Shown: positions 1-60,707 of the stretch, piece after piece
Numbering within the stretch: the stretch's first letter is position 1
Layout of the letters: every line of letters starts with the position of its first letter
Assembly (NCBI GenBank): GCA_015485335.1
Contig: WFTT01000057.1
Span: forward strand, 1-60,707
From: Robiginitomaculum sp.
Lineage (GTDB): Bacteria > Pseudomonadota > Alphaproteobacteria > Caulobacterales > Maricaulaceae
Direction: 5' to 3'
DNA length: 60,707 nucleotides
Translations under genes and position numbers: made by a program
Notes under the pieces: generated by a model
The model's database searches: none
What the model saw: only the letters and a program-made list of their open reading frames with translations
What the model was told of the DNA's origin: nothing

Positions 1-67
1 ATAAATACGTTTTAAAGCATAAAAACAGAGAATTACGGCAACGTCACCAAAAGGTGAGCTTCGTCCC

Positions 68-1381
68 TCACTCCCCTTGCGATAACTGATAAATCAACAG
101 CGCCGTTTTTTCGGTATTGCGTTTCAGGGTGCTCATATCGGCGGTCTCATCCTTGGTATGGCCGCCGGTGCCCATCAGGCCGAGACCATCCAGCGCCGCC
201 TTGACATAACCGGCGGTAAAGGAAATATCCGCCGCGCCGGCTTTGCGCGGATTGACCGCCAAAACCTCGCCATAGCCCAGATCCTTGCTGATATCACTGT
301 ACAGTTTCAACAGGTCTTGATTGGCCTGTGTGGGGGCCATGGGCGGATAGCCATCGGCAAAGGTAAGGCTGGCCGAGGTCTGGCTCAGATTGTCCGCCAC
401 AATGGCCTGCATTTTAGCCTTGGCCGCGGCCAGTTGTTCGGGGGATTGGGCGCGAATGCCCCCGGTGACCATCAGGGTTTTCGCCACCACATTGCTTTTG
501 CCAAAGGCGGTGCCGGTATTGGTTTTTTGATCATTGGTGATGCGCGTGCCGCCAACAATGCGCCCGGGATTAAAGGTGAGGTTTTCCATAGGCTCCAATT
601 GTTCGCGAAAGGCGTTCAGGATACGTGCCGCCTCCAACACCGCGCCATAACCCACCGTGTCGGTAAAAATTTGCGAGCTGTGGGCCGCCTTTCCACGGAC
701 TTTCAGGGTCCAGCCGACACTGCCGCGCCGGGCAATCACCGCGGTTTTGATATTGCCGTCGCCATCTTCAAAGCCCAGTGCAATATCGGCCCATTTAGCT
801 GCCTCGACCAATGCTTCTTTGGATTTGTCCAGCGGTTTGCCGCTGCTTTCCTCGTCCCCGGTCATGACAATTCTGATACTGACATCATCCAGCACACCGG
901 CGTTTTTTAGCGCCTGCATGGCGGTAATGATGATCACATCGCCGCCCTTCATATCGGTAATGCCGGGGCCTTTGGTTTTGTCATCGCCAAGGGGTTCAAA
1001 GCGCTGAAAATCATCGGTTTTGGCAAACACGGTATCCAGATGCCCGATCAGCAATATTTTTGGCCCTTTGGTGCCATAGGAGGCCACCAGATGACCGGCA
1101 CGGCCAAAATCGGCCCCCTCCACCCATTGCGTGGTAAAGCCAAGGGAGATCAGTTCGGCCCCGAATAATTCGCCAACGTGCTTGACGCCTTCAAAATTCA
1201 TCGTGCCGCTGTTGATATTGACGGCCTGTTCCAGTGTGGCAAGCGCCATGGGCATGGCCTCATCCACGGCGGCGATGATGGCCTTTTGTGCATCCTCATC
1301 GGCCATGGCCGGACGGCCCGTGACCGCCAGTATCAGCACAAACACGGTTAGCATTCTCAACATATCTCGCCCTTTCATCAT
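68..1381 (-). CDS. M20 family metallopeptidase (glutamate carboxypeptidase-like), secreted
   Basis: A zinc-dependent exopeptidase of the M20/CPG2 type, probably periplasmic, that would trim C-terminal residues (classically glutamate) from peptides or folate-like substrates; the actual substrate is unknown. The N-terminus is a signal peptide ending near PAMA (about residue 27). Metal and catalytic residues are visible in the expected order: GHLDTV (H114, D116), TDMKGG (D143), GDEESSG (E177/E178), a metal-binding Glu in GFEDGDG near 205, and a late His in GTGGHTKDE. The dimerisation (lid) domain sits between about 215 and 330. Length (437 aa) is normal. A second Met seven codons in (position 1363) has a GGGCGAG stretch before it and could be the true start. 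The gene stands alone and is divergent from the Sel1/SPOR gene. Confidence 0.9.
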   Translation of the reverse strand: MMKGRDMLRMLTVFVLILAVTGRPAMADEDAQKAIIAAVDEAMPMALATLEQAVNINSGTMNFEGVKHVGELFGAELISLGFTTQWVEGADFGRAGHLVASYGTKGPKILLIGHLDTVFAKTDDFQRFEPLGDDKTKGPGITDMKGGDVIIITAMQALKNAGVLDDVSIRIVMTGDEESSGKPLDKSKEALVEAAKWADIALGFEDGDGNIKTAVIARRGSVGWTLKVRGKAAHSSQIFTDTVGYGAVLEAARILNAFREQLEPMENLTFNPGRIVGGTRITNDQKTNTGTAFGKSNVVAKTLMVTGGIRAQSPEQLAAAKAKMQAIVADNLSQTSASLTFADGYPPMAPTQANQDLLKLYSDISKDLGYGEVLAVNPRKAGAADISFTAGYVKAALDGLGLMGTGGHTKDETADMSTLKRNTEKTALLIYQLSQGE

Positions 1382-1514
1382 CCGCAGAAATGATATTGTG
1401 CGCTACTTACCTACAGCGCAGGACCGGCGTCAAACCACCAGGCGTTGATCCCCCCGCCTTCCTTGTGCTTAATGGGATGATACTCACGTAAAATACACCC
1501 CGGGACAGCAATCC

Positions 1515-2375
1515 ATGAAACCGCAAAATTACTGGTATATTATTCTGCTGGCAGGCGCTGTGGTTTTTGCTGCTCCCGCCATACCGGCCGTGGCCCAGAG
1601 CTTTAGCGGTGCCCAGATTGCCAATCGCATGGCCAAGGCACAGGCCGGTGATATGCGCGAACAGTTTCTGATGGGTCTGATGTATCAGCGCGGTAAAGGC
1701 GTGGCCCAGGATTATAATCAGGCGGCGTTCTGGTACGGCAAATCGGCGGCACAGGGGTTTGCCCTGGCGCAAGTCAGCCTGGGACGGCTTTATGACAAGG
1801 GTCTGGGGGTCGAACAAAGCTATAAAGAAGCCCTGCAATGGTATTACCGGGCCGCCAAAAACGGCAATGCCGATGCCATGTATTTTGTCGGCAGCATGGT
1901 CTATAGCGGCGATGGCATTGCGGCGGATCCAAACATGGCCATGCAATGGTTTCAAAAAGCGGCCGAACATGGCCACCCCCAGGGCAAAGCGGCCTATGAG
2001 CGGGTTCGGGCTGAGCTGGGCACCCCTGCCGCCGCGCCGCCGCCGGCAAGCCCCGTGCAAGCCGGCATTACCGCCCCGGCACCGGCCTCGACGCCCCCAC
2101 CTTCCCCACAAACCACCGCCACCACCCAGGGGTATGCGGTGCAAATCGGCTCGTTCAGAACCCGTCAGCAAGCGCTGGATTACTGGTCCAGCCTGCAAGG
2201 AAAATCCCCGAACCTGTTTGCCAGTACCGATGCCCAGATTTACAAGAAAACCTTTGAATCCGGCAAAGTTTTTTACCGCCTGAATGCCGCCGTTTTCGCG
2301 CAAAAATCAGAGGCCAACGCCCAATGCGCGCGCTATAAAGACAAAGGCACAGACTGTATCATCGTCAAATACTAA
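1515..2375 (+). CDS. Sel1-repeat protein with C-terminal SPOR domain
   Basis: Probably a periplasmic or membrane-anchored scaffold that binds peptidoglycan. The N-terminus (residues about 8-27) is a signal sequence. Three Sel1-like TPR repeats follow (about 47-82, 83-118 and 119-154), recognisable from the A..GY..GKGV.QDY..A..WY..AA pattern. A Pro/Ala/Thr-rich linker (about 170-202) leads to a SPOR domain (about 206-286; QIGSF...R..A, ending in CIIVKY). SPOR domains of known proteins bind denuded septal glycan strands, so a division-site or envelope role is likely but inferred. The NAD-epimerase gene starts 11 bp after the stop, so the two may be co-transcribed. Confidence 0.85.
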   Translation: MKPQNYWYIILLAGAVVFAAPAIPAVAQSFSGAQIANRMAKAQAGDMREQFLMGLMYQRGKGVAQDYNQAAFWYGKSAAQGFALAQVSLGRLYDKGLGVEQSYKEALQWYYRAAKNGNADAMYFVGSMVYSGDGIAADPNMAMQWFQKAAEHGHPQGKAAYERVRAELGTPAAAPPPASPVQAGITAPAPASTPPPSPQTTATTQGYAVQIGSFRTRQQALDYWSSLQGKSPNLFASTDAQIYKKTFESGKVFYRLNAAVFAQKSEANAQCARYKDKGTDCIIVKY

Positions 2376-2386
2376 CGAGGATCATT

Positions 2387-3343
2387 ATGCGTATTTTCAT
2401 CACCGGGGCATCAGGGTTTGTGGGCGGTGCGGCGGCGCGCCATTTCGCCAAATCCCATGATGTGGTGGCCATGTCCCGCTCGGAAAAATCTGATGAAACC
2501 ATCAAGGCGCTGGGCGTAACGCCGGTCCGCTGTGCCCTGGGCGAAGTGACCACCGAGCACCTAAAGGACGTGGATGTGATCATCCATGCCGCCGCCAAGG
2601 TCGAGGAATGGGGGCCGTGGGCGGATTATTGGAAACTGAATGTGGGCGGCACCACCCAATTGCTGGAAACCGCCAAAGCGGCTGGGGTAAAAACCTTTAT
2701 TCATATCGGCACTGAAGCCAGCATGTTTTACGGCCAGTCTATGCGTAATATCGATGAGACTTTGCCGCTGGCGCTGCGCAGTCCCTATCCCTATTCACGC
2801 ACCAAGGCCCATGCGGAACAGGCGGTACTGGCCGCCAATGATGAAAACTTTCGCACCATCAGCGTCCGCCCACGCATGATCTGGGGCCCTGGCGACAAGA
2901 CTATTTTGCCCGTGGTGCTGGAAATGATCGAAAAGGGCCGCTTTATGTGGGTGGATGGGGGCAAGGCCCTAACCAGCACCACCCATATTGATAATCTGGT
3001 GCACGGCATTGATCTGGCCATAGCACGTGGCAAAGGCGGCGAGGCGTATTTTATCACCGATGAAGGCACGAGGTCTTTACGTGAATTTTTCACCGCCCTG
3101 ACGGCCACAACGGGGGTCACCCCACCGGACAAGGAAATGCCGGGCTGGCTGGCCGGATTGCTGGCCCGGATCATGGAAGGTATCTGGCGTGGATTAAGCC
3201 TTAAATCCACGCCGCCGCTGACCCGCTTTGCCGCCGACATGATGCGCCGCGAGGGCACCATCAATATCGCCAAGGCCCGGCGTGAGCTTGGCTATGCCCC
3301 GGTGATCAGCGTTGAGGACGGCCTGGCGGCGCTTTCTGCCTAG
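2387..3343 (+). CDS. NAD(P)-dependent epimerase/dehydratase family protein (extended SDR)
   Basis: An extended short-chain dehydrogenase/reductase. The Rossmann dinucleotide motif GASGFVG is at residues 7-13 and the catalytic YxxxK is Y136-K140 (YSRTK), with an upstream IGTEAS segment supplying the active-site Ser/Thr. The C-terminal third (about 225-300) fits the sterol/NDP-sugar dehydrogenase-like branch. The substrate cannot be told from sequence; nucleotide sugars, 3-beta-hydroxysteroids and NmrA-type redox sensing are all possible. A GAGG ribosome-binding site precedes the ATG. The stop codon overlaps the end of the convergent S41 peptidase gene by 4 bp, so no terminator fits between them. 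Confidence 0.88.
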   Translation: MRIFITGASGFVGGAAARHFAKSHDVVAMSRSEKSDETIKALGVTPVRCALGEVTTEHLKDVDVIIHAAAKVEEWGPWADYWKLNVGGTTQLLETAKAAGVKTFIHIGTEASMFYGQSMRNIDETLPLALRSPYPYSRTKAHAEQAVLAANDENFRTISVRPRMIWGPGDKTILPVVLEMIEKGRFMWVDGGKALTSTTHIDNLVHGIDLAIARGKGGEAYFITDEGTRSLREFFTALTATTGVTPPDKEMPGWLAGLLARIMEGIWRGLSLKSTPPLTRFAADMMRREGTINIAKARRELGYAPVISVEDGLAALSA

Positions 3344-6300
3344 CCATCGATTTGTGCCAGCAAGGCCTTCACCGCGCGTTCCAATTGCTTGTCTTCGCCG
3401 CTCTCCACGCTGTCCGGGTCATTATTGACGCGAATGTCCGGCTCGGTCTGCTTACCTTCCATATAATCGCCATCCCGGTCATGAATGCCCAATTGTGGCA
3501 CGCCCCAGAACATATCTCCGGTCATCAGGCGTTCCCAGCCCGCATAGGTGCACGTGCCTGAAATGGGCATGCCCACCACCTTGCCAATACCCAGGGTCTG
3601 ATAAGTGGCGGGAAAACAATGACCGTCGGAATAATTGGACTCGTTGGCGATCACAATGCTGGGTTTGGTCCAGCGGGTAATCGGCTCGCCCTGCACTTCG
3701 CGGCCACGGCTGACATTATGGGTATAGACATGCCCGTCCAACAGACGGTTCAGATCCTCCATCAGATCACCGCCGGCATTATCGCGGGTGTCCAGCACAA
3801 TGCCATCCTTGGCAAAATGGCGGCCAAACAGTTCGCGATACACCACCCGAAACACACTATCGCTCATATTGGGAATGTGCACATAACCAAGCCGTCCGCC
3901 AGATAGCTTCTCGACCAGGGCATTGCGATCCTTAACCCAGGCCAGATAGGCCCAGCCCGCTTCATCGCTGCCACTGACCGGCTTGACCACCAGATCAAAA
4001 GGCGTGCCGCCGGGGGCCACCAAAGTCAGACGAAGGCGCTGACCGGCCCGGTTTTTCAGATAAGAGAAATAGTTATCACCGGCACCCAACACATGACCAT
4101 CAATGGCACGAATGATCGTGCCCTCTGGAATGGTATGACCGCCTTTGCGCAAGGGGCTTTGGGGATATACCGCCATAATGCGCATACCCGGCCCCGCATA
4201 GGTGGGGTCATAGGCCACGCCTAGCGCCGCCGTATGGTCGGCCTTTTCGTTGCGCGGACGATACCGCACCGCGGTGTGCGAGGCGTTCAGCTCGCCCAGC
4301 ATTTCATTGGTCAGATCGGCAAAATCACGATTGTTAGAGATCGCCGAGACCTTGGCCCCATAGGCGGTGCGCATAAAGGGCCAGTCCACCCCGTGCAGGG
4401 TATCGACATAAAAAATGTCTTTGGTACGCCGCCATATATGGCCAAAAAGCTCTTTCCGTTCCGCATCGGGTTTTAAGTCCAGCGTGGCGGATATTTTCAC
4501 CGGTTTGGCTTTGTCCGCATCGCTTTTGGCATCAATTTTCATCAATGCCCCATCGGCCAGCACCACCAGGGTTTTGCCGTCCTGGCTCAAAGACAGGCTG
4601 GCCCGGTCCGCATCCAGCGAGACCAGTTTTTTGGTCTCTTCTTCGCGAAAATCATGCACCCACAAATCATAGCCACCCTCAAAGGCGGACAGGTAAAACA
4701 ACAGGTCCGCATCCTTGGAAAGCACTGCATCGGCCAGTTCGGACGAATTGATCGTCAGGCGCTGTTGCCGATCAGACAGATTATCCCATTCGATCACCAC
4801 CGGTTTGGTTTCGTCGTCTTTTTTGGACTTTTTACCTTTCTTCTTCTTGGATTTTTTCTTGGCGTCTTTTTTGGTTGCTTCCTCGGCCTCTTCGTCCAGG
4901 GCCACGTCCTCTTTGGAGCGCGAGAACTTGTCCATGGCATCCTGGTTCAAAAAGGCGGCCATCACATCAAAATTGGCACCGTGGCTGCCGTGATCACGGC
5001 GACCATAACGCCCGGTAAACCAGATGATCATACCGCCCGATGCATGCCATTTGGGCGCAGCGTCGGTATAGCCAGACAGGGAAATATCGCGCACTTTGCC
5101 AGATCCATCGGCATTCACAATGGCTATATTGGTGAAAAACAAACGCCCATTACTGGCCATATCCACCGCCAGTTTGGTGCTGTCTGGTGACCAGTCAAAA
5201 TTGATATAGCCGGTGGTGCTGTCATGGTTATAGGTATCGGGCAGCACGGTCACCACGGATTGATCGGCCCGGGTGAACACCCGTACGGTGTTGCGTGCCT
5301 CGGTATAGGCGATTTTTTTGCCATCCGGCGACGGCGTTGGCTGAATGGCGCCGCCTTCGGGTTCGATCAGCGCCTTTTCATTAATCTTGGTGGCGGTGAA
5401 AAAATGGGTTTCCTTATCGTCCGCCCGGCGCACCTCAAAAATGCGCCAGCGCCCGTCCCGCTCGCCGGCAAATAACAATCCCTTGCCGTCCGGGGTAAAG
5501 ACCACATCGCGTTCTTCGCCAGGGGTATTGGTGATACGCCGGGTGGTGGCAAATTCCATTGAGGTGACAAACACCTCGCCGCGGGACACAAAGGCCACTT
5601 CCTTGCCATCGGGAGAGATAGCAAATTCGCTGACCTTGCCGGCAACCCCCAGGGGCAGTTCATCACGGCCATGGCCGTCCGCCCCAAAGCGCACATCCAC
5701 ACGCACCGGATCATTACCATCGCGCACCGTATAAAGATCGCCATGCCAGCTATAACTGAGCGTGCCATCATCAGAAACGGAAAGCCCACGTACCGGATGG
5801 ATTTTATGGTGGGTGATCTGGCGGGCTTCGCCGTTTAAGGGCTTCACCCATACATTAAAAACACCGCCCCGTTCCGAAAGGAAATAAAACCCGTCATTCC
5901 CTGCATTCCAGACCGGATTATGGTCGGCGGCGGGGTTTTTGGTCAGTTGTTCATGGTGTTTGCTGGCCACATCATAAAGCCAGATATCCCGGGCAAAGGA
6001 TGAGGTGTCATGTTTGCGAAAAAAGTTCTCCCGCGCATGTTCGCGCAAATATAAAATCTTGCTGCCATCCTTGCCATAGCTGGCCTGCATGGCCCCGGTG
6101 GTGAAAATCTGGCGCGGGGTGCCGCCGGCGACGTTCACCGCATACAGCTCGGGCATACGGCGGCGCGGATTGATATGGGCTTTGGGATTATCCTGACGCA
6201 CCGAATTAAACAAAACGGTTTTGCCATCGGGGGAAAACCCGCTGGGGTGGTCATCGGCATCATTAAACGTCAGCCGCGTGGCCCGCCCCCCGGCGGCGGG

Positions 6301-6606
6301 CATGACAAACACATCCAGATTGCCATAACGATCACTGGCAAAGGCCAGCCATTGACCATCGGCGGACCAGACCGGCTCGCCCTCCCAGGCTTCATTTATC
6401 GTCAAAGGGCGCGCCATACCCCCGATGGCGGGTACGGCATATAAATCACCGTCCGCATGAAACACAATGGTATTGCCATCGGGCGAGATTGCCGGGTTGC
6501 GGATCCAGTTTTCCCGCGCCTCCTGCGCCTCCTGCGCCTGGGCAAATCCAGCCCCCATAAACGCAACCAACGCCAATACAAATGTAATTACAAATCGAAA
6601 CTGCAT
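3340..6606 (-). CDS. Tricorn-type S41 family serine peptidase with beta-propellers and PDZ
   Basis: A very large (1088 aa) periplasmic peptidase resembling archaeal tricorn protease, which degrades oligopeptides. The chosen start gives a clean signal peptide (MQFRF...AGFAQAQ); an upstream in-frame extension to 6663 lacks one. PD40/WD-like propeller blades (repeated SPDG and SADG turns) fill about residues 30-530. A Lys-rich stretch at about 577-598 links to the second half. The core domain carries the Ser-His pair in NASHTAV (S776, H777), a PDZ domain at about 790-876, and the S41 nucleophile in NYSDGHCFP (S993) after LDTRDNAGGD. These match the tricorn Ser-His-Ser-Glu arrangement. The gene lies 84 bp downstream of the HTH gene on the same strand. 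Confidence 0.88.
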   Translation of the reverse strand: MQFRFVITFVLALVAFMGAGFAQAQEAQEARENWIRNPAISPDGNTIVFHADGDLYAVPAIGGMARPLTINEAWEGEPVWSADGQWLAFASDRYGNLDVFVMPAAGGRATRLTFNDADDHPSGFSPDGKTVLFNSVRQDNPKAHINPRRRMPELYAVNVAGGTPRQIFTTGAMQASYGKDGSKILYLREHARENFFRKHDTSSFARDIWLYDVASKHHEQLTKNPAADHNPVWNAGNDGFYFLSERGGVFNVWVKPLNGEARQITHHKIHPVRGLSVSDDGTLSYSWHGDLYTVRDGNDPVRVDVRFGADGHGRDELPLGVAGKVSEFAISPDGKEVAFVSRGEVFVTSMEFATTRRITNTPGEERDVVFTPDGKGLLFAGERDGRWRIFEVRRADDKETHFFTATKINEKALIEPEGGAIQPTPSPDGKKIAYTEARNTVRVFTRADQSVVTVLPDTYNHDSTTGYINFDWSPDSTKLAVDMASNGRLFFTNIAIVNADGSGKVRDISLSGYTDAAPKWHASGGMIIWFTGRYGRRDHGSHGANFDVMAAFLNQDAMDKFSRSKEDVALDEEAEEATKKDAKKKSKKKKGKKSKKDDETKPVVIEWDNLSDRQQRLTINSSELADAVLSKDADLLFYLSAFEGGYDLWVHDFREEETKKLVSLDADRASLSLSQDGKTLVVLADGALMKIDAKSDADKAKPVKISATLDLKPDAERKELFGHIWRRTKDIFYVDTLHGVDWPFMRTAYGAKVSAISNNRDFADLTNEMLGELNASHTAVRYRPRNEKADHTAALGVAYDPTYAGPGMRIMAVYPQSPLRKGGHTIPEGTIIRAIDGHVLGAGDNYFSYLKNRAGQRLRLTLVAPGGTPFDLVVKPVSGSDEAGWAYLAWVKDRNALVEKLSGGRLGYVHIPNMSDSVFRVVYRELFGRHFAKDGIVLDTRDNAGGDLMEDLNRLLDGHVYTHNVSRGREVQGEPITRWTKPSIVIANESNYSDGHCFPATYQTLGIGKVVGMPISGTCTYAGWERLMTGDMFWGVPQLGIHDRDGDYMEGKQTEPDIRVNNDPDSVESGEDKQLERAVKALLAQIDG

Positions 6607-6690
6607 GATGAACCCCGCCCTTTTTCTGCCGAACTTTATTTCAGTCTTGGCCGGGCGAGGCAAGACGGCGCGCCAATGGTTACCGGAGTT

Positions 6691-7266
6691 TCATGAAGAC
6701 GGCGGCCCTTCCTTTTCCTCCCCGGGGTTTTCATTCAGCCGGACCAGCATTTCCATCATCTGTTCGCGCATGGCCTCGTCTTCGCCCTCGGTGCCATAGA
6801 CATCGTTCAGGTCACGGCCAGGCTGGTTTGCATCAAAAATCTGTTTTTCCGCTTCGCGCAGTCGGCCCGCCGCCATGGACAGCGCCGCGGCAAGGCGGGT
6901 GGTAACCACGGTATCGCCCAGATCGGCATGTTCCATCGCCTCTTCCAGCGTGCGCACCGCCAGACGCAAGGCATCAATGCCCCGCGCCGTGCCCCGTTGC
7001 CAGTTCTCGCGGGTGCGCCGCTTGCGCAAGGTGGTTTCGCTAACGCCAAACTGTGTCGCCAATACGCGCACAGGCTTGCCGGCCTCCCATTGATGGCGAA
7101 TGGCTTGCCAGTCCGGCGGCGGCGGGGCGGGCCAATGCTCAGACATCGCACGCTGGTTGATCTCAGCAATGGGCAGGGCCAGCACATAGGCGATCTGGCG
7201 CGCGGTTTTGCCCTGGCCATAAAGTGCGCGGGCCTCGGCCCATTTAGTTTCATGATCGGCATTCAT
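6691..7266 (-). CDS. Helix-turn-helix protein of unknown function
   Basis: I do not recognise this gene. The 191-aa product has two successive helix-turn-helix-like segments, one near ARALYGQGKTARQIAYVL and one near LATQFGVSETTLRKRRTREN, each followed by a Trp-containing tail (EHWPAP, ENWQRG). A helical region with ALSMAAGRLREAEKQ and an acidic C-terminus follow. The twin-HTH layout is reminiscent of small terminase subunits and of some transposase or recombinase DNA-binding domains, but no phage or transposase gene is nearby. I chose Met at 7266: the longer frame to 7464 translates straight through the palindromic repeats at 7331-7398 and is not credible. It is divergent from ruvC and upstream of the S41 peptidase. 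Confidence 0.6.
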   Translation of the reverse strand: MNADHETKWAEARALYGQGKTARQIAYVLALPIAEINQRAMSEHWPAPPPPDWQAIRHQWEAGKPVRVLATQFGVSETTLRKRRTRENWQRGTARGIDALRLAVRTLEEAMEHADLGDTVVTTRLAAALSMAAGRLREAEKQIFDANQPGRDLNDVYGTEGEDEAMREQMMEMLVRLNENPGEEKEGPPSS

Positions 7267-7330
7267 GGGCGTAAGTATACGGTCATGGGCACAGGGTCGG
7301 ATAAGTTCGATTTGTTCAGAAGCACCAACC

Positions 7331-7355
7331 TCATCCTGAGCCTGTCGAAGGATGA
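7331..7355. repeat. Intergenic palindromic repeat (REP-like), copy 1
   Basis: Imperfect inverted repeat with arms TCATCCT and AGGATGA around GAGCCTGTCGA. From memory, closely similar palindromes are scattered between genes in many alphaproteobacterial genomes. It lies between the divergent HTH gene and ruvC. Confidence 0.75.
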
Positions 7356-7365
7356 AGGCTAACGC

Positions 7366-7398
7366 CGTGTCATCCCGGATCCAATTCGGGATGACACG
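7366..7398. repeat. Intergenic palindromic repeat with 12-bp arms
   Basis: Perfect inverted repeat: CGTGTCATCCCG (7366-7377) and CGGGATGACACG (7387-7398) around a 9-bp loop. This is the familiar ATCCCGGAT...GGGATGAC type of dispersed repeat. Any role in transcription termination or mRNA stability is inferred; no T-run follows on either strand. Confidence 0.8.
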
Positions 7399-7426
7399 TT
7401 TGGGGTTGGGAGGAAAGGAGTGCAGA

Positions 7427-7598
7427 ACCCCCGGGGATAAACCTGATACTCCCGCAAAAGGCACCCAAGGGACGTTTCAGGGTCAATATTTACCCCTTAC
7501 CCATCCCTCGATTACCCCTTATTCGTCCCTTTTCTGCGTTAAAAACACCCTTTATTACCCCTCAAATGATGCTTATTACCCCTTTTTGCCCCTAGAGT
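7427..7598. promoter_or_regulatory. Helically phased TTACCCCTT array upstream of ruvC
   Basis: The gap before ruvC contains the 15-mer ACCCCCGGGGATAAA (7427-7441), then GGG tracts at 7469 and 7480, then repeated TTACCCCTT-like units. Unit starts fall at 7490, 7501, 7512, 7523, 7544, 7555, 7576 and 7586, so successive steps are 10-11 bp or 21 bp. All copies therefore sit on one face of the helix. The best copies are at 7490, 7512, 7555 and 7576; the others keep only the CCC(C)T core. The array ends about 7 bp before the ruvC ATG. A regulatory or DNA-structural role is inferred. A related array lies upstream of rpoH at 29590-29746. Confidence 0.6.
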
Positions 7599-7604
7599 GG
7601 GTTT

Positions 7605-8108
7605 ATGAGCGAAATGATTCGGATTTTGGGAATTGATCCGGGCCTGCGCCGGTGCGGCTGGGGTCTGGTGGATGTGCGCGGCAGCAAAATCAGCTACCAT
7701 GCCTGTGGCACCATTATCCCCGATACGAAAGCAGAAATGAGCGTGCGCCTGTTGCACATATTTCACGAAATGCGCGCCGTCATCGCGCGCTATAATCCGG
7801 ATCGCGCGGCCATTGAAGATACCTTCATGAACAACAATGCCGCCTCGGCATTAAAACTGGGGGCGGCCCGCGCAGCGGCCATGCTGGCCCCGGCGGAGGC
7901 GGGTCTGGGCGTGGAGAATTATGCGCCCCGCCTTATCAAGAAGGCAATCGTCGGCACCGGCCGCGCGGACAAAAACCAGATGGCAGCCATGGTCGCCATG
8001 TTGCTGCCGGGCTGCACCGCCAAGGCCGATGAAGCCGATGCGTTGGCCATTGCCATATGTTGCGCCAATCATGCGCCGCTGGCCACAGCGTTGGAGCAGG
8101 CCTCATGA
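7605..8108 (+). CDS. ruvC: Crossover junction endodeoxyribonuclease RuvC
   Basis: Holliday-junction resolvase that nicks four-way junctions symmetrically, acting on junctions driven by RuvAB. The RNase H-like fold carries the four catalytic acids in the expected places: D11 (GIDPG), E71 (IED), and D142 and D145 (ADEADALAIA). Length (167 aa) is normal. The stop overlaps the ruvA start as ATGA, so ruvC-ruvA-ruvB are translationally coupled. The ATG has only a weak ribosome-binding site (GAGTGGG) because a C-tract array runs almost up to it. I see no LexA box of the GTTC-N7-GTTC type in front of it. Confidence 0.97.
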   Translation: MSEMIRILGIDPGLRRCGWGLVDVRGSKISYHACGTIIPDTKAEMSVRLLHIFHEMRAVIARYNPDRAAIEDTFMNNNAASALKLGAARAAAMLAPAEAGLGVENYAPRLIKKAIVGTGRADKNQMAAMVAMLLPGCTAKADEADALAIAICCANHAPLATALEQAS

Positions 8109-8728
8109 TCGGAAAGCTGAGCGGGATTGTCGATGCGCTGGGAAGCGGTGAAGCCATACTGGACGTAAGCGGGGTTGGCTATCTGGTGCAATGCGGGGCG
8201 CGCACTCTGCGCACTCTGAGCATTGGCAAGCCGGCGCAATTGCATATCGAAACCGTATTGCGGCAGGATTTATTGCGTCTTTATGGTTTTGCCAGCGAAG
8301 AGGAACGCGCCTGGTTTGTACGCCTGCAGGAAATTCAGGGGGTGGGGCCAAAGGCCGCCCTGGCGGTGCTGGACACCCTGTCCCCGATGGAATTGATCAA
8401 TGCGGCGGCTCTGGAAGACAAGGCAGCGATTGCCCGGGCGCAGGGCGTGGGACCACGCATCGCGGCCCGCATTGCCGGCGAGCTGAAAGACAAGCCACCG
8501 CCCACCGGACGCTCGCTGGGCGGTCTGATGCCCGCCGCCGCGCCCAGCACCACCCCCAGCGCGCCAAACGCGCTCAGCATGAATGCCGAGGCGGTATCGG
8601 CACTGGTCAATCTGGGCCTGAACCCGGCCGATGCCCAGCGCGCCGTGGCGAGTGCAGGGCGTACATTGGGCGAAGAGGCCAGCCTGGATAATCTCATCCG
8701 GGTGGCCCTGAAAGATATGGGCACATGA
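8105..8728 (+). CDS. ruvA: Holliday junction branch migration protein RuvA
   Basis: Tetrameric junction-binding subunit that holds the four-way junction and recruits RuvB. Starting at MIGKLSGIV, the 207-aa product has the N-terminal OB fold (about 1-62), tandem helix-hairpin-helix motifs ([13 protein letters not shown] and [16 protein letters not shown]), a Pro/Ala-rich flexible linker with [13 protein letters not shown], and the C-terminal domain III that contacts RuvB ([17 protein letters not shown]). The upstream frame to 8057 overlaps ruvC and is not needed. Start and stop both overlap neighbours by 4 bp. Confidence 0.97.
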
Positions 8729-9762
8729 GCGAGGAACGCATTATTGCCGGCACGACACAGGGCGATGATGGTCGCGACAAGGCCTTGCGCCCGCAAAGCT
8801 TTGACAGCTTTGTCGGCCAAAGTGCCCTGATTGATAATCTGAAAGTATTTGTCAGCGCTGCCCGGGGACGAAATGAAGCGCTGGACCATGTTTTGCTGTC
8901 CGGTCCGCCAGGCCTTGGCAAAACCACCCTGGCACAGATTGTCTCGCGCGAACTGGGAGTGAACTTTCGCGCCACCTCCGGCCCCGTAATTGCCAAAGCC
9001 GGAGACCTGGCGGCGATCCTGACCAATCTGGAACCGCGCGATGTGCTGTTCATCGATGAAATACACCGCCTCGCCCCTCATGTGGAGGAAATTCTCTATC
9101 CTGCCATGGAGGATTTCGAACTGGACCTGATCATTGGCGAAGGCCCCTCGGCCCGGACCATCAAAATAGATCTGGCGCCCTTTACCCTGATCGGGGCGAC
9201 GACCCGGGCAGGCCTGCTGGCCACCCCCTTGCGAGACCGTTTCGGGGTACCGGCGCGGCTGAACTTTTATGAAGTTGCAGACCTGACCCGCATTGTCGCC
9301 CGCGCGGCCCGAAAGTTGGAGGCCGACCTCAGCGAAGACGGCGCCCACGAGATCGCCAAACGCGCCCGGGGCACCCCGCGGGTGGCGGGCCGTTTACTGC
9401 GCCGGGTACGCGATTTTGCCGAGGCACAAAATGCCAGACCGATCAGTGCCGAATTTGCCGATCTGGCGTTAAAGCGTCTGGAGGTGGACACCCTGGGTCT
9501 GGATGCTCAGGACCGACGCTATTTATACACTTTAACCGAAAAGTTTGCCGGCCTGCCGGTGGGTCTGGATACCCTGGCGGCCTCACTGTCGGAGGCCCGC
9601 GATGCCCTGGAAGAAGTAATCGAGCCGTTTTTGATCCAGCAGGGCTTTATCCAGCGCACCCCGCGCGGGCGCATGGCCACACCGCGCGCCTATGAGCATT
9701 TGGGCATTTTGGAACCCCCCGGCCTTGGCAATCCTGATGATCTGTTTGGGGACGATACATGA
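8725..9762 (+). CDS. ruvB: Holliday junction branch migration helicase RuvB
   Basis: AAA+ ATPase ring that pumps DNA through RuvA-bound junctions. Visible motifs are Walker [10 protein letters not shown] (60-68), Walker B LFIDEIH (D111, E112), sensor 1 GATTRAG (about 157-163) and the Arg finger in LRDRFG (about 170). The C-terminal winged helix (about 260-335) includes [10 protein letters not shown]. Length (345 aa) is typical. The start overlaps ruvA and the stop overlaps ybgC, both as ATGA, which places ybgC in the same operon. Confidence 0.97.
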
Positions 9763-10202
9763 ACGCACCCCCTTGCGGCAGCTTTGCCAATGGCGTGCAT
9801 CAATTGCCGGTGCGGATTTATTATGAAGATACCGATTTTTCCGGTGTGGTGTATCATGCATCCTATTTGCGATTTATGGAACGCGGCCGCACGGAATATC
9901 TGCGCCTTTCCGGGGTGGATCATCAGGCGCTGTTGCAGGGCGATATACCGCTGGCCTTTGCCGTGCGACGTATGCAGATCGATTTTGCCCGCCCGGCCCG
10001 TATTGATGATTTATTGAATGTACAAACCCGGTTTATCGCGGCCCGCGGGGCGCGGATCGAAGCCCGCCAAAGCGTTCTTCGCGGTGAGGAGATGCTGGTC
10101 AGTGCCGAGGTACAGATCGCCTGTATTGACCTTGAAGGGCGGCCCCGGCGTTTACCAAAGTCCCTGGTTTTGCTGCTGGCGCCCTTTCTTGTTGGCCAAT
10201 GA
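9759..10202 (+). CDS. ybgC: Tol-Pal associated acyl-CoA thioesterase YbgC
   Basis: Hot-dog-fold thioesterase of the 4-hydroxybenzoyl-CoA thioesterase/YbgC family. In well-studied bacteria it hydrolyses acyl-CoA or acyl-ACP, is tied to phospholipid synthesis, and is encoded with tol-pal. The signature is intact: [17 protein letters not shown] with catalytic D26 and H33. Length (147 aa) is normal. It overlaps ruvB by 4 bp and lies 86 bp ahead of tolQ, bridging the ruv and tol clusters. Confidence 0.93.
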
Positions 10203-10288
10203 TCGTAATATGGTCACAATCTCAATCCACTTTTAAGGTACGGGCCCTAGGGTATGGACCCGAATTGTAAAGCTCCAAGAGGATCCGC

Positions 10289-10999
10289 ATGGACATTTCA
10301 CTCGCCCTTGCCGCACAGCCAATCACCGATTTTTCGTTTCTGTCTCTGTTTTTACGGGCTGACTTTGTGGTCAAGACCGTTATGGCCATTCTGGTTTTTG
10401 CCTCAGTATGGTCCTGGACGGTCATTGTCGATCGCCAGTTTGCCTTTATGGGGCTACAGCGCAAAGCCAAGCGTTTTGAACGCGCCTTCTGGTCCGGCCG
10501 GTCGCTGGATGAAATGTATAAAAACATAGATGAACACAGCCGCGACCCCATGGAACGGGTATTTATTTCGGCCATGCGCGAATGGACCAATGGCCGCGGC
10601 AATATCGGCTCGGACCTGCAAATTGTCTCGCTAAAAGAGCGCATTGACCGGGTCATGGCGCTAACCGTTTCGCGCGAGCTGAGCCGCGCTGAACGCGGCC
10701 TTGGCATTTTGGCCAGCATTGCCTCTGCCTCGCCTTTTATCGGCCTGTTTGGCACGGTTTGGGGGATTATGAATTCATTTCGGGCCATTGCAGCCTCGCA
10801 TGATACCAATTTGGCGGTGGTCGCCCCGGGGATCGCCGAAGCACTTTTTGCCACGGCCCTTGGCCTGTTGGCAGCGGTACCGGCGGTGATTTTCTATAAC
10901 AAATTTTCCGCCGATACCGCCAATTACGCCACCCGTCTTGAAGGTTTTGCAGACGAGCTGTCGGCGATCTTCTCGCGCCGGATTGCAGGGGGAAAATAA
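10289..10999 (+). CDS. tolQ: Tol-Pal system proton channel subunit TolQ
   Basis: Inner-membrane subunit of the TolQR motor, a MotA/ExbB homologue that uses the proton gradient to energise TolA during outer-membrane constriction. Three transmembrane helices are visible (about 25-48, 145-167 and 185-207), with the conserved cytoplasmic loop between TM1 and TM2 and the ASIASASPFIGLFGTVWGIM signature. Length 236 aa. An AAGAGGAT ribosome-binding site precedes the ATG. The tolR ATG starts on the last base of the tolQ stop, so the genes are coupled. Confidence 0.96.
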   Translation: MDISLALAAQPITDFSFLSLFLRADFVVKTVMAILVFASVWSWTVIVDRQFAFMGLQRKAKRFERAFWSGRSLDEMYKNIDEHSRDPMERVFISAMREWTNGRGNIGSDLQIVSLKERIDRVMALTVSRELSRAERGLGILASIASASPFIGLFGTVWGIMNSFRAIAASHDTNLAVVAPGIAEALFATALGLLAAVPAVIFYNKFSADTANYATRLEGFADELSAIFSRRIAGGK

Positions 11000-11439
11000 T
11001 GGCGGTTAATCTGACAGCGCTAAGTGGAGCCGGACGGCGGCGCGGCCAACGCTATCGCCCCCGGGCCGAAATCAATGTCACCCCCATGGTGGATGTGATG
11101 CTTGTATTGTTGATCGTCTTTATGATCACCGCACCCTTGCTGACCGTTGGGGTGCCGGTAGAACTGCCCAAGACGGATGCACACTCCCTGAGCGCCGAAT
11201 CCGAGCCTTTGACCATCACCGTGCGCAAAGATGGCAGCGTCTATTTACAGGAAACCGAGGTGGAACTGGATGCATTGGTGCCACAACTGACGGCAATAGC
11301 CGGCAATGGCTATGAAGAGCGGATTTTCCTGCGTGCCGATACCAGCACCGATTATGGCGAAGTGATGCGGGTGATGGCGCGCATCCATGCCGCCGGTTTT
11401 ACCAATATCGGCCTGGTTACAGACCCTCTGTCGCAATAA
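10999..11439 (+). CDS. tolR: Tol-Pal system subunit TolR
   Basis: Single-pass inner-membrane protein of the ExbD/TolR family that forms the proton path with TolQ. A cytoplasmic N-terminus rich in Arg is followed by one helix (about 27-50) carrying the essential protonatable Asp (D32, in NVTPMVDVMLVLLIVF). The periplasmic domain (about 60-146) includes the usual L.....D....Y..V segment (ADTSTDYGEVMRVM). Length 146 aa. It overlaps the tolQ stop by one base and ends 3 bp before tolA. Confidence 0.96.
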   Translation: MAVNLTALSGAGRRRGQRYRPRAEINVTPMVDVMLVLLIVFMITAPLLTVGVPVELPKTDAHSLSAESEPLTITVRKDGSVYLQETEVELDALVPQLTAIAGNGYEERIFLRADTSTDYGEVMRVMARIHAAGFTNIGLVTDPLSQ

Positions 11440-11442
11440 AAT

Positions 11443-12258
11443 ATGCGCGTTGGCCTTCCCATATCCCTTGTCTTGCACAGCGGCCTGATTGCGGCCGGCC
11501 TGATGGTGTTCCCGACCCCCAAACTGGCGGTTATTGACACCCCGGAAATTGTGCCGGTGGACCTGGTTACACTGGCCGAGGAAACCAATATCAAGGCCAA
11601 TGAGCCGGCCCCCAAGCCCGAGCCAAAAGAAGAGCCAACCCCGCTGGTTAGTGAACCGGAAGTATTGCCAGAACCCGAGCCCGAGCCGGAACCTGAACCC
11701 ATCGCCGCGCCCCCGCCCAAGCTGGAACCCGCCCCGGCCAAGCTGGAAGTAGCCCCAAAACCCAAGCCCAAGCCCAAACCAAAGAAAAAACGGCCCCGGC
11801 CCAAGAAAAAGCCCAAGCCCAAGGCCCCCAGTTTTGATCTGGCGCGCCTTGAAAACAAACTGGCCAAACAGGCGGCCAGTGAAAATGCCCCTGATGATCC
11901 CTTTGAACGCGCCCGCAAGGCGCGCGGGACCGGGGATGCCATGACCGCTAATGAAATTGATCTGTTGCGCGCACAAATGTATCGCTGTTGGCGCGCGCCG
12001 CTGGATGCCCCCTATCCGGAAAAGCTGAAAGTCACCATTCGGGCCAGGTTGAACCCGGACGGCACATTGAACAGCAACCCCGAAGTGCTGAATATGGGAC
12101 AGATCAGGCGCTCGGGCGATCCGTTCTGGCAGGCGGCCGCCGATAATGCGCGCCGGGCGGTACTCAAATGCCAGCCCTATACGCTGCCCCCGGATAAATA
12201 TGCCTTGTGGCGCGAAACCATTATAAATTTCACGCCGGATGATGTATTAGGAAATTAG
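11443..12258 (+). CDS. tolA: Tol-Pal system protein TolA
   Basis: Periplasm-spanning protein that links the TolQR motor to TolB-Pal at the outer membrane. Visible parts: an N-terminal membrane anchor (about 5-24, [16 protein letters not shown]), a long low-complexity stalk (about 45-135) dominated by Pro, Glu and Lys ([10 protein letters not shown], then [20 protein letters not shown]), and a compact C-terminal domain (about 165-271) with [11 protein letters not shown] and the TolA/TonB-like fold. The stalk composition differs from the Ala/Lys-rich helix of enteric TolA, as is common in alphaproteobacteria. Confidence 0.92.
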
Positions 12259-12266
12259 GGTCTGAT

Positions 12267-13586
12267 TTGATGATTATGAATGGAAAACCCATGCGCCTTT
12301 TGCTGACGTTTATTTTTATGACCTTTGCCATGCCGGCCTGGGCAACCCTGGAAATTGATATTTCCAAGGGCCATCTGGACCCCATGCCGATCGCCATTCC
12401 CGATTTTGTCGGGGCCAGTGATCCGGAACGGGAAATCGGCGCGCAAATCGCCGGCCTGATCCGCGCCAATCTGGAACGCTCCGGCCTGTTCCGCCCACTG
12501 GACCCGGCCTCCTTTATCGAACATCAAAGCAATATCAACGTCCAGCCGCGCTTTGCCGATTGGCGGATTATCAAGACCGATGCGCTGCTTTCGGGCCGCC
12601 TGGTGATGGAAAGCGACAACCGGATGCGGATCGAGTTTCGCCTGTGGGACGTATTGGCTGAAACCCAGCTGGTGGGTCTGCAATTGGCCACCACCCCGGA
12701 AAACTGGCGCCGCATTGGCAATAAAATTTCGGACGTGATTTATCAGAAACTGACCGGCGAAACCGGATATTTTGATACCCGCATTGTCTTTATCGCCGAA
12801 ACCGGCCCCAAGACCGACCGGGTAAAACGACTGGCCATTATGGATCAGGACGGGGCCAACCCCACCTTTCTGACCTCGGGCAAATATACGGTGCTGACCC
12901 CACGGTTTTCCCCCACGGCCCAGCAGATTACCTATATGTCCTATGCATCACGCACCCCGTCAGTGTTTTTGTTCAATATTGAAACCGGCCGTCAGGAAGT
13001 GCTGGGGGATTTTCCCGGCATGACCTTTGCGCCGCGCTTTTCCCCAGATGGCACCAAGGTAATCATGAGCCTGGTACAGGGTGGTAATTCAGATATCTGG
13101 GTGATGGATTTGCGTACCCGCCAGCGCACCCGGCTGACCTCGTCGCCTGCCATTGATACCTCGCCGTCCTTTTCCCCCGATGGCTCACGCATTGTGTTCA
13201 ATTCGGATCGTGGCGGCACGCCACAGCTTTATGTGATGAATGCAGACGGATCCGGCATCCACCGGATCAGTTTTGGCAAAGGCACCTACAGCGCCCCGGT
13301 CTGGTCACCGCGCGGCGATCTGATTGCCTTTACCAAAAGCCTGAACCGCAAGTTTCATATCGGCGTCATGCGCCCCGAAGGGGATGTGGAACGCATCCTG
13401 ACCACCGCTTATCTGGATGAAGGCCCCACCTGGTCTCCCAATGGCCGGGTTTTGATGTTTACCCGCGAACCACGGCCCGGTTCCGGCCCCCATATCTGGA
13501 GCATTGATCTGACCGGCGCCAATCTGCGACAGGTGCCCACACCGGGCGATGCGTCCGATCCGGCATGGTCGCCCTTGATACAATAG
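12267..13586 (+). CDS. tolB: Tol-Pal system protein TolB
   Basis: Periplasmic six-bladed beta-propeller that binds Pal and relays the TolA signal. The signal peptide ends at AMPAWA (about residue 26). The N-terminal alpha/beta domain (about 27-160) includes the interval with [29 protein letters not shown], and the propeller (about 165-439) shows repeated [16 protein letters not shown] and [10 protein letters not shown] blades. Length 439 aa is normal. Several in-frame ATGs cluster at the start (12267, 12273, 12291); any gives a workable signal peptide. Confidence 0.96.
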
Positions 13587-13671
13587 CTATACGTGATAAA
13601 GTGCCTCTGATCTGTGTGGGGCATAGCCGGACACGATTTGACACTCATAGTATTATACGAGGACAAAGAAC

Positions 13672-14199
13672 ATGAAATCGGCTTTTATAGCGTTTGGCGC
13701 GCTACTCTTCATTTCTGCCTGCGCATCCACACCAGCACCCGAGCCCGCACCGGCTCCAGCACCGGCGCCTGCACCCGCACCAACTCCACCACCGGTAACC
13801 GGTGAGGTAACACCTTTGCCACCAGTTCCCGGCTCGGTTGACGAGTTTCAGAAAATGGCTGGTGATCGGGTTTATTTTGAATTCAACTCGGCACAACTCA
13901 GCCATGAAGCCCGGGCCGTATTATCCCGCCAGGCCTCCTGGTTGAACCGCTATCCCAACACCCGCATTCTGATTGACGGGAATGCCGATGAACGCGGCAC
14001 CCGTGAATACAATCTGGCTCTGGGTGCACGTCGGGCCAGCGCCGCACGGGATTATCTAGTTAATCTTGGGGTTTCGCCATCACGCATTTCCACCATATCC
14101 TATGGCAAGGAACGCCCGATTGATGGTCGCTCGAACGAGGAAGCCTGGGCGAAGAACCGGAATGCCCATACCGGCATTGTTTCCGGCGCGACCAGCTAG
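13672..14199 (+). CDS. pal: Peptidoglycan-associated lipoprotein Pal
   Basis: Outer-membrane lipoprotein that binds peptidoglycan and TolB. The lipobox is FISAC with acylated Cys17. It is followed by a run of Ala-Pro repeats (about 20-45) acting as a tether, and an OmpA-like domain (about 70-175) with the peptidoglycan-binding segment GNADERGTREYNLALGARRA. Length 175 aa. The 85-bp gap after tolB contains an ACGAGGAC ribosome-binding site, so separate expression from a nearby promoter is possible. Confidence 0.97.
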   Translation: MKSAFIAFGALLFISACASTPAPEPAPAPAPAPAPAPTPPPVTGEVTPLPPVPGSVDEFQKMAGDRVYFEFNSAQLSHEARAVLSRQASWLNRYPNTRILIDGNADERGTREYNLALGARRASAARDYLVNLGVSPSRISTISYGKERPIDGRSNEEAWAKNRNAHTGIVSGATS

Positions 14200-14263
14200 G
14201 CTTTCCTGCACCGGCGTGGCATTTTGCCATGATTTTGCCGTTTTGAACTGAAAGGCTGCGTTT

Positions 14264-15070
14264 ATGAAACGCTTTGCCCTTACCCTTGTGTTGTCCTCAT
14301 TGCTGGCGGGACTGGTTGTTCCCGCCAGCGCATCTGAATCCAAAAAAGAAATTGCTGCGCGTCTGGATGCCCTGCAGGTGCGTGTGGATGCGGTGGAAAG
14401 GCGCATGCCCGCAGCAGTCAACATGCAACAGCGCCTGGACGATCTGGAGGCCCAATTGCGCACCCTGACCGGTGCCAATGAACGGCTGGAGTTTGAAAAC
14501 AAAAAACGCCAGGATGAATTGACGGGCCTGCAACGGGCCGTCGATATTCTGGCAACCCAGGTGCAAACCGCCCGCGATTCCGCCCATAATGCCAATGCGG
14601 CTCTTGGCCGTTTCATTACCGGCGAAGACACCCCGCCGGCCGAAGAAAAAACCATAGACAACGGCACACAGGATGAAGAATCCCTGGTTGCGCAACAACG
14701 CTATGCCGAGGCAAAGGCCTATCTGGAACAGGGGTATTTTGATCAGGCACAAGCCGCCTTTGAGGCTTTTGTCGCCGAACATGGTGATGCACCGCTTTCC
14801 GGCCCGGCGTTGTTCTGGCTGGGCGAAATTGCCGCCGTTCAAGGCGATTATCGTGGTGCCACGAATGCCTATATCGAAACCCTGAAACGTTTTCCCAAAG
14901 GCTCCAAAGCGCCCGAGGCCATGGTTAAACTGGGCGCGGCCCTCTATGCGCTTGGTGAAAAAGGCGAGGCCTGTCGGGCCTTAAAGGCTTTTCCAACGCA
15001 ATATCCCAAGGCTTCGGCCGGGGTGCGCGCCCGGGCCCAGATTGAAAGTCGCCGTGCCGGGTGCAAATAG
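14264..15070 (+). CDS. cpoB: Cell division coordinator CpoB (YbgF)
   Basis: Periplasmic protein that, in E. coli, coordinates peptidoglycan synthesis with Tol-driven outer-membrane constriction. There is a signal peptide (to about residue 23, VPASA), a coiled-coil segment (about 28-105, rich in heptad Leu and Glu/Arg) that trimerises the protein in homologues, and three TPR units (about 145-268) including YAEAKAYLEQGYFDQAQAAFEAF. Length 268 aa. It is the last tol-cluster gene and ends 32 bp before the chosen tilS start. Confidence 0.93.
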   Translation: MKRFALTLVLSSLLAGLVVPASASESKKEIAARLDALQVRVDAVERRMPAAVNMQQRLDDLEAQLRTLTGANERLEFENKKRQDELTGLQRAVDILATQVQTARDSAHNANAALGRFITGEDTPPAEEKTIDNGTQDEESLVAQQRYAEAKAYLEQGYFDQAQAAFEAFVAEHGDAPLSGPALFWLGEIAAVQGDYRGATNAYIETLKRFPKGSKAPEAMVKLGAALYALGEKGEACRALKAFPTQYPKASAGVRARAQIESRRAGCK

Positions 15071-15102
15071 AGCTGGCCCACCGGCCATTGGGGCACACGC
15101 CC

Positions 15103-16419
15103 ATGAACACACCCACGATGTCTTTGGTCCAACGCTTTGCTCGGGCCATGCAGGCTGTACCTGTATCTGTGAACGAGCCTATGGTCATTGCCTTTTCAGG
15201 GGGCGGGGATTCACTGGCCCTGTTGGCGCTGGCCTGTGATTCATATACGAACCACAAGCTTCATGCGCTGATTGTTGATCACGGCTTGCGCCGCGAATCC
15301 GAAGAAGAAGCACGCCGCGCTGCCGCCATGGCCACAGCCCTGGGGGCTACGGCCCATATCCTGACCAGCCACACACCACGGGCCGGACACCAACACGCCC
15401 GCACCGCCCGATATACATTGCTGGCCAAGGCCTGCCGTGACCTGGGCGCGAAAACCCTGTTCCTGGCCCACACCCTGGATGATCAGGAAGAAACCTTTGC
15501 CATCCGCCTGGCCCGCGGCTCCACCGCCCGCGGGCTGGCCGCCATGAGCGCCCGTGCCCCCCTGCCCGCCTGGCCAGAGGGTCACGACCTGTGGCTGGCC
15601 CGTCCTTTACTGGCCATGCGCAGAAAGGAATTGCGCCATTGGCTAAGGGCGCGTGGTCTTGACTGGATCGAGGACCCTTCGAACCAGAACCGCCGCTACA
15701 ACCGGGTGCGGGTGCGCCAGCATCTGGCAGCTTTGCAGGAGGCGGGATTGCAAAGCGGGCGTATTGCGCACTCTGTCCACTTACTGAGACAGTTGGAAAA
15801 TGAGCGCCGCCAGCAGGCAAACGCCCTGCTGGATCAGGCCCTGCAATTAGACCCGGCCGGCTATGCCCGTTTGCGGTGCGCCCCTGTTTTACAGGCACCG
15901 ACAATCACCCGGGAAAAGGCTCTGGGGGCGGTGCTGGCCAGTGTGGCCGGGCGCGGCAGGGCGCCGGTTCCCCATGGGCTGGTGCGCCGGGCCTGCACCA
16001 AATTACAGGCGGCACCGGGACGGGGTTTTAGTGCCGCCGGGTGCCGGTTGAGCCTGCAGGGACCAGATATCCTGATCAGCCGGGATCCAGGGGCCGTGCT
16101 GGGCAGGGCACCAGACCATAAGGGCCTTTGCATCCCCATCAAGGCTGGTGAACCTGTGTATTTCGATAACCGGTTTACTATCACCGCCACCATGGATGGC
16201 TGGGTCGAAGCCCTGGGTAAACGGGGAAAATTACTACCGCTTGCGGAATACAAGGCCTTAATGACCCTGCCGGCGCCGGTGCGCCCGGTTGTACCTGTAT
16301 GGCGAGATCATAGCGGTGCCTTGTCATCACCCGTACTGGGCGGTGCTGGTGAGGTGCAATTTCTGGCAAAAGTCATATTATCGCGAAAACTGGCCTCATT
16401 TTCGCATGGAACTGAGTGA
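15103..16419 (+). CDS. tilS: tRNA(Ile)-lysidine synthase TilS
   Basis: N-type ATP pyrophosphatase that converts the wobble cytidine of the AUA-reading tRNA-Ile to lysidine, an essential decoding step. The PP-loop SGGGDS lies at about 32-37 and the AHTLDDQEETFAIRLARGS motif follows. A catalytic domain of about 220 residues precedes the variable C-terminal domain. I start at MNTPTMSLV (15103) because the longer frame from 15061 overlaps the end of cpoB without a ribosome-binding site. Confidence 0.93.
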   Translation: MNTPTMSLVQRFARAMQAVPVSVNEPMVIAFSGGGDSLALLALACDSYTNHKLHALIVDHGLRRESEEEARRAAAMATALGATAHILTSHTPRAGHQHARTARYTLLAKACRDLGAKTLFLAHTLDDQEETFAIRLARGSTARGLAAMSARAPLPAWPEGHDLWLARPLLAMRRKELRHWLRARGLDWIEDPSNQNRRYNRVRVRQHLAALQEAGLQSGRIAHSVHLLRQLENERRQQANALLDQALQLDPAGYARLRCAPVLQAPTITREKALGAVLASVAGRGRAPVPHGLVRRACTKLQAAPGRGFSAAGCRLSLQGPDILISRDPGAVLGRAPDHKGLCIPIKAGEPVYFDNRFTITATMDGWVEALGKRGKLLPLAEYKALMTLPAPVRPVVPVWRDHSGALSSPVLGGAGEVQFLAKVILSRKLASFSHGTE

Positions 16420-16505
16420 AACCCTGGTTTCTGGCCATTAACGGCACAAACAATCATTGCCATAAGGTGATTTCATCCCCATCTTGTGAAACTAGAGAAG
16501 TTTTC

Positions 16506-16528
16506 TGGCGGCGACGTGTATGCCGCCA
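16506..16528 (+). promoter_or_regulatory. Hairpin in the ftsH leader
   Basis: Arms TGGCGGC (16506-16512) and GCCGCCA (16522-16528) close a 9-nt loop just before the GAGG (16537-16540) that serves the ATG at 16550. The loop contains an alternative upstream ATG (16520). A role in controlling ftsH translation is possible but unproven. Confidence 0.4.
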
Positions 16529-16549
16529 CCAAATTTGAGGAATTTATCC

Positions 16550-18463
16550 ATGCCGATGCGCAATCTGCTGCTTTGGGGCGTCATTATACTGGTGGTGATC
16601 GCACTGTTTAACATGGTGCAAAGCACCACCACCAAAAATGGTGCCGAAGTCATCAGCTATTCCACCATGATGGATCAGGCCAGTGCAGGGCGCATCTCCA
16701 AGGTTACCATTCGTGGCGAAAGCGTTTTTGGCAAGTTTAACGACGGTAAGTTCTTCTCCACCACCGCGCCTTATGACCCGCAAATGGTCACCGAATTGCG
16801 CAAAGCCGGGGTGAACATTACCGTCAAGCCACAGGATCGTGGCATTCTCTTTTCCATTTTGATGAACTTTTTGCCTATTCTCCTGTTGGTCAGCGTGTGG
16901 ATTTTCTTCATGCGGCAAATGCAGGGCGGCGGCAAAGGCGGGGCCATGGGCTTTGGTAAATCCAAGGCGCGCCTACTAACTGAACGCCAGGGCAAAATCA
17001 CTTTCAATGATGTTGCCGGGGTTGATGAAGCCAAGGAAGAGCTGGAAGAAATTGTTGAATTTTTGCGCGATCCTTCCAAGTTTCAACGCCTGGGCGGTAA
17101 AATCCCCAAAGGGGCCTTGCTGATCGGCCCGCCGGGCACCGGTAAAACCCTTTTGGCGCGCGCCATTGCCGGCGAAGCCGGGGTACCGTTTTTCACCATT
17201 TCCGGTTCTGACTTTGTGGAAATGTTTGTTGGCGTGGGGGCAAGCCGCGTTCGCGACATGTTTGAACAGGCCAAAAAGAATGCGCCGTGCATTATCTTTA
17301 TCGACGAAATTGACGCGGTTGGCCGCTCCCGCGGGGCCGGTCTTGGTGGCGGCAATGACGAGCGCGAACAGACCCTGAACCAATTGCTGGTGGAGATGGA
17401 CGGTTTTGAATCCAATGAGGGCATTATTTTGATTGCCGCCACCAACCGTCCTGATGTGCTGGACCCGGCGCTGTTGCGTCCGGGCCGTTTTGACCGTCAG
17501 GTCGTGGTGCCCAATCCAGACATTATCGGCCGGGAAAAAATCCTCAAAGTGCATATGCGCGATATTCCGCTGGCCCATGATGTGGACCCCAAAGTGATTG
17601 CGCGGGGCACCCCCGGTTTTTCCGGAGCGGATCTGGCCAATTTGTGTAATGAGGCGGCCTTGCTAGCGGCCCGGCGCGACAAGCGCATGGTCACCATGGG
17701 CGATTTTGAAGACGCCAAAGACAAGGTGATGATGGGGCCGGAACGCCGTTCCATGGTCATGAGCGAAAAAGAAAAACAGCTCACCGCCTATCACGAGGCC
17801 GGCCATGCAATCGTGGCCCTGAATGTACCAGCCACTGATCCAGTACACAAAGCCACCATTATTCCCCGGGGCCGCGCCCTGGGCATGGTGATGCAATTGC
17901 CCGAAGCCGACAAACTGTCCATGAGTCTTGAAGAAATGACCTCTCGTCTGGCGGTTCTGATGGGTGGACGCGTTGCCGAAGAAAGCAAATTTGGCCACAA
18001 CAAAGTGACCTCCGGTGCGGCTTCTGATATTCAGATGGCCACCAAATTGGCCCGTGCCATGGTCACCCAATATGGCCTGTCCGAAGAGATTGGCCCGATA
18101 TCCTATGCCGATGATCAGGGCGAGGTTTTCCTGGGCCAACAGATTATGCGCTCTTCCTCTCTGTCGCCGGAAACCAGCCGCAAGATTGAAAATGAAGTGA
18201 AACGCCTGGTCGAAGATGGTCTTAAAACCGCCAAAAGCATTCTTACCAAAAAGAAAAAAGAATGGACGATTATTGCCGAAGGCCTGCTGGAATATGAAAC
18301 GCTCTCGGGCGAGGACATTGCCAATCTGATCGCCGGCAAGCCGTTAAAGCGCCCTGAAAACGATGACGAGACCAAGCCCAAAGGGCCCACCGCGGCGGTG
18401 CCGATCACCAAGGCAAAAAGCAAACCCAAACCCTCCGGCAAACCTTCGCCGCAGGGCGCCTGA
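16550..18463 (+). CDS. ftsH: ATP-dependent zinc metalloprotease FtsH
   Basis: Membrane-anchored AAA+ protease that degrades unassembled membrane proteins and short-lived regulators such as RpoH. Two transmembrane helices (about 5-22 and 100-120) flank a periplasmic domain. The cytoplasmic part has Walker A GPPGTGKT (193-200), Walker B IIFIDEID (about 248-255), the second region of homology [20 protein letters not shown], and the zinc site HEAGH (415-419). I prefer the start at 16550 ([10 protein letters not shown]), which has a GAGG 9 bp upstream, over the ATG at 16520. The product is 637 aa and ends in a Lys/Pro-rich tail. Confidence 0.97.
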
Positions 18464-18474
18464 CCTAAGCGGTT

Positions 18475-19302
18475 ATGGGGCGGGCAGAAGACAATCCACG
18501 TCCATTGGTGATGGGGATTGTCAATGTCACACCAGACAGCTTTTCCGATGGTGGTCATCATGCCACCCCGGATCAGGCCATTGCCCACGCCCGCGCCCTG
18601 ATCCATGACGGGGCGGATATTCTGGATATTGGCGGTGAAAGCACCCGCCCCGGGGCCAGCCCGGTTTCCCTTCAGGAAGAAATGGACCGGGTGATGCCTG
18701 TAATTAAGGGGCTTTGCCAGAACATTTCGATTCCCATCAGTATTGATACCCGTCGTCCCGAAATCGCCCGCGCGGCCATCAAGGCCGGCGCACAGATATG
18801 GAATGATGTCAGCGCGCTACGTGCCTCGCCCGCCTCGCTGCAAACCGCGGCCGATCTGAACGTGCCGGTGGTGCTGATGCATATGCGCGGCGAGCCAGGC
18901 ACCATGCAGGACCAACCCCATTACACGGATGTGGTGGCCGAAGTAATCGCGTTTTTACGCGAACGCGTGCAGGCCGCCATCACCGCCGGGGTGCAAAAAG
19001 AAAACATTATCATTGATCCCGGCATTGGCTTTGGCAAACGCCTGCAAGACAATCTGGCGCTGATGCAGGCCCTGGGGCGGATCATAGAGAAAACCGGGCA
19101 ACGCCTGCTGTTTGGGGCCTCGCGCAAGCGCTTTATTGAAATGCTGGATCCGGGGGCGTCGCCCGATAATCGTCTTGGCGGCTCCTTGGCCAGCGCCCTG
19201 TGGTCTGCCCAGGCCGGCACCCATATGATCCGGGTTCATGATGTCAAAGAAACGGTACAGGCCCTGCGCGTCTGGCAAGCCATAAAAGACGCCGCGCCAT
19301 GA
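18475..19302 (+). CDS. folP: Dihydropteroate synthase FolP
   Basis: Condenses 6-hydroxymethyl-dihydropterin diphosphate with p-aminobenzoate in folate synthesis; the family is the sulfonamide target. The TIM-barrel signatures are all present: MGIVNVTPDSFSDGG (about 13-27), DIGGESTRPGA, ISIDTRRPEIA, GIGFGKRLQDN and GASRKRF, ending with IRVHDVKET. Length 275 aa is normal. It follows ftsH by 11 bp and overlaps thiD by 4 bp (ATGA), so ftsH-folP-thiD look like one transcript. Confidence 0.96.
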   Translation: MGRAEDNPRPLVMGIVNVTPDSFSDGGHHATPDQAIAHARALIHDGADILDIGGESTRPGASPVSLQEEMDRVMPVIKGLCQNISIPISIDTRRPEIARAAIKAGAQIWNDVSALRASPASLQTAADLNVPVVLMHMRGEPGTMQDQPHYTDVVAEVIAFLRERVQAAITAGVQKENIIIDPGIGFGKRLQDNLALMQALGRIIEKTGQRLLFGASRKRFIEMLDPGASPDNRLGGSLASALWSAQAGTHMIRVHDVKETVQALRVWQAIKDAAP

Positions 19303-20117
19303 TCATTAAAACAACCCACCCCCCGGTTCGTATTCTGACCGTTGCAGGCTCGGACAGCTCTGGTGGGGCCGGGGTGCAGGCCGACATCAAAACCATCAGC
19401 GCCCTTGGCGGCTATGCCATGAGCGCCATTACCGCCATCACGGCGCAAAATACCCTCAGCGTGGAGGCTGTACAGCTCATCCCGCCTGAATTGGTGCGGG
19501 CGCAAGTGAGGGCCGTGCTGGAGGATGTCGGGGTCGATGCCATCAAAATCGGCATGTTGGGCGATGCGTTTATTGCTGCGTCCGTCGCTGACGTTTTGCA
19601 CGATATAACCGTGCCGATCATTCTGGATCCGGTAATGGTCGCCACCAGCGGCGACGCCCTGTTAAAGGATGATGCCGTACAGATTATGCGATCCCGCCTG
19701 ATCCCCATGGCGCGCCTGATCACCCCCAATATCCCTGAGGCCGAAGCCCTAAGCGGGCAGAAAATCACCAATATCAATACCCAGCGCGCCGCCGCCGAAG
19801 CTTTGTTAGCCATGGGGCCACAGGCCGTGCTGATCAAAGGCGGACACGGGGATGGCGAAACATTGATTGATTTTCTCCTATGGGAAAAAGGTGAGGCGGT
19901 GCTGGAAAGTAAACGCATCGCCACCCAAAACACCCATGGTACCGGTTGTACCCTGGCCAGTGCCTTGGCCGTGTTTTTGGCACAAAGTCTAAGCTTGACC
20001 GATGCAGTGCAACTGGCCCGGCGTTATGTGCGTGGTGCTATCAAAAATGCGCCGGGTTTTGGCGCCGGGCACGGGCCGCTGGACCATGGCTGGATCAATA
20101 CCGGAGAGCGATCATGA
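19299..20117 (+). CDS. thiD: Hydroxymethylpyrimidine/phosphomethylpyrimidine kinase ThiD
   Basis: Ribokinase-fold enzyme that phosphorylates HMP and HMP-phosphate for thiamine synthesis. Recognised from GSDSSGGAGVQADIKT near the N-terminus, PNIPEAEALSG, IKGGHGD, and the anion-hole/catalytic segment NTHGTGCTLASALA. Length 272 aa is standard. It starts inside the folP stop and its own stop overlaps the next ATG (ATGA at 20114), so translation of the PhzF-like gene is probably coupled. Confidence 0.95.
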   Translation: MIIKTTHPPVRILTVAGSDSSGGAGVQADIKTISALGGYAMSAITAITAQNTLSVEAVQLIPPELVRAQVRAVLEDVGVDAIKIGMLGDAFIAASVADVLHDITVPIILDPVMVATSGDALLKDDAVQIMRSRLIPMARLITPNIPEAEALSGQKITNINTQRAAAEALLAMGPQAVLIKGGHGDGETLIDFLLWEKGEAVLESKRIATQNTHGTGCTLASALAVFLAQSLSLTDAVQLARRYVRGAIKNAPGFGAGHGPLDHGWINTGERS

Positions 20118-20911
20118 AGCTGGATATTTATCAGATTGATGCCTTTGCCGATGTGCCCTTTAGCGGTAATCCAGCCGCCGTTATACCTTTGGACCACTGG
20201 TTGGACGAGGCGGTCATGCAAAATATCGCCATGGAAAACAATCTGGCCGAAACCGCCTTTATTCTACCAGGCGATACCGCCGATGCCTGGCAGTTACGCT
20301 GGTTTACGCCAACCACCGAAGTCCCCCTGTGTGGCCATGCCACCCTAGCCAGTGCCACCTGTATCTTGCGCCATATTCATCCACAGCTGGACCAGGTGCG
20401 CTTTGCCACCAAAAGCGGTGAATTGCGGGTACGACGTTCAGGCAATGCCTTTGTGATGGATTTACCGGCGGGCCAGCCCAAAGACTGGACCCTGCCAGCG
20501 GCGGCGCGCACGGCCCTTGGCATCCCGATCGTGGATAGCGGCATCAGCACCTATCCTTTTGTGGTTCTTGAAAATGAGACCGCCGTGCGGGACCTGGACA
20601 TGCAAAACGCATTGGAGGCGGCCCGGTTGGCCCATGATAGTCGCGAACTGGTGGTTTGTGCCAAAGGCGCTGGTGATCTGGATTTTGTCTTACGGTTTTT
20701 TGCCCCGGGTGTCGGCGTGGACGAAGACCCGGTCACCGGTTCGGCGATTACCTATATCACCCCCTATTGGGCAAAAAAACTGGGCAAAGCCAAAATGCGT
20801 CTTTATCAGGCCTCGCCCCGGGGCGGCTATGTGGATGTAGAGCTCATTGGTGACCGGGTACACCTTATGGGCAAGGCCCAAGATTATCTGCGCGGCACCA
20901 TCACCCTATAA
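20114..20911 (+). CDS. PhzF family isomerase/epimerase-like protein
   Basis: Two-domain protein of the PhzF/diaminopimelate-epimerase fold. PhzF isomerises a phenazine precursor, but most homologues have unknown small-molecule substrates. Diagnostic features are FSGNPAAVIPL, the catalytic Glu in NNLAETAFI (about residue 45), CGHATLASA, and DEDPVTGSA in the second domain. Start at MKLDIYQIDAF (20114): the longer frame to 19946 lies inside thiD. Length 265 aa. The 3' end overlaps the convergent aminotransferase gene by 6 bp. Confidence 0.9.
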   Translation: MKLDIYQIDAFADVPFSGNPAAVIPLDHWLDEAVMQNIAMENNLAETAFILPGDTADAWQLRWFTPTTEVPLCGHATLASATCILRHIHPQLDQVRFATKSGELRVRRSGNAFVMDLPAGQPKDWTLPAAARTALGIPIVDSGISTYPFVVLENETAVRDLDMQNALEAARLAHDSRELVVCAKGAGDLDFVLRFFAPGVGVDEDPVTGSAITYITPYWAKKLGKAKMRLYQASPRGGYVDVELIGDRVHLMGKAQDYLRGTITL

Positions 20912-22036
20912 CGATGCCTTCAGCGCCGCGCCAAAGCGCTCTATATCTGCCTCATTCACCCAGACATGGGGGGTGATGCGCAACCGGTCGCCCCGGCGCG
21001 AAACAAAAACGTTTTGCGTTCGCAGGCGTTGTTGCAAATCATCCGGGGCCGTGTCTGGCAGACGCAAGGACAGGTAATGCGGCGCGCGAATGGGTTCATC
21101 CTCGCCATGCAGACCCAATTCCCCCGCGGTCTGGGCCAGCGCCGCCGTATGGGCGCGGATCTGGGCACAGATATTTTCCACGCCCCAGTCCAGAATTTGC
21201 GTGAGGGCCGCCTCGACCGCGGGCAGTAGTGCAAAATTACTGCGCTCGCCCATATCAAAGCGCGCCGCACCTTCGGCCATCCGATCATGATAATCGGTCA
21301 GGCCGGCAAAGTTCTCGGCACCATCGCGGCTTTGCCAGCATTGCTCCAAAGGCAGGCCGTCATGATGGCGTTCCGCCACATGCAGAAAACCGGTGCCATA
21401 CGGCCCCAGCAGCCATTTATAATTGGCCACCACGGTAAAGTCCGCATCCACCGCCGCCGCATCAAAGGGCAACGCCCCCAGCGACTGGGTCAGGTCCAGC
21501 ACCAAAGCGGCGCCATGCTGGCGGGCCTTTTGCCCAATGGCCACCAAATCCAGCATCCCGCCATCAATCCAGTGCACATTAGCCAGCGCCACAATGGAGG
21601 TTTGTGGCCCAATGGCATCCAGCACCACTTCGGTCCAGCTTTGCCCCTCATGGCGGCTGAGCGTCTTCACATGGGCATTACTGGCGCGGGCCTTTTCGCG
21701 CCAGACATAGACATTGGAGGGAAACTGGTGCGCCATAACCAGAATTTCCGACCCGGCTTCGATGGATAAATTTTTTGCCGCCACCGCCATGCCATAGCTG
21801 ACCGAGGGGATCAGTGCAAAATCCTCTGCACGGGCATTCATCAGCCGCACCATCAGCGCCTTGATACGCAGGCCGTCTTCAAAAAAATCGTCTGCGCACA
21901 GCTCCCATGGCCGCGCCTTGCGCGACAGCCCGCCACGCCCCGCAGCCATGACCTTGCCCGTTAACGGCCCCATAAAGGCACAGTCCAGATAGGCAATATC
22001 CATAGGCATATCGAAAAGATGACGTTGGCAATCCAT
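20906..22036 (-). CDS. Aminotransferase class V-fold PLP enzyme
   Basis: Fold-type I PLP enzyme of the NifS/isopenicillin-N epimerase-like branch, substrate unknown. It shows LDCAFMGPLTG near the N-terminus, the PLP-phosphate and ring contacts around LIPSVSYGMAVAA and LDLTQSLGALPFDA, and the Schiff-base lysine in VVANYKWLLGPYGTGF. Start chosen at MDCQRHLFD (22036); the frame extends to 22093 but that part overlaps the neighbouring transporter. It starts 2 bp after the EamA stop, so the two are probably one operon. Confidence 0.87.
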   Translation of the reverse strand: MDCQRHLFDMPMDIAYLDCAFMGPLTGKVMAAGRGGLSRKARPWELCADDFFEDGLRIKALMVRLMNARAEDFALIPSVSYGMAVAAKNLSIEAGSEILVMAHQFPSNVYVWREKARASNAHVKTLSRHEGQSWTEVVLDAIGPQTSIVALANVHWIDGGMLDLVAIGQKARQHGAALVLDLTQSLGALPFDAAAVDADFTVVANYKWLLGPYGTGFLHVAERHHDGLPLEQCWQSRDGAENFAGLTDYHDRMAEGAARFDMGERSNFALLPAVEAALTQILDWGVENICAQIRAHTAALAQTAGELGLHGEDEPIRAPHYLSLRLPDTAPDDLQQRLRTQNVFVSRRGDRLRITPHVWVNEADIERFGAALKASL

Positions 22037-22037
22037 G

Positions 22038-22967
22038 TTAAATACTCTTGTTTTTTTGCCGGGCCAGCGCCAGCCCGGCCAGAATGACCGCAAACCCCAC
22101 CCATACGGTCAGCCCCAGTTTCTCGCCAAAGGCCAGGCCGACCAGCACCGCAATAAGCGGCATGATATAGTTGGATAACGACAGAAAACTGGGTCCATTA
22201 TCGCGAATAATCATCATCAGAACAATGCCCCCAAGGCCAGTGGAGCCAAGACCCAGTGCCAGCAAAGACAATAAAGCCTTGGGGCTGGGCATATCCATGC
22301 TCAGGGCCGTATAAATCCCAAACGGGGTGATCATCATGGCCGCACAGATCAACAGGCCGGCGGCGGCCACCGAAGGCCGGGTGGTCGGCAGATTGCGGAC
22401 CAGCACCGCCTGCACCGCATAAAATATTGCCCCCAATATCACCGCCAGCTGTGCCACACTGGCCGGGCCACCTAGATCCTGCAGGGCGCTGGGCCCCATG
22501 AGCAGCGCCACCCCGGCAAGGCCCAGTAAAAATCCGGAAAATTTGCGCAAGGTCATGGCCTCGCCAGGCACAAATACATGGGCAAGCGCCGCCGTGGTCA
22601 GCGGCATAATGGCCATCAATATGCCCACCAGCGCTGAATCCAGACTTTGCTGGCCCCAGGACACCAGCGCAAACGGGGCAGTGGCACCGGTAAAGCCCAA
22701 TATGGCAAACCATAGCCAGCGGACATCGGGTTTGGGCCATAATGGCGGCAATTTCTGACCACGTATGCTCATCCAGATCAACAGGGCGATGGCGCCGATC
22801 CATAACCGGCCCATGACCAGCGTGGTTGGCGGAATTTCGGTAACGGCAATTTTCAAAAGGATAAACGCCGTTCCCCACAATACCGCCACCCCCAACAGGC
22901 GCATCCAGTCAAACAGGCTGTGCTGGTCATTTTGCGTAGGCGCAGGGGTGGAAGGAGATACGGTCAT
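22038..22967 (-). CDS. EamA/DMT family transporter (10 TM)
   Basis: Drug/metabolite-type permease made of two EamA repeats, about ten hydrophobic helices spread over residues 20-305. Conserved segments include WGTAFILLKIAV in TM1 and GFTGATAPFALVSWGQQ. Members export amino acids, purine derivatives or other small metabolites; the substrate here is not predictable. The chosen start (MTVSPSTPAP) is six codons inside the longest frame. It is divergent from serC and just upstream of the class V aminotransferase. Confidence 0.87.
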   Translation of the reverse strand: MTVSPSTPAPTQNDQHSLFDWMRLLGVAVLWGTAFILLKIAVTEIPPTTLVMGRLWIGAIALLIWMSIRGQKLPPLWPKPDVRWLWFAILGFTGATAPFALVSWGQQSLDSALVGILMAIMPLTTAALAHVFVPGEAMTLRKFSGFLLGLAGVALLMGPSALQDLGGPASVAQLAVILGAIFYAVQAVLVRNLPTTRPSVAAAGLLICAAMMITPFGIYTALSMDMPSPKALLSLLALGLGSTGLGGIVLMMIIRDNGPSFLSLSNYIMPLIAVLVGLAFGEKLGLTVWVGFAVILAGLALARQKNKSI

Positions 22968-23051
22968 AAGCCCATGTCGGGGCAATTGGCCGCGCTGTCA
23001 AATATATTATTTTTGCACAAAACGCACATGCTCAGTTGATCCCCTGCCAAA

Positions 23052-23102
23052 GACAGCCTATGTGGGCGGTGGGACACGCTTCCCCAACGAAGCGCGCCTG
23101 TC
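23052..23102 (+). ncRNA. Structured serC leader (candidate serC RNA motif)
   Basis: Upstream of serC the RNA can form a hairpin CGCTTC (23077-23082) / GAAGCG (23089-23094) with a 6-nt CCCAAC loop, extended by GACA (23073-23076) with TGTC (23099-23102). An upstream GACAG (23052-23056) could instead pair with CTGTC (23098-23102), so two structures compete. From memory, a conserved 'serC RNA motif' has been described upstream of alphaproteobacterial serC-serA operons, and location and size fit. Identity needs a covariance model match. Confidence 0.5.
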
Positions 23103-23119
23103 TGTGAGGATAGGAGTAC

Positions 23120-24292
23120 ATGATGACAGACATACAACAGCCGGCCATGCGCCCGGCTGATCCGCGATTCTCGTCCGGGCCATGCAAAAAGCATCCGGGC
23201 TGGACCTTTAACACACTTTCCAATGCACTATTGGGCCGGTCTCACCGATCAGCACCGGGCAAGGCACGTCTTGCCCAGGCGATCGAGGAAACCCGCACCC
23301 TTTTGGGCGTGCCCGATGAGTATCGCATCGGCATTGTACCGGCATCTGATACCGGGGCGATGGAAATGGCCCTGTGGTCCTTGCTGGGCGCCCGCCCGGT
23401 GGACGTGCTGGCCTGGGAAAGTTTTGGCAAAGGCTGGGCCACCGACATTACCGCCCAGCTTAAAGTCAACGATGTTCGCCTGCTGGAAGCTCCCTATGGG
23501 GAATTGCCAGATCTGGGTGCCGTGCGCCCCGATGCCGATCTGATTTTCACCTGGAACGGCACCACCTCGGGCGTTCGCGTTCCCGATGCCGACTGGATCA
23601 GCGAGACCCGTGAAGGTCTGAGCATTTGCGATGCCACCTCGGCCGCCTTTGCCCAGGAACTAGATTGGCCAAAACTGGATGTGGTGACCTTCTCCTGGCA
23701 AAAAGTGCTGGGGGGAGAGGCGGCCCATGGCATGTTGATTCTGTCACCGCGCGCGGTGCAAAGGCTGGAGACCTATACTCCACCATGGCCGCTGCCCAAA
23801 ATTTTCCGCCTCACCAAAAAAGGCAAATTGATCGAAGGCATTTTCAAAGGGGCCACCATCAACACCCCGTCCATGATGGCCGTTGAGGACTATCTGGAAG
23901 CCTTAAAATGGTCGGCCCGCCAGGGCGGCTTATCCGCCATGATCGCCCGCGCCGATGCCAATCTGGAAATTGTGTCGGAATGGGTGGAAAGCTCTAGCTG
24001 GGCCGATTTCTTATGTGCGGACCCGGCTTTGCGATCCAACACTTCTGTGTGCCTTAAAATCACCGATGACGCGATCACCGCCTTATCAGGGGATGATCAG
24101 GCCGCCTTTGCCAAGGCTCTGGCCAAACATTTGGAAACCGAAGGCGTGGCGCTGGATATCGGTGCCTATCGGGATGCCCCTCCGGGACTGCGGATCTGGT
24201 GCGGCGGCACGGTCGAGGCCAATGATGTTATGGCGTTAATGCCCTGGCTGGACTGGGCCTTTGCCCGCACCAAAGCTGAATTGAGCCTTTAG
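23120..24292 (+). CDS. serC: Phosphoserine aminotransferase SerC
   Basis: Second enzyme of the phosphorylated serine pathway, converting 3-phosphohydroxypyruvate and glutamate to phosphoserine, possibly also serving pyridoxine synthesis. The 390-aa sequence matches the longer alphaproteobacterial/archaeal-type Ser[14 protein letters not shown] at the N-terminus and the PLP lysine in [15 protein letters not shown]. Adjacent ATGs at 23120 and 23123 share the TAGGAG ribosome-binding site; the second has better spacing. serA follows 39 bp downstream with its own strong Shine-Dalgarno. Confidence 0.95.
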
Positions 24293-24331
24293 GCCAGCAT
24301 TTTTTATACAAAATTCTACAAGGAGGGCGCT

Positions 24332-25906
24332 ATGCCCAAAGTTCTGATTGCAGACAAACTGTCTTCTGCTGCTGTTGATGTGTTTCGTGACAAAGGCATT
24401 GATGTTGATGTTCGCACCGGTCTTTCTAAAGACGAAATCATTGACATTATTGGTGACTATGATGGTTTGGTTGTGCGTTCAGCCACCAAACCGGATGCCG
24501 ACATCATTGCCGCGGCCAAAAATTTGAAAGTCATTGGCCGGGCCGGAATCGGCACCGACAATATCGACAAGGTGGCGGCCACCGCCAAAGGCATTGTGGT
24601 GATGAACACCCCCTTTGGTAATGCGGTGACCACCGCCGAACATGCCATCGCCATGATGTTTGCCGCCGCCCGGCAAATCCCCGAGGCCAACGCCTCCACC
24701 CAGGATGGCAAATGGGAAAAATCCCGTTTTGTCGGTACCGAGCTTTATGGCAAAACCCTTGGTCTAATCGGTTGTGGCAATATTGGCTCGTTGGTGGCGG
24801 AACGGGCACGGGGCCTGCAAATGCATGTGCTGGCCTATGATCCATTTTTAACGCCGGAACGCGCGGTTGAACTGGGTGTTGAAAAGACCGAGTTAAAAGA
24901 CGTTCTGGAACGGGCCAATGTGATCAGCCTGCACACGCCGCTGACCGACCAGACCCGCAATATTCTGTCTGCAGAAGCCCTGCAAAAAACCCGCGAAGGG
25001 GTAATTATCGTCAATTGTGCCCGCGGGGGCCTGGTGGACGAGACAGCCCTGCGCGAAGGTTTGCTGTCGGGTCATATCCGTGCCGCGGCCCTGGATGTAT
25101 ATGCCAGCGAACCGGCCCGGGAAAACGATCTTTTTGGCACGCCGGGCCTGGTGGCCACCCCGCATTTGGGGGCCTCGACCCGTGAGGCACAGGAAAACGT
25201 GGCCTTGCAGGTCGCCCACCAGATCAGCGACTTTTTACTCACCGGGGCGGTGACCAATGCCCTGAACATGCCCTCGGTTAGCGCCGAAGAGGCACCGCGT
25301 CTGCGGCCCTTTATTGATCTGGCGGAAAAGCTAGGCTTGCTGGCCGGGCAATTGGTGACCTCGGGCGTTAAACGCATCGAAGTTTCCTATCTGGGTGATG
25401 TCGCCGGTCTGAATATCAAACCGCTCAGCTCAGCAGCCCTGGCCGGGGTGCTGCGCCCGATGCTGGGCGATGTTAATCTGGTGTCCGCGCCGGCCCTTGC
25501 CGCCGATCGCGGCATTGTGCTGGCCCAAACCAGTCAGGAGCAATTGGGTGATTATGAATCCGTGATCACCATTTCGGTAGAAAGCCAAAACACCATTCGT
25601 TCTGTGGCCGGGGCCCTGTTTGCTGGCCAGCCCCGGGTGATTCAGACCAATGATGTGGTGCTGGATGCCCCGTTCAGCACACATATGCTGTTTGTAGAAA
25701 ACGAAGATGAGCCAGGCTTTATCGGCGATCTGGGCAAGGTTCTGGGCGAGCGGGAAGTCAATATCGCCACCTTTAATCTTGGCCGTACCAATCAGGGCGG
25801 ACAGGCCATTGCGCTGGTTGGCATTGATCAAAGCATTGATAGTGATGCACTGGCCGATGTGCGCGCCTTGCCTCATGTGCGTGCTGCCAGCGCCCTGCAA
25901 TTCTAA
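24332..25906 (+). CDS. serA: D-3-phosphoglycerate dehydrogenase SerA
   Basis: First committed step of serine synthesis, oxidising 3-phosphoglycerate with NAD. The substrate and nucleotide domains (about 1-310) carry GRAGIGTDNID, the Rossmann segment LIGCGNIGSLVAERA, NCARGGLVDETAL and TPHLGASTREAQ with the catalytic His. An allosteric substrate-binding domain (about 315-445) and a C-terminal ACT domain (about 450-524) follow, giving the 524-aa long form in which serine feedback is common. AAGGAGGG precedes the ATG. Confidence 0.97.
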   Translation: MPKVLIADKLSSAAVDVFRDKGIDVDVRTGLSKDEIIDIIGDYDGLVVRSATKPDADIIAAAKNLKVIGRAGIGTDNIDKVAATAKGIVVMNTPFGNAVTTAEHAIAMMFAAARQIPEANASTQDGKWEKSRFVGTELYGKTLGLIGCGNIGSLVAERARGLQMHVLAYDPFLTPERAVELGVEKTELKDVLERANVISLHTPLTDQTRNILSAEALQKTREGVIIVNCARGGLVDETALREGLLSGHIRAAALDVYASEPARENDLFGTPGLVATPHLGASTREAQENVALQVAHQISDFLLTGAVTNALNMPSVSAEEAPRLRPFIDLAEKLGLLAGQLVTSGVKRIEVSYLGDVAGLNIKPLSSAALAGVLRPMLGDVNLVSAPALAADRGIVLAQTSQEQLGDYESVITISVESQNTIRSVAGALFAGQPRVIQTNDVVLDAPFSTHMLFVENEDEPGFIGDLGKVLGEREVNIATFNLGRTNQGGQAIALVGIDQSIDSDALADVRALPHVRAASALQF

Positions 25907-25913
25907 CCCCTTG

Positions 25914-25949
25914 GGTGTGGTCGTTTTTGGTTTGCAGAACGGCCACACC
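25914..25949 (+). terminator. Hairpin after serA, possible terminator
   Basis: A 12-bp stem with one T-G wobble: GGTGTGGTCGTT (25914-25925) with AACGGCCACACC (25938-25949), 12-nt loop, starting 8 bp after the serA stop. It lacks a clear T-run afterwards, so intrinsic termination may be weak or the hairpin may only protect the 3' end. Confidence 0.5.
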
Positions 25950-26042
25950 TTGAGGATTTCAACCTTGGAAGACTATCCAGAACGTCAAGCAGACCTTAGA
26001 ATGTTTATTGGCTGGGTTTGCAGTTTGGAATAAGGGAAAGTC

Positions 26043-26633
26043 ATGAAACCTATCTATATGTGTCTTGCGTTCAGTGCGGCGCTGACTTTCAGCTTTGCGA
26101 GTACGGCCTTTTCAACTGAGCTGGAAGAGGCGCGTCTCAATGTGCTGGTTCATGATGTGAACCTGACCGGCAATGGGGCCGGCGGCAAGGAAAGCGGCGC
26201 AGACATTCAGGGCGAGCTGGTGTTTTCATCGCCATCCTTTTTGTCTTGGGCCGGATCGCCGCGCCCTTATCTGAACGGATCCTTGAACACCTCAGGGAAA
26301 ACCAATTTTGGTGGCGCCGGCCTAGCCTGGCAGAAAGATTTTACGTCCACCTTTTATGGCGAATTTGATTTTGGCCTTGTGATTCATGATGGCATTGTGC
26401 ATTTACCGGCCGACCCGGCCGATCCAAAGCGCATTCGCCTGGATGCCACGCGGGTGGTGCTGGGTTCACGCGTGCTCTTTCGCCCCACTTTTGTGCTGGG
26501 CCTTCACCTGAATGAACAATGGGATGCGGCGGTCATGTTTGAACACCTGTCGCATGGACAAATTCTGGCCAGTGGGCGTAATGAAGGTCTGGATAATTTA
26601 GGCGTGCGCCTTTCCTATAAATTTGGCCATTAG
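26043..26633 (+). CDS. Acyloxyacyl hydrolase / lipid A 3-O-deacylase (PagL-like)
   Basis: Small outer-membrane beta-barrel of the PagL family, which removes the 3-O-acyl chain of lipid A. A signal peptide ends near TAFS (about residue 23). Alternating beta-strand patterns run through the mature part. The C-terminal motif FEHLSHGQILASGRNEGLDN carries the His-x-Ser-like catalytic pair of the family, and the protein ends with the barrel-type LGVRLSYKFGH. Length 196 aa. It sits alone between serA and purA. Confidence 0.82.
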   Translation: MKPIYMCLAFSAALTFSFASTAFSTELEEARLNVLVHDVNLTGNGAGGKESGADIQGELVFSSPSFLSWAGSPRPYLNGSLNTSGKTNFGGAGLAWQKDFTSTFYGEFDFGLVIHDGIVHLPADPADPKRIRLDATRVVLGSRVLFRPTFVLGLHLNEQWDAAVMFEHLSHGQILASGRNEGLDNLGVRLSYKFGH

Positions 26634-26661
26634 GGCCTGAACGAACTACAGGAATATCATT

Positions 26662-27954
26662 ATGGCCAATGTCGTGGTTGTCGGCTCGCAATGGGGCGAC
26701 GAAGGCAAGGGTAAGATTGTCGATTGGCTCTCTACCCGGGCAGATGTGGTGGTGCGCTTTCAGGGTGGACACAATGCCGGCCACACTTTGGTGGTGGATG
26801 GCGTTGTTTACAAGCTGAGCCTCCTCCCATCCGGCATTGTGCGTCCAGAAAAGCTCTCGATGATTGGCAATGGCGTGGTGCTGGACCCCTGGGCCCTGCT
26901 TGGTGAAATCGACAAGCTGGCCGGTCAGGGTGTGGAGATTGAACCGGCGCGTCTTCGCATTGCCGAAAATATTCCGCTGATCCTGCCCTTGCATGGAGAG
27001 CTGGACGTGGCCCGCGAGGCCGCCGCCGGATCAGGCAAAATCGGCACCACCAAACGCGGCATCGGCCCGGCCTATGAAGACAAGGTGGCACGGCGCGCGG
27101 TTCGCCTGATCGACCTTGCCGATGCCAATGCCTTGCTGGCGCGCATTACGGGCCTGCTGGCACACCACAATATTTTACGCGCCGCCTATGGTCTTGATTT
27201 GATTGAGGCCGAGGCCCTTACCAATGACCTGTTGGCCCTGGCGCCCAAGGTCTTGCCCTTTGCCGCCCCGCTCTGGCAGGAGCTGGACACGGCCCGGCGC
27301 GCCGGTAAGAAAATTCTGTTTGAAGGGGCCCAAGGGGCCATGCTGGATGTGGATCACGGCACCTACCCTTATGTCACCTCCTCCAACACCCTGGCCGGTC
27401 AGGCCGCCACCGGTGCTGGCGTTGGCCCGGACGCCCTGAACTTCACCCTTGGTATTACCAAGGCCTACACCACCCGGGTTGGCGAGGGGCCATTCCCCAC
27501 AGAACAGGACAATGAAACCGGCAAAAAACTGGGCAAGCGCGGTGCCGAGTTTGGTACCGTTACCGGCCGCACCCGGCGTTGTGGCTGGTTTGATGCCGTG
27601 ATGGTTCGCCAGGCCATCATTACGGGGGGCATTTCCGGCATCGCCCTGACCAAACTGGATGTGCTGGACGGCTTTGCCGAGCTGAAAGTTTGTGTGGCCT
27701 ACAAACTGGATGGAAAACGCATTCGTCGCCTGCCGGCTAGCATTAAAGATCAGGCCCGAGTGGAACCGGTCTATGAAAGCTTTGAAGGCTGGGACCAATC
27801 CACCCGGGGGGCCAGATCCTGGGCCGACCTGCCGGCCACTGCCGTTAAATATGTGCGCCGCCTTGAGGAACTCATCGGCGCGCCGGTGGCCATGCTCTCC
27901 ACCAGCCCGGAACGCGAAGACGTGATCCTGATGCGCGATCCGTTTAAGGGCTAG
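26662..27954 (+). CDS. purA: Adenylosuccinate synthetase PurA
   Basis: GTP-dependent first step from IMP to AMP. Signatures: the P-loop [11 protein letters not shown] (about 8-18) with the catalytic Asp, GGHNAGHT with the catalytic His (about 41), the IMP-site [14 protein letters not shown]-type segment (here [14 protein letters not shown]), and [22 protein letters not shown]. Length 430 aa is normal. An AGGA lies before the ATG, and the gene begins 28 bp after the PagL-like gene. Confidence 0.97.
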
Positions 27955-28017
27955 CGACGGGTTTTCGCTTCACTTGCGTTTATCTCTATGCAGGGACGCA
28001 AGATCTGGAGTGAAATC

Positions 28018-28335
28018 ATGAATATTCAAACCAAATTAAGCGTAAGTATTTTGGCCATCGCGCTATTGGCTCCGGCGTTATCTCATGCCGGTACGGGTCG
28101 TGCCAAAGGATGCGGCGTGGCCCAGGGTTCTGGCGTGCTGCACGGCACCGGAACCGTTTATGGCAAAGGTATTGCCATTGGCCATAATGCCAGAGGGGAG
28201 CGCGTCATCAAACGTGGCTCCGGCACCCTTAGCGGCACCGGCACGGTGATCGGTCGCGGCACATTTGTGGGCTGTGGCAAAGGCATCGGCACTGGCAAGG
28301 TCCGCGGCCATGGCACCAAACGGCGAGGTTTCTAG
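28018..28335 (+). CDS. Secreted glycine-rich hexad-repeat protein, unknown function
   Basis: I do not recognise this 105-aa protein. A signal peptide (MNIQTKLSV...LSHA, about 1-22) is followed by a mature chain of GxGxxx hexads: GSGVLH, GTGTVY, GKGIAI, then after HNARGERVIKR a second set GSGTLS, GTGTVI, GRGTFV, and a basic Gly-rich tail ending in KRRGF. Two Cys (in KGCGVA and FVGCGKG) could form a disulfide. The periodicity suggests a beta-solenoid or self-assembling fibre, which is inference. A GGAG lies before the ATG and an intrinsic terminator follows, so it is an independent unit. Confidence 0.75.
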   Translation: MNIQTKLSVSILAIALLAPALSHAGTGRAKGCGVAQGSGVLHGTGTVYGKGIAIGHNARGERVIKRGSGTLSGTGTVIGRGTFVGCGKGIGTGKVRGHGTKRRGF

Positions 28336-28357
28336 CCCAACCCCGAACCCCGCCTTG

Positions 28358-28396
28358 AACCCCGAAATGGTCCCTCAGGCTGTTTCGGGGTTTTTC
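28358..28396 (+). terminator. Intrinsic terminator after the Gly-rich gene
   Basis: Perfect 10-bp stem AACCCCGAAA (28358-28367) / TTTCGGGGTT (28383-28392) with a 15-nt loop, followed by TTTTTC on the plus strand. It ends transcription before the convergent rpoH gene. Confidence 0.85.
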
Positions 28397-28407
28397 TTAA
28401 GGTGCCC

Positions 28408-29298
28408 TTAAGCGTCCATCAAACCCTTTTCCTTGGCCTGTTCCAGCATGGCGGCCTGAAGTTTTTCAAAGGCGCGGACCTCGATCTGGCGAATACGTTC
28501 GCGCGAAACCCCATAGGTCTGCGCCAATTCTTCGAGGGTTTTTGGCTCTTCTGACAATTTGCGTTGTTGGATAATATCCTGTTCGCGCTCGTTCAGATTG
28601 GCCATGGCGTCCTGCAACAATTCCATCCGGGTGGAAAACTCGTCACTTTCGGCAACTTGCGTTTCCTGGCTGACATAGTTTTCGTCCTCCAGCCAGTCCT
28701 GCCATTGGCTGTCGCCTTCGGAGGAGCGCAAGGGCGCATTCAGCGAGGCATCGGGGCCGGACATACGCCGGTTCATCTGCACCACATCATTATTGGTTAC
28801 GCCCAGTTTGGTGGCAATGCTTTCCACCTGATCGGGATGCAGATCCCCATCATCAATGGCTTTCATCTGGCCTTTCATGCGGCGCAGATTGAAAAACAGT
28901 TTTTTCTGGGCCGCCGTTGTGCCCATTTTGACCAGCGACCAGGAGCGCAGGATATATTCCTGAATAGAGGCGCGGATCCACCACATGGCATAGGTGGCCA
29001 GACGAAAACCCTTATCCGGATCAAATTTTTTCACCGCCTGCATCAGGCCGACATTGCCCTCGGAAACCACTTCGCCAATGGGCAGGCCATAGCCGCGATA
29101 GCCCATGGCAATTTTCGCCACCAGGCGCAAATGCGAGGTCACCAGCTTTTGTGCCGCATCAGCGTCCTTGTGCTCGACCCAGCGTTTGGCCAGCATGAAT
29201 TCCTCGTCTTTTTCCAGCATGGGAAACTTGCGGATTTCGGTAAGATAGCGCGACAGCGAGGCTTCCGGCGTAGCGGAGACGGGTAACTGGGTTGCCAT
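28408..29298 (-). CDS. rpoH: RNA polymerase heat-shock sigma factor RpoH (sigma-32)
   Basis: Group 3 sigma factor for heat-shock genes. The 296-aa product has region 1.2/2 (YLTEIRKFPMLEKDEEFMLAKRW...GYGLPIGEVVSEGNVGLMQA), the RpoH box QKKLFFNLRR that separates RpoH from other sigma factors, and region 4 with the HTH TLEELAQTYGVSRERIRQIEVRAFEKLQ. The start at MATQLPV has TTAGGAG upstream; the longer frame to 29352 lacks support. FtsH, encoded at 16550, degrades RpoH in other proteobacteria. A long upstream region with a promoter candidate, a palindrome and a phased array precedes it. Confidence 0.96.
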   Translation of the reverse strand: MATQLPVSATPEASLSRYLTEIRKFPMLEKDEEFMLAKRWVEHKDADAAQKLVTSHLRLVAKIAMGYRGYGLPIGEVVSEGNVGLMQAVKKFDPDKGFRLATYAMWWIRASIQEYILRSWSLVKMGTTAAQKKLFFNLRRMKGQMKAIDDGDLHPDQVESIATKLGVTNNDVVQMNRRMSGPDASLNAPLRSSEGDSQWQDWLEDENYVSQETQVAESDEFSTRMELLQDAMANLNEREQDIIQQRKLSEEPKTLEELAQTYGVSRERIRQIEVRAFEKLQAAMLEQAKEKGLMDA

Positions 29299-29429
29299 GA
29301 AAATTCTCCTAAGGGCGCGACTTTTCGTCGTCTTTACAGTGTTGACCTTCATTTAGGTTTTTTTAGGACCGATTAAAGGGCATTCTTTCATATTTTGACC
29401 AGCGTGGCAGCAATATCACGCATTTGTTA

Positions 29430-29481
29430 CGGGGATAATCCCCGACATGTTGAGCATATACACCTCTTCATACGCCCTCAA
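29430..29481 (-). promoter_or_regulatory. Candidate rpoH promoter with palindrome at the start site
   Basis: On the minus strand TTGAGG (29481-29476) and TATGCT (29458-29453) are separated by exactly 17 bp, a reasonable sigma-70-like promoter about 150 bp upstream of rpoH. The predicted start, near 29446, is immediately followed by a perfect 15-bp palindrome CGGGGATAATCCCCG (29430-29444), which could be an operator or a 5'-end hairpin. Function is inferred. Confidence 0.45.
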
Positions 29482-29589
29482 CAGAGGCATCCCTCGCCCA
29501 TAAAGCCTTGTAAACCTCTTTATTTACAATGTCATTGTGGCAGTGCCCATGGTTTCTCATGACCGCCACGGCTCTATTGTGCACCTGTT

Positions 29590-29746
29590 TTTACCCCCGG
29601 GGATAAATTGCAAAAACCCCCGGACAAAAAGGGACAAACATCGCCTTTCAAGGGGTAAAAGAGGGGCAATACAGGGTCTATCTGGGGTAAATAAGGGGCA
29701 CTCAGGGGCCCCTACCCAAGGGGTAATTACCCCTTATTGACCCTTG
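29590..29746. promoter_or_regulatory. Helically phased AAGGGGTAA array upstream of rpoH (G4-prone)
   Basis: Contains the 15-mer ACCCCCGGGGATAAA (29593-29607), AAGGGAC (29629-29635), then G-tracts at 29652-29655, 29663-29666, 29674-29676, 29684-29687, 29695-29698 and 29705-29708, all 10-11 bp apart. A further GGGG is at 29720-29723, followed by inverted TTACCCCTTA (29727-29736) and TTGACCCTTG (29737-29746). The six regularly spaced tracts have 6-7-nt loops, so the plus strand satisfies the standard G-quadruplex pattern. The consensus is the complement of the array before ruvC; relative to the downstream gene both present TTACCCC on the coding strand. Confidence 0.6.
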
Positions 29747-29758
29747 TGGAGTGTGATC

Positions 29759-29807
29759 CCATCCTTCGAGGCCCTTCGTAGGCGCTTCGCGCCGCCTCAG
29801 GATGAGG
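29759..29807. repeat. Intergenic palindromic repeat (alphaproteobacterial type)
   Basis: Starts CATCCTTCGAGGC and ends GCCTCAGGATGAGG around a GGCGC-TTC-GCGCC core, so it folds into a long hairpin on either strand. Sequences of this kind are dispersed in intergenic regions of many alphaproteobacteria. Confidence 0.75.
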
Positions 29808-29824
29808 CCATATATATTCCACCA

Positions 29825-29869
29825 CCTCATGTTGAGGTGCGAGGCGAAGCCGAGCCTCGAAACATGAAG
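29825..29869. repeat. Second adjacent intergenic palindromic repeat
   Basis: CCTCATGTTGAGGTGCGAGG followed by CGAAGCCGAGCCTCGAAACATGAAG; the CATGTT/AACATG and CGAGGC/GCCTCG arms pair. It lies 17 bp from the preceding repeat and just before the pnp terminator. Confidence 0.7.
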
Positions 29870-29881
29870 AATACCGGAAAC

Positions 29882-29914
29882 AAAAAAACCCCGGGCGTTT
29901 CGCCCAGGGTTTTT
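29882..29914 (-). terminator. Intrinsic terminator of pnp
   Basis: On the minus strand a 12-bp stem (29912-29901 with 29897-29886, one U-G wobble) closes a 3-nt AAA loop and is followed by a run of seven U. It begins about 30 bp after the pnp stop and ends the translation-gene operon. Confidence 0.9.
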
Positions 29915-29942
29915 CAGTTCTTAAAAGTCAGAAGCGGAAAGA

Positions 29943-32066
29943 TCAGCCTTCGTCTTGCTTGATCTCTTCGCCGGTTTCCTGATTGACGACCTTCATGGAG
30001 AGGCGAACCTTGCCCCGGTCATCAAAGCCAAGCACCTTGACCTTGACCTTGTCGCCTTCCTTGACCACGTCGGTGGTGTTGTTGACGCGCTCGGCGGCCA
30101 GTTGGCTGATATGTACCAGGCCATCCTTGGGACCAAAGAAGTTGACGAAAGCACCAAAGTCCATGGTTTTGACCACGGTACCGTCATAAATTTCGCCCAG
30201 TTCCGGCTCAGCGGCAATGCCCTTGATCCAGTCCATGGCGGCCTTGATCGCATTGGCATCCGAAGAGGCGATTTTGATCACGCCGTCATCATTGATGTCG
30301 ATCTTGGCACCGGTTTCTTCGACGATCTGGCGAATAACCTTGCCGCCAGAGCCGATGACTTCGCGGATTTTGTCCTTGGCAACGGTGATAGTTTCAATGC
30401 GCGGGGCAAATTCACCCACTTCTTCGCGAGAGGCACTAAGCGCCTTGTTCATTTCGCCCAGAATGTGCATGCGCCCACCCTTGGCCTGTTCCAGCGCGGT
30501 TTCCATGATCTCTTCGGTGATCCCGGCGATTTTGATGTCCATCTGCAAAGAGGTGATCCCCTTTTCCGTACCGGCCACCTTGAAGTCCATATCGCCCAGA
30601 TGATCTTCATCACCCAAAATATCGGAAAGCACGGCGACGCCGTCTTTTTCCTTGATCAGGCCCATGGCAATGCCGGAAACCGGACGGCTGATCGGCACAC
30701 CGGCATCCATCAGCGCCAGCGATGAACCACAGACGGTGGCCATGGAGGAGGAGCCATTGGATTCGGTAATTTCCGAGACCAGACGAATGGTGTAGGGAAA
30801 ATCATCCTTGGGAGGCAGTACCGCCCGCATGGCGCGCCATGCCAGTTTGCCATGGCCGATTTCACGACGCCCCGGAGGGCCCATGCGACGCGCTTCGCCA
30901 ACCGAATAGGGCGGGAAGTTATAATGCAACAGGAAGTTTTCCTTGGTGGTGCCGGTCAGGGCATCGATGAATTGTTCATCATCGCCTGTGCCCAAGGTGG
31001 CAATGACCAGCGCCTGGGTTTCACCGCGGGTAAAGAGCGCCGAACCATGGGTGCGGGGCAGAACCGCGGTTTCACCAATGATCGGGCGAACCTGATCGAG
31101 CTTGCGGCCATCAATCCGTTTACCGGTTTTGATGATATTGCCGCGAACCACATCGGCTTCCAAGGATTTGAGCACACCGCCCAAAACGTCCGAAGGAATG
31201 CCATCGGGATTATCATCAGACTGGCCAAGTTCGGCATAGGCCTTGTCCTTGGCAGCACCAACGGCGTCCTGACGTTCCAGCTTGTCGGTGATCTTATAGG
31301 CTTTGGTCAAGGCAGCACCAACCAGTTTCTTGGCGGCGGCCTTTTCCTTTGAATAATCCGGTGAAGCAAACTCAAAAGCAGGCTTGGCAGCCTTTTTGGC
31401 CAGACGTTCGATCATTTCAATGACCGGCTGCATGGATTCATGACCGGCCATCACCGCGCCCAACATATCGTCCTCGGACAATTCCTTGGCTTCGGATTCG
31501 ACCATCATCACCGCATCCTTGGTGCCGGCAACCAGCAGGTCCAGCTCGGTCTCGACCATTTCTTCAATGGTCGGGTTGATGACATATTCGCCGTCGATCA
31601 GGCCTACGCGGGCACCGGCAATCGGGCCCATAAACGGCACGCCGGAGAGCGACAGCGCCGCCGAGGCAGCCACCATGGCCAGCACGTCCGGGTCATTTTC
31701 CTGATCGTGGCTGAGCACGGTCAGGATCACCTGAACTTCGTTTTTAAAGCCCTTGGCAAACAAGGGGCGGATCGGACGGTCAATCAGACGCGAGGTCAAG
31801 GTGTCTTTTTCGGTCGGACGGCCTTCGCGTTTGAAAAAGCCGCCTGGAATACGTCCGGCGGCATAATATTTTTCGGTGTAATTTACGGTCAGCGGAAAGA
31901 AGTCCATGCCCGGTTTTGGCTCGCGGGCAAAGGTGACAGCGGCCAGCACGGTCGTTTCGCCATAGGTGGCCAGCACAGAACCCTGTGCCTGACGGGCAAT
32001 GCGCCCGGTTTCCAAGGTAAGGTCGCGACCTTCCCAATCAATCGTTTCTTTGTGGATATCAAACAT
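29943..32066 (-). CDS. pnp: Polyribonucleotide nucleotidyltransferase Pnp (PNPase)
   Basis: Phosphorolytic 3'-5' exoribonuclease of mRNA decay. Domain order is complete over 707 aa: RNase PH-like 1 (about 1-140), the helical domain, RNase PH-like 2 (about 315-545) with [40 protein letters not shown] and the catalytic [17 protein letters not shown], then a KH domain (about 555-615; [18 protein letters not shown]) and an S1 domain (about 622-690; [13 protein letters not shown]...[10 protein letters not shown]). It lies directly after rpsO, the usual arrangement. The 65-bp gap holds the palindrome CCATGCGCATGG (32094-32105), which could form an RNA-processing hairpin. Confidence 0.97.
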
Positions 32067-32131
32067 ATGTGTTTTCCTCTTTGGCCACGCGCCCCATGCG
32101 CATGGCCCTTACATGAGCGTTGGGCGACGTC

Positions 32132-32401
32132 CTAGCGACGCAGGCCCAGCTCTTTAATCAGCGCCTGATAGCGAGCTTCATTCTCGCGTTTCAGATAATC
32201 AAGAAGGCGGCGGCGCTGGGAAACCATTTTCAACAATCCGCGGCGCGAATGGTTATCCTTCTTGTGCATTTTGAAGTGTTCGGTAAGGGTTGAAATACGT
32301 GAAGACAGGATAGCAACCTGAACTTCCGGTGAGCCTGTGTCACCTTCGCTTTGCGCAAACTTCTTAATCAACTCAGCTTTGCGCTCAGTAGTAATCGACA
32401 T
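32132..32401 (-). CDS. rpsO: 30S ribosomal protein S15
   Basis: Primary 16S rRNA-binding protein of the central domain. The 89-aa sequence is entirely standard: [32 protein letters not shown] (first half), [26 protein letters not shown] and the terminal ELGLRR. A GGAG lies 8 bp before the ATG, and the leader folds into a pseudoknot directly abutting it (see 32410-32460), consistent with autoregulation by S15. It lies between truB and pnp on the same strand. Confidence 0.98.
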
Positions 32402-32409
32402 CTTTTCTT

Positions 32410-32460
32410 CTCCACGGCGTCGTTAAAATGATGGCCTTGCCGAGACGCCGTCCAGCAAGG
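32410..32460 (-). ncRNA. rpsO leader pseudoknot, likely S15 autoregulatory element
   Basis: Read on the minus strand, stem 1 is CCUUGC (32460-32455) with GCAAGG (32440-32435), extendable by three more pairs including wobbles. Its 8-nt loop ACGGCGUC (32451-32444) is perfectly complementary to GACGCCGU (32421-32414), forming an H-type pseudoknot. The 3' strand ends next to the GGAG (32413-32410) of rpsO. In E. coli, S15 represses its own mRNA by trapping the ribosome on a pseudoknot at the same place. Here the pairing is seen; binding by S15 is inferred. Confidence 0.65.
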
Positions 32461-32560
32461 TCAGGTAATGGATCGGGCTTATGGGCGAAAAGTCGCGAAA
32501 TAGCAAGGTATAGTGCGCGGTTGAACCGCAGAATAAACAGATCAATATCATCAACGCCGT

Positions 32561-33508
32561 TCAGGATGATCCCGTGGCCGCATTAAAGACGCGTAACGGC
32601 TTAAATGCATCCCCTTCTTGGCGGCCAATGGCAATGGGCTCCTGATCCAAATGCGCATAAATCGGCGCATTTTGCGACGCATCATGCACCATAATCGCCT
32701 GGTGTTGTGCCGGACCAAGCAAAACGGCCCGGCCATGACGTATATCCAGAGCCTGGTCGAGGCCAAGCGATATATGAGCCAGATCACCAAGGGCGCTGTG
32801 CAGGGGTTGCAAAAGCGCCCGGGCCGCGCCCTGCCGGACGCGTTCTTCCAGCGTCGCCAGATCAATGGCCTGAGCCGCGTCAAACGGACCAACCCGGGTA
32901 CGGCGCAGGCGCACCACATGGCCCTGTGTACCAAGGGCGGCGGCAAGATCGCGCATCAAGGATCGCACATAGGTGCCCTTGCCACACTCTACCGTAAAGG
33001 CCGCATGGTCCGCATCGGGCATGTCGGTCAGGCGCAGGGCATCAATGCGCACACGGCGTGATTTTAGCACCACTTCTTCGCCGGCACGGGCCAGATCATA
33101 AGCACGTTTGCCATCCACCTTGATGGCGGAAAAGGCCGGGGGCATTTGTTCGATATCGCCAATGAAGCGGCCCAGCACCGCCTCTATGGCGGCCTGGTCC
33201 GGGCGCATATCCGAGGTGGCAACCACCTCGCCTTCGCCATCCAGCGTGGTGGTGGCGCGGCCCCATTGCACCGTAAATTCGTAAACCTTGCGGGCATCCA
33301 TCATGAAATTAATGGTTTTGGTGGCCTCGCCAAAGGCCAATGGCAGTACGCCACTGGCCAACGGGTCCAGCGTACCCGCATGGCCGGCTTTTTTGGCATC
33401 CAGCAGCCATCGCGCCTTGCCCAGCGCCTGGGTGGAGGTCATACCCAATGGCTTGTCCAGCACCAGCCAGCCGGTGATGTTTTGCCCTTTTTTGCGCGTG
33501 CGTCCCAT
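32561..33508 (-). CDS. truB: tRNA pseudouridine(55) synthase TruB
   Basis: Makes pseudouridine 55 in the T-loop of tRNAs and acts as an RNA chaperone. Motifs: LDKPLGMTSTQAL near residues 17-29, the catalytic-Asp block GHAGTLDPLASGVLPLAFGEATK (Asp about 47), YEFTVQWG, and RAYDLARAGEEV before the C-terminal domain with YVRSLMRDLAAALGT. Length 315 aa. It starts 11 bp after the rbfA stop. Confidence 0.96.
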   Translation of the reverse strand: MGRTRKKGQNITGWLVLDKPLGMTSTQALGKARWLLDAKKAGHAGTLDPLASGVLPLAFGEATKTINFMMDARKVYEFTVQWGRATTTLDGEGEVVATSDMRPDQAAIEAVLGRFIGDIEQMPPAFSAIKVDGKRAYDLARAGEEVVLKSRRVRIDALRLTDMPDADHAAFTVECGKGTYVRSLMRDLAAALGTQGHVVRLRRTRVGPFDAAQAIDLATLEERVRQGAARALLQPLHSALGDLAHISLGLDQALDIRHGRAVLLGPAQHQAIMVHDASQNAPIYAHLDQEPIAIGRQEGDAFKPLRVFNAATGSS

Positions 33509-33519
33509 GCGGGCAGGCC

Positions 33520-33915
33520 CTAGCCATCCTCGTCTTGGGTCAGATCCCGGGCCACATCGGGGCGATGCAACAGCTCGCTGATATGGCTGGCCGTATCAAA
33601 GCTGTTATCGGCTTCGAATACCAGTTTTGGGGTAAATTTCATATCGATCTCGCGCCCCAGCCGCCCGCGCAAGAACGCCGAACAGCGATTCATCGCCTTG
33701 ATCACGGTGGGGGTTTCCTTGCCGCCCAGCGGGATGCAAAACACATTGGCATGGCGCAGGTCCGGCGAACAGCGCACCTCGGTGATAGTCAACACCGTGC
33801 CTTTCAAATCTGGATCGCGCAATTCCTCGCGCGCCAATACATCGACCAGCGCATGACGCACCAGTTCACCAGCGCGCAATTGACGCTGTGTCGGGGCTTT
33901 GTTTTTCTTGCTCAT
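33520..33915 (-). CDS. rbfA: Ribosome-binding factor A
   Basis: Small KH-fold protein that assists late maturation of the 30S subunit around the 5' end of 16S rRNA. It shows the basic N-terminus RQLRAGELVRHALVDVL, the central VLTITEVRCSPDLRHANVF strand-helix region and LGREIDMKFTPKLVFEAD toward the end, finishing in an acidic tail DLTQDEDG. Length 131 aa. It is usually directly downstream of infB; here a trpF-like gene intervenes. Confidence 0.94.
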   Translation of the reverse strand: MSKKNKAPTQRQLRAGELVRHALVDVLAREELRDPDLKGTVLTITEVRCSPDLRHANVFCIPLGGKETPTVIKAMNRCSAFLRGRLGREIDMKFTPKLVFEADNSFDTASHISELLHRPDVARDLTQDEDG

Positions 33916-33955
33916 AGGCGTTCCATAATCTTCTTTTTTTCTGTGGACAAGCTCA

Positions 33956-34615
33956 TTAGGTCGTCAACGTGTTGTCACACCTGTGTGCAAAACTGTTCAA
34001 TTTTCCTGCATCCAGGGCAAATCCCGGGCCGCGCAAACCCGAACATATATCCAGGGCAAACGGCCTTACCCGCCTACAGGCCTCTCCGGCATTATCCGGG
34101 TTCAGGCCCCCGGCCAGGATCACCGGACAGTCCAGCGTCGCCACAATCCTTGCGGAAACATCCCAGTTATGGGTGCGCCCGGTACCGCCCAGTTCCCTGA
34201 CCGGCCCATCCATGCGGCCACTGTCCAGCAAGATCATGTCCCCGTGAGGCGCAGCGGCTTTGGCCACGTCCAGCGCCTCTTCGCCCTGGACATGTACCAC
34301 CTGAATGATCAGCACGTCCGGGCAGTGTTTTCGGATGGCCGCGCAGGTTTGTACCGGTACCGTATCGACCAATTGCACCATATCACAGCCACATCGCAAA
34401 ATATGCTCCACCACCGCCTCAGAGTCCGTTTGGGATGTCAGCAAAAACCGCTTGATGCGCCCTTTGGTGGCGCAGGCAATGGCGCGAATCTGTGTGTCAT
34501 CCACCGGCCCCGGCCCCGATGGCATAGAAGCCACCAGGCCAATGGCCCACGCGCCCGCGGCAATGGCCATTTCGGCCTCGTCCACAGACTGGATACAGCA
34601 GATTTTGAAACGCAT
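33956..34615 (-). CDS. TrpF-like (phosphoribosylanthranilate isomerase-type) barrel protein
   Basis: A 219-aa (beta/alpha)8 barrel resembling phosphoribosylanthranilate isomerase. The expected catalytic residues are present: Cys6 in FKICCIQ (TrpF has KICGI) and Asp131 in ILLDSGR. The phosphate-binding loops are recognisable: GGTGRTHNWD (143-152), ILAGGLNPDN (166-175) and LDICSGLR. Differences from TrpF are the KICCIQ substitution, GLVASMPSGPGP in place of GFVF-type sequence, and ten Cys overall. It lies 9 bp after infB and 40 bp before rbfA, with no trp gene in the window. Either the trp isomerase placed unusually, or a paralogue with another substrate. Confidence 0.75.
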   Translation of the reverse strand: MRFKICCIQSVDEAEMAIAAGAWAIGLVASMPSGPGPVDDTQIRAIACATKGRIKRFLLTSQTDSEAVVEHILRCGCDMVQLVDTVPVQTCAAIRKHCPDVLIIQVVHVQGEEALDVAKAAAPHGDMILLDSGRMDGPVRELGGTGRTHNWDVSARIVATLDCPVILAGGLNPDNAGEACRRVRPFALDICSGLRGPGFALDAGKLNSFAHRCDNTLTT

Positions 34616-34624
34616 GGTTTCCGC

Positions 34625-37153
34625 TTAGAGCTTGCGGTCGATCTCGGTCACGTCAAAGCACTCGATCAGATCGCCTTTTTGCAGATCGTGGTAATTGAGA
34701 AAGCCCATACCACATTCCTGACCGGCATTGACCTCTTTGACCTCGTCCTTAAAGCGACGCAGCGTGCTCAGCTCGCCTTCATGGATCACCACATTATCAC
34801 GCAGCAGGCGCACCTTGGAGCCACGGCGAACCACGCCCTCGGTAACCCGACCACCGGCGATCTTGCCCAGTTTGGAGATATTGAAAACTTCCAATACTTC
34901 GGCATTACCCAAGAAGGTTTCGCGCAATTCCGGATCCAGCATGCCTTCCAGCACGGCCTTAATATCATCCAGAAGGTCATAAATGATCGCATAATAGCGA
35001 ATTTCCACGCCTTCTCTTTCCGCCAGTTCGCGCGCCTGTTTGGTGGCCCGCACATTAAAGCCGATCACCGGCGAGTTGGAGGACCGCGCCAGCAAAATAT
35101 CGGATTCGGTAATACCGCCAGCGGACGAATGGATTACCCGGGCGCGCACCTCATCATTGCCGAGCTTCTCTACCGCCTGCTTAATGGCTTCGGCAGAACC
35201 CTGCACATCGGCTTTGACCACCAGAACCGCCTCGGCGATGTCCTTGTCTTTCAGGCTGGCCATCATCTGTTCCAGCGAGGCCACGGCCGAGGGGCCTGAG
35301 GCGGCATCAAGCTGACGAAGTTTGCGATCCCGATATTCAGTGATTTCGCGGGCGCGAGCCTCGCTTTCCACCACGGCAAACGGTTCACCCGGTTCCGGGG
35401 CGCCATTCAGACCCAAAACCTCAACCGGCAAAGACGGGCCGGCTTCTTTAAGCTGTGCCCCGCGTTCATCGGTCAGCGCCCGCACCTTGCCCCAGGCCGT
35501 ACCGGCCACCACAATATCGCCGCGCTTTAATGTGCCGCGCTTCACCAGAACCGTCGCCACTGGGCCACGCCCCTTGGCAACCTGACTTTCGATCACCACG
35601 CCATCGGCACTGCGATCGGGATTGGCGGTCAGTTCCAGCACTTCGGCCTGCAAGGTGATGGCCTCGACCAGATCATCCAGCCCGGTTTTTTTCAGCGCCG
35701 AAACCTCGATCGCCTGCACATCGCCGCCAACGGATTCGGTCAGCACTTCATATTGCAAAAGGTCATTCAGAACCTTGGTGGAATCGGCGCCTTCCTTGTC
35801 CATCTTGTTGACAGCCACAATGATCGGCACTTCGGCAGCCTTGGCGTGATTGATGGCCTCAATGGTTTGCGGCATGACACTGTCATCAGCAGCCACCACC
35901 AGCACCACAATATCCGTGGCCTGCGCGCCGCGCAGACGCATGGACGAAAACGCCGCATGGCCCGGGGTATCCAGGAAGGTAATTTTATCGCCGGATTTCA
36001 GTTTCACCTGATAGGCGCCGATATGCTGGGTAATCCCGCCAGCTTCGCCCGCTGCCACGTCCGTAGATCGCAAGGCGTCTAGCAGCGAGGTTTTGCCATG
36101 GTCTACATGGCCCATAATGGTCACCACCGGTGGACGCGGTTGTTTGCTGTCCTCGGGATCATCCTCACTGATAAAGCCGGTTTCCACATCGGATTCGGCC
36201 ACACGGCGAACCTTGTGTCCAAACTCTTCCACGATCAGCTCAGCGGTATCCGGATCCAGAACATCTTCGGGGCGTTTCATATCGCCCTGTTGCATCAAAA
36301 ACTTGACCACATCACGGGCCCGCTCGCTCATCCGACTGGCCAGCTCCTGAACCGTAATGGTTTCAGGGATCACCACTTCGCGCACAACCTTGTCCCGGGC
36401 ACCGGTATCCCCGGCCAGGCGGCGTTCTTTTTCGCGCTCGCGCGCCCGGCGCATGGACGCCAGCGAGCGTTGACGCTGGCCTTCATCGCCATCCAAAATA
36501 TTGCTGATTGTCAACTTGCCACGACGGCGCTTGGGTTCGGAGCGGCTGCGCGATACGGGTTTTTGCTCGACGCGCTTTTTCTTGATCCGGCCGCCGAATT
36601 TTTCCACGGTGGATTCCGGTTTTGCAGGGATTTCAGGACTGGGCGAGCGAGGCTCGGCGCGCGGGCGCGCTGCCTGTGCGGCGGCCGCGGCGGCCGCTTC
36701 GGCGGCGGCTCGTTCAGCCTCTTCCTTGGCGCGACGCTCTTCTTCTTCGCGTTTTTTGCGTTCCGCAATCAGTTGTTCTTTTTCTTCGCGTTCCCGACGG
36801 GCGCGTTCTTCGGCCTCGATACGGGCGCGTTCCTCGCGACTGGCCGCCTCGGCCTTGGCCTTTTCCACGGCTGCTTCCCGGGCCAGAAATTCTGACTCTG
36901 ACAGCCCTAGCGCCCGGGCTCTGGCGGCGGTATCTGATTTTTCTTCGGTCGGGGTTTCGCTGGCCTCGGGTGCATCCGGTGCACCGGCGGCGGCTTTGCC
37001 GATAACGCGCTTGCGCTTTTTCTCGACCACCACGAATTTGGAACGCCCACGGGAAAAGCTTTGTTTGACGGTTCCCGCCGCAACATTGCGCTTCAGCGTC
37101 AGCGGCTTGCGGCCGCTGCCTTCCGGTTTGTCATTGTCGTTCGCGTCACTCAT
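34625..37153 (-). CDS. infB: Translation initiation factor IF-2
   Basis: GTPase that delivers initiator tRNA to the 30S subunit. The long N-terminal region has an IF2-associated basic patch, a highly charged Glu/Arg/Ala coiled coil (about 95-165) and basic [14 protein letters not shown] segments, then the IF2-N domain (about 260-310). The G domain starts with GHVDHGKTS (348-356) and includes DTPGHAAF and NKMDK, followed by domains II, III and the fMet-tRNA-binding C-terminal domain (to 842). Length and order are typical for alphaproteobacteria. Confidence 0.97.
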
Positions 37154-37268
37154 ACGTATTTCCCAAAACCGACCTCAGGTGTGCAGTGTGCCCCCTTGGC
37201 GGTCAATCCTTTATCTGCACCCGCAGACCATCAGTTTAGGCCGTAAACTAACGGTCTTCATGGGCGAT

Positions 37269-37871
37269 TCAACTCCTCATGTCGCCTGTATCGCCAGAAA
37301 AAAGCAGGCGAAAGGCGCATAATCGTTCCGCATGGAACATAAACTGCTCTGCCAGCCCTCCCGGCAACAGAGCCATATGGGTACTTTCGGCACGGCCAAT
37401 ACAGGCCCCCATTTGCCTTTGGGTGAAGGCCGTAACCATCGGCACCCCGCCCCATTTTCCGTCTGCCAGCGCCGCCAGTTTGCGTCGGCCATCTTCGGCA
37501 CCATCACTGGCCTCGACAAGACAGGCCGGGCGGCGGTTTTGCAATACACCACGAACCTGGTCAAAGCCACACAGCAATTCGCCAGACCGCTTGGCCAATC
37601 CCAGAAGGTCCAGGGCCGCCCGCGCCAGGGCCTCTTCGGTCCGGGCGAGCAGATCATCGGGCACCTGCACCCTGGCCTTGGCGGCCCGGGCAAAGCTGCG
37701 CTTTTTGATCGCCGCCTCCAGAACAGACCTATCGGCACTAACCCAAAGCCCGCGTCCCGGTGCCCGTGCCTTGACGTCTGGCACGATCGTATCATCGGGC
37801 GCTATGGCAAACCGCACCAATTTGGCTTCGGGCAAAACCTCGCCGCTCTGGATACATTTGCGTGTGCGCAT
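37269..37871 (-). CDS. ylxR: YlxR (DUF448) RNA-binding protein with L7Ae-like domain
   Basis: Conserved nusA-infB operon protein. The N-terminal YlxR domain (about 1-80) has [19 protein letters not shown] and [25 protein letters not shown]. The C-terminal part (about 90-190) looks like an L7Ae/L30e-type RNA-binding fold ([21 protein letters not shown]), a fusion common in alphaproteobacteria. Length 200 aa. In other bacteria YlxR binds RNA or modulates RNase P; the exact role here is not established. It sits between nusA (22 bp upstream) and infB. Confidence 0.87.
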
Positions 37872-37893
37872 GGGTTCTCTTTACCGGCTCAAA

Positions 37894-39534
37894 TCATGAT
37901 GATCCGGCCGCTGCCTCCTCGTCTTTTGCCTTGTCTTCATCGGTGCCGTCTTCGGTTTGTGCAGCCGCGGCCAATTCCTCTTCGGTAACCCAGCCGGCGG
38001 CAACCCGTGCCCGCATGATCATGTCATTGGCGGCCTCAACGCTCATCTTCTCGTCTTCGAAAATACCGGGTTGGCGTACCCGTTCACCGTCTTTGGTTTC
38101 AAACCAGCCGCGCAGATCATCGGGGACCAGCCCGGCAAAGTCTTCAACATTCTTGATATCGGTCTCGCCAAGCTTGACCGCCATGGCCAGGGTAATGCCT
38201 TCCATTTCAATCAGGTCATCGGCAACGCCCAGCTCCTTGCGGCGGGCATCCAATTTTTCGGCCAGCCGTTCCAGGTGTTCACGGGCACGGGCCTGTAGCT
38301 CGACCGCGGTATCTTCATCAAAGCCTTCAATGCCGGCCACTTCTTCCATGTCGACAAAGGCCACTTCCTCGACACTTTCAAAGCCTTCGGTCGCCAGCAA
38401 TTGGGCAATCACCTCGTCCACATCCAGCGCTTTCATAAACAGTTCTGTACGCGCAGAGAACTCTTTCTGGCGACGTTCTGATTCTTCTTCTTCGGTCAGG
38501 ATATCGATGGTCCACCCGGTCAGTTGCGAAGCCAGACGCACATTTTGCCCGCGTCGGCCAATGGCCAGCGAAAGCTGTTCTTCGGGGACCACCACTTCGA
38601 CACGGCCGTCGTCCTCGTCCATCACCACTTTGGCCACTTCGGCCGGGGCCAAGGCGTTCACCAAGAATGTGGCCGGATCTTCGGACCATTGGATGATATC
38701 AATCTTTTCGCCTTGCAGTTCGCTGACCACCGCCTGTACGCGGCTGCCGCGCATACCCACACAGGCCCCCACCGGATCAATGGCCGGGTCATTGGAAAGC
38801 ACTGCGATTTTGGCGCGACTGCCCGGATCACGGGCAACGGATGGTATTTTGATAATGCCTTCGTAAACTTCGGGCACTTCCTGGGCGAACAATGCCGCCA
38901 TCAGTTTTGGATGGGCGCGGGAAAGGAAAATCTGGGGCCCGCGGGCCTCTTCGCGCACTTCATAAATATAGGCGCGGGTACGATCACCCTGTTGCAGATT
39001 TTCCCGCGGAATGCCGTCATTGCGGCGGATAATGGCTTCGGCTTTGCCAAGGTCAATAATCACATTGCCATATTCAACACGCTTGACGATGCCATTGACC
39101 ACTTCACCAACCCGGTCCTTGAACTCTTCGTATTGGCGCGCCCGTTCGGCTTCGCGCACCTTTTGGGTAATCACCTGTTTGGCGGCCTGGCTGGCCACGC
39201 GGCCAAATTCAACGGGGGGCAGCTCTTCTTCAAAAACAAAACCAACTTCTGCCTCGGGGTTCAGCTTTTTGGCCTCTTCCAGACTGATTTCTGTTGAATC
39301 GTTTTCAACCTCTTCAACCACGGTGACACAACGTTTCAGCGCCATAGAGCCGGTAACCGGATCGATATGGGCACGAATGTCCAGCTCGCTGCCATAACGG
39401 GAGCGGGCGGCGCGCTGGATCGCTTCTTCAATGGCTTCCAGAACGATGGATTCATCAATCGACTTTTCCGCAGCCACCGCCTTGGCGATCTGCAACAGTT
39501 CCAGTCGATTGGCGCTAACGCCGGTCAAGCTCAT
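37894..39534 (-). CDS. nusA: Transcription termination/antitermination protein NusA
   Basis: RNA polymerase-bound factor for pausing, termination and antitermination. The 546-aa protein has the N-terminal polymerase-binding domain (about 1-135), S1 (about 140-200; [24 protein letters not shown]), KH1 and KH2 (about 235-345; [18 protein letters not shown] and [19 protein letters not shown]), two C-terminal acidic repeats and a very acidic tail. Its start overlaps the rimP stop (ATGA). NusA commonly feeds back on its own operon, which is relevant to the leader terminator before rimP. Confidence 0.97.
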
Positions 39535-40049
39535 GATTTTGTCTCCTTAGAGTCCGTGTTCATTTTCAATAATGCGTCGCTCATCACCAGATGGGCATCG
39601 CTGATCCAGTTAAAAGGCATCAGGGCGCTTTCGGCCTCGCCTTCCAGATCAATAACAATATTGTCGCCGTCCAGTCCGCCCAGCACGCCTTTAAAGCGGC
39701 GACGGCCTTCGACCAGACGATCCAGTTCCAGCTTGGCGGTATGACCCGCCCAGCGTTCAAAGTCTTCGATAACCGTCAAGGGGCGCTCGATGCCGGGGGA
39801 GGAAACCTCCAGCTCATAAGCACCCGGGATCGGGTCTTCCACATCAATCACTGCCGAGATGGCGCGGCTAAGGGCTGTGCAATCCTTGATCCCCATTTGG
39901 TGATCTGCGGCCCGCTCTGCCATGATTTGCAGTACTTTGCGCTTTTCACGGCCAAACAGGCGCACACGTACAATGACCAGACCCAGCTGTTCGGCAACCG
40001 GCTCGATGACCTGTAAAATGGTTTGTTCAATGGCGGTTTTGGCGCGCAA
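39531..40049 (-). CDS. rimP: Ribosome maturation factor RimP
   Basis: Needed for 30S subunit maturation. The N-terminal alpha/beta domain (about 1-95) includes AIEQTILQVIEPVAEQLGL and YELEVSSPGIERPL, the family signature; the C-terminal Sm-like barrel (about 98-165) has FKGVLGGLDGDNIVIDL. Length 172 aa. The start codon is TTG (40049), with CAGGA just upstream and no better in-frame start. First gene of the rimP-nusA-ylxR-infB-trpF-like-rbfA-truB-rpsO-pnp series. Confidence 0.93.
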   Translation of the reverse strand: MRAKTAIEQTILQVIEPVAEQLGLVIVRVRLFGREKRKVLQIMAERAADHQMGIKDCTALSRAISAVIDVEDPIPGAYELEVSSPGIERPLTVIEDFERWAGHTAKLELDRLVEGRRRFKGVLGGLDGDNIVIDLEGEAESALMPFNWISDAHLVMSDALLKMNTDSKETKS

Positions 40050-40091
40050 AGTTCGTATCCTGATCTGGCCGATAATTTTGGTGCAGCCATG

Positions 40092-40121
40092 AAAAAAGCG
40101 GCCCGCCGAGGCGGCCCGCTT
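40092..40121 (-). terminator. Intrinsic terminator in the rimP leader (attenuator candidate)
   Basis: On the minus strand AAGCGG-G-CCGC pairs with GCGG-G-CCGCUU (40121-40096, one internal G-G mismatch), followed by a U-run. It lies 43 bp before the rimP start and about 30 nt after the predicted transcription start, and no minus-strand gene precedes it. It therefore most likely controls rimP-nusA-infB transcription by attenuation. A leader frame starting at ATG 40141 (MHWYDASSG) runs through it. Confidence 0.65.
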
Positions 40122-40160
40122 GAAGCATCATACCAATGCATCAGCGATGTTGTTGGCCCC

Positions 40161-40189
40161 TATATAGGCGCGTTTGGCCCTGTGTGCAA
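40161..40189 (-). promoter_or_regulatory. Candidate sigma-70 promoter of the rimP-nusA-infB operon
   Basis: Minus strand: TTGCAC (40189-40184), 17-bp spacer, TATATA (40166-40161). This is one of the best promoter matches in the window and places the transcript start near 40154, about 105 bp upstream of the rimP TTG. Confidence 0.6.
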
Positions 40190-40252
40190 ATAACTTGCTC
40201 AGTGGACCTATTGCTCAATTGTGATGGTCGTTATTACCTCGCTGGCCTTATC

Positions 40253-40292
40253 ATCATATATATGATATTATATGATAAAGGATGATATTATA
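40253..40292 (+). promoter_or_regulatory. Operator-like repeats in front of the toxin-antitoxin genes
   Basis: AT-rich region with a perfect palindrome ATCATATATATGAT (40253-40266) and two direct copies of TGATATTATA (40263-40272 and 40283-40292) exactly 20 bp apart, two helical turns. The last copy runs into the TAGGAG ribosome-binding site of the antitoxin. Cooperative binding by the ribbon-helix-helix antitoxin is the likely use. Confidence 0.6.
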
Positions 40293-40303
40293 GGAGAAGT
40301 CTC

Positions 40304-40528
40304 ATGGCGACCGTTAGAAAAACCATCATCGTTACTGATAAACAGGATGCCTGGATCAAAGCGCAAATTGCCAAAGGCGGCTATACCAATGACAGCGAGC
40401 TTATTCGTGAACTGATCCGCAAAGAACAGGGCAAGCAAGTTGATGATGACTTGAGCGATGAAAGAAAAGCTGAAATCACACAGTTTATGGAAAAACATCA
40501 CGAAACTTTGCAAAAACTGGCACAATAA
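40304..40528 (+). CDS. Ribbon-helix-helix (ParD/CopG-type) antitoxin
   Basis: A 74-aa antitoxin. The N-terminal half is a ribbon-helix-helix DNA-binding domain: beta strand RKTIIVTDKQ, helix AWIKAQIAKG, turn GYTNDSELIR, helix ELIRKEQGK. The C-terminal half (about 45-74) is charged and probably disordered until it wraps the toxin. It overlies palindromic operator sequence upstream and is immediately followed by the toxin gene, with the stop at 40528 and the toxin ATG at 40529. Pairing of this type of antitoxin with a Doc toxin, instead of Phd, is unusual. Confidence 0.82.
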   Translation: MATVRKTIIVTDKQDAWIKAQIAKGGYTNDSELIRELIRKEQGKQVDDDLSDERKAEITQFMEKHHETLQKLAQ

Positions 40529-40921
40529 ATGGATGATCTGAACTGGCTCACCTTGCGGGTGGTTGAATATATTCATGAGACATCAATCAAAAAGACGGGC
40601 GGATCACAGGGCATTCGTGATGCTGGTTTATTGGAATCCGCCCTCGCACGCCCGAAAAACCTGCATGCTTATGGTGAGAATGATATTTTTCAACTCGCGG
40701 CCAGCTATGCTGAAAGCATATCTCGCAATCACCCGTTTGTTGATGGCAACAAACGAACAGGATTTGCCTCAGCAGGTATGTTCTTGAGGTATAACGGGTA
40801 CGATTTACGACCGGGAGCGGGCAATAATCATGCTGAAATGATAGAAAACCTAGCCCAAGGGAAAATCACCAAAGAAGAAGCCGGGCAATATCTCAAAGAT
40901 CACGCCGAGCCTCTTTCATAG
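40529..40921 (+). CDS. Death-on-curing (Doc/Fic family) toxin
   Basis: A 130-aa Fic-fold toxin of the Doc type. P1 Doc phosphorylates elongation factor EF-Tu and stops translation. The active-site loop is HPFVDGNKRTGF (H68, D72, N74, K75, R76). This is close to the Doc form HxFxDANKR and differs from the AMPylating Fic form HPFxxGNGR by Lys for Gly, so kinase-like rather than AMP-transferase activity is more likely. Upstream GSQGIRDAGLLESALARP matches the Doc N-terminus. The coding region is less GC-rich than its neighbours, consistent with acquisition. Confidence 0.87.
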   Translation: MDDLNWLTLRVVEYIHETSIKKTGGSQGIRDAGLLESALARPKNLHAYGENDIFQLAASYAESISRNHPFVDGNKRTGFASAGMFLRYNGYDLRPGAGNNHAEMIENLAQGKITKEEAGQYLKDHAEPLS

Positions 40922-41046
40922 CTGGGTAGCGAATAGAGATACGAGCATATCCAATTTTCATGCAGTACGTTTGGCGTAGATCAGTTTTGAAGCGTCGCAC
41001 AACTAAGAGCCATTTTATCAAAAGCGATTAGCTTTCTGCTCCCAAA

Positions 41047-41724
41047 TTACCGGCGCACAAAGTCCAGATAAACGCACGGCCGACCCGCCTTTTTAGCTTT
41101 GCCCTCATAGCGCGTGGGCACATGATCATCCGGTGCAATGCGCCAATCATCGGCGCGCGTCGCGGTCCAGTCAAAATGATCATCATTCAGAATATGTTCC
41201 AGCGCCCAAGCCTGATAATGATCAATATCCGAGGCAAAGCGCAAGCGTCCACCGGGTTTGAGCACACGAGCCAGTTCAGCAACAAAATCACGCTGGACCA
41301 GACGACGTTTATGGTGGCGTTTTTTGGGCCAGGGGTCGGGATACAGAATAAACACCCGATCCAGTATGGCATCGGGCATGGTTTGCAGAATCAGCCGGGC
41401 ATCGCCCCGTTCCAGCAAAACATTTTTCAGGTCATAATCCTCGACACCGGCCAGCGCCTTGGCAACACCGTTCAAATAGGGTTCGATCCCGATCAGACAG
41501 GCATCCGGGTTGGCGCGGGCCTGGGCGATCAAATGCTCGGCCCCGCCAAAGCCAATCTCCAGCCAGAGCGCCTGTGTGTCGTCAACAATATCGGCGCGCG
41601 TCCTGATGGGAGAGGGCAGCGCCAAGGTCGGCAACAACTCGTCAACCAGCTTTGCCTGACGCGGCTTGAGCGCATGGCCCTTGGCGCGGCCATAAAGGCG
41701 CGGTGTAAATGCCTCAGTCGGCAA
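41047..41724 (-). CDS. trmB: tRNA (guanine-N7-)-methyltransferase TrmB
   Basis: SAM-dependent methylation of G46 in the tRNA variable loop. The 225-aa product has the SAM-binding [11 protein letters not shown] (about 50-60), ERGDARLIL, and the family signature [20 protein letters not shown]. The C-terminus has [19 protein letters not shown]. Its start lies 11 bp inside the 3' end of metK, so it is coupled to metK. Confidence 0.95.
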
Positions 41725-42883
41725 GGGATTTCAACTCATCTGCCAGATCGGTCTTCTCCCACGAGAAGCCACCATCGGCCTCTGGCGTGCGGCCAAAATG
41801 GCCATAGGCCGCCGTGCGCGCATAGATCGGTTTGTTCAGGCCCAGACGCTCGCGAATGCCGCGCGGGCTGAGGTCTACGGCCTCGGCCAGCACTTTTTCA
41901 AGGCGGGCCTCATCGCACCGACCGGTGCCGTGAGTGTCCACATAAATGCTCAAGGGCTTGGCCACACCAATGGCGTAGGACAGCTGGATGGTACAGCGAT
42001 CCGCCAGATCCGCCGCCACCACATTTTTGGCCAAATAACGGCTGATATAGGCGGCCGAGCGGTCAACCTTGGTCGGATCTTTGCCCGAAAATGCGCCGCC
42101 CCCGTGGGGGGCTGCCCCGCCATAGGTGTCCACAATGATCTTGCGCCCGGTCAGGCCGCTATCGCCATCAGGGCCACCAATGACAAAATTGCCGGTTGGG
42201 TTGACATAAAACTCTTCTTCCGGGGGCATAAAGCCCTCTGGCAGAACCGCCTCTACGAAGGGGCGGACAATCTCACGCACATCAGCAGGAGTCAGACCCT
42301 CGCGATGCTGGGTGGAAACCACAATTGAGGTCGCGCGCAATGGTACACTGCCATTATAGGCAAGCGTCACCTGGCTCTTGGCGTCTGGCTCCAGGCCCAA
42401 AGAAGGATCCGCCTTGCGCGCCGCCGCCATATCGCGCAAAACCTGATGTGCATATTGCAGGGTTGCCGGCATCAGCTCGGGCGTTTCATTGGTGGCGTAA
42501 CCAAACATGATGCCCTGGTCACCAGCCCCTTCATCCTTATTGCCCGATGCATCAACGCCCATGGCAATATCGCGTGATTGCTCGTGCAGCAGGTTTTCCA
42601 AAACCGCGTGTTTCCAGTGAAAGCCTTCCTGTTCATAGCCAATATCGCGCACCGCCTGGCGGGCCGTGGCCTCGATCTCATCATCATCGATATGCTCCAG
42701 GCAACGCACTTCGCCGGCCAGCACGATGCGGTTGGTCGTGGTCAGCGTTTCGCACGCTACCCGTGCCTCGGGATCCCGGTCCAGAAACAGATCAACAATG
42801 CTGTCGGAAATGCGATCACAGACCTTGTCCGGATGCCCTTCGGATACACTCTCACTTGTAAAAATATAGGATTGACGGCTCAT
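41714..42883 (-). CDS. metK: S-adenosylmethionine synthase MetK
   Basis: Makes SAM from methionine and ATP. Signatures: [20 protein letters not shown] (N-terminus), [40 protein letters not shown] with P-loop-like GGGAFSGKD, and a C-terminal [17 protein letters not shown]. Length 389 aa is standard. A perfect 22-bp palindrome 19 bp before the ATG suggests repressor control, and the XRE regulator gene lies immediately upstream. The trmB gene downstream overlaps it and uses SAM. Confidence 0.97.
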
Positions 42884-42902
42884 GCTTGCTTCCTCATATC
42901 AC

Positions 42903-42924
42903 CATATAAAGATTTCTTTATATG
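42903..42924. promoter_or_regulatory. Perfect 22-bp palindrome (operator candidate) before metK
   Basis: CATATAAAGA (42903-42912), TT, TCTTTATATG (42915-42924): 10-bp arms with a 2-bp centre, 19 bp upstream of the metK ATG. It overlaps the likely metK promoter or leader. It is AT-rich in a GC-rich region and lacks a terminator-like T-run, so a protein-binding operator is the likelier reading. Confidence 0.65.
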
Positions 42925-43040
42925 ATTTTGTGGCACACACAAGCCGATCCTGCACCAAAATGCAATGACAATCGCGCTCACAAACGCTTGAGACCGGAAA
43001 AACGAGCCCAAAATGGCCCGCCGCAACACTGCCGTATCTG

Positions 43041-43463
43041 TTACTCTTGCGGGGCGTCTTCGTCCTCGCCCTCACCAGCAAGCGCACGCACCAATTGCAA
43101 AACCTGACGGCGGACTTTGGGGTCGGTGATGCGTGAAAATGCCGCAGCCAATTGCACCCCATCCGGCGAGTTTATGAAGTCATATACCAGCGGAGTTTGG
43201 TCATTATCGCCAAACCCACCGGACTCGGACTCCAGGGCCAGACCTTCAAAAAAGTACTGTACCGGCACATCTAAAACATCGGCCATACCCCACAGCCGGC
43301 TGGCGCTGACCCGGTTGGTCCCGCGCTCGTATTTCTGGACTTGTTGGAAGGTAACCCCAAGGTTTTCACCCAGTTTATCCTGACTCATGCGCAACATCAG
43401 GCGGCGCAGGCGCACACGCGCGCCTACATGGACATCAACTGGGTTTGCAGAACGTTCTGACAC
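43041..43463 (-). CDS. XRE family helix-turn-helix regulator
   Basis: A 140-aa Cro/CI-type DNA-binding protein. The HTH (about 14-68) reads VGARVRLRRLMLRMSQDKLGENLGVTFQQVQKYERGTNRVSASRLWGMADVLDVP, a form widespread in alphaproteobacteria. The C-terminal region (about 75-140) has helical SRITDPKVRRQVLQLVRAL and an acidic end (GEGEDEDAPQE). Start codon is GTG. It lies between lnt and metK, a common alphaproteobacterial arrangement. Whether it recognises the palindromes before metK (42903-42924) or in its own upstream region (43504-43516) is an open inference. Confidence 0.87.
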   Translation of the reverse strand: MSERSANPVDVHVGARVRLRRLMLRMSQDKLGENLGVTFQQVQKYERGTNRVSASRLWGMADVLDVPVQYFFEGLALESESGGFGDNDQTPLVYDFINSPDGVQLAAAFSRITDPKVRRQVLQLVRALAGEGEDEDAPQE

Positions 43464-43503
43464 AGAATTCCCCGATCGTATTGTTTTTCTTAATTTAGCT
43501 AAA

Positions 43504-43516
43504 CGTATTCAATACG
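43504..43516. promoter_or_regulatory. Inverted repeat upstream of the XRE gene
   Basis: CGTATT-C-AATACG (perfect 6-bp arms) about 40 bp before the XRE GTG, with TTAGCTAA (another small palindrome) a few bases downstream of it on the minus strand. Possible autoregulatory site; no direct evidence. Confidence 0.4.
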
Positions 43517-43583
43517 CTAACCATAACGCAATATCTTTCAAGGCTTACAACCTGTATATGACCGATTTGTGACACACGTAATT

Positions 43584-45167
43584 TCAGGCCCGAAACAACC
43601 TAAACGAGAATAACACCCCTGCCAAGATCAAAAGAATCAGGGTGCCGTGACGCCCAAAGAGAGTGGCCGGCAGCGGCAATGGCAAGGTTGCATCGCTGGC
43701 CCGGTCGGCATCTCGCCCCAACCGCAGGCGCAGGCGCCCATAGGGGTCGATTACCCCGGCAATTCCGGAACTGACGGAACGCACCACGGGAAGTCCCTCT
43801 TCCAGGGCACGAAAACGGGCATGATCCATATGCTGGTACGGGCCGGTGGTGGGGCCAAACCAGGCATCATTGGAAATATTGAGGATCCAGGCGGGCCGCC
43901 CCTCGCCCTTGGGGGTAAACCCGGCATAGGCAATTTCATAACAGATTTGCGGTGAAAACACTGGCAGATTATCAATTTTCATGCTGGAAGGTGCCGGCCC
44001 CGGCGTAAAGCCATCATCAAAATTGATCAGTCCTTTAATGCCCAGCTTTGCGAACAGGGCGGCAAACGGCATATATTCGCCAAAGGGCACCAGATGATGC
44101 TTGTCATAAACGGTTTCTACGCGCGGCTGACCACCGGCAAAGCTGAGCGCAATCAGGGAATTGCGATACAGGACCCTGCCTTCATCGCCCCGTTCGCGCC
44201 GGGTCAGACCGGTCAGCAGTACCGGGCCATTGGCAAAGGTTTTTGATATTTTCTCCAGCGCCGGACCATCTTCCAGCAGAAGCGTTGGCAGCGCCCCTTC
44301 GGGCCAGATTACATGACTGACCGTGGACAGGGGCTGGGCCGTTGACAGGCGCAGATAATGATCCAGGACCGCAGCCCGGTTTTCCGGTTTCCATTTTTCA
44401 CGCTGATTGATGACCGCCTGTGCAATACGCAGACGCACCCCTTCCTGAACTCCGTTTTGGGCTCCGGCCAAACGCACCGCACCAAAAATGATACCCCCTG
44501 AGAAAACCAGTAAAGAGAGCAAAGACGGCAAAGCTCGTCGCCAAAAGGTCTTGTCCAGACCAGCCAGGGCCGCCGGGGCGGCAAAAACAAACAAGGTCAA
44601 TAAGGATAATCCCCACACCCCAAACAGGCTGGCCGATTGGGAGATCGCCCCCCCGGGTGCCCAGACCATGCCCGGCAGATTCCATGGAAAGCCAGTGAAG
44701 AAATGCCCGCGCACCCATTCGGCCGCAAAAAACACCAGGGCAAAGACCGCAATGCGCCGCTGGTCCAATGTCCAGCACCGGATCGCCACCGCCCCGGCCA
44801 GCGCCCAGATCAGCGCCAGTCCGGCCATCAGGGCGGCCAGCGCAAACGGCATCAGCGGAATATAATCCGGCCCGCGACTGATAAAGGCGGCCCCGATCCA
44901 GTAGAGGCCGGCAAAAAACTGTCCATAGGCAAAGCTGAACGCACGGGCCGCCCCGGTGCGCACAGGGTTCTGGTGGCGAAAAGCACCATCCAGCAACCAG
45001 ACCAATACGATCATGCTGATCAGGGTGGCCGGCCATAGGTGAAACGGGGCCTGGCCCAACACCCCCAAAGCGCCGGCCAGCAAGGCCAGCCCATGGGCGC
45101 GCCAGCCTTCAAGATGTGCCACGCGCTCGGCAAGTTCGATAAATTTTGCGTAGGGCTTATTTGTCAT
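43584..45167 (-). CDS. lnt: Apolipoprotein N-acyltransferase Lnt
   Basis: Inner-membrane enzyme that adds the third acyl chain to lipoproteins such as Pal. The N-terminal half has about six or seven transmembrane helices (about 20-215). The nitrilase-like periplasmic domain (about 235-490) carries the Glu-Lys-Cys triad in VIWPEGALPT, VYDKHHLVPFGEYMPF and PQICYEIAY. A last helix is at the C-terminus. Length 527 aa. Its start overlaps the corC 3' end by 11 bp. Confidence 0.95.
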   Translation of the reverse strand: MTNKPYAKFIELAERVAHLEGWRAHGLALLAGALGVLGQAPFHLWPATLISMIVLVWLLDGAFRHQNPVRTGAARAFSFAYGQFFAGLYWIGAAFISRGPDYIPLMPFALAALMAGLALIWALAGAVAIRCWTLDQRRIAVFALVFFAAEWVRGHFFTGFPWNLPGMVWAPGGAISQSASLFGVWGLSLLTLFVFAAPAALAGLDKTFWRRALPSLLSLLVFSGGIIFGAVRLAGAQNGVQEGVRLRIAQAVINQREKWKPENRAAVLDHYLRLSTAQPLSTVSHVIWPEGALPTLLLEDGPALEKISKTFANGPVLLTGLTRRERGDEGRVLYRNSLIALSFAGGQPRVETVYDKHHLVPFGEYMPFAALFAKLGIKGLINFDDGFTPGPAPSSMKIDNLPVFSPQICYEIAYAGFTPKGEGRPAWILNISNDAWFGPTTGPYQHMDHARFRALEEGLPVVRSVSSGIAGVIDPYGRLRLRLGRDADRASDATLPLPLPATLFGRHGTLILLILAGVLFSFRLFRA

Positions 45168-45963
45168 GATGATGACGGACCATCAAACGGCGAATACGCC
45201 GTGGATCGGCCTCCATCACTTCAAATTCTAGTCCCGCCGGATGCAGCAGAATTTCCCCCCGTTGCGGGACCCGCCCGGCCAGCTGGAACACCAGCCCGCC
45301 CAGGGTATCCACATCGTCTTCATCTTCATCCACAATCAGAGACAAACCACTGGCGCGCTCCAGTTCTTCAATGGCGATCCGGGCATCCGCATCCCATTTT
45401 CCCTCGGCAATGCGGGTCAAGGACGGGGCTTCGCCGTCATGCTCATCTTCGATCTTGCCAACAATCTGTTCCACCAGATCTTCCAGCGTGACCAAACCGT
45501 CGGTACCACCATATTCATCCACCACCAGGGCCATGTGCACCCGCGTGCTTTGCATTTTCACCATCAGGTCATCGGCCTGCATGCTGGGCGGGGCAAACAA
45601 TACCGGACGGGTAATTTTGCTTAAAACCCTGGCATCCATATCCACCGCTGCCTCGCCCTGGGGTGCCAGAAATTGCAGGATATCCTTGATATGGACCATG
45701 CCGCGCGGATCATCCAGGGTGTTGTTATAGACCGGCAGGCGCGAGTGCGAGGATTGCATGAAAGCCTGTACCAGCTCACCAAGACTGGCATCGGCACTGA
45801 CCGCCACAATATCGGCACGCGGCACCATAATGTCTTCGATGCGCACCAGATCAAATGCCGTGGCATTGTCGATCAGCTTTTGCGCCTCTTCATCCAGCAG
45901 CGGTGCGGTGCGGGCCTGTTTGGAAAACCACCGGGCAAAAAACCCGGGCGCGCGATCAGACAT
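45157..45963 (-). CDS. corC: CorC/HlyC-type CBS domain protein
   Basis: Cytosolic CBS-pair protein of the CorC/YbeX family, linked to divalent-cation homeostasis and, in E. coli, to ribosome-associated functions. It shows RIEDIMVPRADIVAV (start of CBS1), SHSRLPVYNNTLDDPRGMVHIKDIL, a second CBS domain with LVVDEYGGTDGLVTLEDLVEQIVGKIEDEHD, and the transporter-associated C-terminal domain. It lacks a DUF21 membrane domain. Adjacent ATGs at 45966 and 45963 both overlap the ybeY end. It is in the usual ybeY-corC-lnt order. Confidence 0.92.
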   Translation of the reverse strand: MSDRAPGFFARWFSKQARTAPLLDEEAQKLIDNATAFDLVRIEDIMVPRADIVAVSADASLGELVQAFMQSSHSRLPVYNNTLDDPRGMVHIKDILQFLAPQGEAAVDMDARVLSKITRPVLFAPPSMQADDLMVKMQSTRVHMALVVDEYGGTDGLVTLEDLVEQIVGKIEDEHDGEAPSLTRIAEGKWDADARIAIEELERASGLSLIVDEDEDDVDTLGGLVFQLAGRVPQRGEILLHPAGLEFEVMEADPRRIRRLMVRHHHDK

Positions 45964-46453
45964 CATCGGCCCCCGCCAAGGTATAAGGGTCATGCAATCC
46001 CAGCGCCTTCATAATATCACGCTCCAGGGTCTCCATTTTTTCAGCATCATCCGCTTGTACATGATCATAACCTTGTAAATGCAAAAGGCCATGTAAAACC
46101 AGATGCCGGATATGGTCCAGAATATCCAGTGAACGACTTTGCGCCTCGCCTGCACAGACCCCAAAGCCCAAAGCCAGTTGCCCCAAAGAAGGGGTAAAAT
46201 GGAGCCCCGGGGGGGCAATGGCGGCAAAAGACAACACATTGGTGGGCGCATCCTTGCCGCGATACTGGCGGTTCAGCGCCTGCAAGTCATCATCATCGGC
46301 AAACCAGACCTCTATATTGCCTTCGCGCAAGGGGCCAAGGTGGGCCTCGGCCGCCGCCAGCACATCACCAACCAGTATTTGTGCCGCGGCCTCGTCCATT
46401 GGCCAGCCATCACCGGAGATGCGCACATCGATTTCCCGCAGTATTCTGGCCAT
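45956..46453 (-). CDS. ybeY: Endoribonuclease YbeY (rRNA maturation RNase)
   Basis: Zinc-dependent endoribonuclease needed for 16S rRNA 3'-end maturation and 70S quality control. The metal site HGLLHLQGYDH (HxxxHxxxxxH) lies in HLVLHGLLHLQGYDH at about residues 121-135. Length 165 aa. It starts at the phoH stop (1-bp overlap) and its end overlaps corC. Confidence 0.95.
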   Translation of the reverse strand: MARILREIDVRISGDGWPMDEAAAQILVGDVLAAAEAHLGPLREGNIEVWFADDDDLQALNRQYRGKDAPTNVLSFAAIAPPGLHFTPSLGQLALGFGVCAGEAQSRSLDILDHIRHLVLHGLLHLQGYDHVQADDAEKMETLERDIMKALGLHDPYTLAGADDV

Positions 46454-47406
46454 CAGCCCGAGCGCCCCGCCGCCTCATAGGCCGCCACAATGCGCGCCAC
46501 CAGCGGGTGGCGAACCACATCTTTTTGGGTAAAGCGGGCAATGGCGCATCCCTTCACCCCGTCCAGAATTTCCAGCGCATGGGACAATCCCGAAGGCTGG
46601 CCGGTGGGCAGATCAGACTGACTGGGATCGCCGGTAACAATCATCCTACTGCCTTCGCCAAGGCGGGTCAGCACCATATGCATCTGGCCGATGGTGGCGT
46701 TTTGCGCCTCGTCCAGAATGACAAAGGCATGGCTGAGCGTGCGCCCGCGCATAAACGCCAGAGGCGCCACTTCAATACGCCCTTCGGCGCGACGTTTCAA
46801 AACGGTTTCCTGGCCCAAAGCCTCGTTCAGGGCATCCCAGACCGGCAACATATAGGGGTCGATTTTTTCAGCCATATCACCGGGCAGAAACCCAAGGCGT
46901 TCGCCCGCCTCCACCGCCGGGCGGGCAATGATCAGCCGGTCAATCTTGCGGCTGGCCAAGAGGGCGGCCCCGTAACACACCGCCAAAAAGGTTTTGCCGG
47001 TGCCTGCGGGGCCAACCCCGAACACCAGATCGGCATCAGCCCCTTTGAGCAATTTCAGATATTTTTTCTGGGCCGGATTGCGCGGATTGATCAGACGGCG
47101 GGCGCGGGGCACGTGAAAGCCGTCCTTGGCATTTACCTTCTCACCCTTTTTGGCAAACTGAATGGCGGCGCGCACGCTTTGCACATCCGGGCCGGCCCCG
47201 GTATGGGCCTCGGCAATCAGGGTTTTCAGAACCTCGCGGGCACGGCGCTGGCCGTCCTCGCTGCCCTGAAGGACAAACCCATCCCCCGGCGCATCGATCA
47301 GGACATCAAAGGCCTGTTCGATCAGGGCCAGATTTTCGCTGTTGATGCCACAGATTTTGGCGGCATTGGCAGGGGTGTCCAGGGCTATGCGTGTTGTTTT
47401 GCTCAC
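46453..47406 (-). CDS. phoH: PhoH family ATPase (YbeZ)
   Basis: Predicted RNA-associated ATPase that accompanies YbeY. The N-terminal region (about 1-110) is KH-like; the ATPase core has Walker [13 protein letters not shown], Walker [12 protein letters not shown] and sensor [13 protein letters not shown]. Length 317 aa. The start codon is GTG and overlaps the miaB stop (GTGA), giving a coupled miaB-phoH-ybeY-corC-lnt run. Confidence 0.93.
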
Positions 47407-48755
47407 GCCGGGCTCATTGCCTCCGAAACCAGATGGCCGCTGAGCGCATTGCGGCCGGCACTGGTGATTTTTACATCAACCAATGTACCGATCAGGTGTA
47501 AAGGTCCCTGCACATAAACGCTTTGCAGATAAGGGCTGCGCCCGCAAATCTGCCCCTCGTGACGGCCTTTTTTATCAAACAGTACCGGCAGGGTTTTGCC
47601 AATAAGGCTTTCATTAAAGGCAATCTGTTGCGAGACCAGCAGGTCCTGCAGGGCGCTTAAGCGATCGGCTTTGACGTCTTCGGGTATCTGATCATCGCGC
47701 TTGGCCCCCGGCGTACCCGGGCGGCGGGAATATTTAAACGAATAGGCCGAAGCATAGCCAATATCGCGCACGGCCTTCAGGGTATCTTCAAAATCCGCAT
47801 CGCTTTCGCCGGGATAGCCGACTATAAAATCACCCGACAGGGCAATATCGGGACGGGCGGCGCGGATATTATCGATCAGGCGATAATACATATCCATGGT
47901 ATGGCCGCGGTTCATGGCCTTGAGCACACCATCAGAGCCAGATTGTACCGGCAAATGCAAATAGGGCATCAACACATCAATGTCCCGGTGCGCCGCAATC
48001 AGGCCATCATCCATATCCCGCGGGTGCGAGGTGGTATAACGAATACGCGCCAGCCCTTCGATCTGCGCCAGATGCGCAATCAGCTCGCCAAGTCCCCAAT
48101 CTTTGCCACCATCCAGACCCGGCGCGGCCCAGGCGTTGACATTTTGGCCAAGCAGCGTCACTTCGCGCACCCCATAACGCACCAAGGTTCGCACTTCGGT
48201 ACTGATTTCCTGGGCGCTGCGTGAATGTTCGGCACCGCGGGTATAGGGCACCACACAGAAAGAGCAGAATTTATCGCACCCTTCTTGTACCGTGACAAAG
48301 GCGGTAGGGCCATTGGCGGCTCGTTTTTTGGCCAGACGCTCGAACTTGTCATCCACGGCAAAATCGGTGGCCAGCGGGTCTTCCTCGCCGCGCAGCATTT
48401 GCGGCAGACGCTGATAGCTTTGCGGCCCCACCACATAATCCACCACCGGGGCGCGGCGCCGGATCTCGGCGCCCTCGGCCTGGGCCACACAGCCAGCTAC
48501 GGCAATCTGGGTGGTTTTGCCGTCCTTGGCGCGTGCCTCCTTGATCTGGCGCAACCGGCCAAGGTCTGAATAAACTTTTTCGGCGGCTTTTTCACGAATA
48601 TGGCAGGTGTTCAGTACCACCAGATCGGCATTCTCGGCTTCCCCAACCTCGTCATAGCCCTCAGTGCCCAGCAAGGTCGCCATTTGCGCCGAGTCATAGA
48701 CATTCATCTGACAGCCAAAGGTTTTGATAAAGACGCGCTTTTTCGTACCGCTCAT
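47403..48755 (-). CDS. miaB: tRNA-2-methylthio-N6-dimethylallyladenosine synthase MiaB
   Basis: Radical-SAM methylthiotransferase that modifies A37 of tRNAs reading UNN codons. The N-terminal UPF0004 domain has [15 protein letters not shown] and VAGCVAQ, the three cluster-binding cysteines. The radical-SAM CxxxCxxC is in [19 protein letters not shown]-terminal TRAM domain (about 375-440) follows. Length 450 aa. It precedes phoH (4-bp overlap) and follows fur by 3 bp. Confidence 0.96.
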
Positions 48756-48758
48756 GGG

Positions 48759-49169
48759 TCAGGATTTATCCTTTACGCCATACAGTTCCAGGCGGTGATC
48801 GACCAGGCGATAGCCGAGTTTTTTGGCGATTTTTTCCTGCAGCTTTTCGATCTCTTCATCGACAAACTCGATCACTTCGCCGGTTTTGACGTCGATCAGA
48901 TGGTCATGGTGATCATCGGGTAATTCTTCAAACCGGGCGCGGCCATCACCAAAGTCGTGGCGGGAAATCACCCCGGCATCTTCAAACAGACGCACCGTGC
49001 GATACACCGTGGCCAGGGAAATTTTCGGATCCAGCGCCGCAGCCCGGGCATACAACTCCTCGGCGTCCGGATGATCCACCGCCTCGGACAGCACGCGTGC
49101 GATAATACGTCGTTGCTCGGTCATGCGCATACCTTTTTGCGCACATAATTCTTCCAGACGGTTCGGCAC
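48759..49169 (-). CDS. fur: Ferric uptake regulator family protein Fur
   Basis: Metal-responsive DNA-binding regulator. The winged helix spans about 1-80 (RMTEQRRIIARVL...SLATVYRTVRLFEDAGVI). The metal/dimer region includes HDFGDGRARFE and PDDHHDHLIDVKTGEVIEF. The CxxC that follows HDHLI in E. coli Fur is replaced by DVKTG, so the structural zinc cysteines are absent, as in other alphaproteobacterial Fur proteins; only one Cys remains (residue 9). Length 136 aa. The Irr and Mur branches are alternatives, but no haem-regulatory motif is seen. Confidence 0.9.
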   Translation of the reverse strand: MPNRLEELCAQKGMRMTEQRRIIARVLSEAVDHPDAEELYARAAALDPKISLATVYRTVRLFEDAGVISRHDFGDGRARFEELPDDHHDHLIDVKTGEVIEFVDEEIEKLQEKIAKKLGYRLVDHRLELYGVKDKS

Positions 49170-49235
49170 GTGGGCTCCTGTGAATAAGTTCTCTTCTTTA
49201 CTGCTGGCAAATGGCGCTTTTGTCCATACCTGACC

Positions 49236-49676
49236 TCACCCCAGGGTGAGAGAATAGGTTAGTGCATCCGCGCCATTGGCATAATATTTTTTACGCAATC
49301 CCAAGCGGGAAAACCCAAAACTTTCATAAAGATGGGTGGCGGCGGCGTTGTCGCTGGCCACGTCCAGAAAGAGGGTATCTACACCGCGCTCCTTCAAATC
49401 TGCATTCAAGGCGGATAACAGCGCCCTGCCCAACCCCTGATTTCGCATCCTGGGGGATATGGCAATGCTGAGCAGTTCGGCCTCGGTGGCGGCCACGCGC
49501 GACAGGGCAAAACCCACCACCTTACTCCCGCAAGAGACCAGCACGGCCACGGCGTTTTTACCCAACAGGCCCACCATGGCCGCTTCATCCCATGAGGGTT
49601 GAAAAGAGGCGCCATGCAGGGCGGCCAAAATGGCGGCATCATCGGCATTAGCCTGCCGGATGGTGATATTGCTCAC
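49236..49676 (-). CDS. rimI: Ribosomal protein S18-alanine N-acetyltransferase RimI
   Basis: GNAT-fold acetyltransferase that acetylates the N-terminal Ala of S18. The acetyl-CoA loop is in ISPRMRNQGLGRALLSAL, followed by FLDVASDNAAATHLYESFGF and GLRKKYYANGADA. Length 146 aa. The start is GTG, overlapping the tsaB stop (GTGA). Adjacent tsaB and rimI is the usual pairing; other GNAT functions cannot be excluded. Confidence 0.9.
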   Translation of the reverse strand: MSNITIRQANADDAAILAALHGASFQPSWDEAAMVGLLGKNAVAVLVSCGSKVVGFALSRVAATEAELLSIAISPRMRNQGLGRALLSALNADLKERGVDTLFLDVASDNAAATHLYESFGFSRLGLRKKYYANGADALTYSLTLG

Positions 49677-50317
49677 GGGGTAATCCCGCCCGGTAATTTG
49701 GCATCGGGGGGACGGTGATACCAGGGCAGGGCCTCCAGCTGTGGCAAGGTTCCGGCTATCAACAGATCGGCAATAACCGCCATATCCAGTTCATTTTTGC
49801 CCGTATCGCGCAAAATTTCCCCATCCAGCTGCGCCGCAGCGGTGCCCGCTATATAAACCGGTTTATCGCTGCCAAAGGCACGAATTGTTGCCAGCGCCTC
49901 TTCCACCGGGGCGGTTTCATATTCGCCCTGCAAGGTGCCCTGCTCACAAAGCCGATAGGCCAGCTCGCCCCGGCCAATATCACATACCCCGGCGCTATGG
50001 CCGTATGCCGCCCCCAAAAGCGCAAACACATCCAGCGCATTGACCCCCACCACCGGTACTGAGAGCGCCAGCCCAAGACCGCGGGCAAAAGAAACCCCAA
50101 TACGGACCCCGGTAAAGGCCCCGGGGCCAATGACCACCCCGATCCGGCTAATGTCTTTTGGGGTCAGCCCAGCCGTGACCAGCAGATCGCGCACCATGGG
50201 GGCCAGACGGGCATCCTGGCCACGACTGCCAGCCTCGATCTGTTGATGATCATTCGTGCCATGGCGCACAAAGGCGGCGCACCGGGCGGTGCTGGTATCG
50301 ATCAACAACAGGGTCAT
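49673..50317 (-). CDS. tsaB: tRNA threonylcarbamoyladenosine biosynthesis protein TsaB
   Basis: ASKHA-fold partner of TsaD in making the essential t6A37 of ANN-reading tRNAs. The N-terminal TLLLIDTSTARC and central GVVIGPGAFTGVRIGVSFARGLGLAL are diagnostic. Length 214 aa. The C-terminal half is variable, as usual. It is coupled to rimI through a 4-bp overlap. Confidence 0.94.
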   Translation of the reverse strand: MTLLLIDTSTARCAAFVRHGTNDHQQIEAGSRGQDARLAPMVRDLLVTAGLTPKDISRIGVVIGPGAFTGVRIGVSFARGLGLALSVPVVGVNALDVFALLGAAYGHSAGVCDIGRGELAYRLCEQGTLQGEYETAPVEEALATIRAFGSDKPVYIAGTAAAQLDGEILRDTGKNELDMAVIADLLIAGTLPQLEALPWYHRPPDAKLPGGITP

Positions 50318-50320
50318 TGC

Positions 50321-50923
50321 TTATAAAATGACGTTGGCATCTTCAAAGGTCAGGCGGGGGGAGCGCTCGAACAGGCCGGCATCATCGCCATAGCCAAGGG
50401 CACAGATAAAATTGGATTTCCAATGGCGCATTTGCTTATCCGGCGCAAAAAACTCTTTATCCACACCATCGCGGTCAAAGCCGGACATGGGTCCGCAATC
50501 CAGCCCCAACGCCCGCGCCGCCATCATCAGATAGGCCCCTTGCAAGGTGCCATTGCGAAAGGCAGCATCAAAATGGGCCTCAGGTTCCGTAAACCAGTTT
50601 TTGGCATCGGGGTTATGAGGGAAAAGCTGGGGTACCTTGTCTTCAAACTTTTCATCCCAGGCGATGATCACCGTCCAGGGGGCGTTCATCACTTTGGGGA
50701 TATTGCTTTCCATCAGAAAGGGGTTCAGGCGCGCCTTGGCATCCTCGGAACGGATCCACAAAAACCGGGCCGGGCAGATATTGGCGCTGGTCGGACCCCA
50801 TTTCATCAGATCATAGATCGCCCGCACCATCACTTCGGGCACATCCTTGTCCTGCCAGGCATTGGCCGTGCGGGCCTCGCGAAACAACTGGTCAAAGGCG
50901 AGGTCGGATAGGGGGTCAGCCAT
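50321..50923 (-). CDS. Nitroreductase family protein (RutE/malonic semialdehyde reductase-like)
   Basis: FMN-dependent NAD(P)H oxidoreductase of about 200 aa. The sequence DQLFREARTANAW, MKWGPTSANICPARFLWIRS, GTLQGAYLMMAARALGLDCGPMSGFD and NFICALGYGD matches the subgroup annotated as malonic semialdehyde reductase RutE or HadB. No rut genes are present, so that substrate is uncertain. It lies 3 bp upstream of tsaB and after nfuA. Confidence 0.85.
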   Translation of the reverse strand: MADPLSDLAFDQLFREARTANAWQDKDVPEVMVRAIYDLMKWGPTSANICPARFLWIRSEDAKARLNPFLMESNIPKVMNAPWTVIIAWDEKFEDKVPQLFPHNPDAKNWFTEPEAHFDAAFRNGTLQGAYLMMAARALGLDCGPMSGFDRDGVDKEFFAPDKQMRHWKSNFICALGYGDDAGLFERSPRLTFEDANVIL

Positions 50924-50941
50924 AAGGGTATCCTTGTTGAA

Positions 50942-51508
50942 TTATAATGCGGCCTCGACGGCGCTTACCTCTGGCACATAGTGCTTGAGCAGGTTTTCAA
51001 TACCGTGCTTTAGCGTCATCGTCGAGGATGGACAGCCTGCGCACGCGCCGCGCATATGCAGATAGACCAGGCCGGTATCCACATCAAAGCGCTGGAATAC
51101 AATATCGCCGCCATCGCGGGCCACCGCCGGGCGCACCCGGGTATCAATCAGCTCTTTGATCTGTTCGACAATTTCGGCGGTTTCGCCTTCATATTGTTCT
51201 TCCTCGGCCGCCGCCCCATCGCCGCCGCCCAGTACCGGGGCGCCGGATTGGAAATGATCCATAATCGCGCCCAGTAAAACGGGTTTTAAATGCGGCCATT
51301 CGTGGGCCTCGTCTTTGGTGATGGCAATAAAGTCCGGTCCCAGAAACACCCCACGCACCCCTTCATTGGCAAAGAGCGCCTGGGCCAGTGGCGAGCCTTG
51401 TGCCGCCTCGGCATCACGAAAATCATGCACGCCCGAGGGGGAGACTTCGCGCCCCGGCAAAAACTTTAACGTTGCCGGATTGGGCGTGGACTGGGTTTCG
51501 ATAAACAT
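50942..51508 (-). CDS. nfuA: Fe-S cluster carrier NfuA (NifU-like)
   Basis: Delivers Fe-S clusters to target apoproteins. It has an N-terminal Nfu_N domain (about 1-90; FIETQSTPNPATLKFLPGREV, VFLGPDFIAITK), a short acidic Gly-rich linker, and the NifU C-terminal domain (about 105-185) with the cluster ligands in RGACAGCPSSTMTLKHGIE. Length 188 aa. MiaB further along the same block needs Fe-S clusters. First gene of the nfuA-nitroreductase-tsaB-rimI-fur run. Confidence 0.95.
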   Translation of the reverse strand: MFIETQSTPNPATLKFLPGREVSPSGVHDFRDAEAAQGSPLAQALFANEGVRGVFLGPDFIAITKDEAHEWPHLKPVLLGAIMDHFQSGAPVLGGGDGAAAEEEQYEGETAEIVEQIKELIDTRVRPAVARDGGDIVFQRFDVDTGLVYLHMRGACAGCPSSTMTLKHGIENLLKHYVPEVSAVEAAL

Positions 51509-51599
51509 TTTTCTCTCTTTTGCTTTGTCATACAGTCTATGTCTTCACATGGCGCAGCGCCAGCACGCCTTCAAGGGTCTGGTGTGTATACAGATCCCC

Positions 51600-52634
51600 C
51601 TATTTCTTCAAAATATCGGTCAATTCGCGCAATTTGGCCCGGGCGCGCAGGATATAAAAACCCTGATTGGCCAGATGATTGGGGAAAAATTGGCCGCCGG
51701 GCGTACCGTTATTGACCACAAGAGGTTGCATCACCGCGGCAATGCGCAACTCTTCGAGCATATTGTTATAAAGCTCGGTCGCTTTGCGCCCTTCGATCAC
51801 CGGGGCAAAATCCGAACGCAACGCCTTCAGGATCATATAATAGCCATAGGCCCGGCCCTTGGTGCGATAGAAAATCTTGTCCGCCTTAAAATCCAACAGC
51901 CCAAGCGTTTTATGCCGCCCGGTGATTTGTGCCTCCAGCTCAGCCGAGGCCGACCCCAAGTCATAGGCAATGCGATCCAGGGCGGCGAGCAAATTGTCCG
52001 GCCGGGTATCAAAGGTGGCGTCGCCGGCGGCCAGACGGGAGTTATAGCGCCGAAGCGCCTGCACGGCCTCTTTATACTGGCTTTCCGCCGAAGCCGTGGG
52101 CCACAAGGTGCCCGGTTTTAAAATCCAGGTAGTGGGCGAATATTGCAGCCGCGCCCGGGCAATGGAGAGGTCCGGATCCGAGGCGGACGAGCCACGCTCG
52201 CGACCGATCTGGTCTTCCAGCTCGAAGGCAAACCGGCCCAGCGCCGTGACCATTCCAATCTGGTAATTGGGCATATTATTGAGCATATGCGCCGGCACAA
52301 AAAAGGGCGCATTGGCCACCCAGCCGGCTTTTTTCAGCTCGTCATCCATCAAGCTGGCCACCATTGCCACCGCGTGGGAGCCGCCTTTGGGATCAAAGGT
52401 CGGGGTAAATTCCGGATTATCATCAATGCGACTGGTCAGCATGGCCAGTATTGGCCACAGTAATACCAGGGCAATCACAATCCCCGCGGCGATTTTACGC
52501 CAGCTTCGCCAAGGGCGCCTTTTGGGCAAAGGGACGCTTTTGGCCGGCTCGACCACAGGTTCATCGCCCACCGGCTTTCGACCAATGGATTTAACCTTTG
52601 ACCAAAACCGTCGTGCCGCCTGACCTATCTGCAT
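51600..52634 (-). CDS. DUF2333 family membrane protein
   Basis: Uncharacterised protein of 344 aa. A basic cytoplasmic N-terminus (about 1-47, KRRPWRSWRK) precedes one transmembrane helix (about 48-67, AAGIVIALVLLWPILAM); the rest is predicted periplasmic and mostly helical. Recognisable stretches include DPKGGSHAVAMVASLMDDEL and FVPAHMLNNMPNYQ, which I associate with DUF2333. No catalytic motif is evident. It is divergent from comM and lies 91 bp upstream of nfuA. Confidence 0.78.
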   Translation of the reverse strand: MQIGQAARRFWSKVKSIGRKPVGDEPVVEPAKSVPLPKRRPWRSWRKIAAGIVIALVLLWPILAMLTSRIDDNPEFTPTFDPKGGSHAVAMVASLMDDELKKAGWVANAPFFVPAHMLNNMPNYQIGMVTALGRFAFELEDQIGRERGSSASDPDLSIARARLQYSPTTWILKPGTLWPTASAESQYKEAVQALRRYNSRLAAGDATFDTRPDNLLAALDRIAYDLGSASAELEAQITGRHKTLGLLDFKADKIFYRTKGRAYGYYMILKALRSDFAPVIEGRKATELYNNMLEELRIAAVMQPLVVNNGTPGGQFFPNHLANQGFYILRARAKLRELTDILKK

Positions 52635-52712
52635 ATTGCGTCCTCCACTGTACCCTTATATGGCGTGCCACCTGGTCCCCTGCAAGTTAAGATATATGAA
52701 CATTTAGCCTAT

Positions 52713-52727
52713 GTTCCTTTTTTGTTC
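52713..52727. promoter_or_regulatory. LexA/SOS box upstream of comM
   Basis: GTTC (52713-52716), seven bases, GTTC (52724-52727): exact match to the alphaproteobacterial LexA site GTTC-N7-GTTC. It overlaps a TTGACA -35-like hexamer (52727-52732) and lies 49 bp before the comM ATG, a repressing position. comM belongs to the SOS regulon in some alphaproteobacteria, to my recollection. Confidence 0.7.
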
Positions 52728-52775
52728 TTGACAAGATAAACCCCACGTATAGGCTGAAAGGCATTCAGGGGAGCC

Positions 52776-54341
52776 ATGTTGATGGGTATTCATATCCAGA
52801 CCTTTGCCTTTGAAGGCGTGGAGGCCGCGCCGGTGGATGTGCAAGTGCAGATCAGTTCCGGCATGCCGGCCTTTTCTATTGTCGGGCTGGCGGACAAGGC
52901 GGTCGCCGAAAGCCGCGAACGGGTGCGCGCCGCCTTTGCGGCCATTGGCCTGGCTTTGCCAGCCAAGCGTTTGGTGATCAATCTGGCCCCGGCCGATCAG
53001 CCCAAAGAGGGCAGCCATTATGATCTGCCTATCGCCCTGGGTCTGATGGTGGCCATCGGGGTTTTGCCCATGGATGCACTGGAGGGCTTTGCCGCTATGG
53101 GTGAGTTATCACTGGATGGCACCATCGCCCCGGTGACCGGAGCCTTGCCGGCGGCCATGGCGGCCCATGGCATGGGGCTGGGCCTCATCTGCCCGGAGGC
53201 CAGCGGTCCGGAGGCCGCCTGGGCCGGGGAGCTGGCCATTCTGGCCCCGCGCAATCTTATTGCCCTGATTAATCATATCAAGGGCCGCCAGGTGTTGGAG
53301 CAACCCAAACCCGGCGCTTTGCATGAAGACGCCATGCATCCGGACCTCTCGGACGTAAAGGGGCAGGAGCTGGCCAAACGCGCCCTGGAAATTGCCGCCG
53401 CCGGTGGGCACAACCTTTTGATGATCGGGCCGCCCGGCTCTGGCAAATCCATGCTGGCGGCGCGCCTGCCGGGCCTGTTGCCGCCCTTAAATGCCCAGGA
53501 ATTGCTGGAAGTCTCCATGGTGCATTCGGTGGCGGGACTGTTGGAGCGGGGACGATTAAGCCGGTCGCGGCCATTTCGCAGCCCCCATCACAGCGCCTCG
53601 ATGGCGGCCATGGTGGGCGGCGGCATCAAGGCCCGCCCGGGGGAGGCATCCCTGGCCCATCGTGGGGTTTTGTTTCTGGATGAACTGCCCGAATTTACCC
53701 CGCAAGTGCTGGACAGTTTGCGCCAGCCATTGGAAACCGGACAGATCAGTGTCGCCCGCGCCAATGCACATATTGCATATCCCGCCCGTTTTCAGCTGAT
53801 CGCCGCCATGAACCCGTGCCGGTGTGGATCTGCCGGGGCCGATGGCTATGCCTGTCGCCGGGGGCCCCGGTGCGCCCGGGATTATCAGGCACGTATATCG
53901 GGACCATTGATGGACCGCATCGATCTGCAGATCGAGGTGCCGGCGGTGACCGCCGCCGATCTGGCCCTGCCTGCACCGGTTGAGGGCACTGCCGAAGCGG
54001 CGGCGCGGGTGCTGGCTGCCCGGGAAATACAAATGCACCGCGCAGAGAAATACAGCGAGAATGCCGGCGCCGCCACCAATGCAGAAATGCCAACGGCCAT
54101 GCTGGAAAAACTGGCCAATCCGGACGAGGCCGGACGGCAATTACTGATCCAGGCGGCCCAGACCATGGCCCTGACCGCCCGGGGCTATCACCGGGTCTTG
54201 CGCACGGCGCGCACAATTGCCGACCTTGAAAACAGTGACGGGGTTCGCCGCGTCCATATTGCCGAAGCTCTGGGCCTGCGCCGCCCGGTTCAGGCGGCGG
54301 ATCAAACCGGCATTTCCATGCCCAGCGTCAAGGTTTCCTAA
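52776..54341 (+). CDS. comM: YifB/ComM family Mg-chelatase-like AAA ATPase
   Basis: Hexameric helicase of the ComM family, which drives branch migration when transformed or recombining DNA is integrated. It has an N-terminal S5/Lon-like domain (about 1-165; [18 protein letters not shown]), Walker A GPPGSGKS (about 216-223), Walker [12 protein letters not shown], and a Cys-rich zinc region [21 protein letters not shown] (about 350-370). The C-terminal part has [17 protein letters not shown]. Length 521 aa. The start is ATG at 52776 or 52782; GGGGAG lies just before. An SOS box lies upstream. Confidence 0.94.
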
Positions 54342-54365
54342 ACGTCCCTTTGTTATACCGCTCCC

Positions 54366-55262
54366 ATGGGACATACATTTGATACATACTTCACGCATAT
54401 GAACGATTTGGCGGTTTGCCGGGATGCCGGGCGCCGCATAGTCAACGTCAATCCGGCTTTTACCCGCATTTTTGGCGGTGAGCCCGAAGACTGGATAGAC
54501 CGTCGCTTTGATGGAGCTGTTTCCGGGGCGCAAATTGGAGCATTTCATGATAACCGCGCCTATGGCCAGGTGCTGGCCGAGGGGCGTACCTATTGGATTG
54601 AATGGGATGAAGCCCCTTTGCCACAGGGTGGATCGATCGCCATTGGCCGTATCAATGCGGATCGGCGGACATCGCGTCGCGCCGTCGAAGCCCCCGAACG
54701 GGACCGCCGACGCAATAAAAGCTCGGTCATGGTGCCCGCCAATACCCTGATAAAAAATGCAAAACCGGCACCACCTCCGGCCAGTCTGCCCGCCGCTCAA
54801 AACCCGGCGCAGGAGGCACCGCCCCCTGCGCCTGATCAAACCGCCGCGGAACCGGCGGCCCCAACACCAGGCCACACCCGCATATTGCTGGTCGAGGATG
54901 ATCCGCTTAGCGCCAAACTGGCCATGGCCTTGCTGGACCGGGAAAACTGTACCGTCATCCATGTTACGGATGGCAATGAAGCGCTGGATCTGGCCCGTAC
55001 GCAAATTTTTGATCTGGTCTTTATGGATATGCGCATGCCCAAAATGGATGGCCCCAGTGCCTGCCGGGCCATGCGGGCCCTGGGTGGAGCGTGGAAAGAT
55101 ATCCCCATTATTGCGCTGACCGCCAATGCCTTTGAGGAAGACCGCAAGGCCTGTCTGGCTGCGGGCATGACCGGCTTTGTTACCAAACCCATTGATGCCC
55201 AAACCCTGCTGGCCGTACGACAGCGCTGGACCTTGGATGAAAAGCAGGCGAAACTCGCCTAA
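54366..55262 (+). CDS. PAS domain plus response-regulator receiver protein (no output domain)
   Basis: A 298-aa signalling protein. A degenerate PAS-like sensor (about 12-100; RRIVNVNPAFTRIFGGEPEDWIDR) is joined by a Pro/Ala-rich linker (about 130-168) to a receiver domain (about 172-290). The receiver is complete: acidic pair ED in VEDD (177-179), phosphoacceptor D221 in VFMDMRMPKMDG, T252 in IIALTANA and K274 in FVTKPI. Its style matches receivers of hybrid histidine kinases, but no DHp or ATPase domain exists, so it may be the remnant of a hybrid kinase or a stand-alone phosphorelay acceptor. It lies 24 bp after comM and 24 bp before the AmpG-like gene. Confidence 0.83.
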   Translation: MGHTFDTYFTHMNDLAVCRDAGRRIVNVNPAFTRIFGGEPEDWIDRRFDGAVSGAQIGAFHDNRAYGQVLAEGRTYWIEWDEAPLPQGGSIAIGRINADRRTSRRAVEAPERDRRRNKSSVMVPANTLIKNAKPAPPPASLPAAQNPAQEAPPPAPDQTAAEPAAPTPGHTRILLVEDDPLSAKLAMALLDRENCTVIHVTDGNEALDLARTQIFDLVFMDMRMPKMDGPSACRAMRALGGAWKDIPIIALTANAFEEDRKACLAAGMTGFVTKPIDAQTLLAVRQRWTLDEKQAKLA

Positions 55263-55286
55263 GTTTTCTCTTGCTCAGGCCCATGA

Positions 55287-56648
55287 ATGTCTTCCCAAAC
55301 CTCCTCTGAAACGCGCCCCTCTCTTAAACAGTCTCTATCCATGCTGGGTTGGCGACGATCTTTGGTGATGCTCGCTTTGGGTTTTTCGGCGGGCCTGCCA
55401 ATCCTGTTGGTGTTTTCCACCCTGTCTGCCTGGTTGCGCTATGAAGGGGTCAGCCGTTCGGCCATTGGCTTTTTTGCCTGGGCGGGGCTGGCCTATACTT
55501 TTAAATTTCTTTGGGCCCCGCTGGTGGACCGGCTGCCGATCCCGTTTTTAACCCGCCGGCTGGGGCGACGACGCTCGTGGATGCTGGTGGCGCAAATTGT
55601 GCTTTTTGGCGCCATAGTCTTTGCCTCGACCACCAATCCCGGCCAAAATCTTTTGCCCGTGGCATTGATCACGGTGGTTATCGCCTTTGCCTCGGCCACC
55701 CAGGATATTGCGCTGGATGCCTGGCGCATTGATGTGGCCCGCGTCGAGGATCAGGCCTTGTTGGCGGCAATTTATCAATGGGGGTACCGCTTTGGCATGA
55801 TTGCGGCGGGCTTTGGCGTATTGGCCATGGCCGCGGCCCATGACTTTCACTTTTCCTATCGGGTGCTGGCACTGATGATGCTGGTCGGGCCGATCGGCGT
55901 ATTTTTTGCGCCCGAGCCAAAACCAGCTGAACCAAAGAGCGGCGGCGTGGATGTTGTGCACAAAATTGCCGGCCATAGCGCCATTGGTGAGGCCACCACC
56001 TGGCTGTACACGGCGGTCGTTGCGCCCTTTGCCGACTTTGTTCAGCGCTATCGCGGTCTGGCCTTTTTTATTCTGGCCCTGATCGGCCTATATCGACTGA
56101 CCGATTTTGTTATGGGGTTCATGGCCAATCCGTTTTATCTGGACATGGGCTATACCTTGGGGCAGATCGCCACCATCTCCAAATTTTACGGCATCTGGGT
56201 GATGCTGGCCGGGGCTCTGCTGGCCGGGATTGCGGCCAATCGCTGGGGTGTATATCCGGTTCTGCTGGCGGGTGCCATTCTGGGTGCTGGATCAAACCTG
56301 GGCTTTGCCTGGCTGGCCACCCAGGATGCACAGACCACCAAGCTGGTCGCGGCCATCACATTGGAAAACCTTTCTGCGGGATGGGCAGGAACGGCGCTGA
56401 TCGCCTATATGTCCAGCCTGACCAACCGGGCCTTTTCGGCAACGCAATATGCATTATTCAGTTCGTTCTATGCCTTGCCGGGCAAGCTGTTTGGCGGGTT
56501 TTCCGGCATGATGGTGGATAAATTGGGTTATCCGTTATTTTTTGTTACCACCGCCGCCATTGGCATCCCGGCCATTCTTTTTGTGTTGCTGGCCATGCGC
56601 TGGACCGCCGCGCGGGCGCTGGCCAGTGCCAAGCCAAAAATCACGTAA
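55287..56648 (+). CDS. ampG: AmpG-type muropeptide MFS transporter
   Basis: Major-facilitator permease that, in the AmpG family, imports GlcNAc-anhydroMurNAc muropeptides for cell-wall recycling. It has about twelve hydrophobic helices, with LGFSAGLPILLVFSTLSAWLRYEGVSR, FAWAGLAYTFKFLWAPLVDR, and SATQDIALDAWRID, all characteristic of AmpG. Length 453 aa. The stop lies 2 bp from the convergent maeB stop, so no terminator fits there. Substrate assignment follows the family, not direct evidence. Confidence 0.88.
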   Translation: MSSQTSSETRPSLKQSLSMLGWRRSLVMLALGFSAGLPILLVFSTLSAWLRYEGVSRSAIGFFAWAGLAYTFKFLWAPLVDRLPIPFLTRRLGRRRSWMLVAQIVLFGAIVFASTTNPGQNLLPVALITVVIAFASATQDIALDAWRIDVARVEDQALLAAIYQWGYRFGMIAAGFGVLAMAAAHDFHFSYRVLALMMLVGPIGVFFAPEPKPAEPKSGGVDVVHKIAGHSAIGEATTWLYTAVVAPFADFVQRYRGLAFFILALIGLYRLTDFVMGFMANPFYLDMGYTLGQIATISKFYGIWVMLAGALLAGIAANRWGVYPVLLAGAILGAGSNLGFAWLATQDAQTTKLVAAITLENLSAGWAGTALIAYMSSLTNRAFSATQYALFSSFYALPGKLFGGFSGMMVDKLGYPLFFVTTAAIGIPAILFVLLAMRWTAARALASAKPKIT

Positions 56649-56650
56649 AA

Positions 56651-58921
56651 TCAGCCATCGCCGCTTAAATCATAGGCGGTAATCGCCGCCATATTGACAA
56701 TATCGGAAACCGTGGCCCCCAGACGGCAAATCTGTACAGGGTTTTGCAGGCCGGTCAGCAAGGGACCGATTACGGTATTATCACCAATGGTGGAGAGCAA
56801 TTTGGTTGAGATCGACGCCGAATGTACCGCCGGCATGATCAGCACATTGGCCGGACCCGTCAGGCGCGAAAACGGGAACAGGCGCTGGGTGGTTGGATCC
56901 AGCGCCACATCGGCGGCCATTTCGCCCTCATATTCAAAATCCAGATCATCCCGGGCATCCAGGATTTCCACCGCTTCGCGGATTTTATTGCACCGCTCGC
57001 CCCCCGGATTGCCAAAGGTGGAATAGGCCAGAAAGGCCAGCCGCGGGGTAAAACCCAGCCGCCGCACCGTGCGGGCGCTTTCAATGGCAATCTCTGCCAA
57101 ATCCTCGGGCCCCGGAAATTCGGTCACATTGGTATCGGCGATAAACACCGTATGGCCTTTGGAAAGGGCGATCGACATGCCCATAATTCGGGTGCCGGGT
57201 TTGGGGTCGATGGCACGCAGCACGTCTTTGAGCGCAATATCATAATTGCGGGTAATGCCGGTCACCAAACCATCTGCATCGCCCAGTGCCACCATACAGC
57301 TGGAGAAAATATTGCGATCATTATTGATCAGGCGCTGTACATCGCGGGTCAGATAGCCGCGCCGCTGCAGGCGTTTATAGAGATAATCAAAATAGTCCGG
57401 ATTGCGATCCGACAGCATGGCATTACAGATTTCCAGATCGGTGCTTTCATCCAGCCCCACCAGCTTCATATTACGCCGCACCTGTTGTTCGCGGCCGATC
57501 AAAATGGCCTTGCCAAAGCCCTGGTTCTGAAAGGAATACGCGGCGCGGATCATAGCTGGTTCTTCGCCTTCGGCAAAGACAATGGTTTTGGGGTCATTGC
57601 GCACCACCCCATGGATGCGCTGGATCAGGCCCGCGGTCGGATCAAGACGCCGCGCCAGCTGGTTCTGATAGGCGTCCATATCGCGTATGGGTTTGCGGGC
57701 CACGCCACTGTCCATGGCCGCCTGGGCCACAAAGGGTGGTACAAAAGAGATCAGCCGCGGATCAAAAGGGGCAGGGATTATATATTCACGGCCAAAGGTA
57801 GGCCGCGCTCCGTGATAGGCTGCGGCCACTTCATCGGGGACATCTTCGCGCGCCAGACCGGCCAGCGCATGGGCGCAGGCCACCTTCATTTCTTCATTAA
57901 TGGTGCGTGCGCGTACATCCAGTGCGCCCCTGAAAATATAGGGAAAGCCCAGAACATTATTGACCTGATTGGGATAATCGGATCGCCCGGTGGCCATAAT
58001 GGCATCGCGGCGTACCGCCATCACCTCTTCGGGCGTAATTTCCGGATCCGGATTGGCCAAGGCAAAGATAATTGGTTGATCGGCCATGGATTTGACCATG
58101 TCCTGGGTGATCGCGCCAGCGGCGGAAAAACCCAGCACGCAATCTGCATCCACCATAACCTCTTCCAACGTGCGCAAATCCGTATCGACGGCATGCATGC
58201 GCTTCCATTGATCCAGATCATCCCGATCCTTGTGCACCACCCCTTCAATATCCACCGCAATGGCGTTTTCATCTTTAACGCCCAGGCTTTTGACGAGGTT
58301 CAAGACCGACAGGCCTGCGGCCCCAGCCCCCACCAGCACCACTTTGAGATCTTCAATTTTACGGTTTGTCAGATGCACCGCATTGATCAAGGCCGCCGAT
58401 GTAATAATCGCCGTGCCGTGCTGGTCATCATGAAACACCGGAATATCCAGTGCATCGCGCAATTCAGATTCGATAATAAAGCACTCAGGGCTTTTGATAT
58501 CTTCCAGATTGATCCCGCCAAAGGAATTACCAAAGCGTTTGACGCATTCCACAAAGGGCGCAATCTCGGTTTCCTCAATCTCGATATCAATACCGTCCAC
58601 ATCGGCAAAGCGCTTGAAGAGGACTGCTTTGCCCTCCATCACCGGCTTGGAGGCCGCCGGGCCAAGATTGCCAAGACCCAAAATGGCCGTGCCATTACTG
58701 ACCACGGCAACGGTGTTGCCCTTGGCGGTATATTCGTAAACCAGATCAGAGTTTTTAGCGATTTCGCGAACCGGCACCGCCACCCCCGGCGAATAGGCCA
58801 TGGCCAGATCCCGCTGGGTCGACATGGGTTTTGAGGCCGCAATTTCGATCTTGCCTGGCTGGGGGTATTGATGAAAGGCCAGAACCTCTTCATCAGAAAA
58901 CATATGTTTTTTACGCGCCAT
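56651..58921 (-). CDS. maeB: NADP-dependent malic enzyme with phosphotransacetylase-like domain (MaeB)
   Basis: Oxidatively decarboxylates malate to pyruvate, supplying NADPH. The malic-enzyme part (about 1-430) has AYSPGVAVPVREI, SNGTAILGLGNLG, FHDDQHGTAI with the metal Asp, and the nucleotide-binding GAGAAGLSVLNLV. The C-terminal half (about 435-756) resembles phosphate acetyltransferase (NVLIMPAVHSASISTKLL), a fusion in which it regulates the enzyme in response to acetyl-CoA. Start chosen at MARKKHMFSD (58921); 20 extra codons upstream lack support. It is divergent from mutS, a common alphaproteobacterial arrangement. Confidence 0.95.
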   Translation of the reverse strand: MARKKHMFSDEEVLAFHQYPQPGKIEIAASKPMSTQRDLAMAYSPGVAVPVREIAKNSDLVYEYTAKGNTVAVVSNGTAILGLGNLGPAASKPVMEGKAVLFKRFADVDGIDIEIEETEIAPFVECVKRFGNSFGGINLEDIKSPECFIIESELRDALDIPVFHDDQHGTAIITSAALINAVHLTNRKIEDLKVVLVGAGAAGLSVLNLVKSLGVKDENAIAVDIEGVVHKDRDDLDQWKRMHAVDTDLRTLEEVMVDADCVLGFSAAGAITQDMVKSMADQPIIFALANPDPEITPEEVMAVRRDAIMATGRSDYPNQVNNVLGFPYIFRGALDVRARTINEEMKVACAHALAGLAREDVPDEVAAAYHGARPTFGREYIIPAPFDPRLISFVPPFVAQAAMDSGVARKPIRDMDAYQNQLARRLDPTAGLIQRIHGVVRNDPKTIVFAEGEEPAMIRAAYSFQNQGFGKAILIGREQQVRRNMKLVGLDESTDLEICNAMLSDRNPDYFDYLYKRLQRRGYLTRDVQRLINNDRNIFSSCMVALGDADGLVTGITRNYDIALKDVLRAIDPKPGTRIMGMSIALSKGHTVFIADTNVTEFPGPEDLAEIAIESARTVRRLGFTPRLAFLAYSTFGNPGGERCNKIREAVEILDARDDLDFEYEGEMAADVALDPTTQRLFPFSRLTGPANVLIMPAVHSASISTKLLSTIGDNTVIGPLLTGLQNPVQICRLGATVSDIVNMAAITAYDLSGDG

Positions 58922-59022
58922 GACTGATTCGCTCCGATTCAGTAAGGTACCCACGTTAGGCGCAGCGCGTTTTGCACGCAATCATACTTGCGTCCAAAAA
59001 AACCGCCTCTAGTTTATGCACC

Positions 59023-60707
59023 ATGGTCAAAGCTAAAAAATCCGCGCCCACACCCATGATGGCTCAGTATCTGGCTATTAAGGAAAGCGCCCCAGATGCG
59101 CTGTTGTTTTATCGTATGGGCGATTTTTACGAACTGTTTTTTGACGATGCCCGTGCCGCCTCGGCGACCCTGGGCATAGCTCTAACCAAGCGGGGTAAAC
59201 ATCTGGGCGAGGACATCCCCATGTGCGGCGTGCCCGTGGCCGCAGCGCAAACCTATCTGCCACGCCTGATCGCCCGCGGCCACCGGGTGGCTATTTGCGA
59301 ACAGACCGAAGACCCCAAAGAGGCCAAGAAACGCGGCGCCAAGGCCGTGGTCCGCCGCGAGATTGTGCGCATTGTTACCCCCGGCACCCTGACCGAAGAC
59401 AATCTGTTGGAACCACGCCAGGCCAGCCGGGTTTGTGCCCTGCACCGCGATGGCACCGGGGCATGGGGACTGGCCTGGGCCGATATTTCCACCGGCGAGT
59501 TTTGTGCCAGCCAGACCGACCATCTGGGAGCCGAAGAATTGCTGAGCGCCCTTGGCCCCCGTGAAGTCCTGATCCAGGACAGTGCGGATGCGGAGATACG
59601 AGAACGCATAGACTTGGCATTGCCGGGTCTGGTCCCCACCCCCCTGCCCGCCAGTCATTTTCGCCCGCGCCAGCATTTATCCGCCCTGTGTGCCGCCTTC
59701 GGGGTCAGCTCGCTGGACGGTTTTGGCGATTTTTCAATGGCCGAAAAAGGCGCCATGTGCGCCCTGCATACCTATTTACAGATCACCCAGGCCGGCCAGC
59801 CCTCGCGGTTGGCCCCGCCCGTACATCTGGACCATACGGGCTGGATGGCCATTGACCCGGCAACCCGCGGATCGCTGGAATTGCTGACTACCCTGGCGGG
59901 CAAGAAAAAAGGCGCGCTGCTGGATAATCTGGATTGTACCTTGACCGCTGCGGGGGGGCGATTGTTCGCCGACCGGCTGACCCGGCCATCACTGGATTTG
60001 CAAATCATGGCCCGCCGCCATGATGCCATTACCTGGTTCACCGAAGAAAGCGGCATATTGGAAAAGGTGCGCACAGCCTTGCGCCATTGCCCGGATGGGG
60101 AACGGGCATTATCCCGCCTGACCCTGAGCCGCGGGGGCCCGCGGGATCTGGCCGCCATTGCACAGGTTTTGCAAAACGGGGAAACCTTAAACGCCATCTT
60201 CCCCACCTCGCCGCTATCGGCCCCGCCCGAAGAGCTGGCCAGCGCCTTGCAGGCCATATCCCTGGCCAATGACAGCGCCGCCGGGGTGCTGGCACGGGAT
60301 CTGAAAAAAGCGCTTAATGACGAATTGCCGCTCTATACCCGCGATGGTGGCTTTATCGCCAAAGGATGGTCCGCGGCGCTGGATGAAACCCGCGAGCTGG
60401 GCCGCAATGCCCGCCAGGTGATTGCTCGCCTGCAGGCCGACTATGCGCGCCTTTGCGATGTGACCTCCCTGAAGATCAAGCATAATAATGTGCTGGGCTA
60501 TTTTATTGAGGTTACCCCGCGCCATGCCGATAAATTCATGGCCGAGCCACTCAGCACACAATTTACCCATCGCCAGACCCTGGGCAGTGCGGTGCGCTTT
60601 ACCCCCAGTGAGCTGGCCGAACTGGACGCCAAAATTGCCGGGGCCACGGAACGTGCTCATGCGCTGGAGCTGGAAATCTTTGCCGACTTTAACACCCGCA
60701 TCAATGA
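59023..60707 (+). CDS. mutS: DNA mismatch repair protein MutS (partial, cut by window end)
   Basis: Mismatch recognition ATPase. The frame opens at ATG 59023 (MVKAKKSAP) and remains open to the window end, 561 complete codons plus two bases. The mismatch-binding Phe-x-Glu is in GDFYELFFDDA (F35, E37), followed by IPMCGVP, CEQTEDPKEAKKRGAKAVVRREIVR, the connector, the core domain (LDNLDCTLTAAGGRLFADRL) and the clamp with IKHNNVLGYFIEV. The ATPase domain with the Walker motifs lies beyond the window. No frameshift is seen in the visible part. Confidence 0.95.
   Translation, partial: MVKAKKSAPTPMMAQYLAIKESAPDALLFYRMGDFYELFFDDARAASATLGIALTKRGKHLGEDIPMCGVPVAAAQTYLPRLIARGHRVAICEQTEDPKEAKKRGAKAVVRREIVRIVTPGTLTEDNLLEPRQASRVCALHRDGTGAWGLAWADISTGEFCASQTDHLGAEELLSALGPREVLIQDSADAEIRERIDLALPGLVPTPLPASHFRPRQHLSALCAAFGVSSLDGFGDFSMAEKGAMCALHTYLQITQAGQPSRLAPPVHLDHTGWMAIDPATRGSLELLTTLAGKKKGALLDNLDCTLTAAGGRLFADRLTRPSLDLQIMARRHDAITWFTEESGILEKVRTALRHCPDGERALSRLTLSRGGPRDLAAIAQVLQNGETLNAIFPTSPLSAPPEELASALQAISLANDSAAGVLARDLKKALNDELPLYTRDGGFIAKGWSAALDETRELGRNARQVIARLQADYARLCDVTSLKIKHNNVLGYFIEVTPRHADKFMAEPLSTQFTHRQTLGSAVRFTPSELAELDAKIAGATERAHALELEIFADFNTRIN

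Follow-up and report, generated by a model that had tools for sequence, protein, structure and literature searches.

An array of short G-tracts lies between pnp and rpoH in a contig of Robiginitomaculum sp. (WFTT01000057.1; the window below is this whole stretch of 60,707 nt), and its position upstream of the heat-shock sigma factor gene raises the question whether it controls rpoH, e.g., as a G-quadruplex sensing temperature or supercoiling, which was the proposal of the first-pass annotation, or is found there for another reason. All six G-tracts listed in that annotation at 29652–29708, at distances of 10–11 bp, are present at their positions (Table 1), as are the two inverted units, which begin at 29727 (TTACCCC) and 29737 (TTGACCC). 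Two tracts had escaped it, GGG at 29631 and GGGG at 29720, the latter situated 15 bp past the last tract of the series and out of phase with it.

Table 1. Coordinates of the two phased arrays of the window, their parts and the adjacent genes.
Feature	Position	Strand	Basis and remarks
Array core between pnp and rpoH, G-run strand	29649..29748	+	Profile match, model positions 27–137 of 156; 39.3 bits, E 2.4e-11
G-tracts, start (length)	29652(4), 29663(4), 29674(3), 29684(4), 29695(4), 29705(4)	+	Tract scan
Extra GGG tract	29631..29633	+	Read from sequence; 21 bp (two turns) ahead of the 29652 tract
Degenerate left arm with GGGGATAA at 29599–29606, as in other family copies	29593..29626	+	Sequence and alignment
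Closing segment with the palindrome AAGGGGTAATTACCCCTT and the inverted unit TTGACCCTT	29718..29746	+	Sequence and profile match
Block around TTTATTTACAATGTCATTGTG	29512..29540		Five-genome alignment; to the left of the array, conserved in part in G012, G010, G003 and G017
rpoH, downstream of the array in G000	28408..29352	-	TIGR02392
pnp (polyribonucleotide nucleotidyltransferase), 3′ end facing the array	29943..32066	-	TIGR03591
Second family member, ruvC leader array, G-runs on the minus strand	7450..7599	-	Profile match, 47.6 bits, E 6.5e-14
ruvC	7605..8108	+	PF02075

Chains of at least six tracts arose in one of 200 order-3 Markov versions of the window and chains of five in 11 of 200, while the plain count of GGGG-N7-GGGG shows no enrichment there (2 observed vs. 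9.24 expected). Homology is stronger proof of the rpoH array than these tract statistics. A profile, R1, was built from sequence only, using 18 copies located elsewhere in the window's own genome (G000; the genus genomes compared are designated by G-numbers) and excluding the window copies. It matches both the rpoH array and an array in the ruvC leader (Table 1), so that the two constitute one family, as had been supposed, and have the same orientation relative to the downstream gene. The rpoH copy is degenerate, with 39 bits vs. 125–131 bits for the best family copies and with two tails out of phase; compared with the full anatomy comprising both arms, its left arm is degenerate and no clear right arm is seen.

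Two other repetitive features are found in the vicinity. A palindromic repeat that belongs to a different dispersed type, CATCCTTCGAGG...CCTCAGGATGAGG with relatives, occupies 29758–29866, similar ones being found after many array copies. Four phased C-tracts at 28333–28427 of the minus strand, near the rpoH 3′ end, score just 7.5 bits with the profile (E 0.21) and are probably a chance match.

The family is large. With a 158-base copy from another contig as the query, 45 places are retrieved in G000 at E ≤ 10, and 36 of them at E ≤ 2.1e-4; on the window array the same query aligns as a pair of short colinear segments (E 0.0025 and 0.4) plus a segment on the opposite strand. With a pattern of three phased AGGGG-like tracts, G000 yields 13 matches, and with the reversed pattern none; in 60 relatives, both the pattern and its reversed control turn up at scattered places, so the pattern by itself is not specific outside the genus. 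R1 matches 14 of 18 genus genomes at E ≤ 0.01. The number of places differs between G014 (43), G000 (42), G012 (40), G010 (39), G003 (39), G006 (31), G005 (30), G002 (29), G008 (24), G004 (13), G013 (10), G017 (6), G007 (4) and G009 (1); no copy is found at this threshold in the other four, G001, G011, G015 and G016. Several G000 contigs (C3, C20, C21, C43, C44, C83, C101, C136, and others) end inside or near copies, hence the true copy number may exceed the count. In a family-wide sample analyzed with stricter filters, R1 matches 10 of 119 genomes, all from the same genus, and none from the 18 other genera of the 19 sampled.

By these profile comparisons, the rpoH array is a diverged copy, located at the pnp 3′ end, of a dispersed intergenic element that is restricted to the genus. 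This repeat is real, and its class, a dispersed intergenic repeat, is ordinary; it is unusual in its strict one-per-turn design and in its placement. A literature search, with most subscription journals outside its scope, turned up no description of this repeat. Phage and plasmid origin was considered as well and rejected, as neither the phage nor the plasmid collection contained a match to it.

The location of the array across genomes bears directly on the initial question. It is found at most about 0.5 kb upstream of rpoH in four genomes out of 15 (G000, G012, G003 and G017), and at about 1.25 kb from this gene in G010 and G002; at the other nine rpoH loci there is no array match within at most 1.5 kb, some of these stretches containing Ns or other genes (G006). 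In both G010 and G002, a gene encoding a Zn_peptidase metallopeptidase (PF04228) is situated between rpoH and the array. The distance from the array to the pnp stop codon, as read in G010, is 171 bp, vs. 195 bp in G000, while the distance to rpoH is 1301 bp in G010 vs. 297 bp in G000. As the array of G010 keeps its distance to pnp while the metallopeptidase gene parts it from rpoH, the copy is to be assigned to the pnp side of the intergenic region. The block around TTTATTTACAATGTCATTGTG in G010 also sits beyond the metallopeptidase gene, so the rpoH promoter alone does not account for it. A role tied to rpoH is therefore disfavored by the positions of the array, which follows pnp and is near rpoH in just four of the 15 genomes, and the notion of a single regulatory site does not hold for what is one of about 40 copies. 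An effect on rpoH is possible in species where the two are neighbors.

The quadruplex proposal can be assessed over the entire family. Both arrays of the window do fit the G3+N1-7 rule, as had been claimed for them, and the rule is satisfied by 10 of 34 copies in G000, 16 of 36 in G012, 6 of 13 in G006, 2 of 39 in G010, and 0 of 19 in G014. With loops of up to 12 nt, 27 of 34, 31 of 36, 10 of 13, 32 of 39, and 1 of 19 copies fit, respectively, and looser quadruplexes may thus form outside G014. Still, the G3+N1-7 rule fails in most copies while the helical phase is kept in all five genomes, so duplex geometry is the better-conserved trait, and the G-quadruplex was rejected as the conserved trait of the family. 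A quadruplex sensing temperature or supercoiling for rpoH, which would agree with the fit of both window arrays and, with longer loops, of most copies outside G014, is rendered hardly credible by the G3+N1-7 counts of the five genomes and by the same positional evidence, that is, the association with pnp and the presence near rpoH in a minority of genomes. A structured RNA was also rejected: there is no Rfam match at the array at the gathering threshold, and only one of 22 pairs has a double change. Elsewhere in the window, Rfam identifies the serC leader (RF00517, 64.6 bits) at 23067–23118 of the plus strand, directly 5′ of serC.

A typical G000 copy, as read from the sequences with the G-runs on the plus strand, has a left arm with GGGGATAA...TTATCCCCG, followed by a core of approximately 150 bp, which contains about eight units of the form nAGGGnYA, one per helical turn. 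After these units come two inverted ones that close the row, CTATGCGGGGGATAA, a variable stretch containing further palindromic repeats, and the right arm near GGGGATAGnAAAACCTTGTCCCACA. Among copies with both anchors found, the distances between G-tracts are mostly 10–12, 20–22, 32, 42–44, 54, and 64 bp, a few being off phase; the length part of this analysis, from which G014 was left out, provides weak evidence, as quantised lengths would equally result from unit duplication. In five genomes the GC period is 10.8–10.9 bp and the G period 10.5–10.75 bp; the GC-period signal is weak in G014 (7 copies), and single copies across genomes range from none to strong. The period peaks of the window copies are at 11.0 bp (rpoH) and 10.75 bp (ruvC).

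The mean phase coherence at 10.75 bp is 0.84–0.93 in G000, G012, G006, G010 and G014 (the latter represented by 10 copies having at least four tracts); for the two copies of the window it is 0.75. The phase is kept while the unit drifts from AGGGGTAA in G000 to AAGGGTCA in G014. Base preferences extend beyond the G-run: it is preceded by A in 94%, 95%, 88%, and 99% of 251, 287, 289, and 70 units of G000, G012, G010 and G014, respectively, and followed by any base, then a pyrimidine, then A; the GGG itself is fixed by the method of unit picking and hence is no independent preference. Excess curvature is predicted in G000, G012 and G010, with z of 5.1–7.1 under two bend models (first 15 copies in each genome); under the same models, the curvature predicted in G014 is weak (z 1.2–1.5, 7 copies). 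A central tract-free site, with one tract missing, is seen by eye in G000 and is located elsewhere in G010 and G014; a strong gyrase site would have a 36-bp center flanked by two periodic arms.

The copies also tend to be situated at convergent gene ends. Among 71 of the 75 copies fetched from G010 and G012, with genes called as longest ORFs without annotation, 35 are situated between convergent, 25 between co-directional, and 11 between divergent genes, while the 55 other gaps at the same loci comprise 12 convergent, 29 co-directional, and 14 divergent ones. The enrichment of convergent gaps (35/71 vs. 12/55) has p 0.0017, and the difference in divergent gaps p 0.18. With a looser gene call, applied to the first 20 copies of either genome, 16 of 40 are convergent, that is, the enrichment depends on gene calling. 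Against uniform random placement along the genome, rather than placement in intergenic gaps, the spacing of the copies is more even than expected in G010 (39 copies; CV 0.60 vs. 0.93, p 0.0015) and in G014 (CV 0.61 vs. 0.91, p 0.0065; 37 of 43 matches, from contigs with at least two), while in G012 the difference is not significant (CV 0.66 vs. 0.82, p 0.079). Along G010 contigs the strands of the arrays look mixed by eye, an observation bearing on the idea of polar replication-strand sites.

Periodicity and placement together bring DNA gyrase into consideration. The E. coli gyrase motif has a length of 130 bp, with flanking arms whose GC period is 10.75 bp (PMC6379681; see also PMC12393610), and the arrays have a GC period near this value over about 130 bp in five genomes as well as in the window copies. 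If the arrays were strong gyrase sites, their phased GC-rich and AT-rich stretches would permit wrapping of the DNA around the C-terminal domains of GyrA, and at converging gene ends, where arrays are enriched, they would relieve positive supercoils. The period match makes gyrase a serious rival, which we nevertheless regard as unlikely, given that the strict base preferences and strand asymmetry of the units are not needed by a GC-periodic motif, and that the tract-free center does not retain its place between G000 and G010 or G014. Strong gyrase sites, such as the Mu SGS, and the E. coli motif (PMC6379681) share with the arrays a length of about 130–150 bp and GC phasing at about 10.75 bp; the arrays differ in having a fixed motif per unit on one strand, and gyrase binding to them is only a candidate property. 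BIME-2, which is bound by gyrase (PMC6379681), and REP elements of enterobacteria are likewise dispersed in intergenic regions, but the core considered here is a tandem phased array without regularly alternating REP palindromes.

Another reading is that the copies are non-autonomous MITE-like elements or relics without host function, the arms being terminal inverted repeats and the array a present or past platform for transposase binding. MITEs are present as many short non-coding copies with inverted arms; here, too, there are many copies per genome, and the arms at both ends resemble each other, by eye, when inverted. Moreover, of 48 left genes ending toward the element, 25 stop 45–70 bp before the core, as if insertion were targeted, and the even spacing could stem from target immunity. 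On the contrary, 20 of 32 G000 positions are in common with G012 and 15 of 32 with G010 (a position being considered common given a reciprocal left gene and a similar distance, for copies in which the core reaches at least about 120 bp and a left edge is present), so that most copies are old. The right-arm pattern occurs 27 times in G000, 23 times beside arrays and four times at contig ends, and hence no autonomous partner with the same ends is seen among these matches; in G010, left-arm matches adjoin arrays in all ten cases. As the positions are mostly common between species and no autonomous partner is seen in G000, both unlike MITEs, we consider the mobile-element reading rather doubtful.

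Copies occupying common positions are not necessarily similar. Between G000 and G010, same-position copies are no more alike (0.613) than different-position ones (0.621). Within genomes, the likeness is 0.749 in G000, 0.711 in G012, 0.717 in G006, and 0.630 in G010, the last value being close to the between-species level, whereas different-position copies from different species among G000, G012 and G006 are 0.70–0.71 alike. In this group of three the position does matter by the same measure, as same-position copies are more alike than different-position ones in all pairs: 0.771 vs. 0.710 for G000 and G012, 0.741 vs. 0.701 for G000 and G006, and 0.773 vs. 0.697 for G012 and G006. These values suggest that copies have been homogenised within the group, and this would have happened after its split from G010, because many positions are common with the latter; another explanation would be saturation in G010.

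The array in the ruvC leader differs from the rpoH copy in that it adjoins the start codon of the gene in 10 of 14 genus genomes. R1 detects it in these ten with six strong (35–48 bits) and four weak (13–17 bits) matches, its end lying 4–11 bp from the start codon in nine of them and 45 bp away in G008; none is found in the ruvC leaders of G004 and G016. By a gap-ignoring measure, ruvC leader arrays are 0.87–0.91 alike among G000, G006 and G012, and 0.79–0.81 alike to that of G010. The ruvC leaders of G015 and G011 (L211 and L212) have no profile match, and by eye contain degenerate AGTGTCA-like units phased at 10–11 bp; a search of seven genomes with this degenerate pattern returned no matches other than these two leaders. 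Both the proximity to the start codon and the high likeness among the three genomes are consistent with control of the adjacent gene through its promoter or leader, exerted by a regulator that binds the tandem units, which would apply at least to ruvC. This reading is improbable, since most copies in G010 and G012 are outside divergent, or promoter, gaps and the rpoH copy stays with pnp.

Tandem direct repeats with a period of 10–11 bp, as in the arrays, are known from the type II centromere parC of plasmids R1 and pB171, where ParR binds and DNA is wrapped around the protein (PMC9426499); here dozens of chromosomal sites are present instead, and no parM or parR is found among the identified window neighbors (purA, rpoH, pnp, truB, and ruvC). 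The BldC operators of Streptomyces, too, consist of variable numbers of direct repeats, bound head-to-tail with distortion of DNA; a BldC protomer takes up 9 bp, and its motif is AT-rich (PMC5859096), compared to 10–11 bp and a G-rich motif in the arrays.

We put at about even the chance that the phased array is a platform for a sequence-specific putative protein that would bind one unit per turn, oligomerise along one face of the helix, and curve or wrap the duplex into a nucleoprotein structure; such a structure might serve chromosome organisation or insulation between converging genes. This reading is suggested by the existence of the family, its helical phase, the base preference beyond the G-run, the phase kept under drift, the placement, the even spacing, and the predicted curvature, and the base preferences favor a sequence-specific protein over gyrase. 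Against it, the copies are homologous, so the phase could be inherited rather than selected; the curvature predicted in G014 is weak, the spacing in G012 is not significant, the convergence depends on the gene call, the rpoH copy is degenerate, and four of the 18 genomes have no copy. Our estimate is no higher because much of this evidence agrees with the mobile-relic and gyrase readings as well, and the protein is only putative. A dedicated binding protein, the other suggestion of the first-pass annotation, thus is still plausible, while the rpoH-linked role suggested for the array is not supported. More tentatively, and with a clearly lower probability than the binding platform as such, the copies may be genus-specific chromosome-organising sites, that is, approximately 40 arrays of a one-per-turn motif, spaced rather evenly and frequently situated where genes converge, with a putative wrapping protein co-evolving with the motif, so that copies would change together among close species while places and phase persist.

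These results remove a misleading lead, heat sensing at rpoH, and suggest that a regulatory role is better sought at ruvC. Intergenic repeats of bacteria are commonly regarded as parasites; in this family, the phase is kept across species despite the drift of the unit and of much of the sequence, and many positions are kept as well. If this is due to selection, the binding or bending of the duplex would be what is selected. The arrays also provide sites that can be counted and used to test how the chromosome is organised in relatives of Caulobacter.
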